This document shows positions 1-64,000 of a stretch of DNA of 64,000 nucleotides, one piece after another. The DNA is taken from the NCBI GenBank assembly GCA_021404685.1, contig QWHC01000001.1:248001-312000 (forward strand). Reading direction: 5' to 3'. Under the pieces are notes generated by a model that had not been told where the DNA came from, did no database searches, and saw nothing but the letters and a program-made list of their open reading frames with translations. The position numbers and the translations under genes are program-made. Position 1 is the first letter of the stretch, and each line of letters begins with the position of its first letter. This DNA is from Chloroflexi bacterium CFX4 (GTDB lineage: Bacteria; Chloroflexota; Anaerolineae; Aggregatilineales; UBA2796).

Positions 1-14
1 TGGCAAACAGCCCT

Positions 15-1946
15 TTATTGAAAGACGAAAAAGGCAACGGAAAGGCGCGGCTGGATCAGGACGTTGCCGCTCGTTCGCACTTCCCACTGACCAACACGGA
101 CGCCGCCTTGGGCGGGTGTGCGCCCGCGCAGCGGGAAACGGGCTTCTTCGCCGGGGCGGACGGGCGCGGTGTTGCTCATCTCGATGCGGCGCGGCAAGTT
201 AAAGCGCTCACCTTCAATATAATTAATGCTGGTGCCGGGCAGCCAATCGCAGTTACCAGTATTCCGCAGCACCACATCGGTTTCCAGCGGCGTGTTGGCG
301 CGGATTGGATTTCTGGGCGCCAGCGGATCAGGCGGTTCAGGCGCGATCAGTTCATATTCCAAGACGCATAAGCGCGCTGTGGCGGTGTAGTCCGGCGTGG
401 GCGAGACGAGGGCGCGCTGAGTCTCGAAGAAGGCGACAATGGTCTGCTGGACAACGGTTGCTGTCGCATTGGCGGCAACCACCGTCGCCGCTTCAATAGT
501 TGCCGTGATGTTGGGGGTCGGCGTCGGTGTGTTGGAAGGCGTCAGGGTTGCCGTGGGTGTGGGCGTGTTGGTGGGTGTTGGCGAAGGCGTCTCGGTCGGT
601 GTGGGCGTCGGCGTCACCGTGGCGGTAGGTGTATGGGTCGGCGTTGGTGTGTGGGTGGACGTTGGTGAAGGCGTCTCGGTTGGTGTGGAAGTCGGCGTCA
701 CCGTGGCGGTAGGTGTATGGGTCGGCGTTGCTGAGGCAGTCTGAGTCGCCGTTGGGCTAGGCGTCTGGGTTGGCGTCAGGGTGAACGTTGGGCTAGACGT
801 GTTGGTCGGCGTCGGTGAGGGCGTCACCGTCAGGGTAAAGGTTGGGCTAGGCGTCGGTGTGTGGGTGGGCGTCGGCGTAATCGTTGGGGAGGGCGTCTCG
901 CTAGGGCGCAGCGCAATGCCTAAAAGCGGAATTTCGCCTGTAGCAAAGCTGAGGGCGGCAATGCCGATCACCAGTACAGCGATGACCAACGCACCAATGG
1001 CAAGCCATGAACGGCTGGGCAGCGCGGATGCGGACGGGTTGGCAAGTTTCACCGTATCGCTGATTGGCGTCCGCAAGGGTGTATCTTCGGTGCGGGCGGG
1101 CAGCATGTAGGGCTGTCCGGCAAAGGCGTTCAGGTCTTCCAGCATGGCGGAAGCGCTTGGGTAGCGCTCATCAGGGTCTTTCGCCATCGCCTTCAGCACG
1201 ATCTGCTCTAGGGCGGGCGGAATGTTTGGGTTGAATAAGGTCGGTGGCGGCAGCGGGTCGCGCACATGCTTGAGGATGATCGCCACGGGCGTATCGCCGT
1301 CGTAGGGCAGTCTGCCAGTCAGCATTTGGTAAAGGATGACGCCCATGGAGTAAATATCGGAGCGCTCATCGCTGTTTTCGCCCAAGCCGTGTTCGGGCGA
1401 CATAAAGGCGGGTGTGCCAACCATACCACCGCTAAGCGTCATGGTGTTGCCGGAAAGAATCTTGGCAATGCCGAAATCGGTGAGGACGACGCGCCCACCG
1501 CGGTCAATCATTAGGTTGGCGGGCTTCAAGTCGCGGTGAATCATGCCTTGGGCGTGGGCGTAGACCAACGCCTCCAGCGCTTGGCGCATAATGCGGACAA
1601 CCTCATCAATGGGCAGAAATTCGCCGTTGGGGCGCACCATGTAATCTTTGAGGGTGGGGCCTTCGATCAGCTCCATGACCATGAAATGGTGCTTATCGCC
1701 GGGTACGTCCTCGTCGGGTGCTTCGGCAAAGTCATAGACTTGCACAATGTTGTTGTGGCGCAAGCGTGCCACGTTGCGCGCTTCCCGCCCGAAACGCTCG
1801 GCAAATTCTTGATCATCCGCAAGGAATGAGTGCAGCACCTTGATTGCTACATAGCGATCAAGGGCGGGCTGATATGCCTTATAAACTTCTGCCATGCCGC
1901 CGCGCCCAAGGCGCTCAACAGCTTCGTAGTTGCCAAACTTCTTCAC
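15..1946 (-). CDS. Membrane Ser/Thr protein kinase with extracytoplasmic NBR1-like Ig domain
   Basis: Eukaryotic-type (PknB/Hanks) kinase that phosphorylates proteins on Ser/Thr in response to an outside signal. The kinase domain fills residues 1-275: glycine loop [12 protein letters not shown]-anchoring K36, catalytic HRDLKPAN (D139) and DFG (D157). One membrane helix follows at about 313-335. A Thr/Pro-rich linker runs from about 350 to 480, then an Ig-like domain of NBR1 type (conserved N-T-G-N-C-D-W) from about 535 to the end. It has no PASTA repeats, so the ligand is unlikely to be muropeptide in the classical way. The start is GTG with a weak SD. A good promoter lies upstream at 1993-2021. 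The kinase call is secure; ligand and targets are unknown. Confidence 0.93.
506..899 (-). repeat. Thr/Pro low-complexity coding repeat in kinase linker
   Basis: This DNA encodes about 130 residues that are almost entirely Thr, Pro and Ser, in TPTPT/TPSPT-type units, between the membrane helix and the Ig domain. Read on the other strand it gives Val/Gly-rich open frames that are artefacts. Such linkers act as extended, possibly glycosylated spacers; that role is inferred. Confidence 0.85.
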
Positions 1947-1992
1947 AAGTGCAGCTCGCGTGCTTTTCTGCTAGGTGCTGACGCCGCACGAG

Positions 1993-2021
1993 AGTATAGC
2001 GCTATCTGCCCACACACACAA
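1993..2021 (-). promoter_or_regulatory. Promoter of the NBR1-domain kinase gene
   Basis: On the minus strand, -35 TTGTGT (2016-2021) and -10 TATACT (1993-1998) are separated by exactly 17 bases and point into the kinase gene. The site is about 120 bp from the divergent ffs promoter. Confidence 0.6.
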
Positions 2022-2144
2022 CCTTGTTATTTTTGGGCGCGGAAGACTTGTGTGTGGCGGGTGGGATACAGGCTGCGCTGAGGCGTGCTTCAGGCAACTT
2101 TGGCAGCGCACAGCCTTGCACCACGCGCTTTTCTGGCGGCTTCT

Positions 2145-2173
2145 TTGACAAATGGCAGAGCCTATGCTAGGAT
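2145..2173 (+). promoter_or_regulatory. Promoter of the SRP RNA gene
   Basis: A consensus -35 TTGACA (2145-2150) and -10 TAGGAT (2168-2173) with a 17-base spacer place transcription start at about 2180. This matches the first base pair of the SRP RNA helix at 2181. The ATG at 2152 lies inside this promoter and is therefore not a translation start. Confidence 0.8.
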
Positions 2174-2180
2174 ACACGCT

Positions 2181-2286
2181 GATGAGGTCGGGTTCTGCGC
2201 GGCAGAGCCGCCGAACCGTGTCAGGTCCTAACGGAAGCAGCACTAAGGCGTTCACTCTGGGTGCCGCAGGTCAACCTGATCTCATC
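2181..2286 (+). ncRNA. ffs: Signal recognition particle RNA, bacterial small (4.5S-type)
   Basis: RNA scaffold of the signal recognition particle. It binds the Ffh M domain and directs ribosomes making membrane proteins to FtsY. The hallmark is at 2221-2240: GTCAGGTCCTAACGGAAGCA, that is, the GGAA-type tetraloop with the symmetric and asymmetric internal loops that Ffh recognises. The outer ends, 2181-2194 and 2273-2286, pair over 14 positions, two of them G-U. Length is about 106 nt, normal for the small bacterial form. A matching promoter ends 8 bases upstream. The next gene starts about 35 bases after the helix, so the two may share a transcript. Identification is strong. Confidence 0.93.
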
Positions 2287-2319
2287 AGCAAACAGCCTTT
2301 CGCCCGACTCACACCCTAT

Positions 2320-3486
2320 GTGAAAGCCGTGAACGGGTATTCGCAACCACAGCGCCCTAAATCTGGTTTGCCGCCGCCTAAGCAACCTGTGGCGCGGCGC
2401 AGCATCTTGCTGATTCATCCCCTCTTGCTGCTCAGCTTTGCCCTGCTTAGCCTTTTAGGGCTGGTGGCGCTTGGCATCTACCTGATCACAACCTATTCTG
2501 TTAGAATTGTGGTGGAGCAAAGCGTTTTTCAGGTGCGGACGTATCAGCGCACCGTGGGCGATTTGCTGGGTGAATTGGGGGTGTTCATCGCACCACAAGA
2601 TCGGCTTTCGCTGGCACCTGAAACGCCGCTGACCAACGGCTTAACCCTTTACATTGACAAAGCCGAGTCGGTCATCCTTGAGCATGATGGCGAACGCCGC
2701 CGCTTCCTGACCCATGAGTCCCAGCCGCTTGCCATTTTAGCTGAGGCAGGCGTGCCGCTGGGCGATTACGATCAGATCTTGGTGGATGGCGCGCCGTTGG
2801 CACAGGCAACCTACCACTTGACACCGCAGCATGTGCGCGTGCTGCGGGCGCGGATGGTGCAGGTGCAGGATGGTGATCAGCCGCCGCAGACTGTCTACAC
2901 GGTGGCGCAGACCATTGGTGAGGCACTGCACGGCGCACGCATCGGGCTGTATGTGGCGGATCGCGTCTCGCCTTCCGTCAGCGCACCGTTGGAGGCAAAC
3001 AGCCTGATCACAATCCGCCGTTCGGTGGCGTTTAGCATCCTGCTGGATGGGCGCGTGTTGCCTTCGCGCAGCACGGGGCGCACCGTTGGCGAGGCATTAG
3101 CTGAATCCGGTGTGGCGCTCATTGGGCTGGATTACTGCCTGCCCGAAGAAAGCGCGCCGTTGGTAGCCGGCATGACCATTCGTGTCGTGCGGGTGACCGA
3201 AGAAGATGAAATTGACCGCAGCGAAATAGACTTTCAACAGGTTTTTCAGCCCGATACGGGCATCCCGCCGGAGACGCAGAAGGTTATTCAGGCGGGCGTG
3301 AAGGGCGTGCTGGAACGCCGTGTGCGTGTGCGCCGCGAAGATGGTGTTGAAGTGAGCCGTTCGCTACCTTACTCAGTCGTAGTGCGCGACCCACGCCATG
3401 AAGTCATCGCTGTGGGCGCCACGCCCGCCCTGCTCACGCCCATGCCGCCACTTATTCCTTTATCACCGACTGCACCCGGCTCGTGA
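2320..3486 (+). CDS. Membrane-anchored DUF348/G5 domain wall protein (YabE-like)
   Basis: A single N-terminal membrane helix is followed by about four DUF348 (ubiquitin-like) modules and a C-terminal G5 domain that ends near residue 370. This is the non-catalytic architecture of YabE/RpfB-type wall proteins. No transglycosylase or 3D domain follows G5, so it is probably a binding or spacer protein rather than an Rpf enzyme. The order DUF348 protein then rsmA resembles the yabE-ksgA neighbourhood of Bacillus. The frame is open back to ATG 2152, but that stretch is the ffs promoter and RNA. In-frame GTG at 2320 or 2329 are the first usable starts; neither has a clear SD, so the start is uncertain. 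The stop overlaps the upstream edge of the rsmA region. Confidence 0.82.
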   Translation: MKAVNGYSQPQRPKSGLPPPKQPVARRSILLIHPLLLLSFALLSLLGLVALGIYLITTYSVRIVVEQSVFQVRTYQRTVGDLLGELGVFIAPQDRLSLAPETPLTNGLTLYIDKAESVILEHDGERRRFLTHESQPLAILAEAGVPLGDYDQILVDGAPLAQATYHLTPQHVRVLRARMVQVQDGDQPPQTVYTVAQTIGEALHGARIGLYVADRVSPSVSAPLEANSLITIRRSVAFSILLDGRVLPSRSTGRTVGEALAESGVALIGLDYCLPEESAPLVAGMTIRVVRVTEEDEIDRSEIDFQQVFQPDTGIPPETQKVIQAGVKGVLERRVRVRREDGVEVSRSLPYSVVVRDPRHEVIAVGATPALLTPMPPLIPLSPTAPGS

Positions 3487-3515
3487 CTAGCTTTGCTATA
3501 ACGGAGTCGCCGTCA

Positions 3516-4355
3516 ATGAACGTGAAATACCTGCTGGAGAAAATGGATGTTCTGCCCAAAAAAAGCCTTGGGCAAAACTTTCTGCAAGACCCAAACGCAC
3601 TAGAGAAAATTGCCGCTGCCGCTCAGATTGCGCCCTCGGATACCGTCTTGGAGATTGGCGCAGGCACCGGCGCGCTGACGGTAAAACTGGCGCAACGCGC
3701 CGCGCAGGTCATCGCCATTGAAATTGATGACCGCTTATTGCCCATTCTGCACAGCCAACTGCACGATTTTCCGAATGTGACCGTTCACCATGCGGATATT
3801 CTTCAAGTGAACCTGGATGCCCTGCTCGCTGAGCGTCCCTACCTTGTGGTGGCAAATTTGCCCTACTACATCACCAGCAAGATTTTGCGCCACCTTTTCG
3901 AGGCGAATAACAAGGCACAGCGCCTGATCCTGACTGTGCAGCAAGAAGTGGCGGAGCGCCTTGTGGCAAAGCCGGGCGAGATGAGCATCCTCAGTGTGAG
4001 CGCACAGTTTTACGGCAAGCCGCAGATTGTGGCGCGCTTGAATCCTGCTGTTTTTTACCCACGCCCAGAGGTTGCCTCCGCCGTTGTGCGGATTGATATG
4101 TATCGGCAGGCACCGGTGGATATTCCCGATGAGGAAGTCTTTTTCCATGTGGTGAGTGCCGGCTTTGGGCAGAAGCGCAAGCAGCTTAAAAATTCGTTGG
4201 GTAGCGGCTTGGATATGCCACATGCGGCGGCGGCAGCCTTACTTGAGCGCGCTGGTGTAGACCCAATGCGCCGTGCCGAAACGCTCACCCTTGAAGAATG
4301 GGCAACCATCACGCGCTTGTTTGCCGCTCAAGATGCGCGCTTGTTCGTGCAGTAG
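3516..4355 (+). CDS. rsmA: 16S rRNA (adenine1518-N6/adenine1519-N6)-dimethyltransferase
   Basis: RsmA/KsgA dimethylates the two adjacent adenines in the 3' hairpin of 16S rRNA during small-subunit maturation, using SAM. Visible motifs: the N-terminal KKSLGQNFL, SAM-binding EIGAGTGALT, and the catalytic NLPYYITSKIL. Length is 279 aa, typical for the family. The frame opens at GTG 3483, overlapping the previous stop, but ATG 3516 has an SD (GGAG at 3503-3506) nine bases upstream and gives the standard N-terminus. It is cotranscribed or coupled with the DUF348 gene. Confidence 0.95.
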   Translation: MNVKYLLEKMDVLPKKSLGQNFLQDPNALEKIAAAAQIAPSDTVLEIGAGTGALTVKLAQRAAQVIAIEIDDRLLPILHSQLHDFPNVTVHHADILQVNLDALLAERPYLVVANLPYYITSKILRHLFEANNKAQRLILTVQQEVAERLVAKPGEMSILSVSAQFYGKPQIVARLNPAVFYPRPEVASAVVRIDMYRQAPVDIPDEEVFFHVVSAGFGQKRKQLKNSLGSGLDMPHAAAAALLERAGVDPMRRAETLTLEEWATITRLFAAQDARLFVQ

Positions 4356-4456
4356 GTACAGCTTAACATCCTCATATGTCCTCAGTGTGTGTGTAGCGCT
4401 GAGGAATCCGCCATTGGGACGTGCTACGCTGTGGCTGCTTATCGCCATGCGGCAAG

Positions 4457-5068
4457 CTATGCCTCGTAGGCATCTATCAGGGCAAAGATGATCTCGCGGG
4501 TGAGCGCATAGACTTTCCGCACGGCATCGGCACGCTCTGCGATAGGGCGTCCCATCTCAATGACGCGGATCATGGCGTCGAGGATTAGATCGTTAAAGGT
4601 GAAAAAGCCTTCCACTGCCTCACCGAGTTTCAGGTTTTGGCTGCGGATCGTCTCGCCATATTTCAAGCCAAGTTCGCGTGCCTCGATCAGTGCCTGCTCG
4701 GAAGGTGAGCTAAGGTAGCGCTGCATCACTTCCATCAGCCGCCGCCCATAAAAGCCCATTGCTTCCCGCGCCTGTGCGTCAAAATGGCGGTACCAGCCCG
4801 CCTCTGCAAACTGGCGCTCGCCGATCTCAAGGCGCACGCGCCCTAAGGCGCTCTGCACCAACACCTCAGCCTCTAACGCAGCATTGGATTGCTGCGCTTG
4901 CGCCCAGCCTTCCAGATCGGCAACCTTGAAGCGCCGATGCCCGCCCGGCGTGCGCTGTGAAGGCAAATGCCCTTGATCAGCCCAGTTCCGCACTGTGGCA
5001 GGATGCACGCCCAAGATTTTGGCTGCCTCACTTAGGCTGACCCAGCTTACCGCTTCATCTGCACTCAT
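4457..5068 (-). CDS. Excisionase/MerR-type HTH regulator with helical C-terminal sensor
   Basis: Residues 8-55 form a winged HTH of the MerR/excisionase type (SEAAKILGVHPATVRNWADQ, then TPGGHRRF), as in BldC-like regulators. The remaining 140 residues are helical, with no DNA-binding or catalytic signature; they resemble the helical sensor domains of RsbR-like stress proteins, but only loosely. Probably a small signal-responsive transcription factor. A 10-bp palindrome sits just downstream of its -10 and may be its own operator. Transcription converges with rsmA. Confidence 0.75.
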   Translation of the reverse strand: MSADEAVSWVSLSEAAKILGVHPATVRNWADQGHLPSQRTPGGHRRFKVADLEGWAQAQQSNAALEAEVLVQSALGRVRLEIGERQFAEAGWYRHFDAQAREAMGFYGRRLMEVMQRYLSSPSEQALIEARELGLKYGETIRSQNLKLGEAVEGFFTFNDLILDAMIRVIEMGRPIAERADAVRKVYALTREIIFALIDAYEA

Positions 5069-5093
5069 GCCGCGCCCCTCACGCCCTCATCAC

Positions 5094-5109
5094 AGACATG
5101 TCTATTGTA
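5094..5109 (-). promoter_or_regulatory. -10 element with adjacent palindrome upstream of HTH regulator
   Basis: On the minus strand a TACAAT -10 (5104-5109) is followed directly by the perfect 10-bp palindrome AGACATGTCT (5094-5103), about 26 bases before the start codon of the HTH gene. A palindrome abutting the -10 is a typical place for an autorepressor operator. No good -35 is visible, which fits an activated or regulated promoter. Confidence 0.45.
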
Positions 5110-5139
5110 CGTGGTAGCGAAAGTAGGCGCAACGCGCAC

Positions 5140-5763
5140 TTACGTCCGTTTGCCCAACGAGCGCATGACCAATGAGAAGAACGGCACTGCCAGCTCACCG
5201 ATCACACGCGGATGGCGCAGCACCGCTGCATTTGCCACCTCGAAGTCGGCGTGCATGTTCTGCACGGTGGTGATCTGCCGCACGACAGGTTCATGCGAAA
5301 AGACCATCATCGAGACGGTGTACTTGCCCGACACAAAGAGCAGGTAATGCTCTTTGTACGGATGCGTTTGCGGCTCTACAACGTCGTTTTGGGCTGCCAA
5401 CTCTCGGAGCGCGTTTAGAATATCACGCACACTGGCATACGGCACGTCAAAGCCACCCAACGTCTCGATAAAGCGCTCAGAACGGTAGTGGTAGACCGCC
5501 ATTGCCAGTGCCTTGCCGGAGAGGTTGCGGCGAATGGCAATCGTCTCATCAGCAGTGGCAGCGGGGCGTGCGGCAGCCTCATCTGCCACCAGCGCAGCAA
5601 GGTTGATCTGCGATTGGTAACGCTCATAGAGCGTGTGGAACTGTTCACGATTGATATCGCCGTTGGCGAATTCATTCGCCAGGTCGCGCAGTTTTTTGCG
5701 GAGCGTGGCGATCATAGCTTCGGCGACGGCAGTTTGGCTGGTTGGTGCATCACTCATAGACAA
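5140..5763 (-). CDS. Conserved-looking protein of unknown function (207 aa)
   Basis: Not recognised. Residues 15-60 are charged and helical, with heptad-like character (TLRKKLRDLANEFANG). The C-terminal half (about 80-190) looks like a compact alpha/beta fold with SGKYTVSMMVFSHEP. That half vaguely recalls roadblock/LC7-type or profilin-like modules, but the likeness is too weak to name. There is no signal peptide or membrane helix, so it is probably cytosolic. It lies between the HTH gene and the SRPBCC/MerR operon, all on the minus strand, with gaps of 71 and 87 bases, so it may be a separate transcript. Base use matches its neighbours. Confidence 0.6.
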   Translation of the reverse strand: MSMSDAPTSQTAVAEAMIATLRKKLRDLANEFANGDINREQFHTLYERYQSQINLAALVADEAAARPAATADETIAIRRNLSGKALAMAVYHYRSERFIETLGGFDVPYASVRDILNALRELAAQNDVVEPQTHPYKEHYLLFVSGKYTVSMMVFSHEPVVRQITTVQNMHADFEVANAAVLRHPRVIGELAVPFFSLVMRSLGKRT

Positions 5764-5850
5764 TGGCTCGCTGCTGGCTAAAATGGTAGGTACCTACAAG
5801 TATACGGCAAAAAAGCGCGCTGTGTTGTCTCAGAGTTGTGACGGGTGCGC

Positions 5851-6339
5851 TCAGGGTATTGGCTTTGCCAACAAACGCCGCGTCTGGAACTGCCGATAGA
5901 GGAACAAAAAGAGGATGCTTGGATAGACCAGCATATCAAGGATGCTGCCTAGCACACCGCGCAAAGGCGTTAGGTGGAAGGTCACTTCGTCGGTGCAGGC
6001 AGTGCTGCCGTCGCTGAGTGCCTCAAAGGTATGGCGATGCACCCAAAAATGAAAGGGACTGCTCAGCGAGCGATCTACAAAGCTGCATGCCTGCGCGCCT
6101 TCCTGATAAGCGTTGAACTCATCGTAGATGGCGTGCCACGTTGCGCCTAGCGGCTGAATGCCGAACAGGGCAAGGCGGAACTTGAGCGTGCCGCCTGCCT
6201 GCAAGGGATCGTCTTTTGCCAGCAACTTCACACGCAGCGGCGGCGGCGTCAGGTCTTTGAGGGCGATGGGATCATCGTGAAAGCGCCACACAGCGGGCAA
6301 GGGCGCTTTCACCACGAAACGTTGCTTAAAGTGTGCCAT
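5851..6339 (-). CDS. SRPBCC-superfamily ligand-binding protein
   Basis: The 162-residue protein starts with the usual first strand of the START/Bet v1-like fold (HFKQRFVVKAPLPAVWRFHDD). It continues with alternating strands and ends in a hydrophobic helix (residues 133-150) of the kind that closes the SRPBCC pocket. Members bind hydrophobic ligands or act as cyclases/dehydratases. It starts five bases after the CarH-like regulator gene, so the two are almost certainly cotranscribed. SRPBCC proteins often accompany CarH/LitR regulators in light- and carotenoid-related loci, but no other carotenoid gene is present here, so the substrate is open. Confidence 0.75.
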   Translation of the reverse strand: MAHFKQRFVVKAPLPAVWRFHDDPIALKDLTPPPLRVKLLAKDDPLQAGGTLKFRLALFGIQPLGATWHAIYDEFNAYQEGAQACSFVDRSLSSPFHFWVHRHTFEALSDGSTACTDEVTFHLTPLRGVLGSILDMLVYPSILFLFLYRQFQTRRLLAKPIP

Positions 6340-6344
6340 ATGCC

Positions 6345-7367
6345 TTACTGCGCTGCCTTCCGCTGTGTGCTGGGGCGCACCTTGACGGCGTTCAAGCGCG
6401 CCTCAAGGTAGTTGGCAAGCGCGCCGAAAATGCCGCGTAGTTCGGCGCCTAAATACTCAAAGGGAATGTGCGCTTGCAGATCGGGCTGTTCTTGGAGTGC
6501 CTGTCCGCCGCATACGCACCAAATGGGCTTGCCATAACTATCCAAGGGCTGGCTGAACTCGGTAAGTTTGCGCGCATTGGCAGGCTGATCGGTGTAGTAG
6601 AGGATGGCAGAGGCGTTCATGCCGTTCAGGGCAGGCTGCACCATGTTCGGCTCTAGCTCGCTGCCCAAATGCACCACTGACCAGCCGGCGCGCCGTAGCA
6701 GCAAGCCGATGATCAGGAGATCAAGTTCATTCGGCTCAGATGGAAAGCCAATGGTCACGACAGGACTCTGTGCGCGCAAGGCGCTCGGCGTGGTCTGGAT
6801 CATGTGCAGCAGGCGTTGGCGCGCATAGTTCACCGTGAAGCGCTCGACGGTGATCGGCACTTCGCCGCGTTCACGCTGCGCCAAGATGATATGCATCGCG
6901 CCGCGCAAAATGTTGATCAGCGTCGTCTCCAGCGTGTAGAGCGCCATTGCTTCATTAAAGAGTTGATCGGCATAGCGCTCATCAAGGTTCGTCATGGCGT
7001 TGGCAAGGTCGCGGCTGAGCGATTCGGGCGAGCGCGGACCTATCGGCGTAGACGGCAGATGGGCGGCTGGCACACGCACCGTTGGATCAATGCCGTTCAC
7101 CAACATGCTGGTGAGCTGATTAACCGCCTGCCCAATGTTCACGCCACTTTCCGTCTGCTGGATCAGCCAAAAGAGGAGGGCGACATCCCGTTCCGAATAG
7201 AGCCGATAGCCGTGCGGCGTCCGATTCGGCGTGGGCAAGCCATAGCGCCTTTCCCAGGCGCGCAAGGTTGCCGCTGTGATTCCCGTCCGCATACAGACAG
7301 CCTTCACATTGTAGATCGGCTCATCTGCAAAAGATGACAACAACAAGGTTGGGTTAACCGTATCCAT
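6345..7367 (-). CDS. MerR-family regulator with CarH-like but ligand-poor cobalamin domain
   Basis: Domain order is that of CarH/LitR light-responsive repressors: MerR wHTH (residues 18-70, TAATLRAWERRYGLP), a helical bundle (about 118-195), and a Rossmann-like B12-binding domain (about 202-325). The residues that hold adenosylcobalamin in CarH are altered. The E-x-H-x-x-G loop reads E211-P-N-E-L-D216, so the axial His is Asn and the Gly is Asp. In the helical bundle, the W...EH signature reads AQRERGEV...E175-R176, with neither Trp nor His. It is therefore probably cobalamin-independent or binds another ligand. It heads an operon with the SRPBCC gene, and repeats cover its promoter. Length 340 aa. 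Confidence 0.82.
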   Translation of the reverse strand: MDTVNPTLLLSSFADEPIYNVKAVCMRTGITAATLRAWERRYGLPTPNRTPHGYRLYSERDVALLFWLIQQTESGVNIGQAVNQLTSMLVNGIDPTVRVPAAHLPSTPIGPRSPESLSRDLANAMTNLDERYADQLFNEAMALYTLETTLINILRGAMHIILAQRERGEVPITVERFTVNYARQRLLHMIQTTPSALRAQSPVVTIGFPSEPNELDLLIIGLLLRRAGWSVVHLGSELEPNMVQPALNGMNASAILYYTDQPANARKLTEFSQPLDSYGKPIWCVCGGQALQEQPDLQAHIPFEYLGAELRGIFGALANYLEARLNAVKVRPSTQRKAAQ

Positions 7368-7383
7368 AAGTGTACATCACTTT

Positions 7384-7459
7384 CGCGCTGTTAGCGCGTG
7401 TTCTAACAATACGTCCATAATTCTCTGATCATTCTAACAAATTTTACAAGGTTTGGCAA
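7384..7459 (-). promoter_or_regulatory. Promoter and repeat cluster of the CarH-like regulator
   Basis: Minus-strand -35 TTGCCA (7454-7459) and -10 TAGAAT (7431-7436) are 17 bases apart. The 9-mer TTGTTAGAA occurs twice on the minus strand, at 7432-7440 overlapping the -10 and at 7401-7409, offset by 31 bp (three helical turns). The leader then has a perfect 6-bp hairpin, CGCGCT/AGCGCG, at 7384-7398. Direct repeats across a promoter are how CarH-type tetramers bind, so autoregulation is likely (inference). Confidence 0.6.
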
Positions 7460-7480
7460 AGTTTACGTCATAGCTTTGTC

Positions 7481-7511
7481 TAGAGTAGGGTGAAATAGGC
7501 ATTAGAGTAGG
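7481..7511 (+). repeat. Direct repeat TAGAGTAGG upstream of methyltransferase
   Basis: TAGAGTAGG is present at 7481-7489 and 7503-7511, a 22-bp offset (two helical turns). It lies between the divergent regulator promoter and the methyltransferase gene, so it is a second possible binding site for the adjacent regulator. Confidence 0.4.
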
Positions 7512-7657
7512 CTCAAGGGTAGCGGTCAGACTTTGAAAGCAGCAACACAACAAGCACAAAATTTGATGCGTTGTTTCACACACAGGAGTTGTTCAAGCAC
7601 ACAGCGTGCGCTACTATCAAAAGGGCAAAGCGTTCCGATCCACTGGATAAACTGCCT

Positions 7658-8362
7658 ATGGCACTCTCATTGGATAAGCAAAATCAATACCGCGCTCAGT
7701 ACCGTGCGCGCCGCCCAAGTTGGCAGCCCGCCACCGAGGCATACGAAGGGCTGATCCGTACGGCGCTCCGCCCTGAAAGCGCTGTGCTGGATGTTGGCTG
7801 TGGGCGCGGCGGCGTGTTGGAACAGCTAGGCGAGGCGGTTGCTTTTCCCTATGGCATTGATCCCGATTTGGCATCGCTGCGCGAACACCGCCTGCCAAAC
7901 CTACCACGCGCCGCTGCGCTCGCCGATGCGCTGCCTTTCCGTGCTGCCAGCTTTGACCTGATCTTGTGCAGTTGGGTCTTTGAACACCTTGCCGCGCCTG
8001 AGCGCACCCTTACCGAATTTGCGCGTACCCTGCGCCCGCATGGGCGAATTATCTTCCTAACGCCGAACGCCAACAGCCTTGTGGCGCACCTGAACCGCTG
8101 GCTGCGCCCACTGCAAGGTTACCTGGTGCCGCGCCTGTATGGACGTGCGGAAGCGGATACCTTCCCTGTCTACTATCGTGCCAATACGCCTAAACGCCTG
8201 CTGCGCTTGGCAGAAAAAGCAGGCGTTCAGTTGGAACAATTGCAGCGCATTCCCGATCCAAGCTATCTTGCCTTCACGCCGCTGCTCTTTCGGCTAAGCT
8301 GCGCCCTTGCCGCGATCACGCCGCCGGTGCATCTGCTTGGCGTGCTGCACAAAGCGCCGTGA
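7658..8362 (+). CDS. Class I SAM-dependent methyltransferase
   Basis: Methyltransferase-11-type fold. Motif I VLDVGCGRGG lies at residues 44-52, the acidic ribose contact GIDPD at 66-70, then DALPFRAASFDLILCSWVFEHL (motifs II-III) and a post-core TPNANSLVAHLNRWLRP. The helix-rich tail, with basic and aromatic residues, suggests a membrane-associated or lipid/quinone-like substrate, but that is a guess. ATG 7658 gives a normal N-terminus; the frame extends upstream to 7571 with sequence unlike the family. Divergent from the CarH-like operon, so it could be a target of that regulator. Confidence 0.82.
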   Translation: MALSLDKQNQYRAQYRARRPSWQPATEAYEGLIRTALRPESAVLDVGCGRGGVLEQLGEAVAFPYGIDPDLASLREHRLPNLPRAAALADALPFRAASFDLILCSWVFEHLAAPERTLTEFARTLRPHGRIIFLTPNANSLVAHLNRWLRPLQGYLVPRLYGRAEADTFPVYYRANTPKRLLRLAEKAGVQLEQLQRIPDPSYLAFTPLLFRLSCALAAITPPVHLLGVLHKAP

Positions 8363-8609
8363 AACACACCCGAAGGCAATTTTTGCTGCTATCCTACGGG
8401 CGCACCAAGTTGCGCGTTGCTCCGAATAGGCGCGCCATAGGCAAGAAAAACTGTTCAGTGCGCCATGTAAAGCCCGAAAAGGCGCATGGTAAATGAAACA
8501 CAAATAGGTCACCCTACGGATTTAGGCAATTTTAGCGCAATTTGCCCTAGCAAAGCCCTAGAAAGCGTGTATAATTCGCGGCAGTCTGTCCTGACTGAAG
8601 GAGATTTCG
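8363..8609 (+). promoter_or_regulatory. Intergenic region with HU promoter and strong ribosome-binding site
   Basis: I see no gene here. A perfect -10 TATAAT lies at 8570-8575; the nearest -35-like hexamers are weak or badly spaced. A strong SD, AAGGAG (8598-8603), stands six bases before the HU start, as expected for an abundant protein. Confidence 0.6.
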
Positions 8610-8894
8610 ATGCAAAAAACGGATTTAATCAAGCGGGTCGCTGAATCTGCGAATCTGACGCAAGCGGATGCTGCCAAGGCAGTAAACGCCCTGATTGATA
8701 TTGTGACCGAAACGCTCAAGAGCGGTGAGAAGGTTACAATCACGGGCTTCGGCACATTTGAAGTGCGTGAGTCAGCTGCGCGCACCGGCACCAATCCGCG
8801 CACGAAGGAAAAGATCACCATTGCGGCGCGCAAGCGTCCAACCTTCAGCCCCGGCTCGCAACTGCGCGAGGCTGTGAGCGGCAAGAAGGCGTGA
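8610..8894 (+). CDS. hup: DNA-binding protein HU
   Basis: Histone-like HU/IHF protein that dimerises and bends DNA without strict sequence specificity. All family features are present in 94 residues: N-terminal dimerisation helices (MQKTDLIKRVAESANLTQ), the GFGTFEVRESAARTGTNPRT segment, and the beta-arm with IAARKRPTFSPG. The signature proline of the arm that intercalates in DNA is present (R-x-x-x-NP). A strong SD and an immediate terminator indicate a monocistronic, highly expressed gene. It is closer to HU than to IHF. Confidence 0.96.
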   Translation: MQKTDLIKRVAESANLTQADAAKAVNALIDIVTETLKSGEKVTITGFGTFEVRESAARTGTNPRTKEKITIAARKRPTFSPGSQLREAVSGKKA

Positions 8895-8923
8895 TCGGAT
8901 AATCTCCGCGTAGTGCAGCACGA

Positions 8924-8950
8924 GGGCGGATCGCGTGATCCGCCCTTCTT
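8924..8950 (+). terminator. Rho-independent terminator after HU
   Basis: A 9-bp perfect stem, GGGCGGATC/GATCCGCCC, with a GCGT loop is followed by TTCTTTAT. It ends the hup transcript 30 bases after the stop. Confidence 0.88.
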
Positions 8951-8991
8951 TATGTCTGATCAAAACACTTTTGAAAAGAGGATTATATATA

Positions 8992-9843
8992 ATGGCGATT
9001 CAACTGATTGTGCATGGTGGTGCCGGGCTGGTGGCAGGTGAGCATCACGCAGCAGTCATGGCGACTTGCAGCGCTGCTGTGGCAAGCGGCATAGCGCACC
9101 TGCGTGAGGGCGGCACTGCCCTGAACGCTGTGGAGATTGCGACGCGCATTTTGGAAGATGATCCCTTGTTCAACGCGGGCTACGGCTCGGTGCTGAACCG
9201 TGATGGCAAGGTGGAGATGGACGCGCTGATCATGGATGGGCGCACTTTTCAGATTGGCGCGGTGGCGGCTGTTTCGCGCTTGAAGAATCCGATCAGCCTT
9301 GCCCGCCGCGTGATGGAAGCAACGCCGCACCACCTGTTGGCAGCCGGCGGCGCCGAGCAGTTTGCTGCCGAGCAGGGCTTTGAACTTGTGCCGCCAGAGC
9401 ATATGATCGCGCCGCGCCAGCTTGCCACCAAATCGGACGGTGATACGGTTGGCGCTGTGGCACTCGATTCAGCGGGCAACGTCGCGGTTGCCGTCTCGAC
9501 GGGTGGCGTGCGCGGCAAATTGGCGGGGCGCGTGGGCGATTCGCCGATTCCGGGTGCGGGTGGCTGGGCGGATAACGCGCTGGGCGCTGCCTGCGCCACC
9601 GGCGTTGGCGAGGGCATTATGCGTGCGCTGCTCACCTTTCGCGCCGTGAACCTGCTGGAGACGCACGGCGCGCAAGCGGCGGCGGAGGCAGCCGTTGCGC
9701 TCTTTGAGCAGAAATTCGGCGGTGATGGGGGCTTGATCCTAGTTGACCGTGAAGGCAAGGTCGGCATTGCTCATAATTCGCCGTTTATGCCCGTGGCATG
9801 GCTGAACGGTGATCAGATCAGCGCGCAAGTTGCCCAAAAATGA
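8992..9843 (+). CDS. Isoaspartyl peptidase / L-asparaginase (plant-type, Ntn hydrolase)
   Basis: Family T2 asparaginase that removes beta-aspartyl residues from peptides and hydrolyses asparagine. It self-cleaves before a Thr that becomes the nucleophile. The N-terminus LIVHGGAG, the NAGYGSVLNRDGKVEMDA loop and the cleavage site SDGDTVGAV are clear, with catalytic T152. The beta subunit would be residues 152-283, with VSTGGVRGKLAGRVGDSP and GEGIMR. At 283 aa it is slightly short for the family (about 300-320). ATG 8992 has SD AGAGGA nine bases upstream; the upstream extension of the frame runs through the HU terminator. Confidence 0.92.
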   Translation: MAIQLIVHGGAGLVAGEHHAAVMATCSAAVASGIAHLREGGTALNAVEIATRILEDDPLFNAGYGSVLNRDGKVEMDALIMDGRTFQIGAVAAVSRLKNPISLARRVMEATPHHLLAAGGAEQFAAEQGFELVPPEHMIAPRQLATKSDGDTVGAVALDSAGNVAVAVSTGGVRGKLAGRVGDSPIPGAGGWADNALGAACATGVGEGIMRALLTFRAVNLLETHGAQAAAEAAVALFEQKFGGDGGLILVDREGKVGIAHNSPFMPVAWLNGDQISAQVAQK

Positions 9844-9911
9844 GCCTAACGTGCTGATTTGTGTTAGGATAAGGCGCGGCAAGACCCTTCAGAAAGTGAA
9901 AAGACAAGAGC

Positions 9912-11201
9912 ATGACTTTCTTCTTGCGGATGTTAACGGGCAGCCGCATCGCTGATCCAACGCTAGACGCCACCACAGCGCGCAATATTCGCTATCTCTA
10001 CCTAGAGATTGTCTTTGCGGGCGTGCTGGGCGCCATTGTAACCTTCCACGCTGCCTTCATTGTGCGCTTAGGCGGCACAAAGGAACTGGTCGCGCTGCTT
10101 AGTTCGATTCCGGCGTTGGTCTCGGCAGTCTTTAGCATTCCCTCAGCACGCTTGTTGGCGCGTTTGCAAAACCGCAAACGCTGGATATTCGGCAGCTTGC
10201 TCTTTATTCGCATCGGCACTGGCTTTATCGCGCTCCTGCCGCTGATCTTCCCAAACGATGCAGCGGCGTGGCTGGTGGCAATTGTGATCTTCCTGAGCCT
10301 GCCCAGCATCTTCTTCACCAATGGCTTTCAGGCACTGCTGGCGGATGTGATCCCTGAACGGCAGCGCGCCGTCGTCTTTTCGACGCGCCAGATCATTTGG
10401 GCGGCGGGCATCGTGATCACCTCCGCCTTGGCAGGCATCTGGCTGGATAACGCGCCGTTTCCGATCAACTACCAGTTGATGTATGCCTTCGGCTTCATCG
10501 TCTCGCTGGGCAGCCAGCACTACCTGAACCGCATCATTGTGCCTGAATCACACGCACTGCCAACCACTGTCCATAAGACGGTGAAGGCGGCGGATATTCC
10601 AAAGGCGCAGTTGAACGCTGATATTGGGCGAATGCTCTTTAACATGCTGATCTATCAGGCCGGCTTAACGCTGCCTGGCGCGCTGTTCACCGTCTACTAC
10701 ATTGAAGAACTGGGCGCTTTGGATTCATGGCTTGGCTTCAATTCGGCAATTGGGTTTGCGGGCATGGTGGTTGGCAACCTGATTTGGGTGCGGCTGCTGC
10801 GGCGGCGCACCTACTCTTGGGCAATGCGGACGGCGAGCCTGTTCACATGGTTGTTCCCGGTGGGAATCGCGCTCTTTCCCGATCTTACGGCGATCTTGCT
10901 GATCAACCTGTTTGTGAACATGATCCATCCGGGTATGGAGCTAGGCAGCCTGAACGTGATGTTCAAGCTGGGCGCTGGCGAACACCGCGCTATCTACATG
11001 AGTTGGTATAACACCGTCTTGAACATCAGCTTTTTTGCCGCGCCGTTGGCGGGCGTGTGGTTGGCGTCACAGTTTAGCATTCCAGTGGCAATGCTGATCG
11101 CCGGTGCGTTGCGTTTTGCAGGTGGTGTGCTTTTTAACGTGAACCGTGTGCGCGAGCCTAGCCGTGAGGCAGGCGCAGTGGTGCGCGGCGAAGGTGCCTA
11201 A
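9912..11201 (+). CDS. MFS transporter
   Basis: About 12 hydrophobic segments over 429 residues, with an MFS-style loop 2-3 (SARLLARLQNRKRWIFG) and a long central cytoplasmic loop near residues 205-225. No signature identifies the substrate. The second half contains NMIHPGMELGSLNVMFKL and MSWYNTVLNISFFAAPL. It follows the isoaspartyl peptidase by 68 bases in the same direction and may be cotranscribed; a role in amino-acid or peptide transport would be speculation. It converges with glgA. Confidence 0.82.
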   Translation: MTFFLRMLTGSRIADPTLDATTARNIRYLYLEIVFAGVLGAIVTFHAAFIVRLGGTKELVALLSSIPALVSAVFSIPSARLLARLQNRKRWIFGSLLFIRIGTGFIALLPLIFPNDAAAWLVAIVIFLSLPSIFFTNGFQALLADVIPERQRAVVFSTRQIIWAAGIVITSALAGIWLDNAPFPINYQLMYAFGFIVSLGSQHYLNRIIVPESHALPTTVHKTVKAADIPKAQLNADIGRMLFNMLIYQAGLTLPGALFTVYYIEELGALDSWLGFNSAIGFAGMVVGNLIWVRLLRRRTYSWAMRTASLFTWLFPVGIALFPDLTAILLINLFVNMIHPGMELGSLNVMFKLGAGEHRAIYMSWYNTVLNISFFAAPLAGVWLASQFSIPVAMLIAGALRFAGGVLFNVNRVREPSREAGAVVRGEGA

Positions 11202-11226
11202 CGTCGTTAGATTCTCGCCGCGCATC

Positions 11227-12687
11227 TTAGCGGTGCCGCTTAAAGGCACGCTCATAGACGCGCACATATTCGGAGGCGCTCTTTTCCCAGCCGAAATCGG
11301 TTTGCATAGCGCGCTGCTGCATTCGGCGGAACGCTTCCGATTGGCTGCGGTAGGTTTCCAGTGCCCAGCGCAGCGTGCCAAGCACGGCGTCGGCTGTCTC
11401 CCACAGAAAGACGAAGCCCGTGCCAACTTTCCCAGCAGCGCCATCATAGTTCTGGACGGTATCGGCAAGTCCGCCCGTCTCGCGCACCACAGGCAGCGAT
11501 CCGTAGCGCATGGCGAGCATTTGGCTGGTGCCACATGGCTCATAGCGGCTTGGCATCAAGAACAGATCGCTGGCGCCATAAATGCGCTGCGCCAAGATTC
11601 CATCATAGCCAATGATGGCACGCGCACGGCTGCCAAAGGTATACTCCAACACGCGCAGGGCGTCCTCAAGGGCGCCTTCGCCGCTGCCCAAGACTACAAG
11701 CTGCACGTCTTCATCTGCCAGCAAGCGATAGAGCGCTGGCAGCGCCAGATCAAAGCCTTTTTGGGCGGTCAGGCGCGTCACCGCACCAATCAGCGGCACA
11801 TCAGCACGCTGCGGCAAGCCAAGCTGTGCTTGCAGGGCAGTTTTGTTCAGGGCGCGCGGCGCAAGGTTGCTCAGGCTGAAGTGATGCAGCAGGGCGGGAT
11901 CGGTAGCAGGATCGTTGCGCTCCATATCCAAGCCGTTCAGGATGCCCATCACATCGCCGCCGTGGGCGCGCCAGCGCACCAGATTTTCCAAGCCTTCGCC
12001 AAAGCGCGGGTATTGAATTTCTTCGGCATAGCGTGGGCTAACCGCCGTGATCATATCGCTGTAGGCAAGGGCGATTGCCATCAGGTTATCGCCCTTGCCC
12101 TGAAAGATCAGATCGGGCTGTGTGCGGGCGGGAATGCCGGCATCAAAGAGTGCGCCGCCCGCCCAATCGCCCTGGTAGCCCATATTATGCACAGTCAGGA
12201 CGGTGCCAACAGGCTGCCAAAACGAGTCATAGCGGCTGTGCGCGACGAGGAAAGCACCCAGCGCCGTGTGCCAATCGTGAACGTGCAGCACGTCCAGCTT
12301 CCAGCCCTCGCGCTGTGCCAACTGCCACGCTAGCGCTAAGGTGAACTCGCTAAAGGCGATGAAGCGCTGCCGATCCCATTCATTGTCGGTATAGAGCTGC
12401 CAGCCCTGCCCAAAGAATGGGTAGCTTTCGATGAAGTAAATCGGCACGCCGTCATACTCGGTGTGGTGGATGTAGACATCCGCCGTGCCGCGCCGCCTGC
12501 CAAACTGGAAGTGAAAGGCGTAGGCGATGTTGTAGCGCCCACGCTCAATGAAGCCATGTAGTGGCATGACAACACGCGCATCTACGCCCAGCCGCCGTAG
12601 CGCTTTGGGCAAACTGCCAACTACATCGGCAAGCCCGCCGGCTTTGGCAAAAGGCGCAACCTCTGCCGCTGCAAATAAGACGTTCAT
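11227..12687 (-). CDS. glgA: Glycogen synthase (ADP-glucose, GT5)
   Basis: Transfers glucose from ADP-glucose to growing alpha-1,4-glucan. GT-B fold: the N-terminal domain has the nucleotide-sugar motif K15-A-G-G-L-A-D-V-V. LHVHDWHTAL and TVHNMGYQG follow. The C-terminal domain has AVTRLTAQKG and the catalytic-cleft motif MPSRYEPCGTSQMLAMRYGSLP with the family STGGL-type stretch reading ETGGL. Length 486 aa is normal. It begins 12 bases after the Asp-rich gene and is probably cotranscribed with it. No other glycogen gene lies in the window. Confidence 0.95.
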   Translation of the reverse strand: MNVLFAAAEVAPFAKAGGLADVVGSLPKALRRLGVDARVVMPLHGFIERGRYNIAYAFHFQFGRRRGTADVYIHHTEYDGVPIYFIESYPFFGQGWQLYTDNEWDRQRFIAFSEFTLALAWQLAQREGWKLDVLHVHDWHTALGAFLVAHSRYDSFWQPVGTVLTVHNMGYQGDWAGGALFDAGIPARTQPDLIFQGKGDNLMAIALAYSDMITAVSPRYAEEIQYPRFGEGLENLVRWRAHGGDVMGILNGLDMERNDPATDPALLHHFSLSNLAPRALNKTALQAQLGLPQRADVPLIGAVTRLTAQKGFDLALPALYRLLADEDVQLVVLGSGEGALEDALRVLEYTFGSRARAIIGYDGILAQRIYGASDLFLMPSRYEPCGTSQMLAMRYGSLPVVRETGGLADTVQNYDGAAGKVGTGFVFLWETADAVLGTLRWALETYRSQSEAFRRMQQRAMQTDFGWEKSASEYVRVYERAFKRHR

Positions 12688-12699
12688 TTGCGTAAGCCG

Positions 12700-13119
12700 T
12701 TAGGCAGCACGCCGCCACGGCGTGCCACTGCCTAGCCGATCTTCAAAATCGTCGTCGTCGTCCTCAAAATCATCATCCTCGAAATCGAGGTCATCATCGT
12801 CAAAATCATCGTCATCCTCAAAATCATCATCGTCATCGAAGTCCAGGTCGTCGTCATCGTCGAAATCGAGATCATCGTCATCGTCGCCCAGATCATCATC
12901 ATCATCTTCTTCGTAGCGGCGTTTGACCGCTTTGGGCAGCAGGTGAATGAGCGATTGAAGCGATGGGCGTGCTGGACGTGTTGACACAGCCGTCAGGCAG
13001 CTTGGCTGCGCTGCCACAACGCCTGATAAGGCATCCGATACAGTTTGCCGCAGCGAGTAAGCATCGGGCGCTGCTGCGTGGGTTAGTGCTGATAGAGGTG
13101 AGAGTGCCGTTGCGCTCAC
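12700..13119 (-). CDS. Small protein with an extreme Asp/Glu-rich C-terminal tail
   Basis: Product of 139 residues. The first 75 are ordinary (Ala/Ser/Leu-rich) and end in a basic patch, KAVKRRYEE. About 55 residues of Asp with regularly spaced Phe, Leu and Glu follow (DDDDDLDFDDDDD, FEDDDD), and the protein finishes RLGSGTPWRRAA. I do not recognise a family. It is expressed: a perfect SD, AAGGAG at 13126-13131, stands six bases before GTG 13119, and a TTGACT-18-TACAAT promoter precedes it. The ATG at 13158 lies inside that -10, so GTG 13119 is the start. Acidic tails of this kind bind basic proteins or divalent cations; the role here is unknown. Confidence 0.75.
   Translation of the reverse strand: MSATALSPLSALTHAAAPDAYSLRQTVSDALSGVVAAQPSCLTAVSTRPARPSLQSLIHLLPKAVKRRYEEDDDDDLGDDDDDLDFDDDDDLDFDDDDDFEDDDDFDDDDLDFEDDDFEDDDDDFEDRLGSGTPWRRAA
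12740..12920 (-). repeat. GAT/GAC-rich simple repeat encoding the poly-Asp tail
   Basis: Near-continuous GAT/GAC triplets, interrupted by TTC/TTT and GAG, cover about 180 bp. On the plus strand the same DNA reads as poly-Ser, which is an artefact. Such triplet runs are prone to replication slippage, so tail length may vary between strains. Confidence 0.8.
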
Positions 13120-13156
13120 AGATGACTCCTTAGCATGGTAGAGCAAGATCGCGGGC

Positions 13157-13186
13157 ATTGTAACGCTACTTTTCGCGGCAAGTCAA
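13157..13186 (-). promoter_or_regulatory. Promoter for the Asp-rich gene and glgA
   Basis: Minus-strand -35 TTGACT (13181-13186) and -10 TACAAT (13157-13162), spacer 18. Transcription would start near 13150 and give a 30-base leader ending in the AAGGAG SD of the Asp-rich gene. Confidence 0.65.
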
Positions 13187-13205
13187 CAAGCAATCGCGCA
13201 AAAAG

Positions 13206-13439
13206 TCATTCAGATTTTTGACTGGACTCGGTTGTTTTGGTTTTATCATAAATTTCGCGCCCGGCGCGTTGGGCAGCTTTTCGCACGTCGGGATCGGGAT
13301 CGTTGCGGAAAACTTGCTCAAGGGCGCTCAGGGCAGTGGGATCACCAAGCAGGCGCAGTTCATTGATCGCCTTCATACGGACGGACGGGTCTTTATCGCT
13401 TAAGCGCTGGATGTGATATTCTACAAGTCGGCTTGCCAT
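13206..13439 (-). CDS. Mini HEAT-repeat protein (third of three)
   Basis: 77 residues holding one and a half HEAT/PBS-lyase-type repeats: QRLSDKDPSVRMKAINELRLLGDPTALSALEQVFRNDPDPDVRKAAQRAG, then a charged tail. HEAT repeats are protein-binding solenoids; one this short would work as an adaptor or oligomerise. It is the closest relative of the preceding 101-aa gene, sharing the RLLGDPTALSAL / QLELLGDPRALGAL core, so the pair arose by duplication. The gap to the upstream paralogue is 47 bases. Confidence 0.75.
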   Translation of the reverse strand: MASRLVEYHIQRLSDKDPSVRMKAINELRLLGDPTALSALEQVFRNDPDPDVRKAAQRAGREIYDKTKTTESSQKSE

Positions 13440-13486
13440 GAACTCTGCTATACGTCCCTTTCCTTACGGTGCGAAATAAAACACGC

Positions 13487-13792
13487 TCAGCGCCCTTGCC
13501 GTTTTGCTTGGGCGCGCTGCAAAATTTCGGCGGCAGCGCGGCGGTCAGCTTCGGTGCTGGTTGCCGTCTCGGTGGCGATGCGCCGTTGGGCAGCCTGATA
13601 AATGGCTTTGCCAACAGCCTGTGCCAGCTTGCGCGTCTCGAGGTCAGGGTCAAGCGCGAACAGGGCTGCCAGCGCGCCAAGCGCACGCGGATCGCCGAGC
13701 AGCTCAAGCTGGCGGATTGCCTCACGGCGCACGGCAACATCCGAATCGCGCAGGCGTTGCGTCCATAATTCAAGCAGATCGGGCATTGGCAC
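13487..13792 (-). CDS. Mini HEAT-repeat protein (second of three)
   Basis: 101 residues: the same HEAT core as its neighbour (RLRDSDVAVRREAIRQLELLGDPRALGALAALF, then DPDLETRKLAQAVGKAIY), plus a C-terminal helix rich in Ala, Arg and Glu. A GAGGTG SD stands close before ATG 13792. Cytosolic, no catalytic motif. It lies 22 bases after the first HEAT gene. Confidence 0.75.
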   Translation of the reverse strand: MPMPDLLELWTQRLRDSDVAVRREAIRQLELLGDPRALGALAALFALDPDLETRKLAQAVGKAIYQAAQRRIATETATSTEADRRAAAEILQRAQAKRQGR

Positions 13793-13814
13793 CTCGCTTC
13801 GCTAAACGTGCAGA

Positions 13815-14246
13815 TCAGCTAAAAAACTCATCCGAAAGCCCTTCATCCAACAGGCGCATCAAGTCAAGCGGCGCGTTGGCAGGTGGTGGTGCGGGCGGCG
13901 GCGCGCTGCGGTTTTGCTCACGCAGGTGCTGCTGCAAGTTAAACTGCATCTCATCATAGGTGCGGTGATCTTTCTCGATCAGGCTGGCAATGAGCGCCTC
14001 TTGGCTGGGCGTCAGCGGCGTTTCAGCGGCGGAAGGTTGCGCGGTTTGGCTGCGCTGCGCGGCGTAGATCAACTGCCCCGCCCACTGTGCCACATGGCGC
14101 ACGCCCGCCTCAGGGTCGTTTTTATAAACGTGAGCAATGGCAGGCAGCGCTTCGGCTTCCTCCACCATCGCCAGAATCCGCAAGGTCTCCACGCGCACCC
14201 ATTGATCAGGATGTTTGAGCCGTTCGAGCAAATCTGCCAACAGCAT
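13815..14246 (-). CDS. Mini HEAT-repeat protein (first of three)
   Basis: 143 residues. HEAT core LLERLKHPDQWVRVETLRILAMVEEAEALPAIAHVYKNDPEAGVRHVAQWAGQLIY, then a Pro-rich linker (SAPPPAPPPANAP) and an acidic end (LLDEGLSDEFFS) that looks like a short binding peptide. The start is ATG 14246, with AAGG eight bases upstream; the longer frame to 14294 runs over the promoter. It heads a three-gene paralogous array and is the most diverged member. Confidence 0.75.
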   Translation of the reverse strand: MLLADLLERLKHPDQWVRVETLRILAMVEEAEALPAIAHVYKNDPEAGVRHVAQWAGQLIYAAQRSQTAQPSAAETPLTPSQEALIASLIEKDHRTYDEMQFNLQQHLREQNRSAPPPAPPPANAPLDLMRLLDEGLSDEFFS

Positions 14247-14264
14247 AAGCACACCTTTTCCCTT

Positions 14265-14294
14265 AGTGTATGCTGAATCTGTACCGTTATGCAA
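14265..14294 (-). promoter_or_regulatory. Promoter of the HEAT-repeat gene array
   Basis: Minus-strand -35 TTGCAT (14289-14294) and -10 TACACT (14265-14270), spacer 18, just before the first HEAT gene. Confidence 0.55.
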
Positions 14295-14448
14295 GCCTTT
14301 TTGGTTGGAACTAGACGCTTAGCTGACGCTTCTGCTACGATTTGGAGTCTGACTCGACAGACGCCTTTTTTGCAGGTATGCTATAGCGTTGCTGCGAGAC
14401 TTAATTCTAGCGCAACCCGAAAACGATTCCATGTGGAGTATAACGAGG

Positions 14449-15909
14449 ATGGCTTTGAGAGTGAACAAGTTCTTAGTGGTGCTGGCAGCCTTTGGCTTTG
14501 CACTGCTAATGTTTGGTATCCCCTCAGTCGGTATCACCAACGCCCAAGATGCAACCCCAACCCCTGCGATAATCATCGTAACGGCAACCCCGCTTGGCGG
14601 CGGCGCACCACCCGTCATTGCGGCAACACCGGAAAGCGCTGCCCCACCCGCAGCAGATGCCACTGTTGCCCCACGTGAGTGGCAGGCGTTCAATGCTGCG
14701 CGTGCCTATCTGTCGCGCAAGATTAACACAAACCTGCGCTATGTGAACAGCTGGTCTTGGGAGCTGGCGCTTTTCCCCGATAGCGCGCTTGGCTGCCCCG
14801 CCCCCGCTGGCGAGACGGTCATCAAGGGCGATACGGCGGGCTATCAGTTCATCATTCAGCCGCTTGGCAACCAAAACCGCTATGATATTCGCGTGACCTA
14901 TGATCTTGAGAAGGTCTACGATTGCGGCATCGCCGGCACAGCGCCAGGTGGCAGCAACTTGCCCGCACCGGCAGCAGGCTCGGCAGCCGGCGGCGGCTTT
15001 GAGTTGGGCGGTCATGTGTTGGAGCTTGGCGCCGGCACCGTGAACGCCATGAAGCAGGCAAAGATGAAGTGGGTCAAGCACCAAGTGCGCCCCGGTGATG
15101 GCGGTGCTTTCGGCTTGATCGCCAACGCGAAGGCGAACGGCTTTAAGGTGCTGCTCTCCGTTGTGGGCAGCCCACAGAACATCTTGGAGCCGGGTTTCTT
15201 TGACCAATACGCGGACTATGTGGGGCAGTTGGCTGCCGCTGGCGCGGATGGCATTGAAATCTGGAACGAGATGAACCTCGACCGCGAGTGGCCCAATGGT
15301 CAGATTAACCCTGCCAAGTATGTTGAGATGCTGGCAAAGGCATATAACGCCATTAAGTCGAAAAATGGCAGCACGCTGGTGATCAGCGGCGCGCCTGCAC
15401 CCACCGGTGCTGCCGGCCCCGGCGGCAAGACGGCTGCCTTCTGGAACGACGATGTGTACATGCTTGAAATGGCACAAGCAGGCGCGGCACAATACCTTGA
15501 CTGCGTCGGCGTTCACTACAATGAAGGCATCGTTAGCCCGAATCAGGCAAGCGGCGACCCGCGTGATAACTACCCAACACGCTACTTCTCCACCATGCTG
15601 GATCGTGCGATGGCTGGTTTCGGCGGCAAGCAAGCCTGCTTCACGGAGCTAGGCTACCTCTCGCCCGAAGGCTACGGCCCGCTGCCCGGCGGCTTCTCGT
15701 GGGCGCAAAACGTGACTGTGGCGCAGCAGGCGCAGTGGTTGGCAGAGGCGGCTGTCCGTTCGGCACAGAGCGGGCGCGTGCGCCTGATGATCGTCTGGAA
15801 TGTGGACTTCCCGTTCTATGGCGGCTCTGACCCAGTGGCGGGCTATGCCATTATCCGTCCCGGCGGCGGCTGCCCCGCCTGTGCGACGCTCGGCTCCGTG
15901 ATGCCGTAA
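14449..15909 (+). CDS. Secreted TIM-barrel glycoside hydrolase-like protein (GH5/GH39 clan A type)
   Basis: N-terminal signal peptide (residues 5-30, hydrophobic core ending before TNAQDATPTP), a Thr/Pro/Ala linker, a small domain at about 75-150 with Cys pairs, then a barrel from about 180. Two barrel glutamates sit in the usual clan GH-A places: acid/base in GIEIWNEMN (E274) and nucleophile in CFTELGY (E400). This supports a retaining glycosidase, substrate unknown. Start choice is uncertain: ATG 14431, ATG 14449 and GTG 14461 are all possible, with GAGG at 14445-14448. Divergent from the HEAT array and followed by a terminator. Confidence 0.78.
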   Translation: MALRVNKFLVVLAAFGFALLMFGIPSVGITNAQDATPTPAIIIVTATPLGGGAPPVIAATPESAAPPAADATVAPREWQAFNAARAYLSRKINTNLRYVNSWSWELALFPDSALGCPAPAGETVIKGDTAGYQFIIQPLGNQNRYDIRVTYDLEKVYDCGIAGTAPGGSNLPAPAAGSAAGGGFELGGHVLELGAGTVNAMKQAKMKWVKHQVRPGDGGAFGLIANAKANGFKVLLSVVGSPQNILEPGFFDQYADYVGQLAAAGADGIEIWNEMNLDREWPNGQINPAKYVEMLAKAYNAIKSKNGSTLVISGAPAPTGAAGPGGKTAAFWNDDVYMLEMAQAGAAQYLDCVGVHYNEGIVSPNQASGDPRDNYPTRYFSTMLDRAMAGFGGKQACFTELGYLSPEGYGPLPGGFSWAQNVTVAQQAQWLAEAAVRSAQSGRVRLMIVWNVDFPFYGGSDPVAGYAIIRPGGGCPACATLGSVMP

Positions 15910-15939
15910 GCGCAGCGCACCTCACCTAACTAAACCAGA

Positions 15940-15964
15940 CGGGCGGATCGCAGTGATCCGCCCG
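15940..15964. terminator. Terminator between converging genes
   Basis: A 10-bp perfect stem, CGGGCGGATC/GATCCGCCCG, with a 5-base loop stands between the converging hydrolase and DUF255 genes. The T-run is weak on both sides (TTGCGTT). The stem is nearly the same as in the terminator after hup. Confidence 0.65.
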
Positions 15965-15977
15965 TTGCGTTGAAGGG

Positions 15978-18032
<2,055 letters not shown>

Positions 18033-18211
18033 TCTCAACCGTCCTTTCATATGCAAAGCGAATACAAAGTGATTTTCGGCACAATAGGATGCACGTTACA
18101 AACATCCGCCCTTCGGCTGATTTTTTTCGTTAAGTGCTTGTCTCGCAGATGTAACACGGCTATGCTTTAAGCATACCCATGTGCAGGTAAACCACAAGAA
18201 CTGAGGATTTT

Positions 18212-19993
18212 ATGAGCCAAACAACTGGTGCCGAAAATGTAATCTGGGATTTGAGCGTCTTTTACAGCAGCCCTGATGATCCTGCCATTCAGCGCGATCT
18301 GGCTGACGTGCAGGCGCAAGCAACGCGCTTTGCCGAAACCTATCGCGGGCGTGTGACCAGCCTGAGCGCCGCCGAACTTGCTGCCGCTCTCGCTGAGTTA
18401 GAATCGATCCACGAGAAAATTGGCAAAATCAGCTCATATGCTGGCTTGCAGTGGAATACGGACACTGCCAACCCAACCTTAGGCGCGCTCTTGCAGCGCG
18501 TGCGGGAGGCAGACTCGCAGCTTGACCAAACACTGCTCTTTTTCACGCTGGAATGGACGCAAATCAGCGATGAAGGCGCTAAAGTTGCCGATGATCCATC
18601 GCTGGCGCGCTACCGCCACTTCCTGATCAGCCAACTGCGCTACCGTCCACACCTACGCAGCGAACCTGAAGAAAAGGTGATCGCGGAGAAGGCTGTTACA
18701 GGGCGCGATGCCTGGGTGCGCTTCTTTATGGAGACTTCCAACGCCATCTTGTTTGATTGGGAAGGCGAAAAAGTGCCGCAGTCCATCGTGATGCGCCAGC
18801 TCTACGCCACCGACCGCGAGGTGCGGAAGCGCGCCGCCGACTCGATCACAGCCGGCTTGCGCCCAAACTTGCGCCCGCTGACCTATGTGTTCAACACGCT
18901 GTTAGCGGATAAGGCGAGTGATGATCGCCTGCGGAGCTACCCAACCTGGATCACCTCGCGCAACCTCTCCAACGAGACGAACGATGAGGCAGTACAAGCG
19001 TTGGTAGATGCCGTCACCAGCCGCTACGACATTGTCTCGCGCTACTACACCATCAAGCGGCGCTTGCTTGGCGTGGAAGAACTTTTTGACTACGACCGCT
19101 ACGCGGCGCTGCCCGGTGCCGATAAGCAGCACAATTGGGAATCAGCGCGCAGCATCGTGCTGAATGCCTTCGGTGCTTTCTCGCCACACATGGCAGATGT
19201 TGCTCGTGAGTTCTTCGATAAAAACTGGATTCACGCGCCCGTCAGCGCCAATAAGCGCGGCGGCGCCTTTGCCAGCCCAACCGTGCCGAGCGCGCATCCT
19301 TTTGTGTTCGTCAACTATACCGGCGCCGTGCGCGATGTGATGACCTTAGCGCATGAACTCGGTCACGGCATTCATATGTACCTTTCGCGCCCGCACGGCG
19401 TCTTTGGTGCGTATACGCCGCTGACCACGGCTGAAATGGCGTCCGTCTTTGGCGAAATGTTGGTCTTTAACGATCTGATGTCGCGTGAGTCCGATCCTGC
19501 TGTGCGCCTTTCGATGTTGGCAGGCAAGCTGGAAGACACCTTCGCCACCGTTTTCCGTCAGATCAGCATGAACCGCTTTGAACACGCCATACATACCGCA
19601 CGCCGCCAAGAAGGCGAACTCTCCACAGATCGGTTTATCGAACTCTGGCTGGAATCGCAGCGCGCCATGTTCGGTGAGAGCGTGACCTTGCGCGATGACT
19701 ACGGCATTTGGTGGAGCTATGTGCCGCACTTCATCAGCACGCCGGGCTATGTGTATGCCTATGCCTTCGGCGAACTGCTGGTGCTAGCGCTCTTCAGCAA
19801 ATATAAGCAGGAAGGTGAGGCATTCGTGCCGCGCTACCTAGACGTGCTGGCAGCCGGCGGCTCGGATAAGCCTGAGAACATCCTCGCTAAGGCAGGCGTA
19901 GACCTGACCGATCCGACCTTCTGGCAGCAAGGCTTGCAGATCATTGACGACATGGTGAACGACCTTGAAGCACTGACTGTGCAAGTTCCTTAA
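18212..19993 (+). CDS. pepF: Oligoendopeptidase F (M3 metallopeptidase)
   Basis: Zinc peptidase that cleaves short peptides in the cytosol. The zinc site TLAHELGHGIH has H381-E-L-G-H385, with the third ligand in TTAEMASVFGE. The N-terminal helical domain, WDLSVFY at the start and the C-terminal YAYAFGELLVLALF are those of PepF. Length 593 aa is typical. SD TGAGGA stands just before ATG. It ends at a strong terminator, so it is likely monocistronic. Confidence 0.95.
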   Translation: MSQTTGAENVIWDLSVFYSSPDDPAIQRDLADVQAQATRFAETYRGRVTSLSAAELAAALAELESIHEKIGKISSYAGLQWNTDTANPTLGALLQRVREADSQLDQTLLFFTLEWTQISDEGAKVADDPSLARYRHFLISQLRYRPHLRSEPEEKVIAEKAVTGRDAWVRFFMETSNAILFDWEGEKVPQSIVMRQLYATDREVRKRAADSITAGLRPNLRPLTYVFNTLLADKASDDRLRSYPTWITSRNLSNETNDEAVQALVDAVTSRYDIVSRYYTIKRRLLGVEELFDYDRYAALPGADKQHNWESARSIVLNAFGAFSPHMADVAREFFDKNWIHAPVSANKRGGAFASPTVPSAHPFVFVNYTGAVRDVMTLAHELGHGIHMYLSRPHGVFGAYTPLTTAEMASVFGEMLVFNDLMSRESDPAVRLSMLAGKLEDTFATVFRQISMNRFEHAIHTARRQEGELSTDRFIELWLESQRAMFGESVTLRDDYGIWWSYVPHFISTPGYVYAYAFGELLVLALFSKYKQEGEAFVPRYLDVLAAGGSDKPENILAKAGVDLTDPTFWQQGLQIIDDMVNDLEALTVQVP

Positions 19994-20006
19994 TCTGTTC
20001 ACACAG

Positions 20007-20042
20007 GCACGGATCGGCAAGAGCTGCCGATCCGTGCTTTTT
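20007..20042 (+). terminator. Rho-independent terminator after pepF
   Basis: A 13-bp perfect stem (20007-20019 with 20025-20037), a 5-base loop and a run of five T. Confidence 0.95.
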
Positions 20043-20064
20043 CACGACATCACGGAGAGCATCT

Positions 20065-20706
20065 ATGCAGCTTTTCATTGAAGGCGCACCGCGCACCCTT
20101 GTTCCTATTCAGGCTTTCCGCATAGAGCAAAAGCTGCCTAACGCTTTCGGCGTCCCTTTTTTTGAGCCAAAAGATTTTAGTGGGCTGGGTCGCCTTGACA
20201 ATTCGGCGGACGCTTTGCATACGCTGCGTGAGCGCGTGCTAGAGGAAGTGGTGCCGAATCTGCCGCCCCTTCAGTGGTTAACGCTGTTCGAGCACCTAAC
20301 ATGGTGCTTTGAGACTGAACTGCGCGCCGCCAACGCCGTGATCGGGCTGCGCGAATCGGAGATTGGCTTTGCCGTCAGCGGCTTTGCGGACGTGCTGAAC
20401 ACCTATGCCTATGCCGTTGTACGCGCTGAGGCAGAAAACGCGCCACGCCCTGCTTTTCAGGCAGTTTATGAGCAGTGGTACATGGCTTCGGTGCGCGTCT
20501 CCAGCCAGCAACATACCTATGTGCATGGCAGCGCGATCTGGCACGTGCAGGTTATCAATGCTGCCTATGGGCGCATTGGGCTGGTCGTGCAGACGGATCA
20601 GGGACGCCACTATGTGCAAGATGCCAGCTATGCCTGCCCGGCAGAAGGCTTCATCAACCGTTTGCTCAGCGCGATTGTGGTAAAATTGCAGGCAGTTGAA
20701 GTGTGA
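20065..20706 (+). CDS. Protein of unknown function (213 aa) upstream of toxin-antitoxin patch
   Basis: Not recognised. No signal peptide, membrane helix or known catalytic motif. Predicted mixed alpha/beta, with a notable aromatic and Gln/His-rich stretch (QWYMASVRVSSQQHTYVHG) and conserved-looking GRIGLVVQTDQGRHYVQD. SD GGAG lies eight bases before ATG. Its last 15 codons before the tail contain the first copy of a 45-bp repeat found again after the PIN toxin gene. The stop is followed within nine bases by the antitoxin start, so it may be cotranscribed with the toxin-antitoxin genes. Confidence 0.65.
   Translation: MQLFIEGAPRTLVPIQAFRIEQKLPNAFGVPFFEPKDFSGLGRLDNSADALHTLRERVLEEVVPNLPPLQWLTLFEHLTWCFETELRAANAVIGLRESEIGFAVSGFADVLNTYAYAVVRAEAENAPRPAFQAVYEQWYMASVRVSSQQHTYVHGSAIWHVQVINAAYGRIGLVVQTDQGRHYVQDASYACPAEGFINRLLSAIVVKLQAVEV
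20644..20688 (+). repeat. 45-bp perfect direct repeat, copy 1
   Basis: Identical base for base to 21477-21521. This copy encodes EGFINRLLSAIVVKL near the end of the 213-aa protein. It contains an extended -10 (TGGTAAAAT, hexamer 20681-20686), which may be the antitoxin promoter. Confidence 0.9.
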
Positions 20707-20714
20707 GGTGTACA

Positions 20715-21014
20715 ATGCCCAAAACAAGCCCGACCAGTCTTGAGTCTGCTCCCAACCCTGATCAGAAAGTTGGCGAGATGACACGCGCCGAATTAGAGCT
20801 TTTGATTGAGCGTGCTGCGGCAGGTGTGCTTACGGAGTTTTTGCACCACCTTACCGAACTGGCTGCGACGCAAAGCAGTGCAGCACTGCCCTCAGAGTCC
20901 GCCACGCTCCAAGCACTTTTAGAGGCTTTTGAAGCAACCCGCTGGACGCCGCCAGACGGCACGCCTTCTCCTGTGGAGGTGTTACGTGCCATGCGGCGTG
21001 GCGAAAGCGTGTGA
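20715..21014 (+). CDS. Putative antitoxin (VapB-like role)
   Basis: 99 residues: a charged helical region (MTRAELELLIERAAAGVL), then a C-terminal stretch ALLEAFEATRWTPPDGTPSPVEVLRAMRRGE of the kind that wraps a PIN toxin. No clear DNA-binding domain is visible, so calling it an antitoxin depends on its place before a PIN gene and on its partner paralogue at 21557. GAGG at 20705-20708 stands six bases before ATG 20715. Confidence 0.6.
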   Translation: MPKTSPTSLESAPNPDQKVGEMTRAELELLIERAAAGVLTEFLHHLTELAATQSSAALPSESATLQALLEAFEATRWTPPDGTPSPVEVLRAMRRGESV

Positions 21015-21047
21015 GATGAGCAAGACTCTAAAAAACGGTGCTAAAGA

Positions 21048-21470
21048 ATGGCAAGTTATGTACTAGATTCTTCTGTGATTGCTGAATACTTCGTTGGAAC
21101 AGTTTTTATTGCCCACGCTAGAAACCTGTTTCAGTCGCCACGCACCCATACGCTATATGCTGTTGATTTTTGCCGTGTTGAAATCGCCAATGTGCTGTGG
21201 AAGTACGTGAGAAATTTTGGTATGGAGGAACAGGCTGCCTATCAGGCATTGACTGTTTTATTGAGGCTTCCACTGCGGCATGAATCCGTTCATCAGCTAT
21301 TGCCAAGAGCTATGACCGTTGGTTTGGCGAACACACTTTCTATGTATGACTCGGTTGCCATTGCTTTAGCTGAATCTCTTGCCATACCGCTTATCACACT
21401 GGATGAGAAACAACAACGGGTCGCTGCTGCCGTTGGCGTTGCCACCACACCCATCACGGATTTTGCCTAA
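21048..21470 (+). CDS. PIN-domain ribonuclease toxin (VapC-like)
   Basis: 140 residues, full PIN length. The four acidic positions are present: YVLDSSVIAEYF (D7), VEIANVLW (Glu near 44), SMYDSVAIALAESL (Asp near 101) and LITLDEKQ (Asp near 119). PIN toxins cut RNA with Mg2+ and are held in check by the adjacent antitoxin. It follows the antitoxin by 33 bases. Base composition is slightly more AT-rich than its neighbours, consistent with transfer. Appears intact. Confidence 0.85.
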   Translation: MASYVLDSSVIAEYFVGTVFIAHARNLFQSPRTHTLYAVDFCRVEIANVLWKYVRNFGMEEQAAYQALTVLLRLPLRHESVHQLLPRAMTVGLANTLSMYDSVAIALAESLAIPLITLDEKQQRVAAAVGVATTPITDFA

Positions 21471-21476
21471 ATGTGG

Positions 21477-21521
21477 GAAGGCTTCATCAACCGTTTGCTC
21501 AGCGCGATTGTGGTAAAATTG
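21477..21521 (+). repeat. 45-bp perfect direct repeat, copy 2
   Basis: Second copy of the 20644-20688 repeat, 833 bp downstream and now free of its original gene. A 21-codon remnant frame, 21471-21536 (MWEGFINRLL...), keeps the reading frame of the parent protein. It again places TGGTAAAAT (hexamer 21514-21519) ahead of an antitoxin gene. Confidence 0.9.
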
Positions 21522-21556
21522 ACCGAAAGCCACTGAGTGCCAAAGGACTAGCGATC

Positions 21557-21805
21557 ATGGTTGAGCATGTGCCGCGTAAAATCAGCGAGATGACCGAGGA
21601 TGAATTAGCGGACTTCATCACCACGATGGTTGATGTGCGCTTGGGGCAAGCAAACACTATCGTCACCCTCTATCCGCTGGATTTCAAGCCTGATACACGC
21701 ACCATTGAAGAAGTGCTTGCCTCAGTTGAAGCAAACCGCTGGACACCGCCACCGAGCGCTAAAACATCCCTAGAATTTTTGCGCAAAAGCCGTGATGAGG
21801 CATGA
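21557..21805 (+). CDS. Second putative antitoxin, paralogous to the first
   Basis: 82 residues. It shares with the first antitoxin the layout of an N-terminal EMTEDELADFI helix (compare EMTRAELELLI) and the C-terminal ASVEANRWTPPPSAKTSLEFLRKSRDE (compare EAFEATRWTPP...VLRAMRRGE). AAAGGA at 21542-21547 stands nine bases before ATG. Its stop overlaps the start of the broken PIN gene by ATGA. With its toxin deleted, it is an orphan antitoxin. Confidence 0.6.
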   Translation: MVEHVPRKISEMTEDELADFITTMVDVRLGQANTIVTLYPLDFKPDTRTIEEVLASVEANRWTPPPSAKTSLEFLRKSRDEA

Positions 21806-21972
21806 ACAGCTACGGCGTAGATGCCTCCGTGATTGCAAGTGTATTTGTAACCGATTCTTACACAGCCCATGCGAAATCATTAGTGCATCGAATCAGTGTG
21901 CTGCGGCTGTTCGCACCTGAAACACTGCACGCTGAAATTGCCAATACCTTATCCATCACGGACTTTGCCTAA
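21802..21972 (+). pseudogene. Internally deleted PIN-domain toxin remnant
   Basis: 56 codons. Residues 1-50 match the first part of a PIN domain (MNSYGVDASVIASVFV, then AHAKSLVHR and LHAEIANTL). The frame then jumps straight to SITDFA, the same end as the intact toxin (PITDFA). About 85 residues, with the third and fourth acidic positions, are gone while the frame stays open, so the product cannot be an active nuclease. The deletion is in frame and the ATGA link to the antitoxin is retained. Confidence 0.8.
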
Positions 21973-21988
21973 GTGAGGACTGCCACCT

Positions 21989-23260
21989 ATGACCAATGCC
22001 CTTGATCTGCCCACACTCGGACGCGCAGCGCGTGCCGCTGCCCGCCAACTTGCCCGCCTCAGCACCGATCAGAAGAATGCCGCCCTACACGCCATCGCCG
22101 ATGCCCTCAGCACGCACCAAACCGCGATCATGGCGGCAAACGCCACTGACCTTGCCGCTGCCCGCGAGAGCGGCATGAACGCCGCCTTGCTGGATCGCCT
22201 CTCGTTGGAAGGGCGCTTAAGCGGCATCGCTGCCGATGTGCGAAGTGTTGCCGCACTGCCCGATCCGATTGGCGAAGTGATCGACTCGACCGTGCTGCCC
22301 AACGGAATGCAGCTTGAGAAGCGCCGTACACCGCTTGGCGTGATTGGCGTCATCTATGAGGCACGCCCAAATGTGACGGTGGATGTTGCCTCGCTTGCCC
22401 TCAAAACGGGCAACGCTGTGATCCTGCGCGGCGGCAAAGAGACCATTCACAGCAACCGCGCTTTGGTAGGCGTCCTTCAAGGCGCCTTGGCTGCCTGCGG
22501 TTTGCCTGCTGAGGCTGTTCAGTTCATAGATAGTCCAGATCGGCAGTATGTGGCGGAGCTGCTGCGCCTTGATCGCTACGTGGATATGATCATCCCACGT
22601 GGCGGCGCAGGCTTGCACGAGTTCTGCCGCCAAAACAGCACCATTCCCGTCATTACGGGTGGTATTGGTATCTGCCATTTGTATGTAGATGCCAGCGCGG
22701 ATCAGGCTGCCAGCTTAGAGGTCATCTACAACGCCAAAACGCAGCGCCCAAGCGTCTGCAACGCGCTGGATACGCTCTTGGTGAACAGCCAGATCGCGGC
22801 GGACTTTCTGCCACGCATGGCGGCGCGCCTGCGGCAAGGCGGCGTCACTTTCCGCGCTGATCCGCGTGCCTTGAGCATCCTCAATCCGCAGGGCGATGCG
22901 CCCGATGTGCAGGCAGCCGTTGAGAGCGACTGGGACACCGAGTGGCTGAGCCTGATCTTGGGCGTGCGCGTGGTGGATACCTTAGACGAGGCACTTGATC
23001 ACATTGCCGCGCACAGCACAGCGCACAGTGATGGCATCCTGACGGCAAACACAGCACACGCGCAGCGCTTTGTCGAAGAAGTGGATTCGGCGGCGGTCTA
23101 TGTGAACGCTTCGACGCGCTTCACCGATGGCGGACAGTTTGGCTTGGGCGCAGAGGTGGCAGTCAGCACGCAAAAGCTGCACGGGCGCGGTCCGATGGGC
23201 TTGCGCGAACTGACGACCTACAAATGGATCGGGCGCGGCAGCTACCACGTCCGCGCCTAG
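21989..23260 (+). CDS. proA: Glutamate-5-semialdehyde dehydrogenase (gamma-glutamyl phosphate reductase)
   Basis: Second step of proline synthesis: NADPH reduces gamma-glutamyl phosphate to the semialdehyde. ALDH-fold protein of 423 aa. It shows the ProA signature [12 protein letters not shown], the cofactor region [14 protein letters not shown], and the catalytic Cys in [12 protein letters not shown] (C257). It ends [33 protein letters not shown], as in all ProA. It lies 16 bases after the broken toxin; proB and proC are not in the window. Confidence 0.96.
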
Positions 23261-23263
23261 CCG

Positions 23264-24568
23264 CTAATCAGAGGCAAGCGCGGCTGCCTGTTCAGGCTGT
23301 TCCGCGTTTGCCATCCCTTCCTGCAAATTGGGTGGCGGCTTCCGAAAGACGATAGCGATGCTGATAGCAGTCACAATCAGCAAGGCTGCTACAATGCTGA
23401 AAATCAGGTCGAAGCCGAAATCACGCTGAAGCACGCCGCTTAGGCTGCTGGAAGCAAACCAACCCATGCTCCACAGCACTGAGCCAACCGCGCTGCTCAG
23501 GTTGTGAATGCGCTTTGGCACGTATTCCAAGCGCAGCGGCTCGTACAGTGGCACCAACAGATTCCGCACAGAGGCGGCGATCATGAACATCAGCGCGCCG
23601 AAGATCACCACTTGCGAAAAGCCAAGCGCCACATAGGCCACCGCCGCCAAACTCATCGAGATGAGCAATGCACGAATGCGCCCAAAACGCCGTTCCCACC
23701 AAGGCGTTGTAGCGCCCACCACGCCCATAAACAACCAGCCGATGCTTAAAATCGCGCCGACTTGCTCATCAGGCAGCGTGAAGCGTGTGCGGAAGAACAA
23801 GTTGTAGAACGGGAAGGTTAAGCCTGCCGTCAAGCCGAACAGCATTGAGGGAATCGAGAGCATAATGATCTCTCGCCACGGCACAAAGGTCGGCGGCGCG
23901 TTCACCTCGCTGACGACGGTTGGCGCGGCGTGCGTCGGCGCACGGTCGGGCAGGCGCAGCACGGGCAGCACACTGGCAAAGCTAATCAGGGCGCTGATGA
24001 AGAGCGCCGCGCCATAGGCAAACGGCGTTTGAGCATCTGCCACGCCTTCAAGGGCAGCGCCCTGCGGCATTCCAATGGTCTCGATGATCAGGCGCGGCAA
24101 AAAGCCGCCGATGAAGCTGCCGAAAGCGGTCGCAGTCAGTGTGGTGATCTGGTAGTAGCCGAAGGCGTGCGATTGATGCTCACGCGAGACGAGTGCGATC
24201 ATCAGCGGGCCGGCAGCAATGAAGGCAGCGCCGAACGAAATGCCGAATAGCACACGGCTGAAGATCAGGATTGGCAAGCTGGGCATCACCAACATCGGCA
24301 AATAGCTGAGGGCGGAGCCAACCATGGAGTAGATGATCACGCGCCGCGCACCAATGCGATCCGCCAAAATGCCGATGGGAATGCCGGTGAAAATGCCACC
24401 AACCCGCGAGATGCCTTGCAAAAAACCGATCACTTCTGAGTCGTAGCCCAAGCTGACAAAGTAGAAATTCAGCACCACATCGGTAATGCCGAACAAACCA
24501 ATGTGGAAAATAGCACTGTGCAGCAGAAACAGCACCAACGGGCGATTTAGCCCTTGCAGCTTGACCAT
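23264..24568 (-). CDS. MFS transporter
   Basis: 434 residues with 12 predicted helices. The loop 2-3 signature is clear (GIPIGILADRIGARRVIIYS) and a second, poorer copy lies in the second half. Substrate unknown; it resembles drug/sugar efflux-type MFS proteins. ATG 24568 is preferred (GGAG six bases upstream); the frame is open to 24652 but that would overlap the upstream TPR gene. Convergent with proA, with only three bases between the stops. Confidence 0.85.
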   Translation of the reverse strand: MVKLQGLNRPLVLFLLHSAIFHIGLFGITDVVLNFYFVSLGYDSEVIGFLQGISRVGGIFTGIPIGILADRIGARRVIIYSMVGSALSYLPMLVMPSLPILIFSRVLFGISFGAAFIAAGPLMIALVSREHQSHAFGYYQITTLTATAFGSFIGGFLPRLIIETIGMPQGAALEGVADAQTPFAYGAALFISALISFASVLPVLRLPDRAPTHAAPTVVSEVNAPPTFVPWREIIMLSIPSMLFGLTAGLTFPFYNLFFRTRFTLPDEQVGAILSIGWLFMGVVGATTPWWERRFGRIRALLISMSLAAVAYVALGFSQVVIFGALMFMIAASVRNLLVPLYEPLRLEYVPKRIHNLSSAVGSVLWSMGWFASSSLSGVLQRDFGFDLIFSIVAALLIVTAISIAIVFRKPPPNLQEGMANAEQPEQAAALASD

Positions 24569-24597
24569 GAAGACTCCAGGCTTAAAATGTTTATCAG

Positions 24598-25083
24598 CTA
24601 ACGGTTGTGGTTGGCGGGTTGGGCAGCGTAGTGGCTCTGCACCTGACTCCACAAAATAGCGACTGCCTGCTGCACTTGCGGATGAGCAGGATCAACAGCG
24701 CGGGCGCGGTCTACATAGCTCCACGCTTCTAAAGGTGTGGTGGCAAGGTAGGCAAGGTTCAGCCAGGCGCCAATATGGGCAGGGTTGGCGGTTGCCACCT
24801 TCATAAAGTACCAGCGCGCTTCTTCGTACCTGCCGCCTACCACCGCGCCCACACCCAAGTTATAGGCGGTTAGTTGCTCGCGCAGCGTATCGGGCGGGCG
24901 GCGGCGCAGCAGCACCCACAGCAGAATCAGCAGGATCAGGTTGCCCAAAGCCCCAACCAGCACACCGACAAAGAATCCGCTGGCAGGTTTGCGTCCCTTT
25001 GCCCAATAGACAAGCGGCGTGACTAGCGCACCAATCAGCGCGCCGCTGCCCGAAAACAGACTTAAAATTGTTGGCGTATCCAA
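24598..25083 (-). CDS. Small membrane protein with TPR-like domain
   Basis: 161 residues. Two hydrophobic segments lie at about 8-28 and 37-58, the second followed by the basic stop LLRRRPP. A C-terminal TPR-like region follows (AYNLGVGAVVGGRYEEARWYFMKVATANPAHIGAWLNLAYLA). The soluble part probably faces the cytosol and binds another protein. It is 30 bases upstream of the MFS gene in the same direction, so the two may be cotranscribed. Confidence 0.7.
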   Translation of the reverse strand: MDTPTILSLFSGSGALIGALVTPLVYWAKGRKPASGFFVGVLVGALGNLILLILLWVLLRRRPPDTLREQLTAYNLGVGAVVGGRYEEARWYFMKVATANPAHIGAWLNLAYLATTPLEAWSYVDRARAVDPAHPQVQQAVAILWSQVQSHYAAQPANHNR

Positions 25084-25320
25084 ACTGAAAGCCCTTTCAA
25101 GGCATAATTATAGCGCGATGTGTGCTAAAAGCGCAGTGGGAAACAAAAACGCAAGCGTAGTGAAAATGGAGAGGGTAAGGCGTGCCAAAGTTGTGTGAAG
25201 CACACCTCAGGTTAGCTGTTGCCTCACGCTCCGCTTCCCTTTTCCTGCTGGCGGGCTAGGCATAAGGGATGGTTGCATGGTTGCAACCCAGACCATTCCC
25301 ACACCCGTTCGACCTTAACA

Positions 25321-25349
25321 TTGACCGCAATCCGCCCTTATGTTACACT
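25321..25349 (+). promoter_or_regulatory. Promoter of tRNA-Ser
   Basis: -35 TTGACC (25321-25326) and -10 TACACT (25344-25349), spacer 17, about 23 bases before the tRNA. The rest of 25084-25320 shows nothing I can name. Confidence 0.75.
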
Positions 25350-25371
25350 AAGCGCTAGGCATAACCACCTT

Positions 25372-25459
25372 GGAGGGATGGCAGAGTGGTTGATTGCGGC
25401 GCTCTTGAAAAGCGTTGTGGCGCTAGACGTCACCGGGGGTTCGAATCCCTCTCCCTCCG
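25372..25459 (+). tRNA. tRNA-Ser (anticodon UGA)
   Basis: 88 nt. Acceptor GGAGGGA pairs with TCCCTCC, discriminator G. The anticodon loop CTTGAAA gives UGA. A long variable arm marks a class II serine tRNA, and the T arm is GGGGG-TTCGAAT-CCCTC. CCA is not encoded. A long open frame from 25219 runs across it and is spurious there. Confidence 0.96.
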
Positions 25460-25480
25460 CACAATATTACCTTAGGCACA

Positions 25481-25504
25481 CAGGGGCAGAATGCGCTGCC
25501 CCTG
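25481..25504 (+). terminator. Terminator after tRNA-Ser
   Basis: A 9-bp perfect stem, CAGGGGCAG/CTGCCCCTG, with a 6-base loop lies 21 bases after the tRNA; the T-run is imperfect (TTGCGTTCT). Between it and 25696 I see no further feature except a weak SD. Confidence 0.7.
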
Positions 25505-25695
25505 TTGCGTTCTCCGTCTTAGCTCACCCACCGACCGCCAGTTCCTCCTCCACAGGCTATGAATCTGACCGCCGCCAATGCCTGTGCGGATGCGTTTTGG
25601 CGCGCCTGCCTTACAGAAAGGCGCAGATAGGTTGTCGCACAGAGCAGGAACGGATAAGATCAAGGCTGATCGGAAGGCTGAGGTATTTACGACGC

Positions 25696-28491
25696 ATGAG
25701 CTATTTTTCAATGCCCTTAAAAGGGTTGCAGGCGGCTGCCAACCGTGCCATAAACGCACTGGCAGCCCTTGTACAGCGCCTTGCCGCGCCCAACACGCTG
25801 CCAATTGCTGAGCCTATTCAGCTTGATTTTACTGTGAACGTGCTACGCCCTGATGATCTGTTCGTGGCAACGCTTGGCTTTGCCAATTTGCGCCTGATCA
25901 AGGGCAACCTGACCGCACTGCCGCGCTTGGTGGCGCTGCGTGAGGCACCTTCGTATATTGTGCTTTACCTGCCGCCGCAAAGCCTGGGTGAGCAAGACGC
26001 CAAACGGCTTGCCAAACCTAGCCTGCTGGTCTACCAATTAAAGCCTGAGTCGCTGCCGTTGGAATACACCTTAGAGCGCTTGCTAGAGGCGTGCGGTCAG
26101 GCACACCTGATTGTTTCAGCAGGGCTTGCCGCGCCACACGGACACGCCGCACGGCGAGATCGAATTCATCTGGAGGTGGAAGAAGGAATTTTCACCGCCG
26201 TTGAAGCGCCCTACCGTTTGGTGCTTTCACCCATCGCTGAGGCAGCCTTCACCGAAATTGCCCTACCGCAGCCCGACCGCGCCACTGGACGTACACCGGT
26301 TTGGCATATGCATCTTGCCCGCACGGCAGCGCGTGCCGTTTGGTCGCCAGATTTGGCGGCACCACAGGGCGAGGCGGGCAAGCAGCGCGCTGCGATTGCA
26401 CGCCAAACGGCTGATCAGCGCAGCGTGCCGCCCGGCGTTGAAAATCCCACCCTGAATGTTGAGGTGCTAACGCTCAGCGCGCTCGGCGCAACCTTCGATT
26501 TGACCTTTGCGCCATCAAACGCGGCGCGGCTTGGTTTGAGCGCCGCCGGCTGGTCAACACATGGCGCACAAGGGCGCACCACTGCCCAGATCGGTGGTGA
26601 GCGCGGCTATTTGCTGCCCTTTGGTCATATGGCAGTCTTGGTGCAAGGCACGCAGCGCCGCTTCACTGCCCAAGGCGCCGCGTTGGTCGCAGGGCGTTAT
26701 ATCGCCGTGCAGCAGCCCGAACTTACTTTCAATCGGCGCGATTTGCCCTTCAAGACAATCCGCATCGTCACACCCTACACACCCGACTTGGCCGATCCAC
26801 GCGATCACGAGGCGGCACGCCTTGCCGATCAGGGCGAGCGCGCTTTCTGGATCAAGCTGCCTGCTGAGGGCGACCTTGCCGATTATCACTTTCAGCTAGA
26901 GGCAGTTGATCACGCGGACCGAACCATCCGCTTCAGCGCACCACTGGTCTTTGTGGCAGAGGCGCTCACCGATCCCGCCAGCGGCGCACTGACGGGCATC
27001 AAGCGCGTGATTGAGGCATATAACAACGCGGCGCAGCCTTTGGCGCTCCACGCACAGCCCGTTGCCTTTGCGCCAAGCCGCGCCGAAGGTGACACCACAC
27101 TCTACACACACACGCTGACGCTTGGTGCAGCCTTTGCCCTTGAAACACCTTATTTTCAGCCGACCATGTTATCGGCAAGCGTTACGCTGCCGGCTTTGAG
27201 TGCCTTTGGCGTGGCGGATTCTGAACCGCAGCGCCTTGTGTGGGAAGCAAGCTACAGCACACAGCCCGATCCTGATCAGTTCGGGAACAGTGGTGAGGTC
27301 TTTGCGCGGTTGGCAGCACCATACCCGATCCGCTTTGCGCCTAACCAGCTTGGCGGCATTGCAACGCTCGCCATGGCGGTGGAAGGCATCTCGCGGCGCT
27401 ATGGCGCAGTGGGCAACCTGAAAAACATCCGCGATGGCTTATTTCTGCCAGCCCAACTGCTCGAAAATGCGGCGATCTTGGGGAATGTTCCGATAAAAGC
27501 ACTTATCAGCACGATTGCCGCTGACCAAGCCTTGAATGCCGCCGCTATCCCGGTTTTGGCGGCAAACACACACAGCGCCCGCTACCGTTGGCACGTTGAA
27601 CGGGATCATCTGCGTGAGACGGGCTTTTTCATGCCCGCCGAAAAGGGCAACTTTCACCTTGCGCTGGATAGCGGCGATGCTTACCGCGTTCGTGCTGCCT
27701 TAGAGGATTTCCGCCTGCTGACGCCAGATAACCTGCTAACGCTGGCATTTAAGCGCGTGGCAGCCGCAGAGCGCGCCGGTGTGGCATACCGCGCCGATAT
27801 ACACCTTGAATATGCCCAGTTACGCGGCGTTTTGATGCTGTTGCAGCCTGCTCTCAGCGCTTTGATTCCCGAAGGCTTCAGCCGTTTTAGCAGACAAGCC
27901 TACACAGCCGACTCGCTAGTGGTGGACTATACGCAGGCGTTGCCCAGCCTGCTGCTTGGTCTCAGCCGCACGCACGCGCTGCCCCTGCGCGCCGCGTTGC
28001 GTCTGCCGATGGATGGCGCACCGCTCTCGCTGAGCGTGACGGTTGGCACGCCGACAGGCGGTGATTACAGCCACACCGAGATGGATACCGACGGTGTTCG
28101 CAGCGCGGAAGCCGCCGCAGCATTCAGCGCGCCAATGGCGTTTGAACTGGGCGAGGCGGTTGCCACCAGCAGCGGCTACGGATCGGTGCATCTCAGCTAT
28201 GGGCGCGGTGCGCCAGCCCAGTTTTTTGGTGTTGTGCGCGGCTATGGCATGTTGAGCGCGCTTGGCATTGTAAGGCTCAGCACAACCTTCACCTTGCCAA
28301 TGGGCTACTATGCGGCTGCCAGCAAGCCGCTTGGTGCGGCAACCTTGCGCCTAAATCCGATGCTCGCCTTCTTTGAGCGTGGCGTGCGTTTACCGCTGCA
28401 CCGTGCGCTCAGCAGCACCTATCCCAGTGACGAAGATTGGTCTGCCTATGCAGCCGCCTTTGCTGATGATGACGCCACAACGGAGGCTTAA
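25696..28491 (+). CDS. Giant protein of unknown function, first gene of a three-gene unit
   Basis: Not recognised. 931 residues, no signal peptide, no membrane helix, rich in predicted beta strands and Ala/Leu/Pro. Possible conserved blocks are FTAVEAPYRLVLSP near residue 165, TPVWHMHLARTAARAVWSPD near 195-215, and RRYGAVGNLKNIRDGLF near 570. No nucleotide-binding or protease motif is visible. The frame runs back to 25219 but crosses tRNA-Ser and its terminator. ATG 25696 (GAGG 13 bases upstream) or ATG 25711 is the likely start. Only six bases separate it from the next, even larger gene, whose SD lies inside its last codons, so the two are translationally coupled. Function cannot be assigned. 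Confidence 0.72.
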   Translation: MSYFSMPLKGLQAAANRAINALAALVQRLAAPNTLPIAEPIQLDFTVNVLRPDDLFVATLGFANLRLIKGNLTALPRLVALREAPSYIVLYLPPQSLGEQDAKRLAKPSLLVYQLKPESLPLEYTLERLLEACGQAHLIVSAGLAAPHGHAARRDRIHLEVEEGIFTAVEAPYRLVLSPIAEAAFTEIALPQPDRATGRTPVWHMHLARTAARAVWSPDLAAPQGEAGKQRAAIARQTADQRSVPPGVENPTLNVEVLTLSALGATFDLTFAPSNAARLGLSAAGWSTHGAQGRTTAQIGGERGYLLPFGHMAVLVQGTQRRFTAQGAALVAGRYIAVQQPELTFNRRDLPFKTIRIVTPYTPDLADPRDHEAARLADQGERAFWIKLPAEGDLADYHFQLEAVDHADRTIRFSAPLVFVAEALTDPASGALTGIKRVIEAYNNAAQPLALHAQPVAFAPSRAEGDTTLYTHTLTLGAAFALETPYFQPTMLSASVTLPALSAFGVADSEPQRLVWEASYSTQPDPDQFGNSGEVFARLAAPYPIRFAPNQLGGIATLAMAVEGISRRYGAVGNLKNIRDGLFLPAQLLENAAILGNVPIKALISTIAADQALNAAAIPVLAANTHSARYRWHVERDHLRETGFFMPAEKGNFHLALDSGDAYRVRAALEDFRLLTPDNLLTLAFKRVAAAERAGVAYRADIHLEYAQLRGVLMLLQPALSALIPEGFSRFSRQAYTADSLVVDYTQALPSLLLGLSRTHALPLRAALRLPMDGAPLSLSVTVGTPTGGDYSHTEMDTDGVRSAEAAAAFSAPMAFELGEAVATSSGYGSVHLSYGRGAPAQFFGVVRGYGMLSALGIVRLSTTFTLPMGYYAAASKPLGAATLRLNPMLAFFERGVRLPLHRALSSTYPSDEDWSAYAAAFADDDATTEA

Positions 28492-28497
28492 CCGCGT

Positions 28498-31400
28498 ATG
28501 AACGCACAAACCTTGATTCTCACCGCCTTGCCAAACGGCATTGCGGCGGATACATTGCGCCTTTCAGTTTATTTTGCGCCGCGTTTGTGGACGCAAGAGC
28601 GCGCAGCGCAGGCGCTCTCGCTAGCGCAATTTCCCGATTTTTGGGATTTTCCCGCCCAAGTGGAAGGCATGACCTTCACCGTCCAGTTTGAGAACGGCGC
28701 GACCTTCAGCGATCTGAAACGGGCAAATACGGATGCCTTGCGCGCCGATATGTGGCAGGTGCTTTTCAAGCAGCCGCCTTATGTGGAAGATTTTCCTTAC
28801 GTCGCGCCTTATCAGTTTGCGGCACAGTCGGTTGCCAACGCACCCATTGAGCGGCTACCAATCAGCGCGCTAGGCGCTCTGCTGCGGCAAACTTTCCAAC
28901 AGGGCGGGCGCGCCGCCGATCATGACGTGGAAGGCGTGTTCGGCAAATTACAAGCGGTGCTGGCTGCCGAAAGCACACCGCCTAAAGCTGATCTGGCAAC
29001 GCTCTTAGACTTTCATCAGGTGCTTGCCTTGCTCGGCAATTTTCCTGAATTGCTGCGCGCCCTTGGCTTGGTCGTTGATCTGGAAGTGCCGCTCACTGCT
29101 GAGATTCCGCGTGCGGCAGCCACCACCGAAGGCGTCAGCGTGCAGGTGTTGGCACACTGGACGCCAAAACTTGCCAGCACATATACCTATAGCCCGCGCA
29201 CACATTACATCCTGAACGAAAGGCGCTTTATGGCTGCGCCGCGCCCTGAGTCCTATCTGCGGGAAGGACTATTCCGCATGGACGACTCGGCGCGCTTTGC
29301 CGTGCAGCAGGTAGATGTGCTTGGTGCGGCGCTGCAAGCCATGCACAGCAGCACATTGCCGCCACTGCGGACGGTTGGCTTGGCAGTCCTTCAGCGTGAC
29401 CTGCCTGAACAACTGCAAGCGCATGCTCGCCATGCTGAGGTGCTTAACAACGCCTTGCAGGCAGATGGTGTGCCAACGGCTGCACTTTACGCTGAGGACG
29501 TGCTGCGCGGCTTTCGCCTTGATGTGTGGGATTCGGTTTCCAAGCGCTGGCACAGCGTTCATCAGCGGCGGAGCGCCTTCGATTTCATCGGCACCAGCGG
29601 CGCAAAAATCCGTGTGACCGATGAACAAATCAGCGAAGGCTTTGCCCAAGTCAGCCTGCGTGAGGCGGCAGATGGCAAAGGTCTGGTTGCCGATGAAACG
29701 CTTCTGGTCTGGGATGGCTGGAGCCTGAGCGCGCCGCGCCCAAGCAAGGCATTGGATGATCAAGCCCAGTCAGACGTGGCAAACGGCGATCTGCTAACAC
29801 CTTTCGGCATAGAAGCGCACTTTAGCGCTGCGCCGCGCACCTTGCCACGCTTGCGCTTTGGCAGAAGCTATCGGCTGCGGCTGCGTGCCGTGGATTTGGC
29901 AGGCAACAGCGTTTTCATGCCCAACACAGCCGATTTTCAGCAAACACAGGCAGAATGCAGCGCGCTGATCACCTTTCAGCGCCACGAGCCAATTGCACCA
30001 CCGATTGTGTTGCCGCGCAGCGTGCCTGCCTACGGCGAATCGCTGGAGACGTTGGTCGTCCGCAGTGGCGCAGGCAGCGATCACGATACGGCGCGCAGTG
30101 AACGCCATTTTGCGCCGCCGCCGCTTAATCTGATCCACGCTGAATGGTATGGCGCGTTCGATGGTAAACCATCCGAAGAGGCACAGGCGCTGCGCGGACG
30201 GACGTTCAAAGTGGTTGGCGAACAGCCGCCAGAGTCTGCTTTGTTGATGTCCGAAGTGGACTTCATGCCATTCTACCAACCTGATGCGCTTGGGCGGAAC
30301 GTCGCGCTCTCTGGATTGCGCCAAGAAGAAGGCTTCTGGCTGATGCCGGAGCTGGATTTCGCGCCGTTCTATCTGCCTGATGCGCTTGGGCGCGGCGTGA
30401 TTTTCTATGGCTTGCCCGGTGTGCCAGAAGGCGAGCCGTTCCGCGTGCCTTTTGAGGGCAGCTATCCTAATTTGTTGCCGTTCCGCCTGCGCCTTGTTGC
30501 CATTGGCGCGCACGAGACGCCGCAGCCGCCACAGTACGGCGTGCGTATTCCGAACGCCTCCGCCCTGCTGACGGTGCAGCTTCGCCCTTCGGAAGTGCGG
30601 CAGGTGCGCTATGCCACCTATGCCGATGAAGCAGACCTTCAAGCGCACGGCTTGCGCGCTTGGCTGAATGAAACAGCCGATCCGACGCCGCTGCTAACGC
30701 CATTCCGCAGCCTGACGCTCATTCATGCTGCCGCGCAGCCGCTTGCCGCGCCGCAGATCACGGCGTTGCGTGCAGCACGCACCTATGGCGATACGGCGGT
30801 GCGCCTGAGCGGCACTGCTACGCTGCACGCCGCCAGCACGGGCAAGCTCGATCTGCTCGCCACTTGGACAGAACCACACGATGATCCCGCACATCCCTTC
30901 GATGCTGCCAAGCCGCGCAGCGCGCTTTTCGGTGCGCTGCCCGTCAGCACGGATCAGGACTCGTTCAGCTTTACTGATGTGTTGCAGCACTTTGGCGATA
31001 CCAAGTACCGCGAGGTGACCTATACACCTATCGCGGCGACTAGGTTCAATACCTACTTTGATCCCGCGCTCTTTGCGGATGACGCCACGCTTGAAAGCGT
31101 GCGCCCAACCGCCGAAGAACGCAAACACGGCGTTGGCGAGAAGCGAATCGCCATTTTGAACAGCGCTCGCCCCTTGCCGCCGCAGATTGCCTACATCGTG
31201 CCGAGTTTTGGCTGGCAGGCTGCCAAGCATGTGCCAAACACCGATGGCAGCGCACAAGTAGCGCTTATGCGGCAAGGCGGCAGCCTACGCATTTACCTGA
31301 AGCGCCCGTGGTTCAGCAGCGGCGCGGGCGAGATGCTCGGCGTGGTCTTTCGCCGTGCGCCCTTTGCCGAAACGCCCGCCGCTATGCGCGCCTATCTGAC

Positions 31401-32073
31401 GCAATGGGGCAGCGATCCGCTCTGGGAGAGCAGCGCGCCCGTTGCCATGCCAAGCGCTGAGAACTTCCTGAACGCCGCGCCGCATTTCGGCGTAACGTTG
31501 GCAGAATTTGCTGACCAAACCAATCTGATCGGCGTCGCACCCTATCCCGTCAGCTATGATGCAGCGCGCAGCCTATGGTATGCCGATGTAACGCTGAACG
31601 TTGGCGCGGCTTACTTCCCCTTTGTGCGGTTGGCGTTGGCGCGCTACCAACCCAACAGCATCGCAGACGCGCACCTTTCGCCCATCATCCTGAGCGATTT
31701 TGCTCAACTGCCACCAGATCGGACGTTGCAGATCACCTTCAGTGCGGATAAGCAGCAGATTGCCCTTGCCCTTGAAGGTATCAGCTACCGCCCCAGCGCA
31801 GAGACGCCGCGCCGCTTGATCGAGGCGCGCCTTGAGCGCAAACGCACGGATATGACCGGCGATTTGGCGTGGGAGCCCGCCGCTTTTGTGGCAGCCGAGA
31901 CGGAACACACTGACTCGGTGTGGCGCGGGGCGCTTACGCTCAGCGAGCCATATCGCGCCGAGACTTTCCGCCTTGCCCTGACCGAATCGGAGCCGCTGCC
32001 CTACGATGCCACCAACGGCGAAGGGCTGATCAATGTGGGACGTACCATCTCCGCCTACCTGTGGACGTTTTAG
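28498..32073 (+). CDS. Giant protein of unknown function, second gene of the unit
   Basis: Not recognised. 1191 residues, soluble, mostly beta with some helical stretches at 100-190. A near-tandem motif occurs around residues 585-640: EVDFMPFYQPDALGRNVALSGL, then ELDFAPFYLPDALGRGVIFYGL. The C-terminal part has YIVPSFGWQAAKHV and the block FVRLALARYQPNSIADAHLSPIILSDFAQL, which looks like a conserved module, and it ends in TF. GGAGG at 28482-28486 serves as SD. The gene is followed, after 43 bases, by the phosphotransferase-like gene. Size, pairing and lack of targeting signals suggest a large cytosolic assembly, but this is inference. Confidence 0.72.
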   Translation: MNAQTLILTALPNGIAADTLRLSVYFAPRLWTQERAAQALSLAQFPDFWDFPAQVEGMTFTVQFENGATFSDLKRANTDALRADMWQVLFKQPPYVEDFPYVAPYQFAAQSVANAPIERLPISALGALLRQTFQQGGRAADHDVEGVFGKLQAVLAAESTPPKADLATLLDFHQVLALLGNFPELLRALGLVVDLEVPLTAEIPRAAATTEGVSVQVLAHWTPKLASTYTYSPRTHYILNERRFMAAPRPESYLREGLFRMDDSARFAVQQVDVLGAALQAMHSSTLPPLRTVGLAVLQRDLPEQLQAHARHAEVLNNALQADGVPTAALYAEDVLRGFRLDVWDSVSKRWHSVHQRRSAFDFIGTSGAKIRVTDEQISEGFAQVSLREAADGKGLVADETLLVWDGWSLSAPRPSKALDDQAQSDVANGDLLTPFGIEAHFSAAPRTLPRLRFGRSYRLRLRAVDLAGNSVFMPNTADFQQTQAECSALITFQRHEPIAPPIVLPRSVPAYGESLETLVVRSGAGSDHDTARSERHFAPPPLNLIHAEWYGAFDGKPSEEAQALRGRTFKVVGEQPPESALLMSEVDFMPFYQPDALGRNVALSGLRQEEGFWLMPELDFAPFYLPDALGRGVIFYGLPGVPEGEPFRVPFEGSYPNLLPFRLRLVAIGAHETPQPPQYGVRIPNASALLTVQLRPSEVRQVRYATYADEADLQAHGLRAWLNETADPTPLLTPFRSLTLIHAAAQPLAAPQITALRAARTYGDTAVRLSGTATLHAASTGKLDLLATWTEPHDDPAHPFDAAKPRSALFGALPVSTDQDSFSFTDVLQHFGDTKYREVTYTPIAATRFNTYFDPALFADDATLESVRPTAEERKHGVGEKRIAILNSARPLPPQIAYIVPSFGWQAAKHVPNTDGSAQVALMRQGGSLRIYLKRPWFSSGAGEMLGVVFRRAPFAETPAAMRAYLTQWGSDPLWESSAPVAMPSAENFLNAAPHFGVTLAEFADQTNLIGVAPYPVSYDAARSLWYADVTLNVGAAYFPFVRLALARYQPNSIADAHLSPIILSDFAQLPPDRTLQITFSADKQQIALALEGISYRPSAETPRRLIEARLERKRTDMTGDLAWEPAAFVAAETEHTDSVWRGALTLSEPYRAETFRLALTESEPLPYDATNGEGLINVGRTISAYLWTF

Positions 32074-32116
32074 CAGGTAGGCGTGAAGCAATTAGCAATA
32101 GGAGCAGCTGATCACG

Positions 32117-34432
32117 ATGAGCGTGAGCTACTACGGCAAACTGACAGGCAAAAAAGAACGTCTGTGGTTGCCGCTTGGCTATGGGAATGCGGCAAAGTAT
32201 GGGATTGGCGCAAAGGCGGCACTGCTGGACGTGGCACGGCGCTATGGGTTGCCGGTGCCGCCCGGCATTGTGCTAGTGGATGAGGCGTGGCGGCGCGCGC
32301 TGGGTAGCGGTTTGGTGCGCCGCAGCGATAGCGGTGCGGTCAGCGTGCCAGACCCGTCCCGCCTGATTTTTGCCATCAGCTTCCCAAACTTTGAGTGGGA
32401 GTTGCCGGGTCCGTTTGCGGTGCGCTCTGCGTTTTCGGCAGAGGATAGCACAGCCGAGAGCATGGCGGGCTATTTCACCTCTCGCCTGCATGTGGATGCC
32501 CGCGATCCTATTCAGCTTGCCGAAGCACTGTGCGCCGTCTGGGAATCAGCGGAACGCTATGCCGAGTCGGGCGGCGAACTGCGCCGCGATGTGCTGCTGC
32601 TGCGGATGGTGAACGCCACGCACAGCGGCGTCGCCTTCACCGAACACGCGCACGCCGATGATCGGGTCAACTTCACCGAAGGTTTGGCGGACAAGCTGGT
32701 CAGTGGTGCGGTGGAGGGCGAATCGCTCAGTTTGCCCAAGCTGCGGCGCGGCGAAAAGCCTGACAGCCAGCAGCCAGCTTGGGCAGCGCGTTTACAGGTG
32801 CTGCTGCGCGATGTACGGCGCATCTTCAGCCATAAGGGCAGCGGGCGCGATTGGGATATCGAATGGGCGGATGACGGCACGACCTGCTGGCTGATCCAGA
32901 TTCGCCCAATTACGCGCCCAACGCGCCGCAACGAGGCGTTTACCATCGCCAACCACAAAGAGATTTTGCCGCCGCTGCCCTCCATCTTCATGACCCACCT
33001 TGTGGCTTCTTGCGCGGATCGCCTGTTTGCCTATTACCGCCGCTTTGACCGCACCTTGCCCGAAAACCGCCCGTTTATCGAGGTTTTTAACGGACGCCCG
33101 TACATCAATCTCTCGCTGATGGTCGAGATGATGCGGACGTTCGGCTTGCCTTCCAAACTGGTGACGGATTCCATCGGCGGTGAGGTGGAGCGCGATTATC
33201 CCGCCAACCTGCGCCAAATGCTGCGGAAGATCATCCCACTGCTGCGGTTGGGACTGGCGCAGCTTTTCGCGGTGCGCGCTGCCCGCCGCACCTGGCAGAC
33301 CCTGCTTAAGCAGAGCGCGCAGCGCCTCGACACCTTTGAACAGGCAATCCGCGCCGCACAGGACATCTACACACGATTGGTGACGGGCATGTTCTCGTTG
33401 ACGGCGGCGATCAGCCTGCCCATGCTGCTTATGCGGCGTTTGGGCGTGTTGGAAGAACACAGTGCGCGCAGCCGCAGCATCGCTACCGAACTCTACACTG
33501 ATCTAGCGCCGCTGCGCCAGATTGCCGAGCAAAATGCCGCCGTCCGTGAGGCACTTCAGCGTTCAGAACTGCCGGATGATGATCAGTTCCGCGCTGCCTG
33601 GCGCACCTACCTTCAGAAGCATGGGCAGCGCGGCATTTACGAGAGTGACCTCTCGCGTCCGCGCTTTCATGAGCAGCCCGCACCGCTGTTCAGCATGATC
33701 CTTGCGCCGCACACAGGCGCCAAACTGCCGCGCCGTACCCTCAAAGGGCTGTTGACGCTGCCGCTGGCATGGCAGGCAAACCGCACCGTGCGCGCCCGCG
33801 AACTGCTGCGCTACCACACCATGACCGCCTTCGACAGGTTGCGCGCTGCCCTCTTACAGCTTGCCAAGGCTGCCGTCGAACGCGGACAACTGCCCAACGC
33901 CGAGGCGATTTGGGAACTGACGGTTGAGGAAGTTGTGCAGCTTGATGATGGCTGGCAACCTGACACGGTCTTTTTTGCCGAACGGATCGCCGAGATCGCA
34001 CGCCTAAAAATGTTGCCCGTCCCAGACTTGCTGCGCCGCTTTGACGATCTAGAGCGCGATCTGCCGCCTGAGGCGCAGACGCCGCACTTGCACGGCATCA
34101 GCCTGACGACGGGCGATGTTTCCGGACGGGCGTGGGTGCTGCAAGAGCCTGCTCAGACGCCGCCACCGCTTGAGTCACCCGTGATCCTCGTGGCGCGCTC
34201 GGTGGACGCGGGCTGGATTCCGACGTTTGCCCATGTGCAAGGCGTGGTGGTGGAAACCGGCGGCGATCTCTCGCACGGCTCAATCATCTTGCGCGAGATC
34301 GGGCTGCCCGCCGTGACCAACGTCCGCGCTGCCACACGGCACATCCAAACGGGCGACTGGCTGCACCTAAGGGCGGATCGCGGCTTGGTGGTGCTGAAGG
34401 CAGCCTCGCCTGCTGCGGATGACCAACGCTGA
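32117..34432 (+). CDS. PEP-synthase / rifampin-phosphotransferase-like dikinase
   Basis: 771 residues with the three-domain plan of ATP-dependent dikinases. The N-terminal PPDK/PEP-synthase ATP-grasp contains KAALLDVARRYGLPVPPGIV, AVRSAFSAEDS and DIEWADDG...LIQIRPI. A helical middle domain contains EVFNGRPYINLSLMVE. The C-terminal swivelling His domain has GGDLSHGSII, with H720 as phospho-carrier. PEP synthases have in addition a TIM-barrel that binds PEP; none is visible. The plan is therefore that of rifampin phosphotransferases, which transfer ATP beta-phosphate to a small molecule. The acceptor here is unknown. It may act on, or be used with, the two giant proteins encoded upstream. Confidence 0.85.
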   Translation: MSVSYYGKLTGKKERLWLPLGYGNAAKYGIGAKAALLDVARRYGLPVPPGIVLVDEAWRRALGSGLVRRSDSGAVSVPDPSRLIFAISFPNFEWELPGPFAVRSAFSAEDSTAESMAGYFTSRLHVDARDPIQLAEALCAVWESAERYAESGGELRRDVLLLRMVNATHSGVAFTEHAHADDRVNFTEGLADKLVSGAVEGESLSLPKLRRGEKPDSQQPAWAARLQVLLRDVRRIFSHKGSGRDWDIEWADDGTTCWLIQIRPITRPTRRNEAFTIANHKEILPPLPSIFMTHLVASCADRLFAYYRRFDRTLPENRPFIEVFNGRPYINLSLMVEMMRTFGLPSKLVTDSIGGEVERDYPANLRQMLRKIIPLLRLGLAQLFAVRAARRTWQTLLKQSAQRLDTFEQAIRAAQDIYTRLVTGMFSLTAAISLPMLLMRRLGVLEEHSARSRSIATELYTDLAPLRQIAEQNAAVREALQRSELPDDDQFRAAWRTYLQKHGQRGIYESDLSRPRFHEQPAPLFSMILAPHTGAKLPRRTLKGLLTLPLAWQANRTVRARELLRYHTMTAFDRLRAALLQLAKAAVERGQLPNAEAIWELTVEEVVQLDDGWQPDTVFFAERIAEIARLKMLPVPDLLRRFDDLERDLPPEAQTPHLHGISLTTGDVSGRAWVLQEPAQTPPPLESPVILVARSVDAGWIPTFAHVQGVVVETGGDLSHGSIILREIGLPAVTNVRAATRHIQTGDWLHLRADRGLVVLKAASPAADDQR

Positions 34433-34771
34433 ATGGTTACCAATGCGTTTGTGAAGCTGCACAAACTGTTCCCAGTGGTTGATAAAGTGTGTGTTGGCGG
34501 GAAAAACCTGCCCGAAACATCGTCTGTGCCGCACCCTTGTGCGCCTGACAGGGATGAACTAGGCATTCAGCCAACAGGCATCTTTAAGACAGAATTTTTA
34601 CAAAATTCACAAAATCTGCATTTTGCATCACCATAAATAGACGGGGTGAAGGGTTTAGCTACAGCTTTTTTACAATTTCTTCATAAACAATTGCTTGACA
34701 TTTCTTAACATTGCGCCTCATAATGAACTATGCGTCTAAGCGTTTATCGTCCTACAAGGGGGAAATTTTCT
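34433..34771 (+). other. AT-rich intergenic region with promoter of secreted-protein gene
   Basis: No credible gene. A weak hairpin lies near 34496-34512. An AT-rich inverted repeat, GAATTTT-TAC-AAAATTC, lies at 34592-34608 and could be an operator. A promoter follows: TTGACA (34695-34700), 18-base spacer, CATAAT (34719-34724). The SD is AGGGGGA near 34757. The short frame 34433-34636 has no SD and is not counted as a gene. Confidence 0.6.
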
Positions 34772-35383
34772 ATGAAGAGCCTTAAGCGTAGTTTGTTGGT
34801 GTTGGCTATTTTTGCCTTTGTTCTCACTTTTGTTGGCGCGGTGGATGTGAAGCCTGCCGCCGCCGCCGCGCAAGCGAATTTCAGCGTCACCTGCTCCACT
34901 GTGATCTTACGCATCACGGGCGCACCGGCTGGCGCACGCTATGATTTGCTTGTTTTTATCGCTGAGACCGGTTTTATTGATCTTTTACCATCTCAGGTAG
35001 TGGATGCCAATGGCAACCTGACACTGTCCATCAACTTCCCAGAAGTACCAGATGGCACGCTCATCTATGCCGATACATGGCAATACAACCCACTCATTGT
35101 TAACTTTGCTTCCATCTCCAAGAATTGCGGCTTTGAGGGTTTCCCTGTGCCAGCGGGCTTCGTGCTGGCAGAGATCACCTGCGATGTGACCGTCTTCCAA
35201 CTGCCCAACCCCGATTTTCCAACTTCGGCAAAGCTGAAGAACGGGCAAACATGGTTTGCGAATCCCAAGTCTGTACCAGCCCAGATCAGCACTTTCTACG
35301 GTGAATGGACAGAAGTGCATGTGGCGGGTCCACGCACAGGGTATATTCCAACGGTCTGTGTGAAGTTCATCACCGGACGCTAA
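34772..35383 (+). CDS. Secreted protein with possible C-terminal SH3-like domain
   Basis: 203 residues: signal peptide MKSLKRSLLVLAIFAFVL with cleavage after AAAAA near residue 34. Then comes an immunoglobulin-like or beta-sandwich domain with paired Cys (SVTCSTVILRI ... SKNCGF). A C-terminal region with NGQTWFANPKSVPAQISTFYGEWTEVHVAGPRTGYIP resembles bacterial SH3b domains, which bind cell-wall peptides. The start at 34772 follows a strong SD; the frame reaches 34730. Own promoter and terminator, so monocistronic. Function unknown. Confidence 0.75.
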   Translation: MKSLKRSLLVLAIFAFVLTFVGAVDVKPAAAAAQANFSVTCSTVILRITGAPAGARYDLLVFIAETGFIDLLPSQVVDANGNLTLSINFPEVPDGTLIYADTWQYNPLIVNFASISKNCGFEGFPVPAGFVLAEITCDVTVFQLPNPDFPTSAKLKNGQTWFANPKSVPAQISTFYGEWTEVHVAGPRTGYIPTVCVKFITGR

Positions 35384-35412
35384 TGCGCTAGGTCAGTACG
35401 CACGCACGATAT

Positions 35413-35445
35413 GGGCGGCTCTTGGTGAGCCGCCCGTATTATTTT
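35413..35445 (+). terminator. Rho-independent terminator after secreted-protein gene
   Basis: A 9-bp perfect stem, GGGCGGCTC/GAGCCGCCC, with loop TTGGT, then GTATTATTTT. Confidence 0.88.
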
Positions 35446-35474
35446 AGCCCATCGCACTGCTTGTAAAAGCGCGC

Positions 35475-36419
35475 CTAGCGCCACGGCGCGTGCGAGAGGT
35501 ATTTGTAGGCAGAGTCTGGAAAGATGGTGACAATCACGCCAGGCGCTTCACGAGCAGCCAACGCTTCCGCCACTTGCAGCGCGCCAACGACTGCCGCCGC
35601 GGCACTGATGCCCACCAACACGCCTTCTTCTTTTGCCAAGCGGCGCGCCATCGCATAGGTTTCGTCCGTGCTGATGCCAAGCTGCCGATCTGCGATGGCT
35701 GGCTCGTAAATGCCCGGCTGGATGGCAGTCTCCATGTGCTTCAAGCCTTCCAGCCCGTGAAAAGGCGAGTCAGGCTGCACAGCGATGACCTGCACCGCTG
35801 GGTTGAAGTCCTTCAGGCGGCGGCTGGTGCCCATAAAGGTGCCTGTTGTGCCTAGCCCGGCGATGAAATGTGTGAGGCTGCCACTGGTTTGCTCCCAAAT
35901 TTCCACGCCCGTGCTGTGGTAGTGTGCTTGCCAATTGGCGGGATTGTTATACTGATCGCCGTAGAAATAGCGATCAGGTTCGCGGGCAACCAACTCACGC
36001 ACTGCACGGATAGCGCCATCCGAGCCTTCCAACGGATCGGTCAGCACCAGTTCTGCACCGTAAGCGTTCAGGATGGCAAGGCGCTCTGGGCTGGCGTTGG
36101 CAGGCACAAAGAGCTTTACATGAATGCCGCGTAGCGCGCCCAGCATGGCATAGGCGATGCCCGTATTGCCGCTGGTGCTGTCTACCAACGTCATGCCGCG
36201 CCGCAGTTTGCCTTCACGCTCTGCGGTGCGGATGATGTTCAAAGCGGCACGGTCTTTCACGCTGCCGCCCGGATTCGTCCATTCTGCTTTGGCATAAATG
36301 CCGATGTTCGGCGGCAAGTGTGCCGTGATGTGCCGCAAATGCAGCAGCGGTGTATTGCCAATCAACGACTCAAGGTCGGTGGTGTGTGTGTTAATCTGTG
36401 GAACTGCCTGCACAGCCAT
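35475..36419 (-). CDS. Cysteine synthase (O-acetylserine sulfhydrylase family)
   Basis: PLP enzyme that makes cysteine from O-acetyl- or O-phosphoserine and sulfide. PLP lysine K55 lies in NPGGSVKDRAA. The substrate loop is STSGNTGIAYA, the phosphate-binding loop GLGTTGTFMGTSRRL, and the C-terminal Ser motif GISAAAAV. Length 314 aa. It is near CysM/CysK2-type sequences by overall look, but the subtype is not decided. ATG 36419 has AGAGG eight bases upstream; the frame continues to 36500 through the leader RNA and is not used. Its leader has a terminator and competing helices. Confidence 0.93.
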   Translation of the reverse strand: MAVQAVPQINTHTTDLESLIGNTPLLHLRHITAHLPPNIGIYAKAEWTNPGGSVKDRAALNIIRTAEREGKLRRGMTLVDSTSGNTGIAYAMLGALRGIHVKLFVPANASPERLAILNAYGAELVLTDPLEGSDGAIRAVRELVAREPDRYFYGDQYNNPANWQAHYHSTGVEIWEQTSGSLTHFIAGLGTTGTFMGTSRRLKDFNPAVQVIAVQPDSPFHGLEGLKHMETAIQPGIYEPAIADRQLGISTDETYAMARRLAKEEGVLVGISAAAAVVGALQVAEALAAREAPGVIVTIFPDSAYKYLSHAPWR

Positions 36420-36740
36420 TCGGAATACCTCTCCGTCTTGTCTCATCTTTTGTGTGTGCGTCGGACAAACAAAAAGCGCACACCAAGCCCATAGACACAA
36501 AAAAACACCGCACGTCCTTCAGGAATGCCAAATAAGCTACCCGCCTGCGGGCGCTTATTCAGGGACGTTCGGCGCTTCAGATGTCGGCTGGTGTGCGCTG
36601 CCTAGCGTAAATGGCTAGGGAAAACGCTCAGTTCAGCGTGCCTTGAAGCAAAGCCTTACGCCCCTGCTTCAGACACAAGCAAGCCTGCTGAATCATATTG
36701 GTCTCAATCCTTCATTTGCTTTCGCAAAGGTTTAGAAAGA
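36420..36740 (-). promoter_or_regulatory. Structured leader with terminator and competing pairings before cysteine synthase
   Basis: Read 5' to 3' on the minus strand. Hairpins come first: TGAAGCA/TGCTTCA, ACGCT/AGCGT and CCTAGC/GCTAGG. A terminator follows: stem 36574-36563 with 36517-36506 (11 pairs, one mismatch, enclosing an AATAAGC/GCTTATT arm), then seven T at 36505-36499. The coding start is a further 80 bases on. GGTGTGCGC (36484-36476) is the exact complement of GCGCACACC (36598-36590), which encloses the terminator. Its GTGTGCG can instead pair with CGCACAC (36460-36454), near the SD. This looks like a cis-regulatory RNA or a small RNA with its own end. No known riboswitch or T-box core was recognised. 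Confidence 0.5.
36499..36574 (-). terminator. Rho-independent terminator inside the cysteine synthase leader
   Basis: Branched stem of 11 base pairs plus an inner 7-bp arm with a CCCG-CAGG-CGGG tip, followed by TTTTTTT. It lies upstream of the coding region, as an attenuator would. Confidence 0.75.
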
Positions 36741-36909
36741 TAGTGATGAGCAAATCTTACACAAGTTCAGTGGGAATGTCAAACTGCCCTGTGAAAACCA
36801 ACAGGCACGGCAGGGCAGCGTTCCCTGAGCGTTGGGCAAGCGTTGCTTGTGAAGCCGACCAATGATGCGGTATGGTAGTAGGCAACCCGTACCTGAACAG
36901 GATAGCCCT

Positions 36910-38574
36910 ATGACCACAGAGGACACCCGCACGCCATCTGCGGGCAAGATTGCACGTTCCGCCGTCGTCGTGATAGGCATTCTCGCCTTTGGCAAGCTCT
37001 TTAGCCTCTCCGAGAAATGGATCGGCTTGGATCGCTTTGGCGTCGGCGTGGATTGGGATACCTTCGCGGCTGCCAACCAACTGCCCGAACAACTCTACAA
37101 CCTGATCGGCGGCGGCGCGCTTGCCTTCGCCTTCATCCCGATCTTTAGCGGCTTGTTGGCGCGTGGCAACCGCGATCAGGCATGGAAATTGGCTGCCAAT
37201 GTGCTGAACACGATCTTTTTGGCAGCCTTCCTGCTCAGCGCTGTGGTCTTTGTCTTTGCGCCGCAGATTATCAGCAGCCTGATCGCACCCGGCTTTGCCT
37301 CGCCTTTTGCGCCGAGTCAGGCTTTAGACGATCCACTGAGCGGCGAGCTGTTCATCTACCTTGCCCGCCCGAACTTAGTGATGCAAACAGCCAACCTCAT
37401 GCGAATCTTGCTGCTCAGCTTAATGATCTTCTCGGTGAGTGGCTTGTGCAGCGGCATTTTGCACACGCACCAACATTTTGTGGCACCCGCGCTTGCCCCG
37501 ATCATGTATGATGTGGGCAATTTGCTGGGTGTTGCTTTCCTTGCGCGCTTCTTCGGCATTTATGGTGCGGCAATTGGCGCAGTGATCGGTGCGGGGCTGC
37601 ATTTGGGCATTCAAATTCCGGCGCTCATCCGCGTCCGTGCGCGTTGGCTACCCTACCTGAATTGGCGCAACGCCGAACTGCGCGAGGTCATTCGCCTGAT
37701 GATTCCGCGTGCGCTCGGCTTGGCGCTCGCTAACATAGACCTGCTGATCGCCTATAATATTGCCTCTACCCTTGAATCTGGTTCGGTATCTGCTTTCAAT
37801 CGCGGCTGGACGCTCATGCAACTTCCGCAAACGCTGATCGGCACAGCAATGGGCATCGTCATCTTTCCAACGCTTGCCGCCCTAAGCGCCAATGGCGATC
37901 TGAACGGGAAACGGGCTGCGATGTCTGGCGCGCTGCGCTTTGTGCTGATCGCCTCGATCCCGGCGGCGCTCATGATGGTCGTGGCAGGGCGTCCGTTGGT
38001 GGCAATATTAGAGGGCGGTGCCTTTGATCCTGCCAGCGCGGATCGTGTTTTTGCGGTTTTGCAGATGTTTGCGCTGGGCATCCTGACGTGGAGCGCGCTG
38101 GAGATTGTGGCACGCAGCTTCTACGCTGATAAGGACATGATCACGCCGCTGATCTCGGCGGCGATTGAAACGGTTTTGTTCCTAGTCTTGGCGCTCCTTC
38201 TGACGCAGCCGCTGCGGACAGCAGGCTTGGCATTGGCAAACAGCATCGCGGTTGGCGTGCAAGTCTCGATCTTGGTGGTGGTGCTGCGGCGGCGCTGGCA
38301 AGGCATGGATGAGGGCGCGCTGCTCAAGAGCATCCTCAAGGCATGCATTGGCTCAGCGGTGATGGTTGCCGCCATGTTGGCAGCCGCGCCGATCATTGAA
38401 TCGGTGGCGCTGCCCTTTGATCGGCGTTTGGTGTTGCTGGTGCAAGCAGGCGTCCAAATCGGGATCGGTGGCGTGGTCTATTTGGGGATGATGGTGCTGC
38501 TGCGAACGGAAGAGGTGCTGCAACTGCCGCGTCTGATCTTGGCGCGGCGGCGCATTCAGACAGTGGGTGATTAG
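36910..38574 (+). CDS. murJ: Lipid II flippase MurJ/MviN
   Basis: Flips the peptidoglycan precursor lipid II across the membrane. 554 residues with about 14 hydrophobic helices. MurJ-like features: DTFAAANQLPEQLYNLIGGGALAFAFIPIF at the start of the transport cavity (family: A-x-x-IPNxxRxLFAEGAxxxAFIP) and SGLCSGILHTHQHFVAPALAPIMYDVGNL. The family Arg in the first motif is absent here (PEQLYNLIGGGAL), as in many non-proteobacterial MurJ. ATG 36910 has AGGA eight bases before it. It shows that peptidoglycan is made. Confidence 0.9.
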   Translation: MTTEDTRTPSAGKIARSAVVVIGILAFGKLFSLSEKWIGLDRFGVGVDWDTFAAANQLPEQLYNLIGGGALAFAFIPIFSGLLARGNRDQAWKLAANVLNTIFLAAFLLSAVVFVFAPQIISSLIAPGFASPFAPSQALDDPLSGELFIYLARPNLVMQTANLMRILLLSLMIFSVSGLCSGILHTHQHFVAPALAPIMYDVGNLLGVAFLARFFGIYGAAIGAVIGAGLHLGIQIPALIRVRARWLPYLNWRNAELREVIRLMIPRALGLALANIDLLIAYNIASTLESGSVSAFNRGWTLMQLPQTLIGTAMGIVIFPTLAALSANGDLNGKRAAMSGALRFVLIASIPAALMMVVAGRPLVAILEGGAFDPASADRVFAVLQMFALGILTWSALEIVARSFYADKDMITPLISAAIETVLFLVLALLLTQPLRTAGLALANSIAVGVQVSILVVVLRRRWQGMDEGALLKSILKACIGSAVMVAAMLAAAPIIESVALPFDRRLVLLVQAGVQIGIGGVVYLGMMVLLRTEEVLQLPRLILARRRIQTVGD

Positions 38575-38594
38575 GTTTATGGGCTAAAAAGAGT

Positions 38595-40418
38595 ATGCCA
38601 AAACGCCTTTTCAAGCGGGCTGCCTTGTTAAGCGCTTTCGTTGCGTTGTTGGTTGGGCTGACGGTTAGTGTGGCGCGTGCCACACAGCGCGAGTACGCCT
38701 GTTTGCGCTTCTACTACAATGCGCGCCAACACTGGGTGATGGATTTGAACAGCGGCGTTTATATGCATGATCGGCGCGTGACCGGCTCACCGTTGGACAT
38801 TCGGCGCGGCGCGGTCTCGCCCGATGGTGCGTACATCGCCTATGTCAATCAGGCGCACACCGGGCGCTACAGCCTCTATGTGCAGCCCAACGATCTGCCA
38901 CCAAGCCAAAATGCGCCTTCTTTCTGCAACGATTTGATGACTTGCTGGCGTTCGCAGCCGCCGCGCACAGGCGCACAGCGCTTGCAACTCAGCACACCTG
39001 TCATCGGCATGGGCTGGGCGCCCAGCAGCGATCTGCTCGGCTATGTGTGGCTCGTCCGCAGCGGCGTGATCAAGGCGGCTGCCAACACACCTGACGGCAC
39101 GCTGATCGCTGAGCAAACAGTGGTTGGTGATTACCTGCACTTTCATGGCTGGGCAGAAGCAGGGCGCTATCTGCTATTCAGCACGCAGGACAACCTGTTC
39201 CGCCTGACCCTACACTTTTGGGCGCCGCGTGAAGACGCCATCCACAGCTATACAATCGGTGCGGTGCGCGGTGTGCCGCCCTACATCGCCTTTGCGGTTG
39301 CGCCACAGGTTGGGCGTGCCGCCGCCGTCATCGCGGATTCAAACGGTCTGCCAAACCTGTATGTCGCCTCGGCAGAGGGCGGCATCGAGCGCCGCGAGAA
39401 CTTGCCGCCACACATTGATTGGCGCTTCAATTGGTCACCAACGGGTGAGGCAGTAGGCGTCTACCACTTTGATCCGCCCTATTGGCATTTCAGCGTGTAT
39501 AGCGTGACAGGCGAGACGCACCGCACCATCGGTGGCGTGACGACCGGCGGTGACCTCATGCTGCGCGATGGCTTGCGCGCCTTCTATTGGGCAGCTGATG
39601 GCAAATCGGCAGCTTTTGTGCGGCGCAGCCGAGATGGGGCGGGCGAATTGATGCGCTACCGTCTGGCAGATCGGCAAGTCACACCCATTCGTGGGGCAGT
39701 CACCGCCGCCTATGAAAGCTATCAGCGTGGGCAAGTTGCGCTGGTGCGTCAGGTGGGTGCAGGCATGGCGCTGGAGGTGCTGGACGTGGCGAGCGGCGCG
39801 CACAAGCAACTCACAACGCATCAGCAATTCCGAGAAGTGCTGTGGCTGCGCGGCGCGCAAGCGCTCAGCTATGTTGCCCAAGAAGAGGGCGCCTTTGTGG
39901 TCGGTCATGTGGACTTGATCAGCGGCGCGCACCAGACCTTGATCCGCGCTGAGCGCCTTTACGAAATGCTGCGCCAAGAGCCTGCTACAGGCGGGCTAAC
40001 GCTGTGGTGGCGCGCCGAAGACGGGCGAACTTACCTTGATGGCTACACGCCGAACGGCGAACGCGCCTACCGCTATCGGCTGCTCTCAGGGCGCGGCAGC
40101 AATCCGCCGATCCTGTTCAGCGCGGCAGATGGACAGGCGGCGATCATTATGTCTACCGATGGTTTAGGGCGCGAATACTTACAGATCGCAGTGGGTGATG
40201 GTGAACGTGCTGCCATGATTGACGAGGACGAACGGCGCTCTACGATGGCGCTGTGGTCACCGGATAATGAGCAAGTGGCGCTGCTGACCTCACCGCTGAC
40301 CAACACAGGTGGCTCGGCACGGCAGCGGTTGCGCGTGCTAAGCGCCGATGGCGACCTGCTGCGTGATTTCACCGCGATCAAGGTCGGTTTGCTCTCCGCT
40401 TGGACGCGCTGCGAGTGA
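38595..40418 (+). CDS. Exported TolB/WD40-like beta-propeller protein
   Basis: 607 residues. An N-terminal signal or anchor helix (KRAALLSAFVALLVGLTVSVARA) is followed by repeated blades with SPDGAYIAYVNQ, APSSDLLGYVW, SPTGEAVGVYHF, AADGKSAAFVRR and SPDNEQVALLTSP. The S/A-P/A-D/S-G-x-x-(I/V/L)-A/G pattern is that of TolB-type propellers, which bind proteins or peptides. It starts 20 bases after murJ and its end is 52 bases from the lipoprotein gene, so murJ-propeller-lipoprotein may be one envelope operon. Partner unknown. Confidence 0.8.
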   Translation: MPKRLFKRAALLSAFVALLVGLTVSVARATQREYACLRFYYNARQHWVMDLNSGVYMHDRRVTGSPLDIRRGAVSPDGAYIAYVNQAHTGRYSLYVQPNDLPPSQNAPSFCNDLMTCWRSQPPRTGAQRLQLSTPVIGMGWAPSSDLLGYVWLVRSGVIKAAANTPDGTLIAEQTVVGDYLHFHGWAEAGRYLLFSTQDNLFRLTLHFWAPREDAIHSYTIGAVRGVPPYIAFAVAPQVGRAAAVIADSNGLPNLYVASAEGGIERRENLPPHIDWRFNWSPTGEAVGVYHFDPPYWHFSVYSVTGETHRTIGGVTTGGDLMLRDGLRAFYWAADGKSAAFVRRSRDGAGELMRYRLADRQVTPIRGAVTAAYESYQRGQVALVRQVGAGMALEVLDVASGAHKQLTTHQQFREVLWLRGAQALSYVAQEEGAFVVGHVDLISGAHQTLIRAERLYEMLRQEPATGGLTLWWRAEDGRTYLDGYTPNGERAYRYRLLSGRGSNPPILFSAADGQAAIIMSTDGLGREYLQIAVGDGERAAMIDEDERRSTMALWSPDNEQVALLTSPLTNTGGSARQRLRVLSADGDLLRDFTAIKVGLLSAWTRCE

Positions 40419-40470
40419 GGGCGTGGCACAAAGCGCCATTCAGCGCTATGCTTGTGGGCGGAGTGATACG

Positions 40471-41910
40471 ATGCCTGTTTTTTCTACCCGCCCTTGGCAA
40501 ACGTTGGCGATGCTGTGCCTTGTGGCGCTCAGTGCAGCGTGCAGCGGCATCAGCGACCTGATCGGGCAGCGCCCTTCGCGCCCGACGCCTACGTTGCCGC
40601 CCTTTGCCACTGCCACACCCGGCGGGCGCATCTCCGTGCCACTTGGCACACCTGCCAATGGCACAAACCTGCCACCCGTTGATTCGGCGCCCGCCATTGG
40701 GCAAATCGTTGCGCCCGCTGCTACGGCAACCGCGCTATCCGCCACCATCAGCGCAGCGACGGCAGCCGCCCTTGCGCCTTTTGCGCCGCCGCAGTTCCTA
40801 CCCGGCGATTGTCCACCGCTCGGCAACCCACCACCGCCACCGCCGCCTAGCAGCTTCAGCCAATACCCAGAGGTGATCAGCCTCTACCTTTCAGCCGGCG
40901 GCGCAACCACAGTCCTAGAGGCGGCACTGCGCGCCTGGGGCGCCGTGCGAGATGCCGCCATTGTCCAAACCGATACCGACCTGACCGGCGATGGCACGCC
41001 CGAAATTATCATCACTGCCTATGATCCTGTCCGCTATCAGGCAGGCGCGCCCTCACCCGGAATGCTGCTGGTCTATGGCTGCGCCCAGCGTGGCTATCGG
41101 CTGCTGTACAGCACCATCTACAGCCCAGAGAGCCTGTTGCCCGTCCTGCACCGCGTTGGCGATATGAACGGTGATACCCGTGCCGAATTGGTATACAGCC
41201 AGCGCGTCTGTACAGCGGCAGGCTGCGCCACCCGCGCTCAAATCCTCTCGTGGAGCGCGACGCTTGGGCAGTTCCGCCCATTGAACAGCGTGCCGATTGA
41301 TGCGACGGATGCGCGTATCGGAATCGGCGATCCAGATGGCGACGGCATTCTTGAATTGGCAGTTACCTACAATCCACCGCTGGATTTTGGCGGTGCGCCG
41401 CCGCGCCGTTCGGTCGTTTATTGGGATTGGGATGGCAGCGCCTATCGAGAGGCGTTGATCACCCTTGAGCCTGCCACCTATCGCATTCACGCGCTGCACG
41501 ATGCGGATCAGCTTTTTGCGGCGGAAAACTGGCGTGATGCAATCCGCCTTTACGACCGTGTGCGCGACGATCCCGCGCTGTTAGGCTGGTCACCACCGAA
41601 CGAGGCGGCTATGCTGCGCGCTTATGCCACCCTTCGCAAGGCATACGCCAACCTTGCCGCTGGGCAGCGCCGTAATGCCGATCTCGCCATTGAGTCGCTC
41701 ATCGCCGAAAATCCGCCCGCCACGCCCGCCGAAGGCTACGCGCTGATCGGGCGCACCTTTCTGGAGACGCTTAACCGTACCCGTGACCGCGCCCGCGCCT
41801 GCGCCGCCGCACGCAGCCTTGCCCAAGCGCGCCCAGAGACTTTATCGGCATTGAACAGCTACGGCACGGCACGCACCTACACCTTTGAGGATTTATGCCC
41901 ATTTAATTAG
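40471..41910 (+). CDS. Lipoprotein with Asp-rich calcium-loop-like repeats and C-terminal TPR region
   Basis: 479 residues. Lipoprotein signal: hydrophobic core LAMLCLVALSAAC with lipobox LSAAC, Cys near residue 24. A Pro/Thr/Ala linker follows. Three D-x-(D/N)-G-D-x-x-x-E units then occur (DLTGDGTPEIII, DMNGDTRAELVY, DPDGDGILELAV), as in FG-GAP/VCBS beta-propeller blades that bind Ca2+. The C-terminal 110 residues are helical and TPR-like (RDAIRLYDRVRDDPALLGW). GGAG lies seven bases before ATG 40471; the frame upstream overlaps the propeller gene and is not used. The lgt gene at 57.4 kb would lipidate it. Confidence 0.8.
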   Translation: MPVFSTRPWQTLAMLCLVALSAACSGISDLIGQRPSRPTPTLPPFATATPGGRISVPLGTPANGTNLPPVDSAPAIGQIVAPAATATALSATISAATAAALAPFAPPQFLPGDCPPLGNPPPPPPPSSFSQYPEVISLYLSAGGATTVLEAALRAWGAVRDAAIVQTDTDLTGDGTPEIIITAYDPVRYQAGAPSPGMLLVYGCAQRGYRLLYSTIYSPESLLPVLHRVGDMNGDTRAELVYSQRVCTAAGCATRAQILSWSATLGQFRPLNSVPIDATDARIGIGDPDGDGILELAVTYNPPLDFGGAPPRRSVVYWDWDGSAYREALITLEPATYRIHALHDADQLFAAENWRDAIRLYDRVRDDPALLGWSPPNEAAMLRAYATLRKAYANLAAGQRRNADLAIESLIAENPPATPAEGYALIGRTFLETLNRTRDRARACAAARSLAQARPETLSALNSYGTARTYTFEDLCPFN

Positions 41911-41944
41911 GGATGGGCGCCCCGTGACGTGGACGCCCGCCCGT

Positions 41945-43768
41945 TTAGCTGTTGAAGGCGGTTGCGGTGGGTGTTGGCGTTGGCGTTGGGCGGCGCAGTT
42001 CTTGGGCGCTGAAACGCTCAACGATCACCTCTGCCAGCGGATTTGGCACCCGCGATTGTGTGGTGGCAAGGTAAATGCCAATCGCACCGCTTTCCCACTT
42101 CGGCTCCACAACGACTTCGATCACAAGCACATCGTTGATGTAGCCCTGCAACGTGCGCCGATTATCCACCAAACGCAGCCGATTCATCTCGCCGGCAGGC
42201 TTTGCCGCCTCAACAGTCGTCCACTTTTCGTCCATGCCGCGCAGTTCCGTCCATTCGCCGTCAGCGCGCACCCATAGGCTCACTTGCCCTGCACCATTCA
42301 CCGCAAAAACGTAATACTGATCATCGTTGCGATAGCGAAAGACAATGCCCGCGGCGCTCTCGCGCTGCCCTTCGGTGGAGAGTGTTAGGTCAGCCTCATA
42401 GATGTATTGGGTGGAGAAGCTATGCCCTTCAGGATCAAACAAGCTGGTGAGTGCCGTCGCCCGCAGGGTATGCCGAATACGGTAGATACCTTTCTCAGTA
42501 CGGGTGCTTTGCCCGCCCTCAATAATCGTCTCAACGCGGCGTTCAACATTGCGGTAAATATCGGGATTGTTGGTGGTGATGTCCCATGCGTAGTCGCGTT
42601 CGCCCTCAAAAGTCTCCACGAACTCAATCGGTCCGCGTGTCATAGAAGGCGCAAAGGGTTTGGTGGTGATGGGTGGCACCACCAAGGGAAAGGTTGGCTC
42701 CGGCGGCAACACAAGCGGAAGCAAACGGCTCGGCAGCAAGATCAGGATCAGCGCAGTGAGCGCAAAGAGCAGCGCGATCAGCGGCGGTGACCAAAAGCGC
42801 TTTGGTTTATCGGGCAGGTTTGGCAGCAACTCGGTTTGGAGCGGCATTCGGGTAGTATTGCCACTGCGCGGCTTGGCAGCCTCTACAATGACAGTTGAGA
42901 CGCTCAGCAGGCTCACTTCTTTGCCAAGAATGCGCGTCTCAACATCCGCCAAGAACGCCTCTACACTCTGATAGCGGTCATCGGCATCTTTGGCAAGCGC
43001 ACGGGCGATCACCGCGTCTGCATCAGCGGGCAAGTTTGCCACAAGATCGGTCACGGTTGGGATCGGATCGTTAACATGCTTCATCAGGATCGCAACGGTG
43101 CTATCGCCATCGTAGGGCGCTTTGCCGCTGAGCAGTTCAAACAAGATGACACCGAGCGAGTAAATATCGGCGCGGTGATCACTCTCGCTGCCGGTGCTTT
43201 GTTCAGGCGACATATAGATTGGCGTGCCGCTCGTAGTGCCGCTGCGTGTGATGCGTGCGCCTTCGACAAGGCGTGCGATGCCAAAATCCGCCAGCACGGG
43301 CTGCCCTTCGGCGTTGAACAAAATATTGCCCGGCGTCACGTCCCGATGCACCATCCCGCGTTTATGCGCGTAGGCAAGCCCGCTGCACACGCCGCGCATA
43401 ACCGTGCCAACTTCGGCAAGGCTCAGGCGTTCGCCGCGCTCACGGCGGCTTTCCATCAGTTGGCGCAGCGTTTGCCCTTCCACATAGGTCATCACCATGT
43501 AGTAGACGGTCTCGCCGTCACGCGCTATCGTGTCAAAATCGTAGACCTGCACAATGTTCGGGTGATTCAAGCTGGCGATCAGCTTTGCCTCGCGCTCAAA
43601 ACGCTGCTTAAAGTCTTTATCATCCGAGAGGTAGGTATGCAGCACCTTGACGGCAACCCAACGCTCAAGGTTGGTATCCCACGCCTTATAAACTGCCGCC
43701 ATGCCGCCCTTGCCAACACGCTCACGGATTTCATAGCGGTTCAGCCGCGTGCCAAGTAAATCCACCAT
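41945..43768 (-). CDS. Membrane Ser/Thr protein kinase with LamG/DUF1080-like sensor
   Basis: 607 residues. Kinase at 1-280: GKGGMAAVYKAW, K41, HRDVTPGN (D143) and DFG (D161). The usual Lys of HRDxKPxN is Thr (T145), a substitution seen in some bacterial kinases. A membrane helix spans about 328-353. The outer part (about 375-590) is a jelly-roll of LamG/3-keto-disaccharide-hydrolase type (AAGIVFRYRNDDQYYVFAVNG, WTTVEAAKPAGEMNRLRLVDN, GAIGIYLAT), which suggests sugar or surface-polymer sensing. It ends in a Thr/Pro tail. It converges with the lipoprotein gene. The kinase call is secure; the sensor call is by fold resemblance. Confidence 0.9.
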   Translation of the reverse strand: MVDLLGTRLNRYEIRERVGKGGMAAVYKAWDTNLERWVAVKVLHTYLSDDKDFKQRFEREAKLIASLNHPNIVQVYDFDTIARDGETVYYMVMTYVEGQTLRQLMESRRERGERLSLAEVGTVMRGVCSGLAYAHKRGMVHRDVTPGNILFNAEGQPVLADFGIARLVEGARITRSGTTSGTPIYMSPEQSTGSESDHRADIYSLGVILFELLSGKAPYDGDSTVAILMKHVNDPIPTVTDLVANLPADADAVIARALAKDADDRYQSVEAFLADVETRILGKEVSLLSVSTVIVEAAKPRSGNTTRMPLQTELLPNLPDKPKRFWSPPLIALLFALTALILILLPSRLLPLVLPPEPTFPLVVPPITTKPFAPSMTRGPIEFVETFEGERDYAWDITTNNPDIYRNVERRVETIIEGGQSTRTEKGIYRIRHTLRATALTSLFDPEGHSFSTQYIYEADLTLSTEGQRESAAGIVFRYRNDDQYYVFAVNGAGQVSLWVRADGEWTELRGMDEKWTTVEAAKPAGEMNRLRLVDNRRTLQGYINDVLVIEVVVEPKWESGAIGIYLATTQSRVPNPLAEVIVERFSAQELRRPTPTPTPTATAFNS

Positions 43769-43922
43769 AGCTCTGCACCCTCACTGCCTTCTCTGCTCAG
43801 CACCGTGCGTTAATCTATATACGCAATTTTACACTGAAAGGTCATTTCACACGCTGCCAACGTGCTGTTATAGACGCCATGCGCTAAATTGATCTTTCAG
43901 GCTGTAAAAATTTTTACATTAT

Positions 43923-43954
43923 TTGCAACGCTTAACACACCTTAAGCGTATAAT
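43923..43954 (+). promoter_or_regulatory. Promoter before the DUF3352 gene
   Basis: A perfect -10 TATAAT (43949-43954) with a TTGCAA hexamer (43923-43928) at a long 20-base spacing. The GAGGTG SD (43983-43988) follows. Confidence 0.5.
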
Positions 43955-43991
43955 GACCTATGGACGTATATACACGAAGTTCGAGGTGTGT

Positions 43992-45803
43992 ATGATTCGC
44001 TTGACTAAACTTCTCTGGGCATCCCTGCTGATTGCCGCGCTCGTCGTTGGCTTGGCAGCCCCCTCTGCCCATATTGCGGCAGAGCGCCCGCTGAACACAG
44101 CAGCACTGCTCTCACAAGCAGATGTTGATACGTTGGCGGCGCTCATGCCGAACAACGTCTCTGTTTTTGTCGCCTTCCGCACCGACGATGGCTACATTCA
44201 AGCCTTAGATGGCGTGCTGCAAAAGATTCTGGCAAAGCTGCCGCAGGGCATGTCACCTTCGATCTCACTGATGCAGTTGCTTGACCAAGCCACACAGCCG
44301 CTCGGTGGCGATTTCCAGACTGCGATCCGTTCGTGGCTGGGTGATAACGGCGCTTTTGCTATCGGTTCACTGGACAAACTGCTCGATAGCGACCGCAGCA
44401 ACGATGCCGAGACTGAATTTTTGGTTGCGCTTCAGATCACAGATCGCGCCGCAGCCGAAACGCTTTTTGAGCGCCTTGCACCGCCCAGCGGCTATACCAA
44501 GAATAGCACCGCTGACTTCACCGAGTACGAGGATGCCAATGGGCTCCCTGTTGCGGTTCGCATCACCAATGATCTGTTTCTGCTTGGCAACACAAACACC
44601 ATCAATAGCACGCTCACCCGCGATGCTAAGCTGAACAGCAACCCAGAATTCACTGCCACCATTGGCGCACTGCCTGCTGAGGGCTACAACATCCTCGCCT
44701 ATCTCAACTTTGCCAGCCTGCGCGAGATGATGGAGATGATGCTGCCGCCTTCCCAGCGCAGTTTGTTAGAAGCCTCCCTCGTACCGATGGCGCTCGGCGC
44801 AACCATCCTTGATGGGCGCTCTTTGGTGCTGGATTTCGCCGCGCCCAACACGCTTGAGGCACTCTATGGCGATATTGACCTCACGTCGCCCACCAACCCA
44901 ACCTTTGCCGCCTACATGCCCGCCGATACAATCCTCTCCGTCCAGACCAAAAACCTGAAAGGGCTGTACGATGCAGGGTTGGCTGCCCTGCGCTTAAACC
45001 TAGAGAGCCAAGGCATGGACGCTCGCCAACTGGAGCAGGGCTTGCGCCAGCTTGAAGGTGCTGTGCAGGCGCTCACCGGGCTTGACCTCACCGAGGACAT
45101 CCTAAGCTGGCTGACGGGCGATTTTGCGCTGTTCATTGCCTACACACCACAGACCGATTCACTGTTGGAACTCGCCATTGATCCGAACGCTTCAGTGCCG
45201 TTCGTCGGCTACAATTTCGGCTTAATCATCGAAGCAACAGACGCCGCCAAGGCTGCCAATGTCGTTAGTTCGCTCAGCACGGTGCTAGAGCGTGCGCTGC
45301 AAAACACGCCTGATGTCACCGTCACCAAGACCGATGACGCCATAACCATCGCTCTGAGCGCGCCGAACCTCAGCACGCCGATTGAGCTGGTGCTTGGCGC
45401 GAATGGCTCCGTCTTCTACTTTGCCACCAAAGCGGCTGCCGATCACATCACAAGTGGCACGCCAGGCTTGAGCGCTGCACTCGGCTACGAGGAAGCCCTG
45501 AAGTATGCCCTGCCCAATGCCAGCCAAATTTGGTACATGGGGACGGATACGATCAATCTGGTGGCAGAGTTCCTTGCGCTGCAAAATGTGTTGACGGCAC
45601 GCACATTCTCGCGCATCCTTGGCGACCTAAGCGGCACGCCGCAAGCGCCCGCCACGCCCGATCCGCGGGAAGAACTCAGCCAGTTCCGCCAGGCGCGCTT
45701 CTTTGGGCAGTTGTTTGCGCCGCTGCTCAGCAGCAGCTCGATCAGCGTTGCCTCCAACGGTGATTATCAGGTTTCGCGTGCTGTGTTGACGCTGCCCGAA
45801 TAG
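43992..45803 (+). CDS. Exported DUF3352 protein
   Basis: 603 residues. Signal peptide KLLWASLLIAALVVGLAAPSAHIAA, then a mature protein that opens with ALMPNNVSVFVAFRTDDGYIQALD, the start typical of DUF3352. Repeated units pair AFAIGSLDKLLDSD and FALFIAYTPQTDSLLELAI with helices, and LPAEGYNILAYLNFASLREMMEMM. The family's function is unknown; it is common in Chloroflexi and cyanobacteria and predicted to be periplasmic or surface-exposed. It has its own promoter and a weak terminator before the next small exported gene. Confidence 0.8.
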   Translation: MIRLTKLLWASLLIAALVVGLAAPSAHIAAERPLNTAALLSQADVDTLAALMPNNVSVFVAFRTDDGYIQALDGVLQKILAKLPQGMSPSISLMQLLDQATQPLGGDFQTAIRSWLGDNGAFAIGSLDKLLDSDRSNDAETEFLVALQITDRAAAETLFERLAPPSGYTKNSTADFTEYEDANGLPVAVRITNDLFLLGNTNTINSTLTRDAKLNSNPEFTATIGALPAEGYNILAYLNFASLREMMEMMLPPSQRSLLEASLVPMALGATILDGRSLVLDFAAPNTLEALYGDIDLTSPTNPTFAAYMPADTILSVQTKNLKGLYDAGLAALRLNLESQGMDARQLEQGLRQLEGAVQALTGLDLTEDILSWLTGDFALFIAYTPQTDSLLELAIDPNASVPFVGYNFGLIIEATDAAKAANVVSSLSTVLERALQNTPDVTVTKTDDAITIALSAPNLSTPIELVLGANGSVFYFATKAAADHITSGTPGLSAALGYEEALKYALPNASQIWYMGTDTINLVAEFLALQNVLTARTFSRILGDLSGTPQAPATPDPREELSQFRQARFFGQLFAPLLSSSSISVASNGDYQVSRAVLTLPE

Positions 45804-45818
45804 CTTTTCTATCGTGCA

Positions 45819-45840
45819 GGGCGGAAAGTTCCTTCCGCCC
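45819..45840 (+). terminator. Stem-loop after DUF3352 gene
   Basis: An 8-bp perfect stem, GGGCGGAA/TTCCGCCC, with a 6-base loop and no T-run (TAGTTGAC), so termination may be partial and the next gene may be read through. Confidence 0.5.
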
Positions 45841-45874
45841 TAGTTGACTTAGGCTTGTGCGAGGAGTTTTGAAA

Positions 45875-46360
45875 ATGAACCGCTTGCTTCGCTTGATGAC
45901 TGCGCTCACCCTCATCGCTGCGCTGCTTGTTCTCGCCTTACCTGTTCCCGCCAATGCTCAGAGCCGCGTCACCTACACCATCACTGAGAAAGACATTAAT
46001 GCTTATCGGCTGCCTGCCAGCGTGCGCCGCCTTGTCAGCAACGTCAGCGTAGATTTGCAGACTGATAAAGTCGTGGTTAAGGCAAAGGTCGTCTATAGCC
46101 GCCTGACGCTGGATACGACCTCGACATGGGAACCGGTTATCAACAATGGACGCCTGACGTGGAAGGTGACCAGTGCGACCGTTGGTGGCACAACTTTGAA
46201 CGAAACGCAAATCAAGGCGATCATGAACAGCACGGCTAAGCGTGCCATTGAAGACGCTGTGCGGCGCTATATTGATGGTAGGGCGCGTGTCCGCTACACC
46301 GTCGAGAGCGTGCGTATCACCGATGATGAACTCACGGTAACTGTCTCGTTCAACCGTTAG
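45875..46360 (+). CDS. Small exported protein of unknown function
   Basis: 161 residues: signal peptide (LMTALTLIAALLVLALPVPANA) and a mature domain of about 130 residues with alternating strands (VSVDLQTDKVVVKAKVVYSRLTLDTTSTWEPVINNG). The plan of strand-rich front and helix (MNSTAKRAIEDAVRRYI) recalls LmeA/DUF2993-type lipid-binding exported proteins, but I cannot confirm this. GAGGAG (45861-45866) stands eight bases before ATG. It may be expressed with the DUF3352 gene. Confidence 0.7.
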   Translation: MNRLLRLMTALTLIAALLVLALPVPANAQSRVTYTITEKDINAYRLPASVRRLVSNVSVDLQTDKVVVKAKVVYSRLTLDTTSTWEPVINNGRLTWKVTSATVGGTTLNETQIKAIMNSTAKRAIEDAVRRYIDGRARVRYTVESVRITDDELTVTVSFNR

Positions 46361-46431
46361 GCTTGTGATTCAGTCCGCTGCTCCCTTGCTTTGCCTACAG
46401 GCTGAAGGGAGCAATAAGCGCCCATGCTAAG

Positions 46432-46464
46432 TCCCGCCCTGCCCATCGGCGGGATTCTTCTTCT
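46432..46464 (+). terminator. Terminator before the TspO-like gene
   Basis: A 7-bp stem, TCCCGCC/GGCGGGA, with a 9-base loop, followed by TTCTTCTTCT. A second stem, GCTCCCTT/AAGGGAGC, lies just upstream at 46380-46412. Confidence 0.65.
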
Positions 46465-46524
46465 GCCCTCACTGCACATAACCTATGCTACAATCTAATT
46501 AAGGTTTATTGAAAGGCGTGCATT

Positions 46525-47307
46525 ATGAAAACAACAGCCCTTAGCCTGCGGCATCTCGCCGTGATTGTGGCATTTCTTGCCACCTTGCTTATAAACTTCC
46601 TCTCACAAGGTGCGGCAGCCTTCAACCTAACGCTCTTTCCGCGCACAGTGGCAGAACTTGGCGAGCGCTACCCGATCTATTTCTTGCCTTCTGGCTATGT
46701 GTTTGCGATCTGGGGCGTCATTTACATCGGCATTGGCGCGTTTGTGGTCTACCACAGCACAATTGGGCGCTTTAATCCATGCATGGCGCAGGTTGGCTGG
46801 CTATTCGTGCTGAGCAGCCTTGCCAACATGGTCTGGTTGGTACTGTTCCTTGACGAACAGTTTGCCCTTAGCACGCTTGCCATGTTGGTTTTGCTCGGAT
46901 CACTGCTCAGAATCTACCTCGTTCAGGAGATTGGTCGCCAGCCGGTTTCTGCACAAGTGCGCTGGGCGGCACACATTCCCTTCAGCATCTATCTGGGCTG
47001 GATCACAGTCGCCACGGTCGCCAACATCGCCTATACGCTCTTTGACAGCGGCTGGGCAGGCTTCGGCATCAGTGGTGAGCTGTGGGCTGCGATCATGGTG
47101 GCGGTGGCGGCGCTAATCACGGTGCTGATGGTGGTGCGGCGGCGCGATGTTGCCTATGCGCTGGTGGTGATTTGGGCGCTGATCGGCATTGTGGTGCGCT
47201 ATCCAGAGGTGGCAACGGTCGCGTTAGCAGCAGGGCTTGCCGCTGCTGGGATAGGCGTAGTGGTTGCCCTGCAAATTTTGGGCGGACGGCGTGTAGCGGC
47301 TGCTTAA
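46525..47307 (+). CDS. TspO/MBR-like integral membrane protein
   Basis: 260 residues with about seven hydrophobic segments. The segment FLPSGYVFAIWGVIYIGIGAFVVY carries the Pro-x-x-x-Phe-x-x-x-Trp spacing of the tryptophan-rich sensory (TspO/MBR) family, and later Trp-rich helices (VRWAAHIPFSIYLGWITVATVANIAYTLFDSGW) fit. TspO proteins bind porphyrins or lipids. This protein is longer than classical TspO (about 160 aa), so it belongs to the extended subgroup. SD GAAAGG lies nine bases before ATG. It converges with tRNA-Asp. Confidence 0.72.
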   Translation: MKTTALSLRHLAVIVAFLATLLINFLSQGAAAFNLTLFPRTVAELGERYPIYFLPSGYVFAIWGVIYIGIGAFVVYHSTIGRFNPCMAQVGWLFVLSSLANMVWLVLFLDEQFALSTLAMLVLLGSLLRIYLVQEIGRQPVSAQVRWAAHIPFSIYLGWITVATVANIAYTLFDSGWAGFGISGELWAAIMVAVAALITVLMVVRRRDVAYALVVIWALIGIVVRYPEVATVALAAGLAAAGIGVVVALQILGGRRVAAA

Positions 47308-47314
47308 AATACAA

Positions 47315-47345
47315 CGCGCAGCAATCTGAATTAGATTGCTGCGCG
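47315..47345. terminator. Terminator between TspO-like gene and tRNA-Asp
   Basis: A 13-bp perfect stem, CGCGCAGCAATCT/AGATTGCTGCGCG, with loop GAATT. On the minus strand it is followed by TTGTATTTT, so it ends the tRNA-Asp transcript; it may also stop the plus-strand gene. Confidence 0.88.
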
Positions 47346-47353
47346 CTGCTGCT

Positions 47354-47426
47354 CGGGCCCGACGGGTCTCGAACCCGCGATCTCCGGCTTGACAGGCCGG
47401 CGTGTTAACCACTACACCACGAGCCC
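47354..47426 (-). tRNA. tRNA-Asp (anticodon GUC)
   Basis: 73 nt on the minus strand. Acceptor GGGCTCG with CGGGCCC (one G-U), discriminator G. D arm GTGTAGTGGTTAACAC, anticodon loop CTGTCAA giving GUC, T arm GCGGG-TTCGAGA-CCCGT. CCA is not encoded. Confidence 0.97.
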
Positions 47427-47449
47427 TTGTTGCCTAAACAACGCTTATA

Positions 47450-47478
47450 ACTATAACGGAAAGTTGCGCGGCGCGCAA
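47450..47478 (-). promoter_or_regulatory. Promoter of tRNA-Asp
   Basis: Minus-strand -35 TTGCGC (47473-47478) and -10 TATAGT (47450-47455), spacer 17. Between this and 47642 I find only a GNRA-capped hairpin (GCC-GAAA-GGC on the minus strand near 47575) and no gene. Confidence 0.55.
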
Positions 47479-47642
47479 GGGTCAACTTGGTGGGGAAATG
47501 GTGCAGGTTGAGGATGCTACTTGAGTCGGTTCGCGCAAAGAAAGCTAAGGCTTGGCAGCCATACGCCTTTCGGCGCACCAAAAGGCATCCCACAGCTTGG
47601 CACAGGGGGGGCAGACGCGCAACTGCCGGTAGGATGCGCTGG

Positions 47643-48413
47643 TCAGACCGGGGGCCACGGATAGTTCGGTCCCGGGCCTGGGCGTGGATATTCACGGCGC
47701 TGGAGCAGTTTCCGCAAGCGTGCCAAGAGTGCGTTGATCTCCGATTCTGCCAACAAGGCGCTGAGGGCGTGGCGCAGCGGCGCGTTAGCGGCTTCCACAT
47801 CGCAGTAAAGCTGCTCAAGGTCTGCCAGCAGGGCATCCGGAATCGGCTCACCGGCAAAATCCCAGATCACAGTGCGGAGTTTGGGCGCTGTGTGGAAGCC
47901 AATCCCATGATCAATGCCCCACAAATGCCCGTCCTCACCCACGATGCAATGTCCGCCTTTGCGATCAGCATTGTTGATCACATAGTCGAAGGCGGCAATC
48001 TTCATCAACGGCGCTTGGAAGGACTCATCCAAGGCGAAGTAGTTCACCTCTGCGTTATGCGCGATGTATAGCTGGACCGAACCGAAGCCGCGCAAGCCAT
48101 CGCGCAGCACGGTTGGCGGCACAATCTGCCAGCCAAGCGCCTGTGAGACGAGGAAGGCGGCGTATTCGCGGCGGCAGAGCGTGCCGTCCGGAAAATCCCA
48201 GAGTGGGCGCTCGCCGCGCTGCGGTTTGTAGACGGCAAAGAGGGTGGGTGGCGCGTCGGCGGCTTCAGGCGTCAGCGCCACCAAAAAGGTGCTGTTGGAA
48301 CTCCAGCGCAGGGCGCCTTGCTGCGCCTCGCGCATTCTGCTTTCAGCCAGCCAGCGCAGCACACGCGGCGTATCTTGCGGCAGGCAAATTCGGTTAGCGT
48401 CCGAGTCGCTCAT
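47643..48413 (-). CDS. SCO1664-family kinase-like protein (PI3/4-kinase fold)
   Basis: 256 residues. Features of the SCO1664 family (TIGR03843): phosphate-loop Lys region LFAVYKPQRGERPLWDFP, catalytic-type loop DYVINNADRKGGH, and metal-loop WGIDHGIGF. These match PI3/4-kinase-like folds, so it probably binds ATP and phosphorylates something, but no substrate is known for the family. It is the last gene of a three-gene minus-strand cluster with DUF3090 and a histidine phosphatase, a trio conserved in Actinobacteria and Chloroflexi. It ends in a Pro-rich tail (PRPGPGPNYPWPPV). Confidence 0.88.
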   Translation of the reverse strand: MSDSDANRICLPQDTPRVLRWLAESRMREAQQGALRWSSNSTFLVALTPEAADAPPTLFAVYKPQRGERPLWDFPDGTLCRREYAAFLVSQALGWQIVPPTVLRDGLRGFGSVQLYIAHNAEVNYFALDESFQAPLMKIAAFDYVINNADRKGGHCIVGEDGHLWGIDHGIGFHTAPKLRTVIWDFAGEPIPDALLADLEQLYCDVEAANAPLRHALSALLAESEINALLARLRKLLQRREYPRPGPGPNYPWPPV

Positions 48414-48465
48414 GGTGCCACACGCTCCCAGCGCCCTTTGGCGTAATGCGTCTCAATACGAATGA

Positions 48466-48969
48466 TTATGTCCAATAATTGAGGACGCGCCCATTATGAG
48501 CAGGGTTAGCGCGCCCTTGTTTCACCACGTCCAGCGCATACAGGCTGAGCGCACGCATTTGGGTGCGTGTTCCCCATAGGCGCACCACCGAAGGCGAGAT
48601 CCGATCAGGGTCTTGCCCTTCTTGCACGACGATCAGTTCTTCTGCCACCAGCAGCACCAAATCGCGCTCATCATTGTAGCCCAGCCCGATCCGCGAAATG
48701 CGGAAGCGCCCTTCAATCGGATCGCGCAATTCCATATTCATGCGCGCCATATCGGGCATATCGCTGCTCAGATCAACCATGTTGCGGCTGAGTTCATCCA
48801 GCATATCGCGCAGCGTTTCGCCAATGGCGCGTGCTTGCTCTTTCTCAAGGATTAGCGAGATAAGCTGCCCTTGCCCGCCGGCTTGCAGGTAGAACAAGCG
48901 CCGCCCTTTGGGTCCGACGGTGCCGATGGTCACAAAATCTATTGGGTCTATCTCAATCTCAAAGCCCAT
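48466..48969 (-). CDS. DUF3090 family protein (TIGR03847)
   Basis: 167 residues: strand-rich opening IEIDPIDFVTIGTVGPKGRRLFYLQAGGQGQLISLILEKEQA, a central helix, the strand RFRISRIGLGYNDERDLVLLVAEEL, and the ending RLWGTRTQMRALSLYALDVVKQGR. This is the DUF3090 pattern. Function unknown; always found beside SCO1664-family and histidine-phosphatase genes. It starts 11 bases after the phosphatase gene, so the three form an operon. A second copy of this domain is fused to that phosphatase. Confidence 0.9.
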   Translation of the reverse strand: MGFEIEIDPIDFVTIGTVGPKGRRLFYLQAGGQGQLISLILEKEQARAIGETLRDMLDELSRNMVDLSSDMPDMARMNMELRDPIEGRFRISRIGLGYNDERDLVLLVAEELIVVQEGQDPDRISPSVVRLWGTRTQMRALSLYALDVVKQGRANPAHNGRVLNYWT

Positions 48970-48980
48970 AGCGTCTTCTC

Positions 48981-50051
48981 TTACTGCCCTTCATTGTGTG
49001 TGGTACGCCCGCGTGCTGCCACCTGCCGCGCCTGATCGCCAAGCGCTTTCACCTGTTCAGGCGTGGCAAACACACGCACACAGCGCGGCGTGCCTTGCCC
49101 TTCGCCCAGCATTTCTTCAAGGGTAAGGCAGAGGCGTGCTTGTGTTGAATCATATTCTAGCGCAACTTGCCCTAACCGAAACATGATTTTATCAGGCGCA
49201 ATAAGGGCGGGCGGCGCGATGGAGTCGGGCGGCGCAGCTTGCCCGAAGAAGGCGTCAACCTGGTTGGCAAGCAGCAGTGCTTGCGTCTTTTCCAGCAGGA
49301 AGGAAATCGGCTCTGCTGCCGCGCCTTCACCGCGCACTTGCAGGTAGAAAACGCGGCTGCCCTGCGCACCGATGGCATCTAAGGTGAGCGCGTGCGTTGG
49401 ATCAACTACCTCAATCTGGCGTGGATCAGGCGTCTCTGCCTTTGGTTTGGGCAGATAGTTTGTCTCATTGACCTGCACCACGCTTGGGCGCAGAAAGCCT
49501 AGCCGAAGAATACTGATCGAGGCAGGCGCTACATCAATGCGCTGAAAGAGATCAAGGTGCATTCCAAGATAGTGGGCGAGGATCATCTTGATCACGTCGC
49601 TGTGCGAAAAGACGGCAACGCACTGGCGCGGGTGCTGTTCGGCAAGCTGTTCGATGGCGTCTACAGCGCGCATTTGGGCAGCGCGCATGGTCTCGCCTTC
49701 GGGAAAGCGCACACGGCTAGGGTTGATCTGCACGGCGCGCCACAATTTGCGGGCAGCCAGTTTGCCAAGCGCTGCACCTTGCCAAGTGCCATAGCGCACC
49801 TCACCAACGCCTTCCAGCAGGTGAAGGGTAAGCTGCGGGTGATGGATAAGGGCGGCGTTGGCGGTCTCTACACAGCGCTCTAGGGGACTGCTGTAGGCAG
49901 CGTCAATCTGGGTGTGGGCAAGGCGTTCGCCAAGGGCAGCAGCCTGCGCCAGTCCATCTTCATTCAAATGAACGTCAGGCGTCCAGCCGGCAAGCCGGCC
50001 CGTCTTCACGAAGTCGTTCACGGCGTGGCGGATCAGCAAAAATTCGGTCAA
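48981..50051 (-). CDS. Histidine phosphatase fused to a second DUF3090 domain
   Basis: 356 residues. Domain 1 (about 1-195) is a histidine phosphatase/phosphoglycerate-mutase fold: phospho-His in LLIRHAVND (RHA rather than RHG), acid in EVRYGTWQG, second His in VFSHSDVIK. It corresponds to the MSMEG_4193 (TIGR03848) family, which normally ends here. Domain 2 (about 210-345) repeats the free DUF3090 gene: DAIGAQGSRVFYLQVRGEG...ISFLLEKTQALLLANQ, then KIMFRLGQVALEYD and RVFATPEQVKALGDQARQVAARGR. The likely start is TTG 50051, with AAAGGA seven bases upstream; the frame continues only to another TTG at 50111. Confidence 0.88.
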   Translation of the reverse strand: MTEFLLIRHAVNDFVKTGRLAGWTPDVHLNEDGLAQAAALGERLAHTQIDAAYSSPLERCVETANAALIHHPQLTLHLLEGVGEVRYGTWQGAALGKLAARKLWRAVQINPSRVRFPEGETMRAAQMRAVDAIEQLAEQHPRQCVAVFSHSDVIKMILAHYLGMHLDLFQRIDVAPASISILRLGFLRPSVVQVNETNYLPKPKAETPDPRQIEVVDPTHALTLDAIGAQGSRVFYLQVRGEGAAAEPISFLLEKTQALLLANQVDAFFGQAAPPDSIAPPALIAPDKIMFRLGQVALEYDSTQARLCLTLEEMLGEGQGTPRCVRVFATPEQVKALGDQARQVAARGRTTHNEGQ

Positions 50052-50363
50052 GGTGGTGTCCTTTTTCGGGTGATCACAGGGAATTTTGGCATAAGGTGTT
50101 GGTTTCGGCAACCAGGCTAAGGCAGCAGCCTTTTGATAACCTTAGGCAAACCAAGCCTGATCTTAGCACAAATTGTCAGTACATTCCGACAAATCTAGTA
50201 CAAAGTTGAACCGCAAAATGCACGGACTCATGTAAGATATGAAGGTAGAGAACACAGATTGCGCGTTTGGCGCACGGCGCGCAATTTACCTGAACCAATT
50301 ACGTAAGCCCTGAGGTTTATCTCACAAGACGCGCAGGATCAAGACTTTGAAGGAGCGCTGTTT
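50052..50363 (+). promoter_or_regulatory. Upstream region of the giant Flp-anchored adhesin
   Basis: No gene seen. A possible promoter has TTGTCA (50173-50178), a 17-base spacer and TAGTAC (50196-50201). It overlaps the inverted repeat TTGTC-N10-GACAA (50173-50192), which could bind a regulator. The leader of about 150 bases ends in SD AAGGAG (50350-50355), eight bases before ATG. Confidence 0.45.
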
Positions 50364-53300
50364 ATGAAGCCCTTTCAGCAGATGAAACGGAACGCTAGGC
50401 GAGGTCAGTCGTTGGTGGAGTACACCCTGATCATCGTGCTGGTGGTGGCAGCCATTGCGCTTGTCCTCACCCTCGTCCCGTTGGAGAACGCCATTAGTAG
50501 TGTGTTCGATGACTCGATTGCAGGCGTGCTGAACCTAACCACCACACCGCGCAGCACGCTCAGCGAAACTGAGTTTTGGCGGTTGGTGACGGAGGTGGCC
50601 TCCATCACGCCGCAAACGCGTGTGGCTGCCACCAACACCATACCGGCGGGCGCGCAGCCAACGCTGACCTTTACACCACCGCCGACGAATACACTTGCCC
50701 CGACCGTGACAGGCACGCCACCGACCGCAACGGCAACACCAACCCAGCTGCCGCCTGCTACGCCTGTAGACCGTGAGTATAGCTACCCGTTCTACGACGC
50801 GGGCGACCAACTGAGCAACTGGCACTACGGCTTTAAGAATGTGGTGAACGAAACCGCTCTGTGGACGGTTGAATACTTCAACGGACCAAGCGACCCCAAC
50901 TGGTTCCCCGGCATCCCTGCCAGCACCGAATACCTGTTTTGGCCCCAAGATATTCAACAGACATGGGCAGGTGTGCCAAATGGCACAATCACTAATCCCG
51001 ACAACTGGAGCGTGCGCTACGTCGCCACTATTCCACTGGAAAACTTCCGCTATCAAATCCGCTTAACCTCAAAATCGCTGGCGCGTGTGATCATCAACGG
51101 CGTGACCGTTGCACAGATCACGACCGATAGCGGCAGCGTCGAGCGCTCCACCGTTGTGGACTACGCCGGCGCAACGGGCATGGCAGACGTGCGCGTTGAG
51201 ATGCGCGATACCAGCGGTGAGGCATCCATCGGGCTGATCTTCAACCGCCTTGCAGATCGCGGCACGTGCGATTGGCGCTTGCTCAACACCGCGCCACACA
51301 GTGCGCCTTCGCAGTATGTGGATAGTCTGGGCAACTACTCGGTGGACTCGGACTGCCACTTGCGGCTGCGCGGCTATATCCCGGTGCCAGCCTCTGCTAC
51401 ACCGCGCCTTGTGTTCTGGGAGCGTTGGGCGCTCGGCACGCAGGATACGACCTATGTCGGTGTGCGCGATTATGAGCAACCCAGCGAACCGTGGGTGTGG
51501 GTTGCCGTCAACAGTGGCGCGAACAGCAACATGAACTGGAAGCGCCGCGTCTTTGACCTGATGAACTTCAACGGGCGTGACTGGCGCGGCAGGAAGATTG
51601 AGATTGCCTTCCGCGTTGAAAGCATTGATGCCAACGTCTCTGACGGTTGGTTCATTGACGACATCGCCGTTGAGAACAACACCACGCGCCTCTACACCAT
51701 CGGCTTCTACGACAGTGTGGATAACGAAGCGCAAACGCTGCAAAACTGGCTGAATGAGTGTTCATGGCAGCGTAGCACCATCAAGAAATACTCTGGTGCA
51801 GGGGCATGGGCAGATAGCCCCGCTTCCAACTACCAAAACAACACGGATTGCGCGCTGACGCTGAACGGCTTGGTAGACCTGAGCGGCTACACACCGACGA
51901 GTACGGAGACGCTTGAACTCGCCTTCTATAGCGATGTGGCGCTGGCAAGCGTGACTGACCGCGCCGTCGTAGAATGGGCGCCGGAAGGCTCGACGACCTG
52001 GACAGCCTTCACGCCCTTTGGCAGCACCAATCCCTATGTTGCCCAAGCCAGCGCTGCGCCTTGGCGGCAAGTGTTGATCCGCCTGAATGACCTGAAAGGG
52101 ACGCGCTTCCAACTGCGCTTCCGCCTGATTGCCGATAACGACGGCAACACGGATGCCGGCTGGTACCTCGATAACATCGAGCTGCGCGAGAAGGTCACTA
52201 CCGTCTTGGGCATTCCTTTTGAGGAGCCCTTCAACGACACCGACCGTTGGCTGCTCAGCGGCACCTGGGGCTTGACGACGGGCGTTACCGCGCCGCGCCG
52301 CAGCCCACCTTCTGCACTTGCGGATAGCCCCGGCGATGGCGTGTCTTACCAAGTGCCATCCGAGACGACGGCGGAACTGAACCCATCCGTAACGCTCGTC
52401 GGCTCTAACCGCCCTGTGCTAACCTTCTGGACGCGTTGGCAGGCAAGCACTGCAAACCTGTATGCCGAAATCTCGACCAATGAAGGCGAGACGTGGACAA
52501 GCGTCTGGCGGCATTTGGCAGGCGGCAGCGGCTACGACGATGTGCCTGTGCAGTTGGCATGGCAGCGCGTTAAAGTAGACCTCTCCGCTTACTCATCCGA
52601 CGTGATTCGGCTGCGCTTCCGCATTCAAGTGCCGGGCGGCGCGCCAGATGATGGTTGGTACATTGACGACGTCCGCATCGCCGAAGATGAGACGAATGTC
52701 TACTCCCTCTCTGCCGGACCGCTGCTCGAAACCTTTGAGAATGACGATGCACCGTTGGAATGGTATAACGGCGGCAATTGGCAAATCACCGATGAGCGCG
52801 GACGTAACGGCTCTAAGGCGTGGTCGGATAGCCCCTTTGCCAACTATGTAAAGCCTGCCCGCAGCGTGCTGGAACCACGTTATGGCATTGACCTGCGCGG
52901 CACCACTAAACCAACGCTCTACTTCTGGGCGCTCTTTAACCTGAACGGCAATGATCAGCTATTGGTGGAAGCCTCCCGCGATAACGGCTACACATGGTCA
53001 GATGTGATCTGGGATAACACAGCCGCTTCTGTCTCCGAATGGGTGAACTTGGGCTGGCACCGCATTCAGGTTGATCTGACGCCCTTCATCCAGACCTCAC
53101 CGACTGATCCGCCGCTGCGGCTGCGCTTCCGCCTGCAAGCACTCAATACGCTTGCCTCATCAGAAGGTTGGTACATAGACGACTTCACGCTCTTTGACCG
53201 CGCTTTCCTGCCTGAGCTTGGGCAGAACTTCAGCGATCCCTTCAACGATCTGCGGAATTGGGTGGTTGAGGGCAACTGGACGGCGATTCCCGACCAGTAT

Positions 53301-55694
53301 ACGGCGTGGGAATACCAACCCTCATCCTTTGTGCCGCAGCCCTTGCTGCTGAGCGGTATGTCGCAGCCAAGCACCAACTGGATTGGTAACTACTGGCACT
53401 CGATTCCGCCCACTTCTTCGGGGCAAACGGCACGCGTAGCAGTCTGGGGCTGGCCCGCCGGCACCAACGTCAATATTCCCACTGATCCGGCAGACATCAG
53501 CAACGATACCTCCGTCGGTGAGATCAATTTCGACTACTCGCAAGACCTTGATCAACTGCCCTACCCGAATGCAGTTGTGCAGTGGTTCAAGAGTGGCGTT
53601 GCCAACCATGAGTGGTACATCATGCGCTGGCAGCGGCGCTACCGCGTGACGCAGCCCGGCGAATACATGATGCGCCTGCGCTTTGCTGGCGGTGCGCGTT
53701 TGTACATCAATAATGTGCTGCAAACGCCACGTGGCGATCTGTCCAAGCCCTATTGGACAGTTGGCGCGGTGGCAAGCCAGCCGTGGAACGTTGACCCTGA
53801 TCACCGTTCGCACTTCTATACCTTCAACTTCAGCAGCGGTGTGGATTATGACTTCCGTGTTGAATACTTCCACACCACAGCGGCGCAGTCGGGCGATGGC
53901 AAGGTTGAGTTCGGCTTTTCCGAACGCTCTACCATTGCGCGCACCAGCGAACAAGCGCAGAACTATAGCACCTTCCACCGCACCAGCCTGATCTTGGATG
54001 GCTTCTTGAACATTCCTGCTGGCAAGGTCGGCAACGTCCGCTACGATGAGCGCTTTAGCTTCACCGACGAGGACTACGGCAAGGTTTACTACTCGCTCGA
54101 TGAAGGCTTCACGTGGACGGAAGTGCTGCCCATGCGGCGCGGTAACAACAATCCGCAAGGTGGCGGTTGGAGCGTCGGCTCGCTGCAAGACTGGGTAGAG
54201 ACCTCCTTCCTAATCACCAATAGCAGCGGCGGACAGTTCACCTCGCCGCAGCGGGCGATGGTCAAGTTTGAGTTGGATTCGCGCACCAATCCGGCGGTGG
54301 ATGATGGCTGGTGGCTGGATAACTTCCAGTTCATCGCTACCGACTCGGTGGTGAACCTTGCCCCATCCTTCACCAGTGCAACCATCAACACGGTGACCAA
54401 CACGCAAGGCTCTACCATCCCGAACGTGGTTGATCAGCCCGGCGATACGCACACCTTCCAGATCATCACGCAGCCCACCCGCGGCACAGCCGGACTGGCA
54501 GCCGGTGGCAGCCAGTTGATCTACCAACCACCGGACGAGTGGACAGGTACGGTCACCTTCACCTACCGCGCCACGGATCAAGGTGGTCTCTCGCGCATTG
54601 GCACGGCGACGGTTAATGTGCGCCCGTATCTGTTCCGCGCTGTGAACATCGGCAACTATAACGACACCCAAACGCCCGAAGTGACCATCAACGGCGAGTT
54701 GTGGCGCAACATGAACACGGGCAACGTCTGGGGCAGCAACACTAGCACCAACTTCACAGGCAGTTTGACGGTCGTGCCTGCCCAAGATCCGCCCACAACC
54801 ACGATGCTGCGTTCGCACCAGCGTGCCAATACCAGCACCAGTGCCCAAATCGGCTTGGACAGCGTGCCGAACGGTGTTTACACAGTTTATGTGTGGACGG
54901 TCGAGACGGAGTCGCCTTCCCAGACCTTCGACATGATGCTGGAACTGCGCGAGAGCGTCCGTGTGGTCAATGATCACAACAGCGGCACGGTTGGCTCGTT
55001 CACACGGCACGGACCGTTCACCGTTGGTGTGACCGATGGCACTTTCAATATGTACTTCCCGGGCTCTAACGGACGGCGCGGGCGCATTGCAGGCATCGAA
55101 CTGTGGCGCGGCGCTGATCCTGAAGTGTGGACTTCGGGCGACATCGGCGGTTCGCTGACGGATGGCAAGGGGACGACGGCAGTCATCAGCAGCACGGCGT
55201 TGGCAATCACTGGCTCAGGCGCGGACATTTGGGGCTCTTCGGACGAGTTCCGCTATGCCTGGCGCTACGAAACGGGCGACTTTGACATGATCACCCGTGC
55301 CGTCTTTAACCAAACCTCCGCCTCAGAGTGGAACAAGATCGGTTTGATGATCCGCAGCCACGTCGGGCGCGAGAGCCGTCACTTCTCGATCTTCTTCACC
55401 TCTGAGCGCAGGGCATCCTTGCAGCGGCGCACCAGTGACTGGGGCAGCAGCAGCTCGAATAGCATAGATAACGTCAACGTTTCAACGACCGTTCCGATCT
55501 GGCTGCGGCTGAGCAAGACAGGTAACAACCTGACAGGCTTCTACTCCAACAACGGTGTGGACTGGATACAGGTCGGTTCGACGGTCAGCATCAATTTCGG
55601 CAACAACTTCATGATCGGCTTGGCAGTCACCTCGCACCTGGACGGTCAGTTTGCGATTGCCACCTTCGATAACATCCAAATCATCCGCCGCTAG
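50364..55694 (+). CDS. Giant surface adhesin with Flp-type prepilin N-terminus
   Basis: 1776 residues. The N-terminus RRGQSLVEYTLIIVLVVAAI is a Flp/Tad prepilin signal: cleavage after G14, Glu at +5 and Tyr at +6 (G-x4-E-Y), then the hydrophobic pilin helix. A Thr/Pro linker (95-135) and a PA14-like domain follow. Next come beta-sandwich modules ending in GW(F/Y)(I/L)D(D/N), at 428, 599, 764 and 935 (about 170-residue period), then another PA14-like module and a fifth GWWLDNF at 1315. Last are a cadherin-like domain (QLIYQPPDEWTGTVTFTYRATD), a malectin-like domain and a C-terminal DUF1349/LamG-like domain. Flp pilins are about 50-70 aa, so this would be a tip adhesin or membrane-tethered surface protein. 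Such modules bind carbohydrates and cell surfaces. No Tad secretion genes are in the window. Confidence 0.88.
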   Translation: MKPFQQMKRNARRGQSLVEYTLIIVLVVAAIALVLTLVPLENAISSVFDDSIAGVLNLTTTPRSTLSETEFWRLVTEVASITPQTRVAATNTIPAGAQPTLTFTPPPTNTLAPTVTGTPPTATATPTQLPPATPVDREYSYPFYDAGDQLSNWHYGFKNVVNETALWTVEYFNGPSDPNWFPGIPASTEYLFWPQDIQQTWAGVPNGTITNPDNWSVRYVATIPLENFRYQIRLTSKSLARVIINGVTVAQITTDSGSVERSTVVDYAGATGMADVRVEMRDTSGEASIGLIFNRLADRGTCDWRLLNTAPHSAPSQYVDSLGNYSVDSDCHLRLRGYIPVPASATPRLVFWERWALGTQDTTYVGVRDYEQPSEPWVWVAVNSGANSNMNWKRRVFDLMNFNGRDWRGRKIEIAFRVESIDANVSDGWFIDDIAVENNTTRLYTIGFYDSVDNEAQTLQNWLNECSWQRSTIKKYSGAGAWADSPASNYQNNTDCALTLNGLVDLSGYTPTSTETLELAFYSDVALASVTDRAVVEWAPEGSTTWTAFTPFGSTNPYVAQASAAPWRQVLIRLNDLKGTRFQLRFRLIADNDGNTDAGWYLDNIELREKVTTVLGIPFEEPFNDTDRWLLSGTWGLTTGVTAPRRSPPSALADSPGDGVSYQVPSETTAELNPSVTLVGSNRPVLTFWTRWQASTANLYAEISTNEGETWTSVWRHLAGGSGYDDVPVQLAWQRVKVDLSAYSSDVIRLRFRIQVPGGAPDDGWYIDDVRIAEDETNVYSLSAGPLLETFENDDAPLEWYNGGNWQITDERGRNGSKAWSDSPFANYVKPARSVLEPRYGIDLRGTTKPTLYFWALFNLNGNDQLLVEASRDNGYTWSDVIWDNTAASVSEWVNLGWHRIQVDLTPFIQTSPTDPPLRLRFRLQALNTLASSEGWYIDDFTLFDRAFLPELGQNFSDPFNDLRNWVVEGNWTAIPDQYTAWEYQPSSFVPQPLLLSGMSQPSTNWIGNYWHSIPPTSSGQTARVAVWGWPAGTNVNIPTDPADISNDTSVGEINFDYSQDLDQLPYPNAVVQWFKSGVANHEWYIMRWQRRYRVTQPGEYMMRLRFAGGARLYINNVLQTPRGDLSKPYWTVGAVASQPWNVDPDHRSHFYTFNFSSGVDYDFRVEYFHTTAAQSGDGKVEFGFSERSTIARTSEQAQNYSTFHRTSLILDGFLNIPAGKVGNVRYDERFSFTDEDYGKVYYSLDEGFTWTEVLPMRRGNNNPQGGGWSVGSLQDWVETSFLITNSSGGQFTSPQRAMVKFELDSRTNPAVDDGWWLDNFQFIATDSVVNLAPSFTSATINTVTNTQGSTIPNVVDQPGDTHTFQIITQPTRGTAGLAAGGSQLIYQPPDEWTGTVTFTYRATDQGGLSRIGTATVNVRPYLFRAVNIGNYNDTQTPEVTINGELWRNMNTGNVWGSNTSTNFTGSLTVVPAQDPPTTTMLRSHQRANTSTSAQIGLDSVPNGVYTVYVWTVETESPSQTFDMMLELRESVRVVNDHNSGTVGSFTRHGPFTVGVTDGTFNMYFPGSNGRRGRIAGIELWRGADPEVWTSGDIGGSLTDGKGTTAVISSTALAITGSGADIWGSSDEFRYAWRYETGDFDMITRAVFNQTSASEWNKIGLMIRSHVGRESRHFSIFFTSERRASLQRRTSDWGSSSSNSIDNVNVSTTVPIWLRLSKTGNNLTGFYSNNGVDWIQVGSTVSINFGNNFMIGLAVTSHLDGQFAIATFDNIQIIRR

Positions 55695-55716
55695 GCGCAA
55701 CGCTTAGCAAAACGGT

Positions 55717-55750
55717 TAGGGCGAGTCTGCGCGACTCGCCCTAATTTTTA
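55717..55750 (+). terminator. Rho-independent terminator after the giant adhesin
   Basis: A 12-bp perfect stem (55717-55728 with 55734-55745), loop TGCGC, then TTTTT. Confidence 0.95.
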
Positions 55751-55832
55751 GGTGTGGCGTCTTCGCCCATGCTTTGTTAGGATTACCGATCATTGGTTCA
55801 TTTTTTACCCACACAAAGGCACACAGGCATAT

Positions 55833-56789
55833 ATGTTTCAAGACGTGATCTGGATCGCAGTCGGTCTGGCAGGTCTTTTTTTTGGTGGCAATTGGCTGGT
55901 GCAGGGCGCGGCACGCTTTGCCAAAACTTTAGGCGTTTCGCCGATTGTGATCGGGCTGACCATCGTCGCTTACGGCACCTCCATGCCCGAACTGTTGGTA
56001 AGCGTGCAGGCAGCGTTAGGTGGCAACGCGGATATTTCGATGGGCAACGTGGTTGGCTCAAATATCGCCAACATTGGCTTGATCATCGGCATCAGCGCCT
56101 TGATTTTTCCAATGGTTGTGCAGTTGCAGTTCTTGCGGCGCGAAATTCCGATCATGATCGGCGTTTCGTTGCTCTTGCTCTTTTTGGCACAGGATGGCGT
56201 TTTGCAGGCAACTGACGGGCTGCTTTTCGTGATGGGCGCCGTTGGCTTCAGCGTCTTTTCTTACCTGCTTGCCAAGCGCGAGGAAGCGGAACTCATCAAG
56301 GAGACAACGGAGTTTACGGCAACGCTGGTCGAGCCGCCTAAATCCATTTTGAGCGATCTGGCGCTGATCGGCGGTGGCATCGCTGTGCTGCTGGTCGGCT
56401 CGGAGCGTTTGGTGTTCGGCGCGGTGAACATCGCCACAGCCCTAGGCGTGCCGCAGTTGGTGATCGGCATTACATTGGTTGCGGTTGGCACATCGCTGCC
56501 AGAATTGGCAACATCGGTCATCGCCGCCTTCAAAAAAGAGAGCGAGATCGCCATTGGCAATGTGGTCGGCTCGAATATCTTCAATATTTTGGGTATTCTG
56601 GGCATTACGTCGCTCATCACACCGATCAACGTCAATCCGCAGCTTATTCGGGTAGATATGTTCATCATGATCGGCTTTTCGGTCGCGCTCTATCTCTTCT
56701 GCATTGGGCGCAAAATCAACCGCCTAGAAGGGCTATTGTTGTTGGTCGGCTACGTCGCCTTCACTGTGTACGCCTTTGTGCCGCGCTAA
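55833..56789 (+). CDS. Ca2+/Na+ antiporter, CaCA family (YrbG-like)
   Basis: 318 residues, about ten helices. The two alpha repeats of the cation/Ca2+ exchanger fold are clear: GTSMPELLVSVQAALGGN with MGNVVGSNIANIG, and GTSLPELATSVIAAFKK with IGNVVGSNIFNILG. Acidic residues in both PEL motifs bind the cation. It exports Ca2+ or swaps it for Na+/H+/K+. ATG 55833 gives the normal N-terminus; the extra upstream codons lie over the previous terminator region. Adjacent to the phospholipid synthase and lgt genes. Confidence 0.93.
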   Translation: MFQDVIWIAVGLAGLFFGGNWLVQGAARFAKTLGVSPIVIGLTIVAYGTSMPELLVSVQAALGGNADISMGNVVGSNIANIGLIIGISALIFPMVVQLQFLRREIPIMIGVSLLLLFLAQDGVLQATDGLLFVMGAVGFSVFSYLLAKREEAELIKETTEFTATLVEPPKSILSDLALIGGGIAVLLVGSERLVFGAVNIATALGVPQLVIGITLVAVGTSLPELATSVIAAFKKESEIAIGNVVGSNIFNILGILGITSLITPINVNPQLIRVDMFIMIGFSVALYLFCIGRKINRLEGLLLLVGYVAFTVYAFVPR

Positions 56790-56795
56790 GTGCTT

Positions 56796-57410
56796 ATGAC
56801 GGGACGTTTTCGCTCATCTTCCGAGTTCTTGCGGCACGCCGCACGTGGACTCACAGCGCAGATCGGGCAGTTTGGCGCACGGCACGGCTGGCAGCCAAAC
56901 GCCATAACGCTGTTGAGCATTCTGCCAGCGTTGATCGCAGCACTCTTGGCAGCGGCGGGTGCCTTTTTTGCGGCGGGCGTGGTGCTGTTGATTGGTGCGC
57001 CGCTGGATGCCTTAGATGGTGCGGTAGCGCGTGCCAAAGGCAGCGAAACGCGCTTCGGTGCGCTGCTCGACTCGACAGTAGATCGCTATGCCGATGCACT
57101 GCTCTTCGGTGGTATTGGCTATGCCTTTGTGCTGCGCGGCGATCTGCTCGGCGTGCTGCTGGCGTTCGGTGCGCTCAGCGGCGCCTATGCCGTGAGCTAC
57201 GTGCGGGCGCGTGCCGAAGGGCTGAACATCGGCTCGATCAAGGACGGCTGGTTTGACCGTGCTGCACGGCTCATCGTGCTGATCGCTGCCTTGCTGACGG
57301 GCGGGCTGACGCTCGGCTTGCTGATCCTGACCGTTGGCGCACACCTGACTGCCCTTCAGCGTTTGTGGCTTGCCTTCCGCGCCACACAGCAGGATGCCAA
57401 CAGCGCATGA
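56796..57410 (+). CDS. CDP-alcohol phosphatidyltransferase
   Basis: Membrane enzyme that replaces CMP in CDP-diacylglycerol (or similar) with an alcohol to make a phospholipid. The complete signature DG-x2-AR-x8-G-x3-D-x3-D is visible in LDALDGAVARAKGSETRFGALLDSTVD. About 204 residues, 4-6 helices. Phosphatidylinositol-phosphate or glycerophosphate synthase are both possible. GTG 56790 or ATG 56796 start it, directly after the antiporter stop; its own stop overlaps lgt by ATGA, so the genes are coupled. Confidence 0.9.
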   Translation: MTGRFRSSSEFLRHAARGLTAQIGQFGARHGWQPNAITLLSILPALIAALLAAAGAFFAAGVVLLIGAPLDALDGAVARAKGSETRFGALLDSTVDRYADALLFGGIGYAFVLRGDLLGVLLAFGALSGAYAVSYVRARAEGLNIGSIKDGWFDRAARLIVLIAALLTGGLTLGLLILTVGAHLTALQRLWLAFRATQQDANSA

Positions 57411-58201
57411 GCGGACAGCCAACCTACGGCGCGATCATTGCCTTGGCGGTGTGGCTTGGCATGGAATGCGCCGCACGGCTTGCCAAACAGCGCAGCCTTT
57501 CGCCAGAGCATGTGTGGCGCGCCATGCTCTGGATGGCGCCCTGCGCGCTCATTGGTGCGAGGCTGTGGTTTGTACTGCTGCCGCCTGAGTCCATCGTGGC
57601 AACTGGGCGCACCACAAGCTGGCTGATCGCCAACTTCTTTGATCTAAATCAGGGCGGCGTGGCGCTCTGGACGGGCGGCTTGGGCGTTTTCGGGGCAGTG
57701 ATGGGTGGCGGCGCAGCTTTCTGGCTATATGCACGGCGGCATCGTCAACCAGTCGGTGTGTGGCTGGATATTGCCGTCATTGGCTTGGCTATTGGGCAGA
57801 CCGTTGGGCGCTTTGCCAATGGCGTTAATGGCGAGCATTACGGCGTGCCGACCACATTGCCGTTCGGCGTGCTGATCGGCGAGTCGGCGCGAGTCGGCAT
57901 TTACAGCGATCTGGTGCGCTTCCCGCTGGAGACGACCTTTTTTCATCCCGTCTGGCTATACGAGGCACTGCTGACGGGTGCGCTCGCCTTCGGTCTGTGG
58001 CAGGTTTGGCGGCGCGGCACACTTAAGACGGGCAGCCTAGTGCTGTGGTATGTGCTGCTCTACTGTGGCGTGCGCTGCTTGCTGGAAGGGCTGAAGGTGA
58101 ACGTGCCGCGTTGGGATCAGCTTAACGCGATGCAGGTGATCTGCGGGCTGTGTGTGGTAGCAGCAGCGGGCGTGTTGATCAGGCGTAGGGAGCGGCAGTA
58201 G
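57407..58201 (+). CDS. lgt: Prolipoprotein diacylglyceryl transferase
   Basis: Adds diacylglycerol to the lipobox Cys of prolipoproteins, first step of lipoprotein maturation. 264 residues, about seven helices. The Lgt signature is GRFANGVNGEHYGVPT (family GR-x-GNF-x-N-x-E-x-x-G; the Gly-Asn pair reads Ala-Asn here). The C-terminal FFHPVWLYEALL is also typical. It starts on the ATGA overlap with the phospholipid synthase, whose pathway supplies its lipid donor. The lipoprotein at 40.5 kb is a probable client. Confidence 0.9.
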   Translation: MSGQPTYGAIIALAVWLGMECAARLAKQRSLSPEHVWRAMLWMAPCALIGARLWFVLLPPESIVATGRTTSWLIANFFDLNQGGVALWTGGLGVFGAVMGGGAAFWLYARRHRQPVGVWLDIAVIGLAIGQTVGRFANGVNGEHYGVPTTLPFGVLIGESARVGIYSDLVRFPLETTFFHPVWLYEALLTGALAFGLWQVWRRGTLKTGSLVLWYVLLYCGVRCLLEGLKVNVPRWDQLNAMQVICGLCVVAAAGVLIRRRERQ

Positions 58202-58308
58202 CCTCTGGGCTCGCGTTTTTGCATTGCATGGAATGCTGAAGGCGATTACAATCTCCGCAGAGCCTAGTATTAAGCAATCCGCACACCCATTGGCAGGGAG
58301 AAACGACA

Positions 58309-58740
58309 TTGAGACGGCTTATTTTTATCGTGCTTGTGGCGGCAGTCATCATCGGGATTGGCGTGATTGCCAGCACCGCCGGGCAAGATGGGCAGATTCC
58401 CGGCACGCGCCCACAAACCGCCAACCCGAACGCCTCAACGCTCAGCATGACTTCCGAACAAGGCATTTGGCTGCTGATCTGGACAGTCTTTCTGACCATA
58501 GGTCCGTTGGCAACCTTTGCAGGCTTCCTCACCTTCATTATGTGGTGGGGCAACCGTCAGGTGGTGCGCGCCAGCAAAGAGGATAAGCAGCCGCTTGAAT
58601 TCTCGCTGAATCCTGCAAAACCACGCACGCTTGGCTATGTGATCGTCCACAGCCCGCGCCTCGTGATCGGCTTGGTGCTGGCAGTGCTGATCGGCGGCGC
58701 AGTCTTCCTCGCCCTGATCGGCGCCTTCACGCCACGTTAA
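58309..58740 (+). CDS. Small membrane protein of unknown function
   Basis: 143 residues, three hydrophobic helices at about 2-22, 50-78 and 115-138. A short polar loop after helix 1 (TAGQDGQIPGTRPQTANPNAS) is probably external. A basic segment after helix 2 (NRQVVRASKEDKQPLE) is cytosolic by the positive-inside rule. The start is TTG 58309, supported by AGGGAG eight bases upstream. Not recognised; common-looking Chloroflexi small protein between lgt and rpmF. Confidence 0.7.
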   Translation: MRRLIFIVLVAAVIIGIGVIASTAGQDGQIPGTRPQTANPNASTLSMTSEQGIWLLIWTVFLTIGPLATFAGFLTFIMWWGNRQVVRASKEDKQPLEFSLNPAKPRTLGYVIVHSPRLVIGLVLAVLIGGAVFLALIGAFTPR

Positions 58741-58876
58741 GGGCATTCGTGGCGGAACAATCAGAGTTGACAGCGCGCCGCAGCCTGCTATAATGCCCTA
58801 AAACGCGCTCGGTGCATTGCCGAGTGCTGCTGCGCTGCACGCCGCTGCGTGTACGAACGAATCTAAGGAGTCTACT

Positions 58877-59068
58877 GTGGGTCCGCTGCCAAAGCGAAAG
58901 CTATCGAAAACGCGCAAACGCACGCGCCGCAACCACGATAAGTTGGTGCTGCCACATCTGGTAGCTTGCGATAACTGCGGCGAGTACAAACTCGCCCACC
59001 GCGTTTGCAAATCATGCGGCTATTACGGTGGTGAGCAGGTGCTTGTCCTCGATAAGAAGGAAAGCTAA
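58877..59068 (+). CDS. rpmF: 50S ribosomal protein L32
   Basis: 63 residues: opening [20 protein letters not shown], with the KRK-x-S-x-x-R-x-x-x-R-R pattern of L32. A zinc ribbon of CDNC and CKSC (C-x2-C ... C-x2-C) supports a zinc-binding form. The GTG start at 58877 follows SD AAGGAG at spacing six; the frame upstream to 58817 is not coding. Beside fabD, as rpmF commonly is next to fatty-acid genes. Confidence 0.95.
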
Positions 59069-59180
59069 GCGCCGCGCCGCCGCGACTGTTCGCGCATTTT
59101 GAAAGGCTGTGCCGATAGATGTTGCCTGTTAGCATCTATTGCGTGCAGCCTTTAGTGTTTCTGTACCAAAGGACGATGAG

Positions 59181-60134
59181 ATGATGATAGATTGGGCGCA
59201 TACCGCGTTGCTTTTTCCCGGACAAGGCTCGCAGCAAGCAGGCATGGGTGCAGACCTCGCGGCGCGCTACCCATCAGCGGCGCAGGTCTTTGAAGTGGCG
59301 GATCGCGTCTATGGTGAGCCGTTCTCACGCCTATTTGAGGATGCCGCCGCCTTAGATCGCACCGAGAACACACAACCGGCCCTATATATTGTCGGCGTAG
59401 CGGCACTGCGCGCTTTGGAGTCCGCGCTGGGCGTGGCGGCGATCACACCTTTGGCAGCCATCGGGCACAGCTTGGGTGAATTTACGGCGCTGACGGCGGC
59501 AGGCGCGCTCAGCTTTGAGGATGGCTTGCGCCTTGTGCGGAAACGCGGGCAGCTGATGGCAGCCGCCGGTGAGGCACAGCCAGGCGCGATGGCGGCGCTG
59601 CTTGGTGCAGAGGTGGATGCTGTGCGTGCCATTTGCGATGCGGCAAGCACCAGCACAGGGCAGCCCGTCGTGCTGGCGAACGATAACTGTCCCGGTCAGG
59701 TGGTGATCAGCGGTGCTGCCAGCGCTGTAGACGCCGCCTTAGCGCTGGCGAAGGCGCGTGGCATCAAGCGCGCTGTGAAGTTAGCGGTCAGTGTGGCGGC
59801 GCATTCGCCACTGATGGCACAGGCTGCCGAGTCGTTCCGCCAAACGCTGGAGTCAGTCACCTTTCAGATGCCACGCTTCCCCGTGATCGGCAACACGACA
59901 GCAGCCGCACTCACCACGCCTGCCGAGATTATGGCAGAGCTGAGCGCGCAGCTGACGGGCAGTGTGCGCTGGACGGAATCCGTGCAGGCGCTGCGTGCGC
60001 TTGGCGCGCAGACCTTCCTTGAACTTGGCGCGAAGGACGTGCTAACGGGCTTGCTCAAGCGCATTCATAAAGAAGCGGTTGGCGTGGCGATCAACAACCT
60101 GAGCAGCCTAGAGGCGTTCATTGGCAGCGCCTAA
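59181..60134 (+). CDS. fabD: Malonyl-CoA:ACP transacylase
   Basis: Loads malonyl groups from CoA onto acyl carrier protein for fatty-acid elongation. 317 residues: FPGQGSQQAGMG at the N-terminus, nucleophile in GHSLGEFTAL (S97), catalytic His in VSVAAHSPLM, and the family VRW-type region TGSVRWTESV. AAAGGA at 59168-59173 stands seven bases before ATG 59181. The fabH and plsX genes are not adjacent, so the cluster is partial. Strong call. Confidence 0.95.
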   Translation: MMIDWAHTALLFPGQGSQQAGMGADLAARYPSAAQVFEVADRVYGEPFSRLFEDAAALDRTENTQPALYIVGVAALRALESALGVAAITPLAAIGHSLGEFTALTAAGALSFEDGLRLVRKRGQLMAAAGEAQPGAMAALLGAEVDAVRAICDAASTSTGQPVVLANDNCPGQVVISGAASAVDAALALAKARGIKRAVKLAVSVAAHSPLMAQAAESFRQTLESVTFQMPRFPVIGNTTAAALTTPAEIMAELSAQLTGSVRWTESVQALRALGAQTFLELGAKDVLTGLLKRIHKEAVGVAINNLSSLEAFIGSA

Positions 60135-60168
60135 TACGCTATAATCTCGGCGTAGGGAGCAAATAGGA

Positions 60169-61737
60169 ATGCGGCTGCAAATCATTCAGCTAGAGCCATA
60201 CGACGACGTGATCTCCGTCCGCGATAGGCTCTCTTTCGTGAAGGCAGAGCGTGCGCTGTTGGTGTTGCCGCGTCAGGGCGGCGTCTTGCAGCGCAAGCTC
60301 GATCTGGTGTTGTTGCAGCGTGAGGCAGCGCGGCGCGGCGCACGCTTGGCGTTAGTCAGCACCGATCCGTTGGTGATCGAGAATGCGCGCTCGCTCAACA
60401 TCTCGGTCTTTAGCTCGCTGCGCGCCAGCCAGCGCAAAAAATGGCAGAAGCCCTACCCCAAAGTGTTCACAGATCGGCGCAGCCGCCCTGAGACGCCGCC
60501 TGATGCGCTGGAACTGCACGAACTGCGCCTGCGCGCCAGCCGCCTACGCGCCATAACGCCTGAACAACGCCGCACGCAACGCTTGGTGCGCGGCATAGCG
60601 GCAGGCGTGCTGTGCCTGGTTGCGCTGCTTGCCGCCTACCTGCTGCTGCCTTCGGCTGAGGTGATCATCACGCCGGCGCAGGCGCAGATCAGCGCTGCCT
60701 TACCCGTCATTGCCGATCCGAACGCCGCGCAAATAGACGTAGAGCGCGGGCGCGTGCCAGCACTCACCGAGACGCTGGACGTTGAGGCGCAGGCGAACAT
60801 CCCGCCCTCAGGCTTAACCGACGTACCCAACAGCCGCGCTACGGGCGAGGTGGTCTTTTACAATCTGGTCGAGTCGGCGGTGGACGTGCCAGCCAACACC
60901 ATTTTAAGCACGCCCGGCGCACGTGCAGCGCGCTTCCGCACCCTGCGCGATGCGACGTTGGCAGCCGGCGTTGGCAAAACGGTGAGCGTTCCCATCGAGG
61001 CGTTGGACGATACGCTCGGCGTGGCGGGCAACGTGCAAGCCGGCGCCATCATCAACATTGAAGGCGGGCTGGGACGGGCAATCTCGGTGCGGAATCCTGA
61101 ACCAACTCGCGGCGGCACCGTCCGTGAGCAAGCCGTTGTGACCCGTGCCGACTACGAACGCCTGTTGGTGATTGCCCGCGCCCAACTGCTGCAAAACGCC
61201 CTGACCGAGATCAGCGCACGGCTGAGCGGCACACAGATCATCGTGCCGAATGGCATTCGCATCCTGAACGAAGGCGCGGAAGAAGTGACCTACAGCGCCT
61301 TCGTCGGTGATCAGGTGGACGTGCTGAGCGTGACCATTCGGGCGCGTGTGCAGGCACTCATCATTGATGAGCAGGCAGCGCGACAAGCGATGTTGGCGCG
61401 CCTCTCCCGCGAGATTCCGAGTGGGCAGCGCTTGCTCTTGGAAAGCATCGTCTACAACCGCAGCCCGTTGCAGGCGGCGGATGAGCAAGGGCGCGTCACC
61501 TTCCTGATGTATGCCTCTGCGGCTGTGATGGCGAGCGTGGATAGCGCCCTTGTGCGGCAGCGCTTGGCAGGTTTGGATACAGAGAGCGCTCTTGCCCGCC
61601 TGAACCGCGAGTTGTTGCTCGATCCGCTGCGTCCGCCGCAAATTGCGCTCTACCCGAACCTGTTCGGCAGGCTGCCCGCGCTGCCCGTACGGATCATGGT
61701 GACGGTGCGCGCACCACAGGTTGCCACCCTGCCATGA
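60169..61737 (+). CDS. Membrane protein with baseplate J/gp47-like outer domain
   Basis: 522 residues. An N-terminal cytosolic part (1-140) looks Rossmann-like (AERALLVLPRQGGVLQRKLDLVLLQREAARRGARLALVST). One helix lies at about 147-165 (LVRGIAAGVLCLVALLAAYLLL). The outer part contains a baseplate-J-like region (PPSGLTDVPNSRATGEVVFYNL, then PVDVPANTILSTPGA-like strands, AGNVQAGAII). Chloroflexi genomes often carry such genes annotated as baseplate J, yet there is no phage module here, so it is probably a cell-surface protein with the same fold. The stop overlaps ruvX by ATGA. Confidence 0.7.
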   Translation: MRLQIIQLEPYDDVISVRDRLSFVKAERALLVLPRQGGVLQRKLDLVLLQREAARRGARLALVSTDPLVIENARSLNISVFSSLRASQRKKWQKPYPKVFTDRRSRPETPPDALELHELRLRASRLRAITPEQRRTQRLVRGIAAGVLCLVALLAAYLLLPSAEVIITPAQAQISAALPVIADPNAAQIDVERGRVPALTETLDVEAQANIPPSGLTDVPNSRATGEVVFYNLVESAVDVPANTILSTPGARAARFRTLRDATLAAGVGKTVSVPIEALDDTLGVAGNVQAGAIINIEGGLGRAISVRNPEPTRGGTVREQAVVTRADYERLLVIARAQLLQNALTEISARLSGTQIIVPNGIRILNEGAEEVTYSAFVGDQVDVLSVTIRARVQALIIDEQAARQAMLARLSREIPSGQRLLLESIVYNRSPLQAADEQGRVTFLMYASAAVMASVDSALVRQRLAGLDTESALARLNRELLLDPLRPPQIALYPNLFGRLPALPVRIMVTVRAPQVATLP

Positions 61738-62195
61738 GCGCGGTGCGTGGTGTGCTGCTCGGCGTGGATCATGGTGAGACGGTGATCGGCGTTGCCTGCT
61801 GCGATGCAGGCTGGCTGATCACGCGCCCGCTGGCGCTCATTCAGCGCAGCACCCGCGCCGCCGACTTCGCCAAGATCGCCGCCCTTGCCGCCCAGCACAA
61901 GGCAATCGGCGTTGTGGTTGGCGTGCCAACCTTGCCCGAAGGCGAAACCGCGCAAAGCCGATCTGTGCGGCGTTGGGCAAGCCGCCTTGCCGCCGCCCTG
62001 CCGCTGCCAATTTACCTATGGGATGAATCCTACAGCAGCGCAGAGGCTGCCGACCTGATCGCTGAATTGGGTGCGGCGCAGCCCGCCCGCCTTGATGACC
62101 ACGCAGCGGCTGTCATTTTGGCGCGCTTTATTGCCGCGCACGCCGATGAGCAAACGCTGCCTGCGCCACTCCGAACGCCGCCACAGGGTACTTGA
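61734..62195 (+). CDS. ruvX: Putative pre-16S rRNA nuclease / Holliday junction resolvase-like YqgF
   Basis: RNase H-like fold, 153 residues: LGVDHGETVIGVACC (first Asp and Gly-Val-Asp), a central strand-helix with VVVGVPTLPEGETAQS, WDESYSSAEAADL (second acidic) and RLDDHAAAVILARFI (third Asp). The family processes the 5' end of 16S rRNA and resembles RuvC. Coupled to the baseplate-J-like gene. The promoter for the next gene overlaps its stop. Confidence 0.9.
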   Translation: MSAVRGVLLGVDHGETVIGVACCDAGWLITRPLALIQRSTRAADFAKIAALAAQHKAIGVVVGVPTLPEGETAQSRSVRRWASRLAAALPLPIYLWDESYSSAEAADLIAELGAAQPARLDDHAAAVILARFIAAHADEQTLPAPLRTPPQGT

Positions 62196-62220
62196 CATAG
62201 ATCAGCGCTCAGGTCATAAT
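62192..62220 (+). promoter_or_regulatory. Promoter of the acyl-CoA dehydrogenase gene
   Basis: -35 TTGACA (62192-62197) and -10 CATAAT (62215-62220), spacer 17. The -35 overlaps the ruvX stop codon. Confidence 0.75.
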
Positions 62221-62262
62221 CTAATCATTACAAGCACCTCTATATCAAAGTGAGTGACCGCT

Positions 62263-63480
62263 ATGGATTTTTCACTGTCTGAAGAACATTTAATGGCGCA
62301 GCGCATGGTGCGCGAATTCGCCCAAAAAGAAGTCTACCCAACCATTAAAGAATGGGATCGCAAGCAGCAGATGAACCCGATGATCCTGCCGCGCATGGCA
62401 GAGCTGGGCATCTTGGGAATCTGTGTGCCTGTTCGCTACGGCGGGCAGGGCTACGATTACATCACGCTAGGCTTGGTCTGCGAGGAGTTGGAGCGTGTGG
62501 ACAGCACCCTGCGCGTGGCGATGTCCGTCCACATGGGCTTGAACAGCCTTGCCGTTTTGCAGTGGGGGACGGAGGCACAGAAGCAGAAATTCCTCGTGCC
62601 GCAAGCACGCGGCGAAAAGTACGGTGCGTTCGGTCTGACCGAATCAGGCGCGGGCAGCGATGTGGTGGCGATGCAGGCAAGCGCCAAACGGCACGGCGAT
62701 GTTTACGTGCTGAACGGTGAGAAAATGTGGATCAGCCTTGCCACGAAAGCGCATAACTTCCTCGTGGTTGCCAAAACCGACCCAAGCGCTGGGCATCGCG
62801 GCTTGACGGCATTCATCGTCGAACGCGATATGAAGGGCGTCACGACGGGCGACCTGCACGGCAAGCTGGGCGTGCGTGCAGGCTCTACAGGCTGGATTGC
62901 CATGCAAGACGTGGAAGTGCCGGTTGAGAATCGGCTGGGCGAGGAAGGCGAAGGCTTTTACATCGCCATGAGCTGCCTTGATAACGGGCGCTACACGGTG
63001 GCAGCCGGCGCCACAGGGCTAATTCGCGCCTGCTTGGAAGATAGCCTGAAATACGCGCACGAACGGCACACCTTCGGTAAGCCAATTGGCGAACATCAGC
63101 TTGTGAAGCAGAAGATCGCCTATATGCAACAGTGGTACGACGCGGCACGGCTGATGATCCTGCAAGTGGGTTGGCTGAAGAACATGGGAATGCGAAACAC
63201 ACGCGAGACGAGCATGGCAAAATGGTTCGCCACTGATCACAGCGTGAAAGCAGCGTTGGAGGCAATACAGATTCACGGCGCTTACGGCTTCAGCGACGAA
63301 TACGACGTGGAGCGCTATTTGCGGAACGGCAAGGGCGCGGTCATCTATGAAGGCACCAGCGAAATCCACCAATTGATGCAGGCAGATTACGCGCTTGGCT
63401 ACCGCCATGATCGCCCGCTGCGCTGCGAAATGCCCGCTTATGACGCCGCCTATTGGCAAGCGGAAGCTGTGAACGCCTGA
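62263..63480 (+). CDS. Acyl-CoA dehydrogenase
   Basis: FAD flavoprotein that makes the 2,3-double bond of acyl-CoA in beta-oxidation or amino-acid breakdown; electrons go to ETF. 405 residues with all family parts: [11 protein letters not shown] (FAD/substrate loop), the middle beta domain, [15 protein letters not shown], and the catalytic base in [14 protein letters not shown] (E363). Medium/short-chain or glutaryl-type specificity cannot be told. GTG 62254 is also possible; ATG 62263 (MDFSLSEEH) is the family standard. Own promoter and a stem-loop downstream, so monocistronic. Confidence 0.94.
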
Positions 63481-63502
63481 TTTAGCGTGGGCAACAACGG
63501 AT

Positions 63503-63526
63503 CACGGGCGCCTTAAGGTGCCCGTG
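63503..63526. terminator. Stem-loop between converging genes
   Basis: A 10-bp stem, CACGGGCGCC/GGTGCCCGTG (one G-U), with loop TTAA and no T-run. It lies between the converging acyl-CoA dehydrogenase and nagA genes. Confidence 0.5.
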
Positions 63527-63569
63527 CGGCGTGACCTGCTTAAGGCGCGCTCTGCAAGGATCAGCTGCG

Positions 63570-64000
63570 TTACATCTCAACTGCGCTGTAGATCAGCCGT
63601 CCCTCAGCCACTGTGCGGCGCACGCTCAGCGCCGAATCGAGCAGCACTAGATCAGCATCATAGCCAGCGCGCAAGCTGCCCTTACGGTGCGCCAAGCCAA
63701 GCTGCCGCGCCGCGTTTGTGCTGAAGATCGGTACGAGCGCCGCTACCGATAAGCCTGTGGCTGCTTGCAAGTTCCGTAGCGCAGCATCCATCGTTAGAAT
63801 GCTGCCTGCCAAGGTGCCATCAGCAAGCGTTGCCTTGCCGTCCCGCACATAGACCGTTTGCCCGCCCAACTCGGATTCGCCCGTTGCCAAGCCGGCAGCG
63901 CGGATCGCGTCCGTGATGGCAATGACACCCTGTGTACCTTTCGCACGCACCAAGAGTGCCATCGCCGCTGGATGCACGTGCAAGTTATCGGCGATCACCT
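63570..64000 (-). CDS. nagA: N-acetylglucosamine-6-phosphate deacetylase, partial (C-terminal part)
   Basis: The right edge of the window cuts the gene: about 143 C-terminal residues are present and the start lies beyond 64000. Signatures: ADNLHVHP (metal or substrate His), AITDAIRAAGL (catalytic Asp of TDA), DGTLAGSILTMDAALRNL and NAARQLGLAHRKGSLRAGYDADLVLLD. It removes the acetyl from GlcNAc-6-P in peptidoglycan or chitin recycling. Ends in AVEM. Confidence 0.88.
   Translation of the reverse strand, partial: VIADNLHVHPAAMALLVRAKGTQGVIAITDAIRAAGLATGESELGGQTVYVRDGKATLADGTLAGSILTMDAALRNLQAATGLSVAALVPIFSTNAARQLGLAHRKGSLRAGYDADLVLLDSALSVRRTVAEGRLIYSAVEM

Follow-up and report, generated by a model that had tools for sequence, protein, structure and literature searches.

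The window analyzed here, a 64,000-nucleotide stretch of a contig of Chloroflexi bacterium CFX4, carries two very long genes (P1 and P2) followed by a gene for a dikinase-like enzyme (DK). An earlier note, made from the letters alone, had proposed that the three work together as an undescribed system lying at a common integration spot. The locus raises the question of which of these genes form a unit, how widespread that unit is, and where its products act.

The locus and its genes

The reading frames and spacings described in the earlier note (931 and 1191 residues, gaps of 6 and 43 bases) were recovered, and the ribosome-binding site of P2 that it placed inside P1 was located (Table 1), so that P1 and P2 are likely translationally coupled. 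A longer mechanical open reading frame for P1, starting at position 25219, crosses the tRNA gene; because it reads through the tRNA, the ATG at 25696 is preferred as the start. Downstream of DK (34730-35383) there is a 217-residue protein with a hydrophobic, signal-like N terminus and without a significant family match.

Table 1. Features of the P1-P2 locus (positions in the window)
Feature	Position	Strand	Description
tRNA-Ser (TGA)	25372..25460	+	Upstream of P1; ends 236 bases before P1
P1	25696..28491	+	931 aa; leading gene of the pair; intact ORF from ATG
P1-P2 junction	28478..28497	+	P2 Shine-Dalgarno GGAGG within the P1 end; 6-base gap
P2	28498..32073	+	1191 aa; trailing gene of the pair; intact ORF
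DK, dikinase-like enzyme	32117..34432	+	771 aa; intact ORF; ATP-grasp and C-terminal His swivel domain

The idea that the tRNA-Ser gene served as an attachment site found no support: the window holds no second copy of its 3' end (att), no tRNA is habitually found beside the other P1-P2 copies, and no atypical composition was seen.

Neither giant protein belongs to a described family, as far as could be tested. Searches of P1 and P2 against Pfam, NCBIfam, and PDB sequences gave zero matches, PHROGs gave nothing informative, and the family profiles of both proteins (from both alignments) found nothing among PDB sequences. The PADLOC profiles, a library restricted to described anti-phage systems, gave no credible hit to the window P1 or P2. 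Since the curated families searched all miss both proteins and a literature search on the pair found no description, we regard the P1-P2 module as undescribed. The absence of recognizable domains in the two giants, stated in the earlier note, thus held up under database searches.

Distribution and conservation of the P1-P2 pair

A profile built from three P2 proteins and run on GTDB genome contigs gave 148 matches, 80 of which were fetched as loci for study; 13 plasmid records with family members came in addition to these. P1 lies directly upstream of P2 on the same strand in all 73 loci that include the 5' end of P2, a count conditioned on P2, through which the relatives were found. The remaining seven are six contigs cut inside P2 and one P2 remnant (L090). 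The gap between the two genes is often 3 to 20 bases. The unconditioned test is given by separate P1 and P2 profile searches of 396 genomes of the class, which found the same nine genomes; a tenth P2 match was a 73-position fragment. Furthermore, P1 and P2 distances across loci are correlated (r 0.90), with none of 2000 permutations reaching an equally high value. P1-P2 is a conserved two-gene module, and the pairing goes far beyond chance.

The pair occurs in ten phyla (Pseudomonadota, Actinomycetota, Chloroflexota, Armatimonadota, Acidobacteriota, Bacteroidota, Rhodothermota, Bacillota, Thermodesulfobacteriota, and Myxococcota), although patchily and partly on plasmids. Close to the window it is rare, being found in 3 of 61 related genomes, including the window's own, and in none of the sampled congeners; among the sampled Chloroflexota genomes about 2.5% have it. 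The phyla are intermingled on the P2 tree, as horizontal transfer would give. Neither clustering nor a Pfam tally of the P1-P2 loci revealed neighbor genes that recur beyond close relatives. For annotators, P1 and P2 represent two new families of roughly 1000 to 3000 residues present in at least ten phyla.

Several loci depart from the common arrangement. Two Chloroflexota genomes carry two pairs each (G501, loci L147 and L148; G482, loci L149 and L150), one P2 copy of the latter being reported with an internal TAG, and only a C-terminal P2 remnant is left at L090 and on two Rhizobiales plasmids (L139 and L140). At L107 (7790-12838), in Streptomyces sp. NRRL S-37, P1 consists of the C-terminal beta-meander behind an unrelated N terminus and P2 lacks about 400 middle positions; this minimal variant suggests that it is the C terminus of P1 that belongs with P2. 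In Streptoalloteichus (L048, 15092-15496), an open reading frame directly 3' of P2 looks like the translation of a repeat array, perhaps of CRISPR.

Virions often contain Ig-like domains, and the pair might descend from phage structural proteins of the tail or baseplate domesticated by bacteria, a history that the Ig-like domains predicted in P2 would fit. One viral contig (L137, 138-14338) does carry P1-P2 near genes for a terminase, a head protease, and a major head protein. However, this was the single match in 2.9 million viral contigs, there was none in 50,697 phage records, and no phage neighbors recur at the other P1-P2 loci. Because the P2 of L137 groups with the copy of Rhodoblastus, the pair there may be cargo or chromosomal flank. 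A phage origin of this kind seems improbable to us.

The adjacent dikinase gene

The domain architecture that the earlier note had ascribed to DK was confirmed: Pfam recognizes PPDK_N (E 9e-15) and, at the C terminus, the PEP-utilizers mobile domain (E 1e-17), but no PEP barrel. The His of the SHGSII motif is residue 720. DK scores far below every NCBIfam equivalog cutoff, for instance 126.6 bits against a cutoff of 999 for rifampin phosphotransferase. A three-gene module in which DK modifies a ligand or a component of the P1-P2 assembly would agree with the shared strand, the spacing of 43 bases, and the good Shine-Dalgarno sequence (AGGAG) that precedes DK. However, no DK homolog was found near P1-P2 in any of the more than 70 other loci examined, and four congeners (G001 to G004) have DK at 69 to 80% identity and lack P1 and P2. 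In the two inspected, G001 and G004, the gene context differs, and DK is preceded by PHP-phosphatase, peroxiredoxin-like, and alpha/beta-hydrolase genes (named from their translations). A further genome (G366) has both DK and P1-P2, 4.9 Mb apart.

DK is an adjacent bystander outside the P1-P2 module, because it is missing from every other P1-P2 locus and is kept without P1 and P2 in four congeners. We consequently rejected the three-gene module, to which we assign hardly any probability. The neighborhood survey had been named in advance as the test of the trio, and it found the homologs of DK and of P1-P2 routinely apart; of the proposed association, the pairing of the two giants stood and the membership of the enzyme did not. 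The unit is thus of two genes and not of three and, as described below, a link to export is added to it.

Predicted structures of P1 and P2

AlphaFold2 models of fair quality were obtained for P1 (pLDDT 81, pTM 0.68) and P2 (pLDDT 84, pTM 0.69). The N-terminal part of the P1 model (about 43-600) is mixed alpha/beta, and the C-terminal part (about 612-911) is an antiparallel beta-meander with strongly amphipathic strands; averaged over the family, one face of the strands between about 733 and 904 is strongly hydrophobic. In the P2 model, Ig/FN3-like beta-sandwiches follow one another in a chain, most clearly at about 745-1191. Motifs of P2 that are highly conserved are GWSL..RPG, LPRLRFG..YR.R.R..DLAGNS, RPWFSSG.GE, and RLAL.RYQP.S. 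These models suggest that P2 is a string of Ig/FN3-like domains and that a long amphipathic beta-meander forms the end of P1.

Structure matches were weak (Z 8-10, with high rmsd) and point to no function. The P2 model resembles FN3 triplets (VIA) at Z 8-9.5, a likeness of domain type only, and the fold search gave no firm fold for P1, which resembled membrane barrels and lipid-handling proteins only weakly. The outer membrane barrel matches of P1 mostly had very high rmsd and were taken merely as a sign of a long antiparallel sheet. The profile and structure searches that the earlier note had recommended for both giants thus placed them in no known family, and what they gave on fold was a weak Ig/FN3-like assignment for P2 and nothing firm for P1. 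Its suggestion that the giants were undescribed agrees with a new pair of families that are beta-rich in the models.

The hydrophobic face of the P1 C-terminal strands and the weak resemblance to barrel and lipid-handling proteins bring to mind a secreted two-component weapon, in which the P1 meander would insert into a target membrane or take lipids from it and the Ig string of P2 would bind the target. A patchy, horizontally spread unit partly located on plasmids would suit such antagonism, as would the lipase genes adjoining single loci (Tle1-like in L053 and patatin-like in L110). Nevertheless, the same hydrophobic alternation is also expected in an ordinary beta-sandwich, no immunity or toxin-like neighbor recurs, and there was no match to a toxin family; we consider this function unlikely. 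A lipase as a regular partner gene was rejected, these neighbors being single cases.

Signals of export

A Tat signal was recognized by pattern in 12 of 72 P1 proteins versus 0 of 3040 internal control windows, calls that combine a regular expression with modest profile scores (four of the P1s tested pass the cutoff of the NCBIfam model TAT_signal_seq, TIGR01409). An example is the twin-arginine-like N terminus SRREVLGLAGAVVIGASP in L033. Two further P1s of this type, from Rhizobium ruizarguesonis and G127, bring the total to 14, distributed over several phyla; the window P1 has no recognizable one. The pattern matched 1 of 80 P2 proteins, spuriously, and no P2 match was credible. On the P2 tree, the Tat state requires 6 to 7 changes.

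A tatA gene lies directly behind P2 in Lentzea fradiae, Lentzea jiangxiensis, and one Sinorhizobium meliloti plasmid (PF02416, E 3e-11, 1.5e-11, and 2.4e-9), and P1 is of the Tat type in all three loci. None of the other loci scanned has tatA in this position, so the three represent two lineages, Lentzea and Sinorhizobium, which are distant on the tree. Because each Lentzea genome has two more TatA/B-family genes elsewhere, the cassette tatA is an extra one there. This linkage offers an entry point at which export is directly testable, and such a test would probe the upper size of folded Tat cargo.

Some P2 proteins carry inserted domains. A laminin-G domain is inserted in the P2 of G055 and G366 (E 2e-18 and 1e-19), and the PG_binding_1 profile matches the P2 of two Streptomyces (E 1.4e-6 and 9.7e-4); a third Streptomyces P2 has a similar peptidoglycan-binding domain by eye. 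Laminin-G and peptidoglycan-binding modules are expected outside the cytoplasm.

Two rhizobial plasmids (L112, 2005-11163; L142, 9893-19213) encode very long P1s with Tat signals, of 3052 and about 3106 residues, and only the Sinorhizobium one has a recognizable tatA behind P2. At L052 (14545-16470), a gene reading as an outer membrane barrel overlaps the end of P2, and a homolog of it is located at L037, 2.7 kb upstream of P1 on the opposite strand; P1 is of the Tat type in both.

No Tat or Sec signal is visible in most P1 copies, that of the window included, and the pair could accordingly be imagined as a cytoplasmic system, for example for anti-phage defense, with the Tat signals as a lineage-specific addition. 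Two genes that are mobile and patchy would also be in keeping with defense. On the other hand, the PADLOC search was empty, no enzymatic domain was recognized, defense neighbors do not recur, and the tatA linkage and the wall and laminin-G domains favor an outside location, so that we give a cytoplasmic role slightly less credit even than a secreted weapon.

Proposed role of the pair

We prefer export because some P1s carry Tat signals, tatA follows P2 at three loci, and laminin-G or peptidoglycan-binding domains are inserted in some P2s. On balance, although with little confidence to spare, we favor P1 and P2 as subunits of a large beta-rich complex, encoded by a mobile two-gene cassette and acting outside the cytoplasm, P1 bearing the export signal. 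The cassette would be self-contained and horizontally transferred, and its two products would form one complex. In several lineages, the Tat signal of P1 would direct export of the folded proteins, aided in some by the extra TatA encoded after P2, and P2, without a signal of its own, would travel out with P1. The Ig/FN3-like chain of P2 could take on binding modules, and the site of action may be the cell surface, the wall, or the medium, where the complex would most likely bind a surface, a polymer, or a neighboring cell, in a structural/adhesive or an antagonistic capacity. The signal-less P1 and P2 of the window might have the same extracellular role through another route. The sequences themselves show that the pair is conserved and co-inherited, that some P1s have Tat signals, that tatA can adjoin P2, and that P2 can hold extra domains; from these we infer the complex, the hitchhiking of P2, and the task.

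A bolder version, which we hold as a tentative and rather doubtful possibility, is that P1-P2(-TatA) is a new type of export cassette, in which giants of up to about 3050 residues would be exported folded by Tat with a TatA of their own and P2 as passenger, yielding an extracellular machine shared across phyla. If true, cargoes of this size would be exceptional for Tat. Tat-bearing P1s are 1064 to 3053 residues long, and Tat cargo has been reported up to about 150 kDa (PMC6708511); many of them would exceed this size, which counts against their export by Tat.

Comparison with known systems

Rifampin phosphotransferase has its ATP-grasp domain first and its swiveling His domain last (PMC4844700). 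DK resembles it and its relatives (PEP synthase-like, PigC/RedH) in the N-terminal ATP-grasp, the C-terminal His swivel, and the absence of a PEP barrel, but it differs in scoring far under the equivalog cutoffs and in being separate from the P1-P2 module.

For P2, the closest comparison is with alpha-2-macroglobulin, complement C3, and FN3 strings, with which its model shares a chain of beta-sandwiches (Foldseek E down to 1e-7). However, TM-scores are about 0.1 and identities 5-13%, so that only the domain type is shared; comparison with the string of macroglobulin domains gave E 1e-7 but a TM of 0.08, and the CxEQ thioester motif of alpha-2-macroglobulin is absent from the window P2.

As to export, phoD of Bacillus subtilis lies upstream of tatAd-tatCd, which encode the translocase on which PhoD strictly depends (PMC3068169). 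The P1 cassette differs from PhoD-TatAd-TatCd in its giant two-gene substrate pair, in the tatA without a tatC noted adjacent, and in the few lineages where this linkage occurs, but both place the gene for a twin-arginine substrate beside a TatA of its own.
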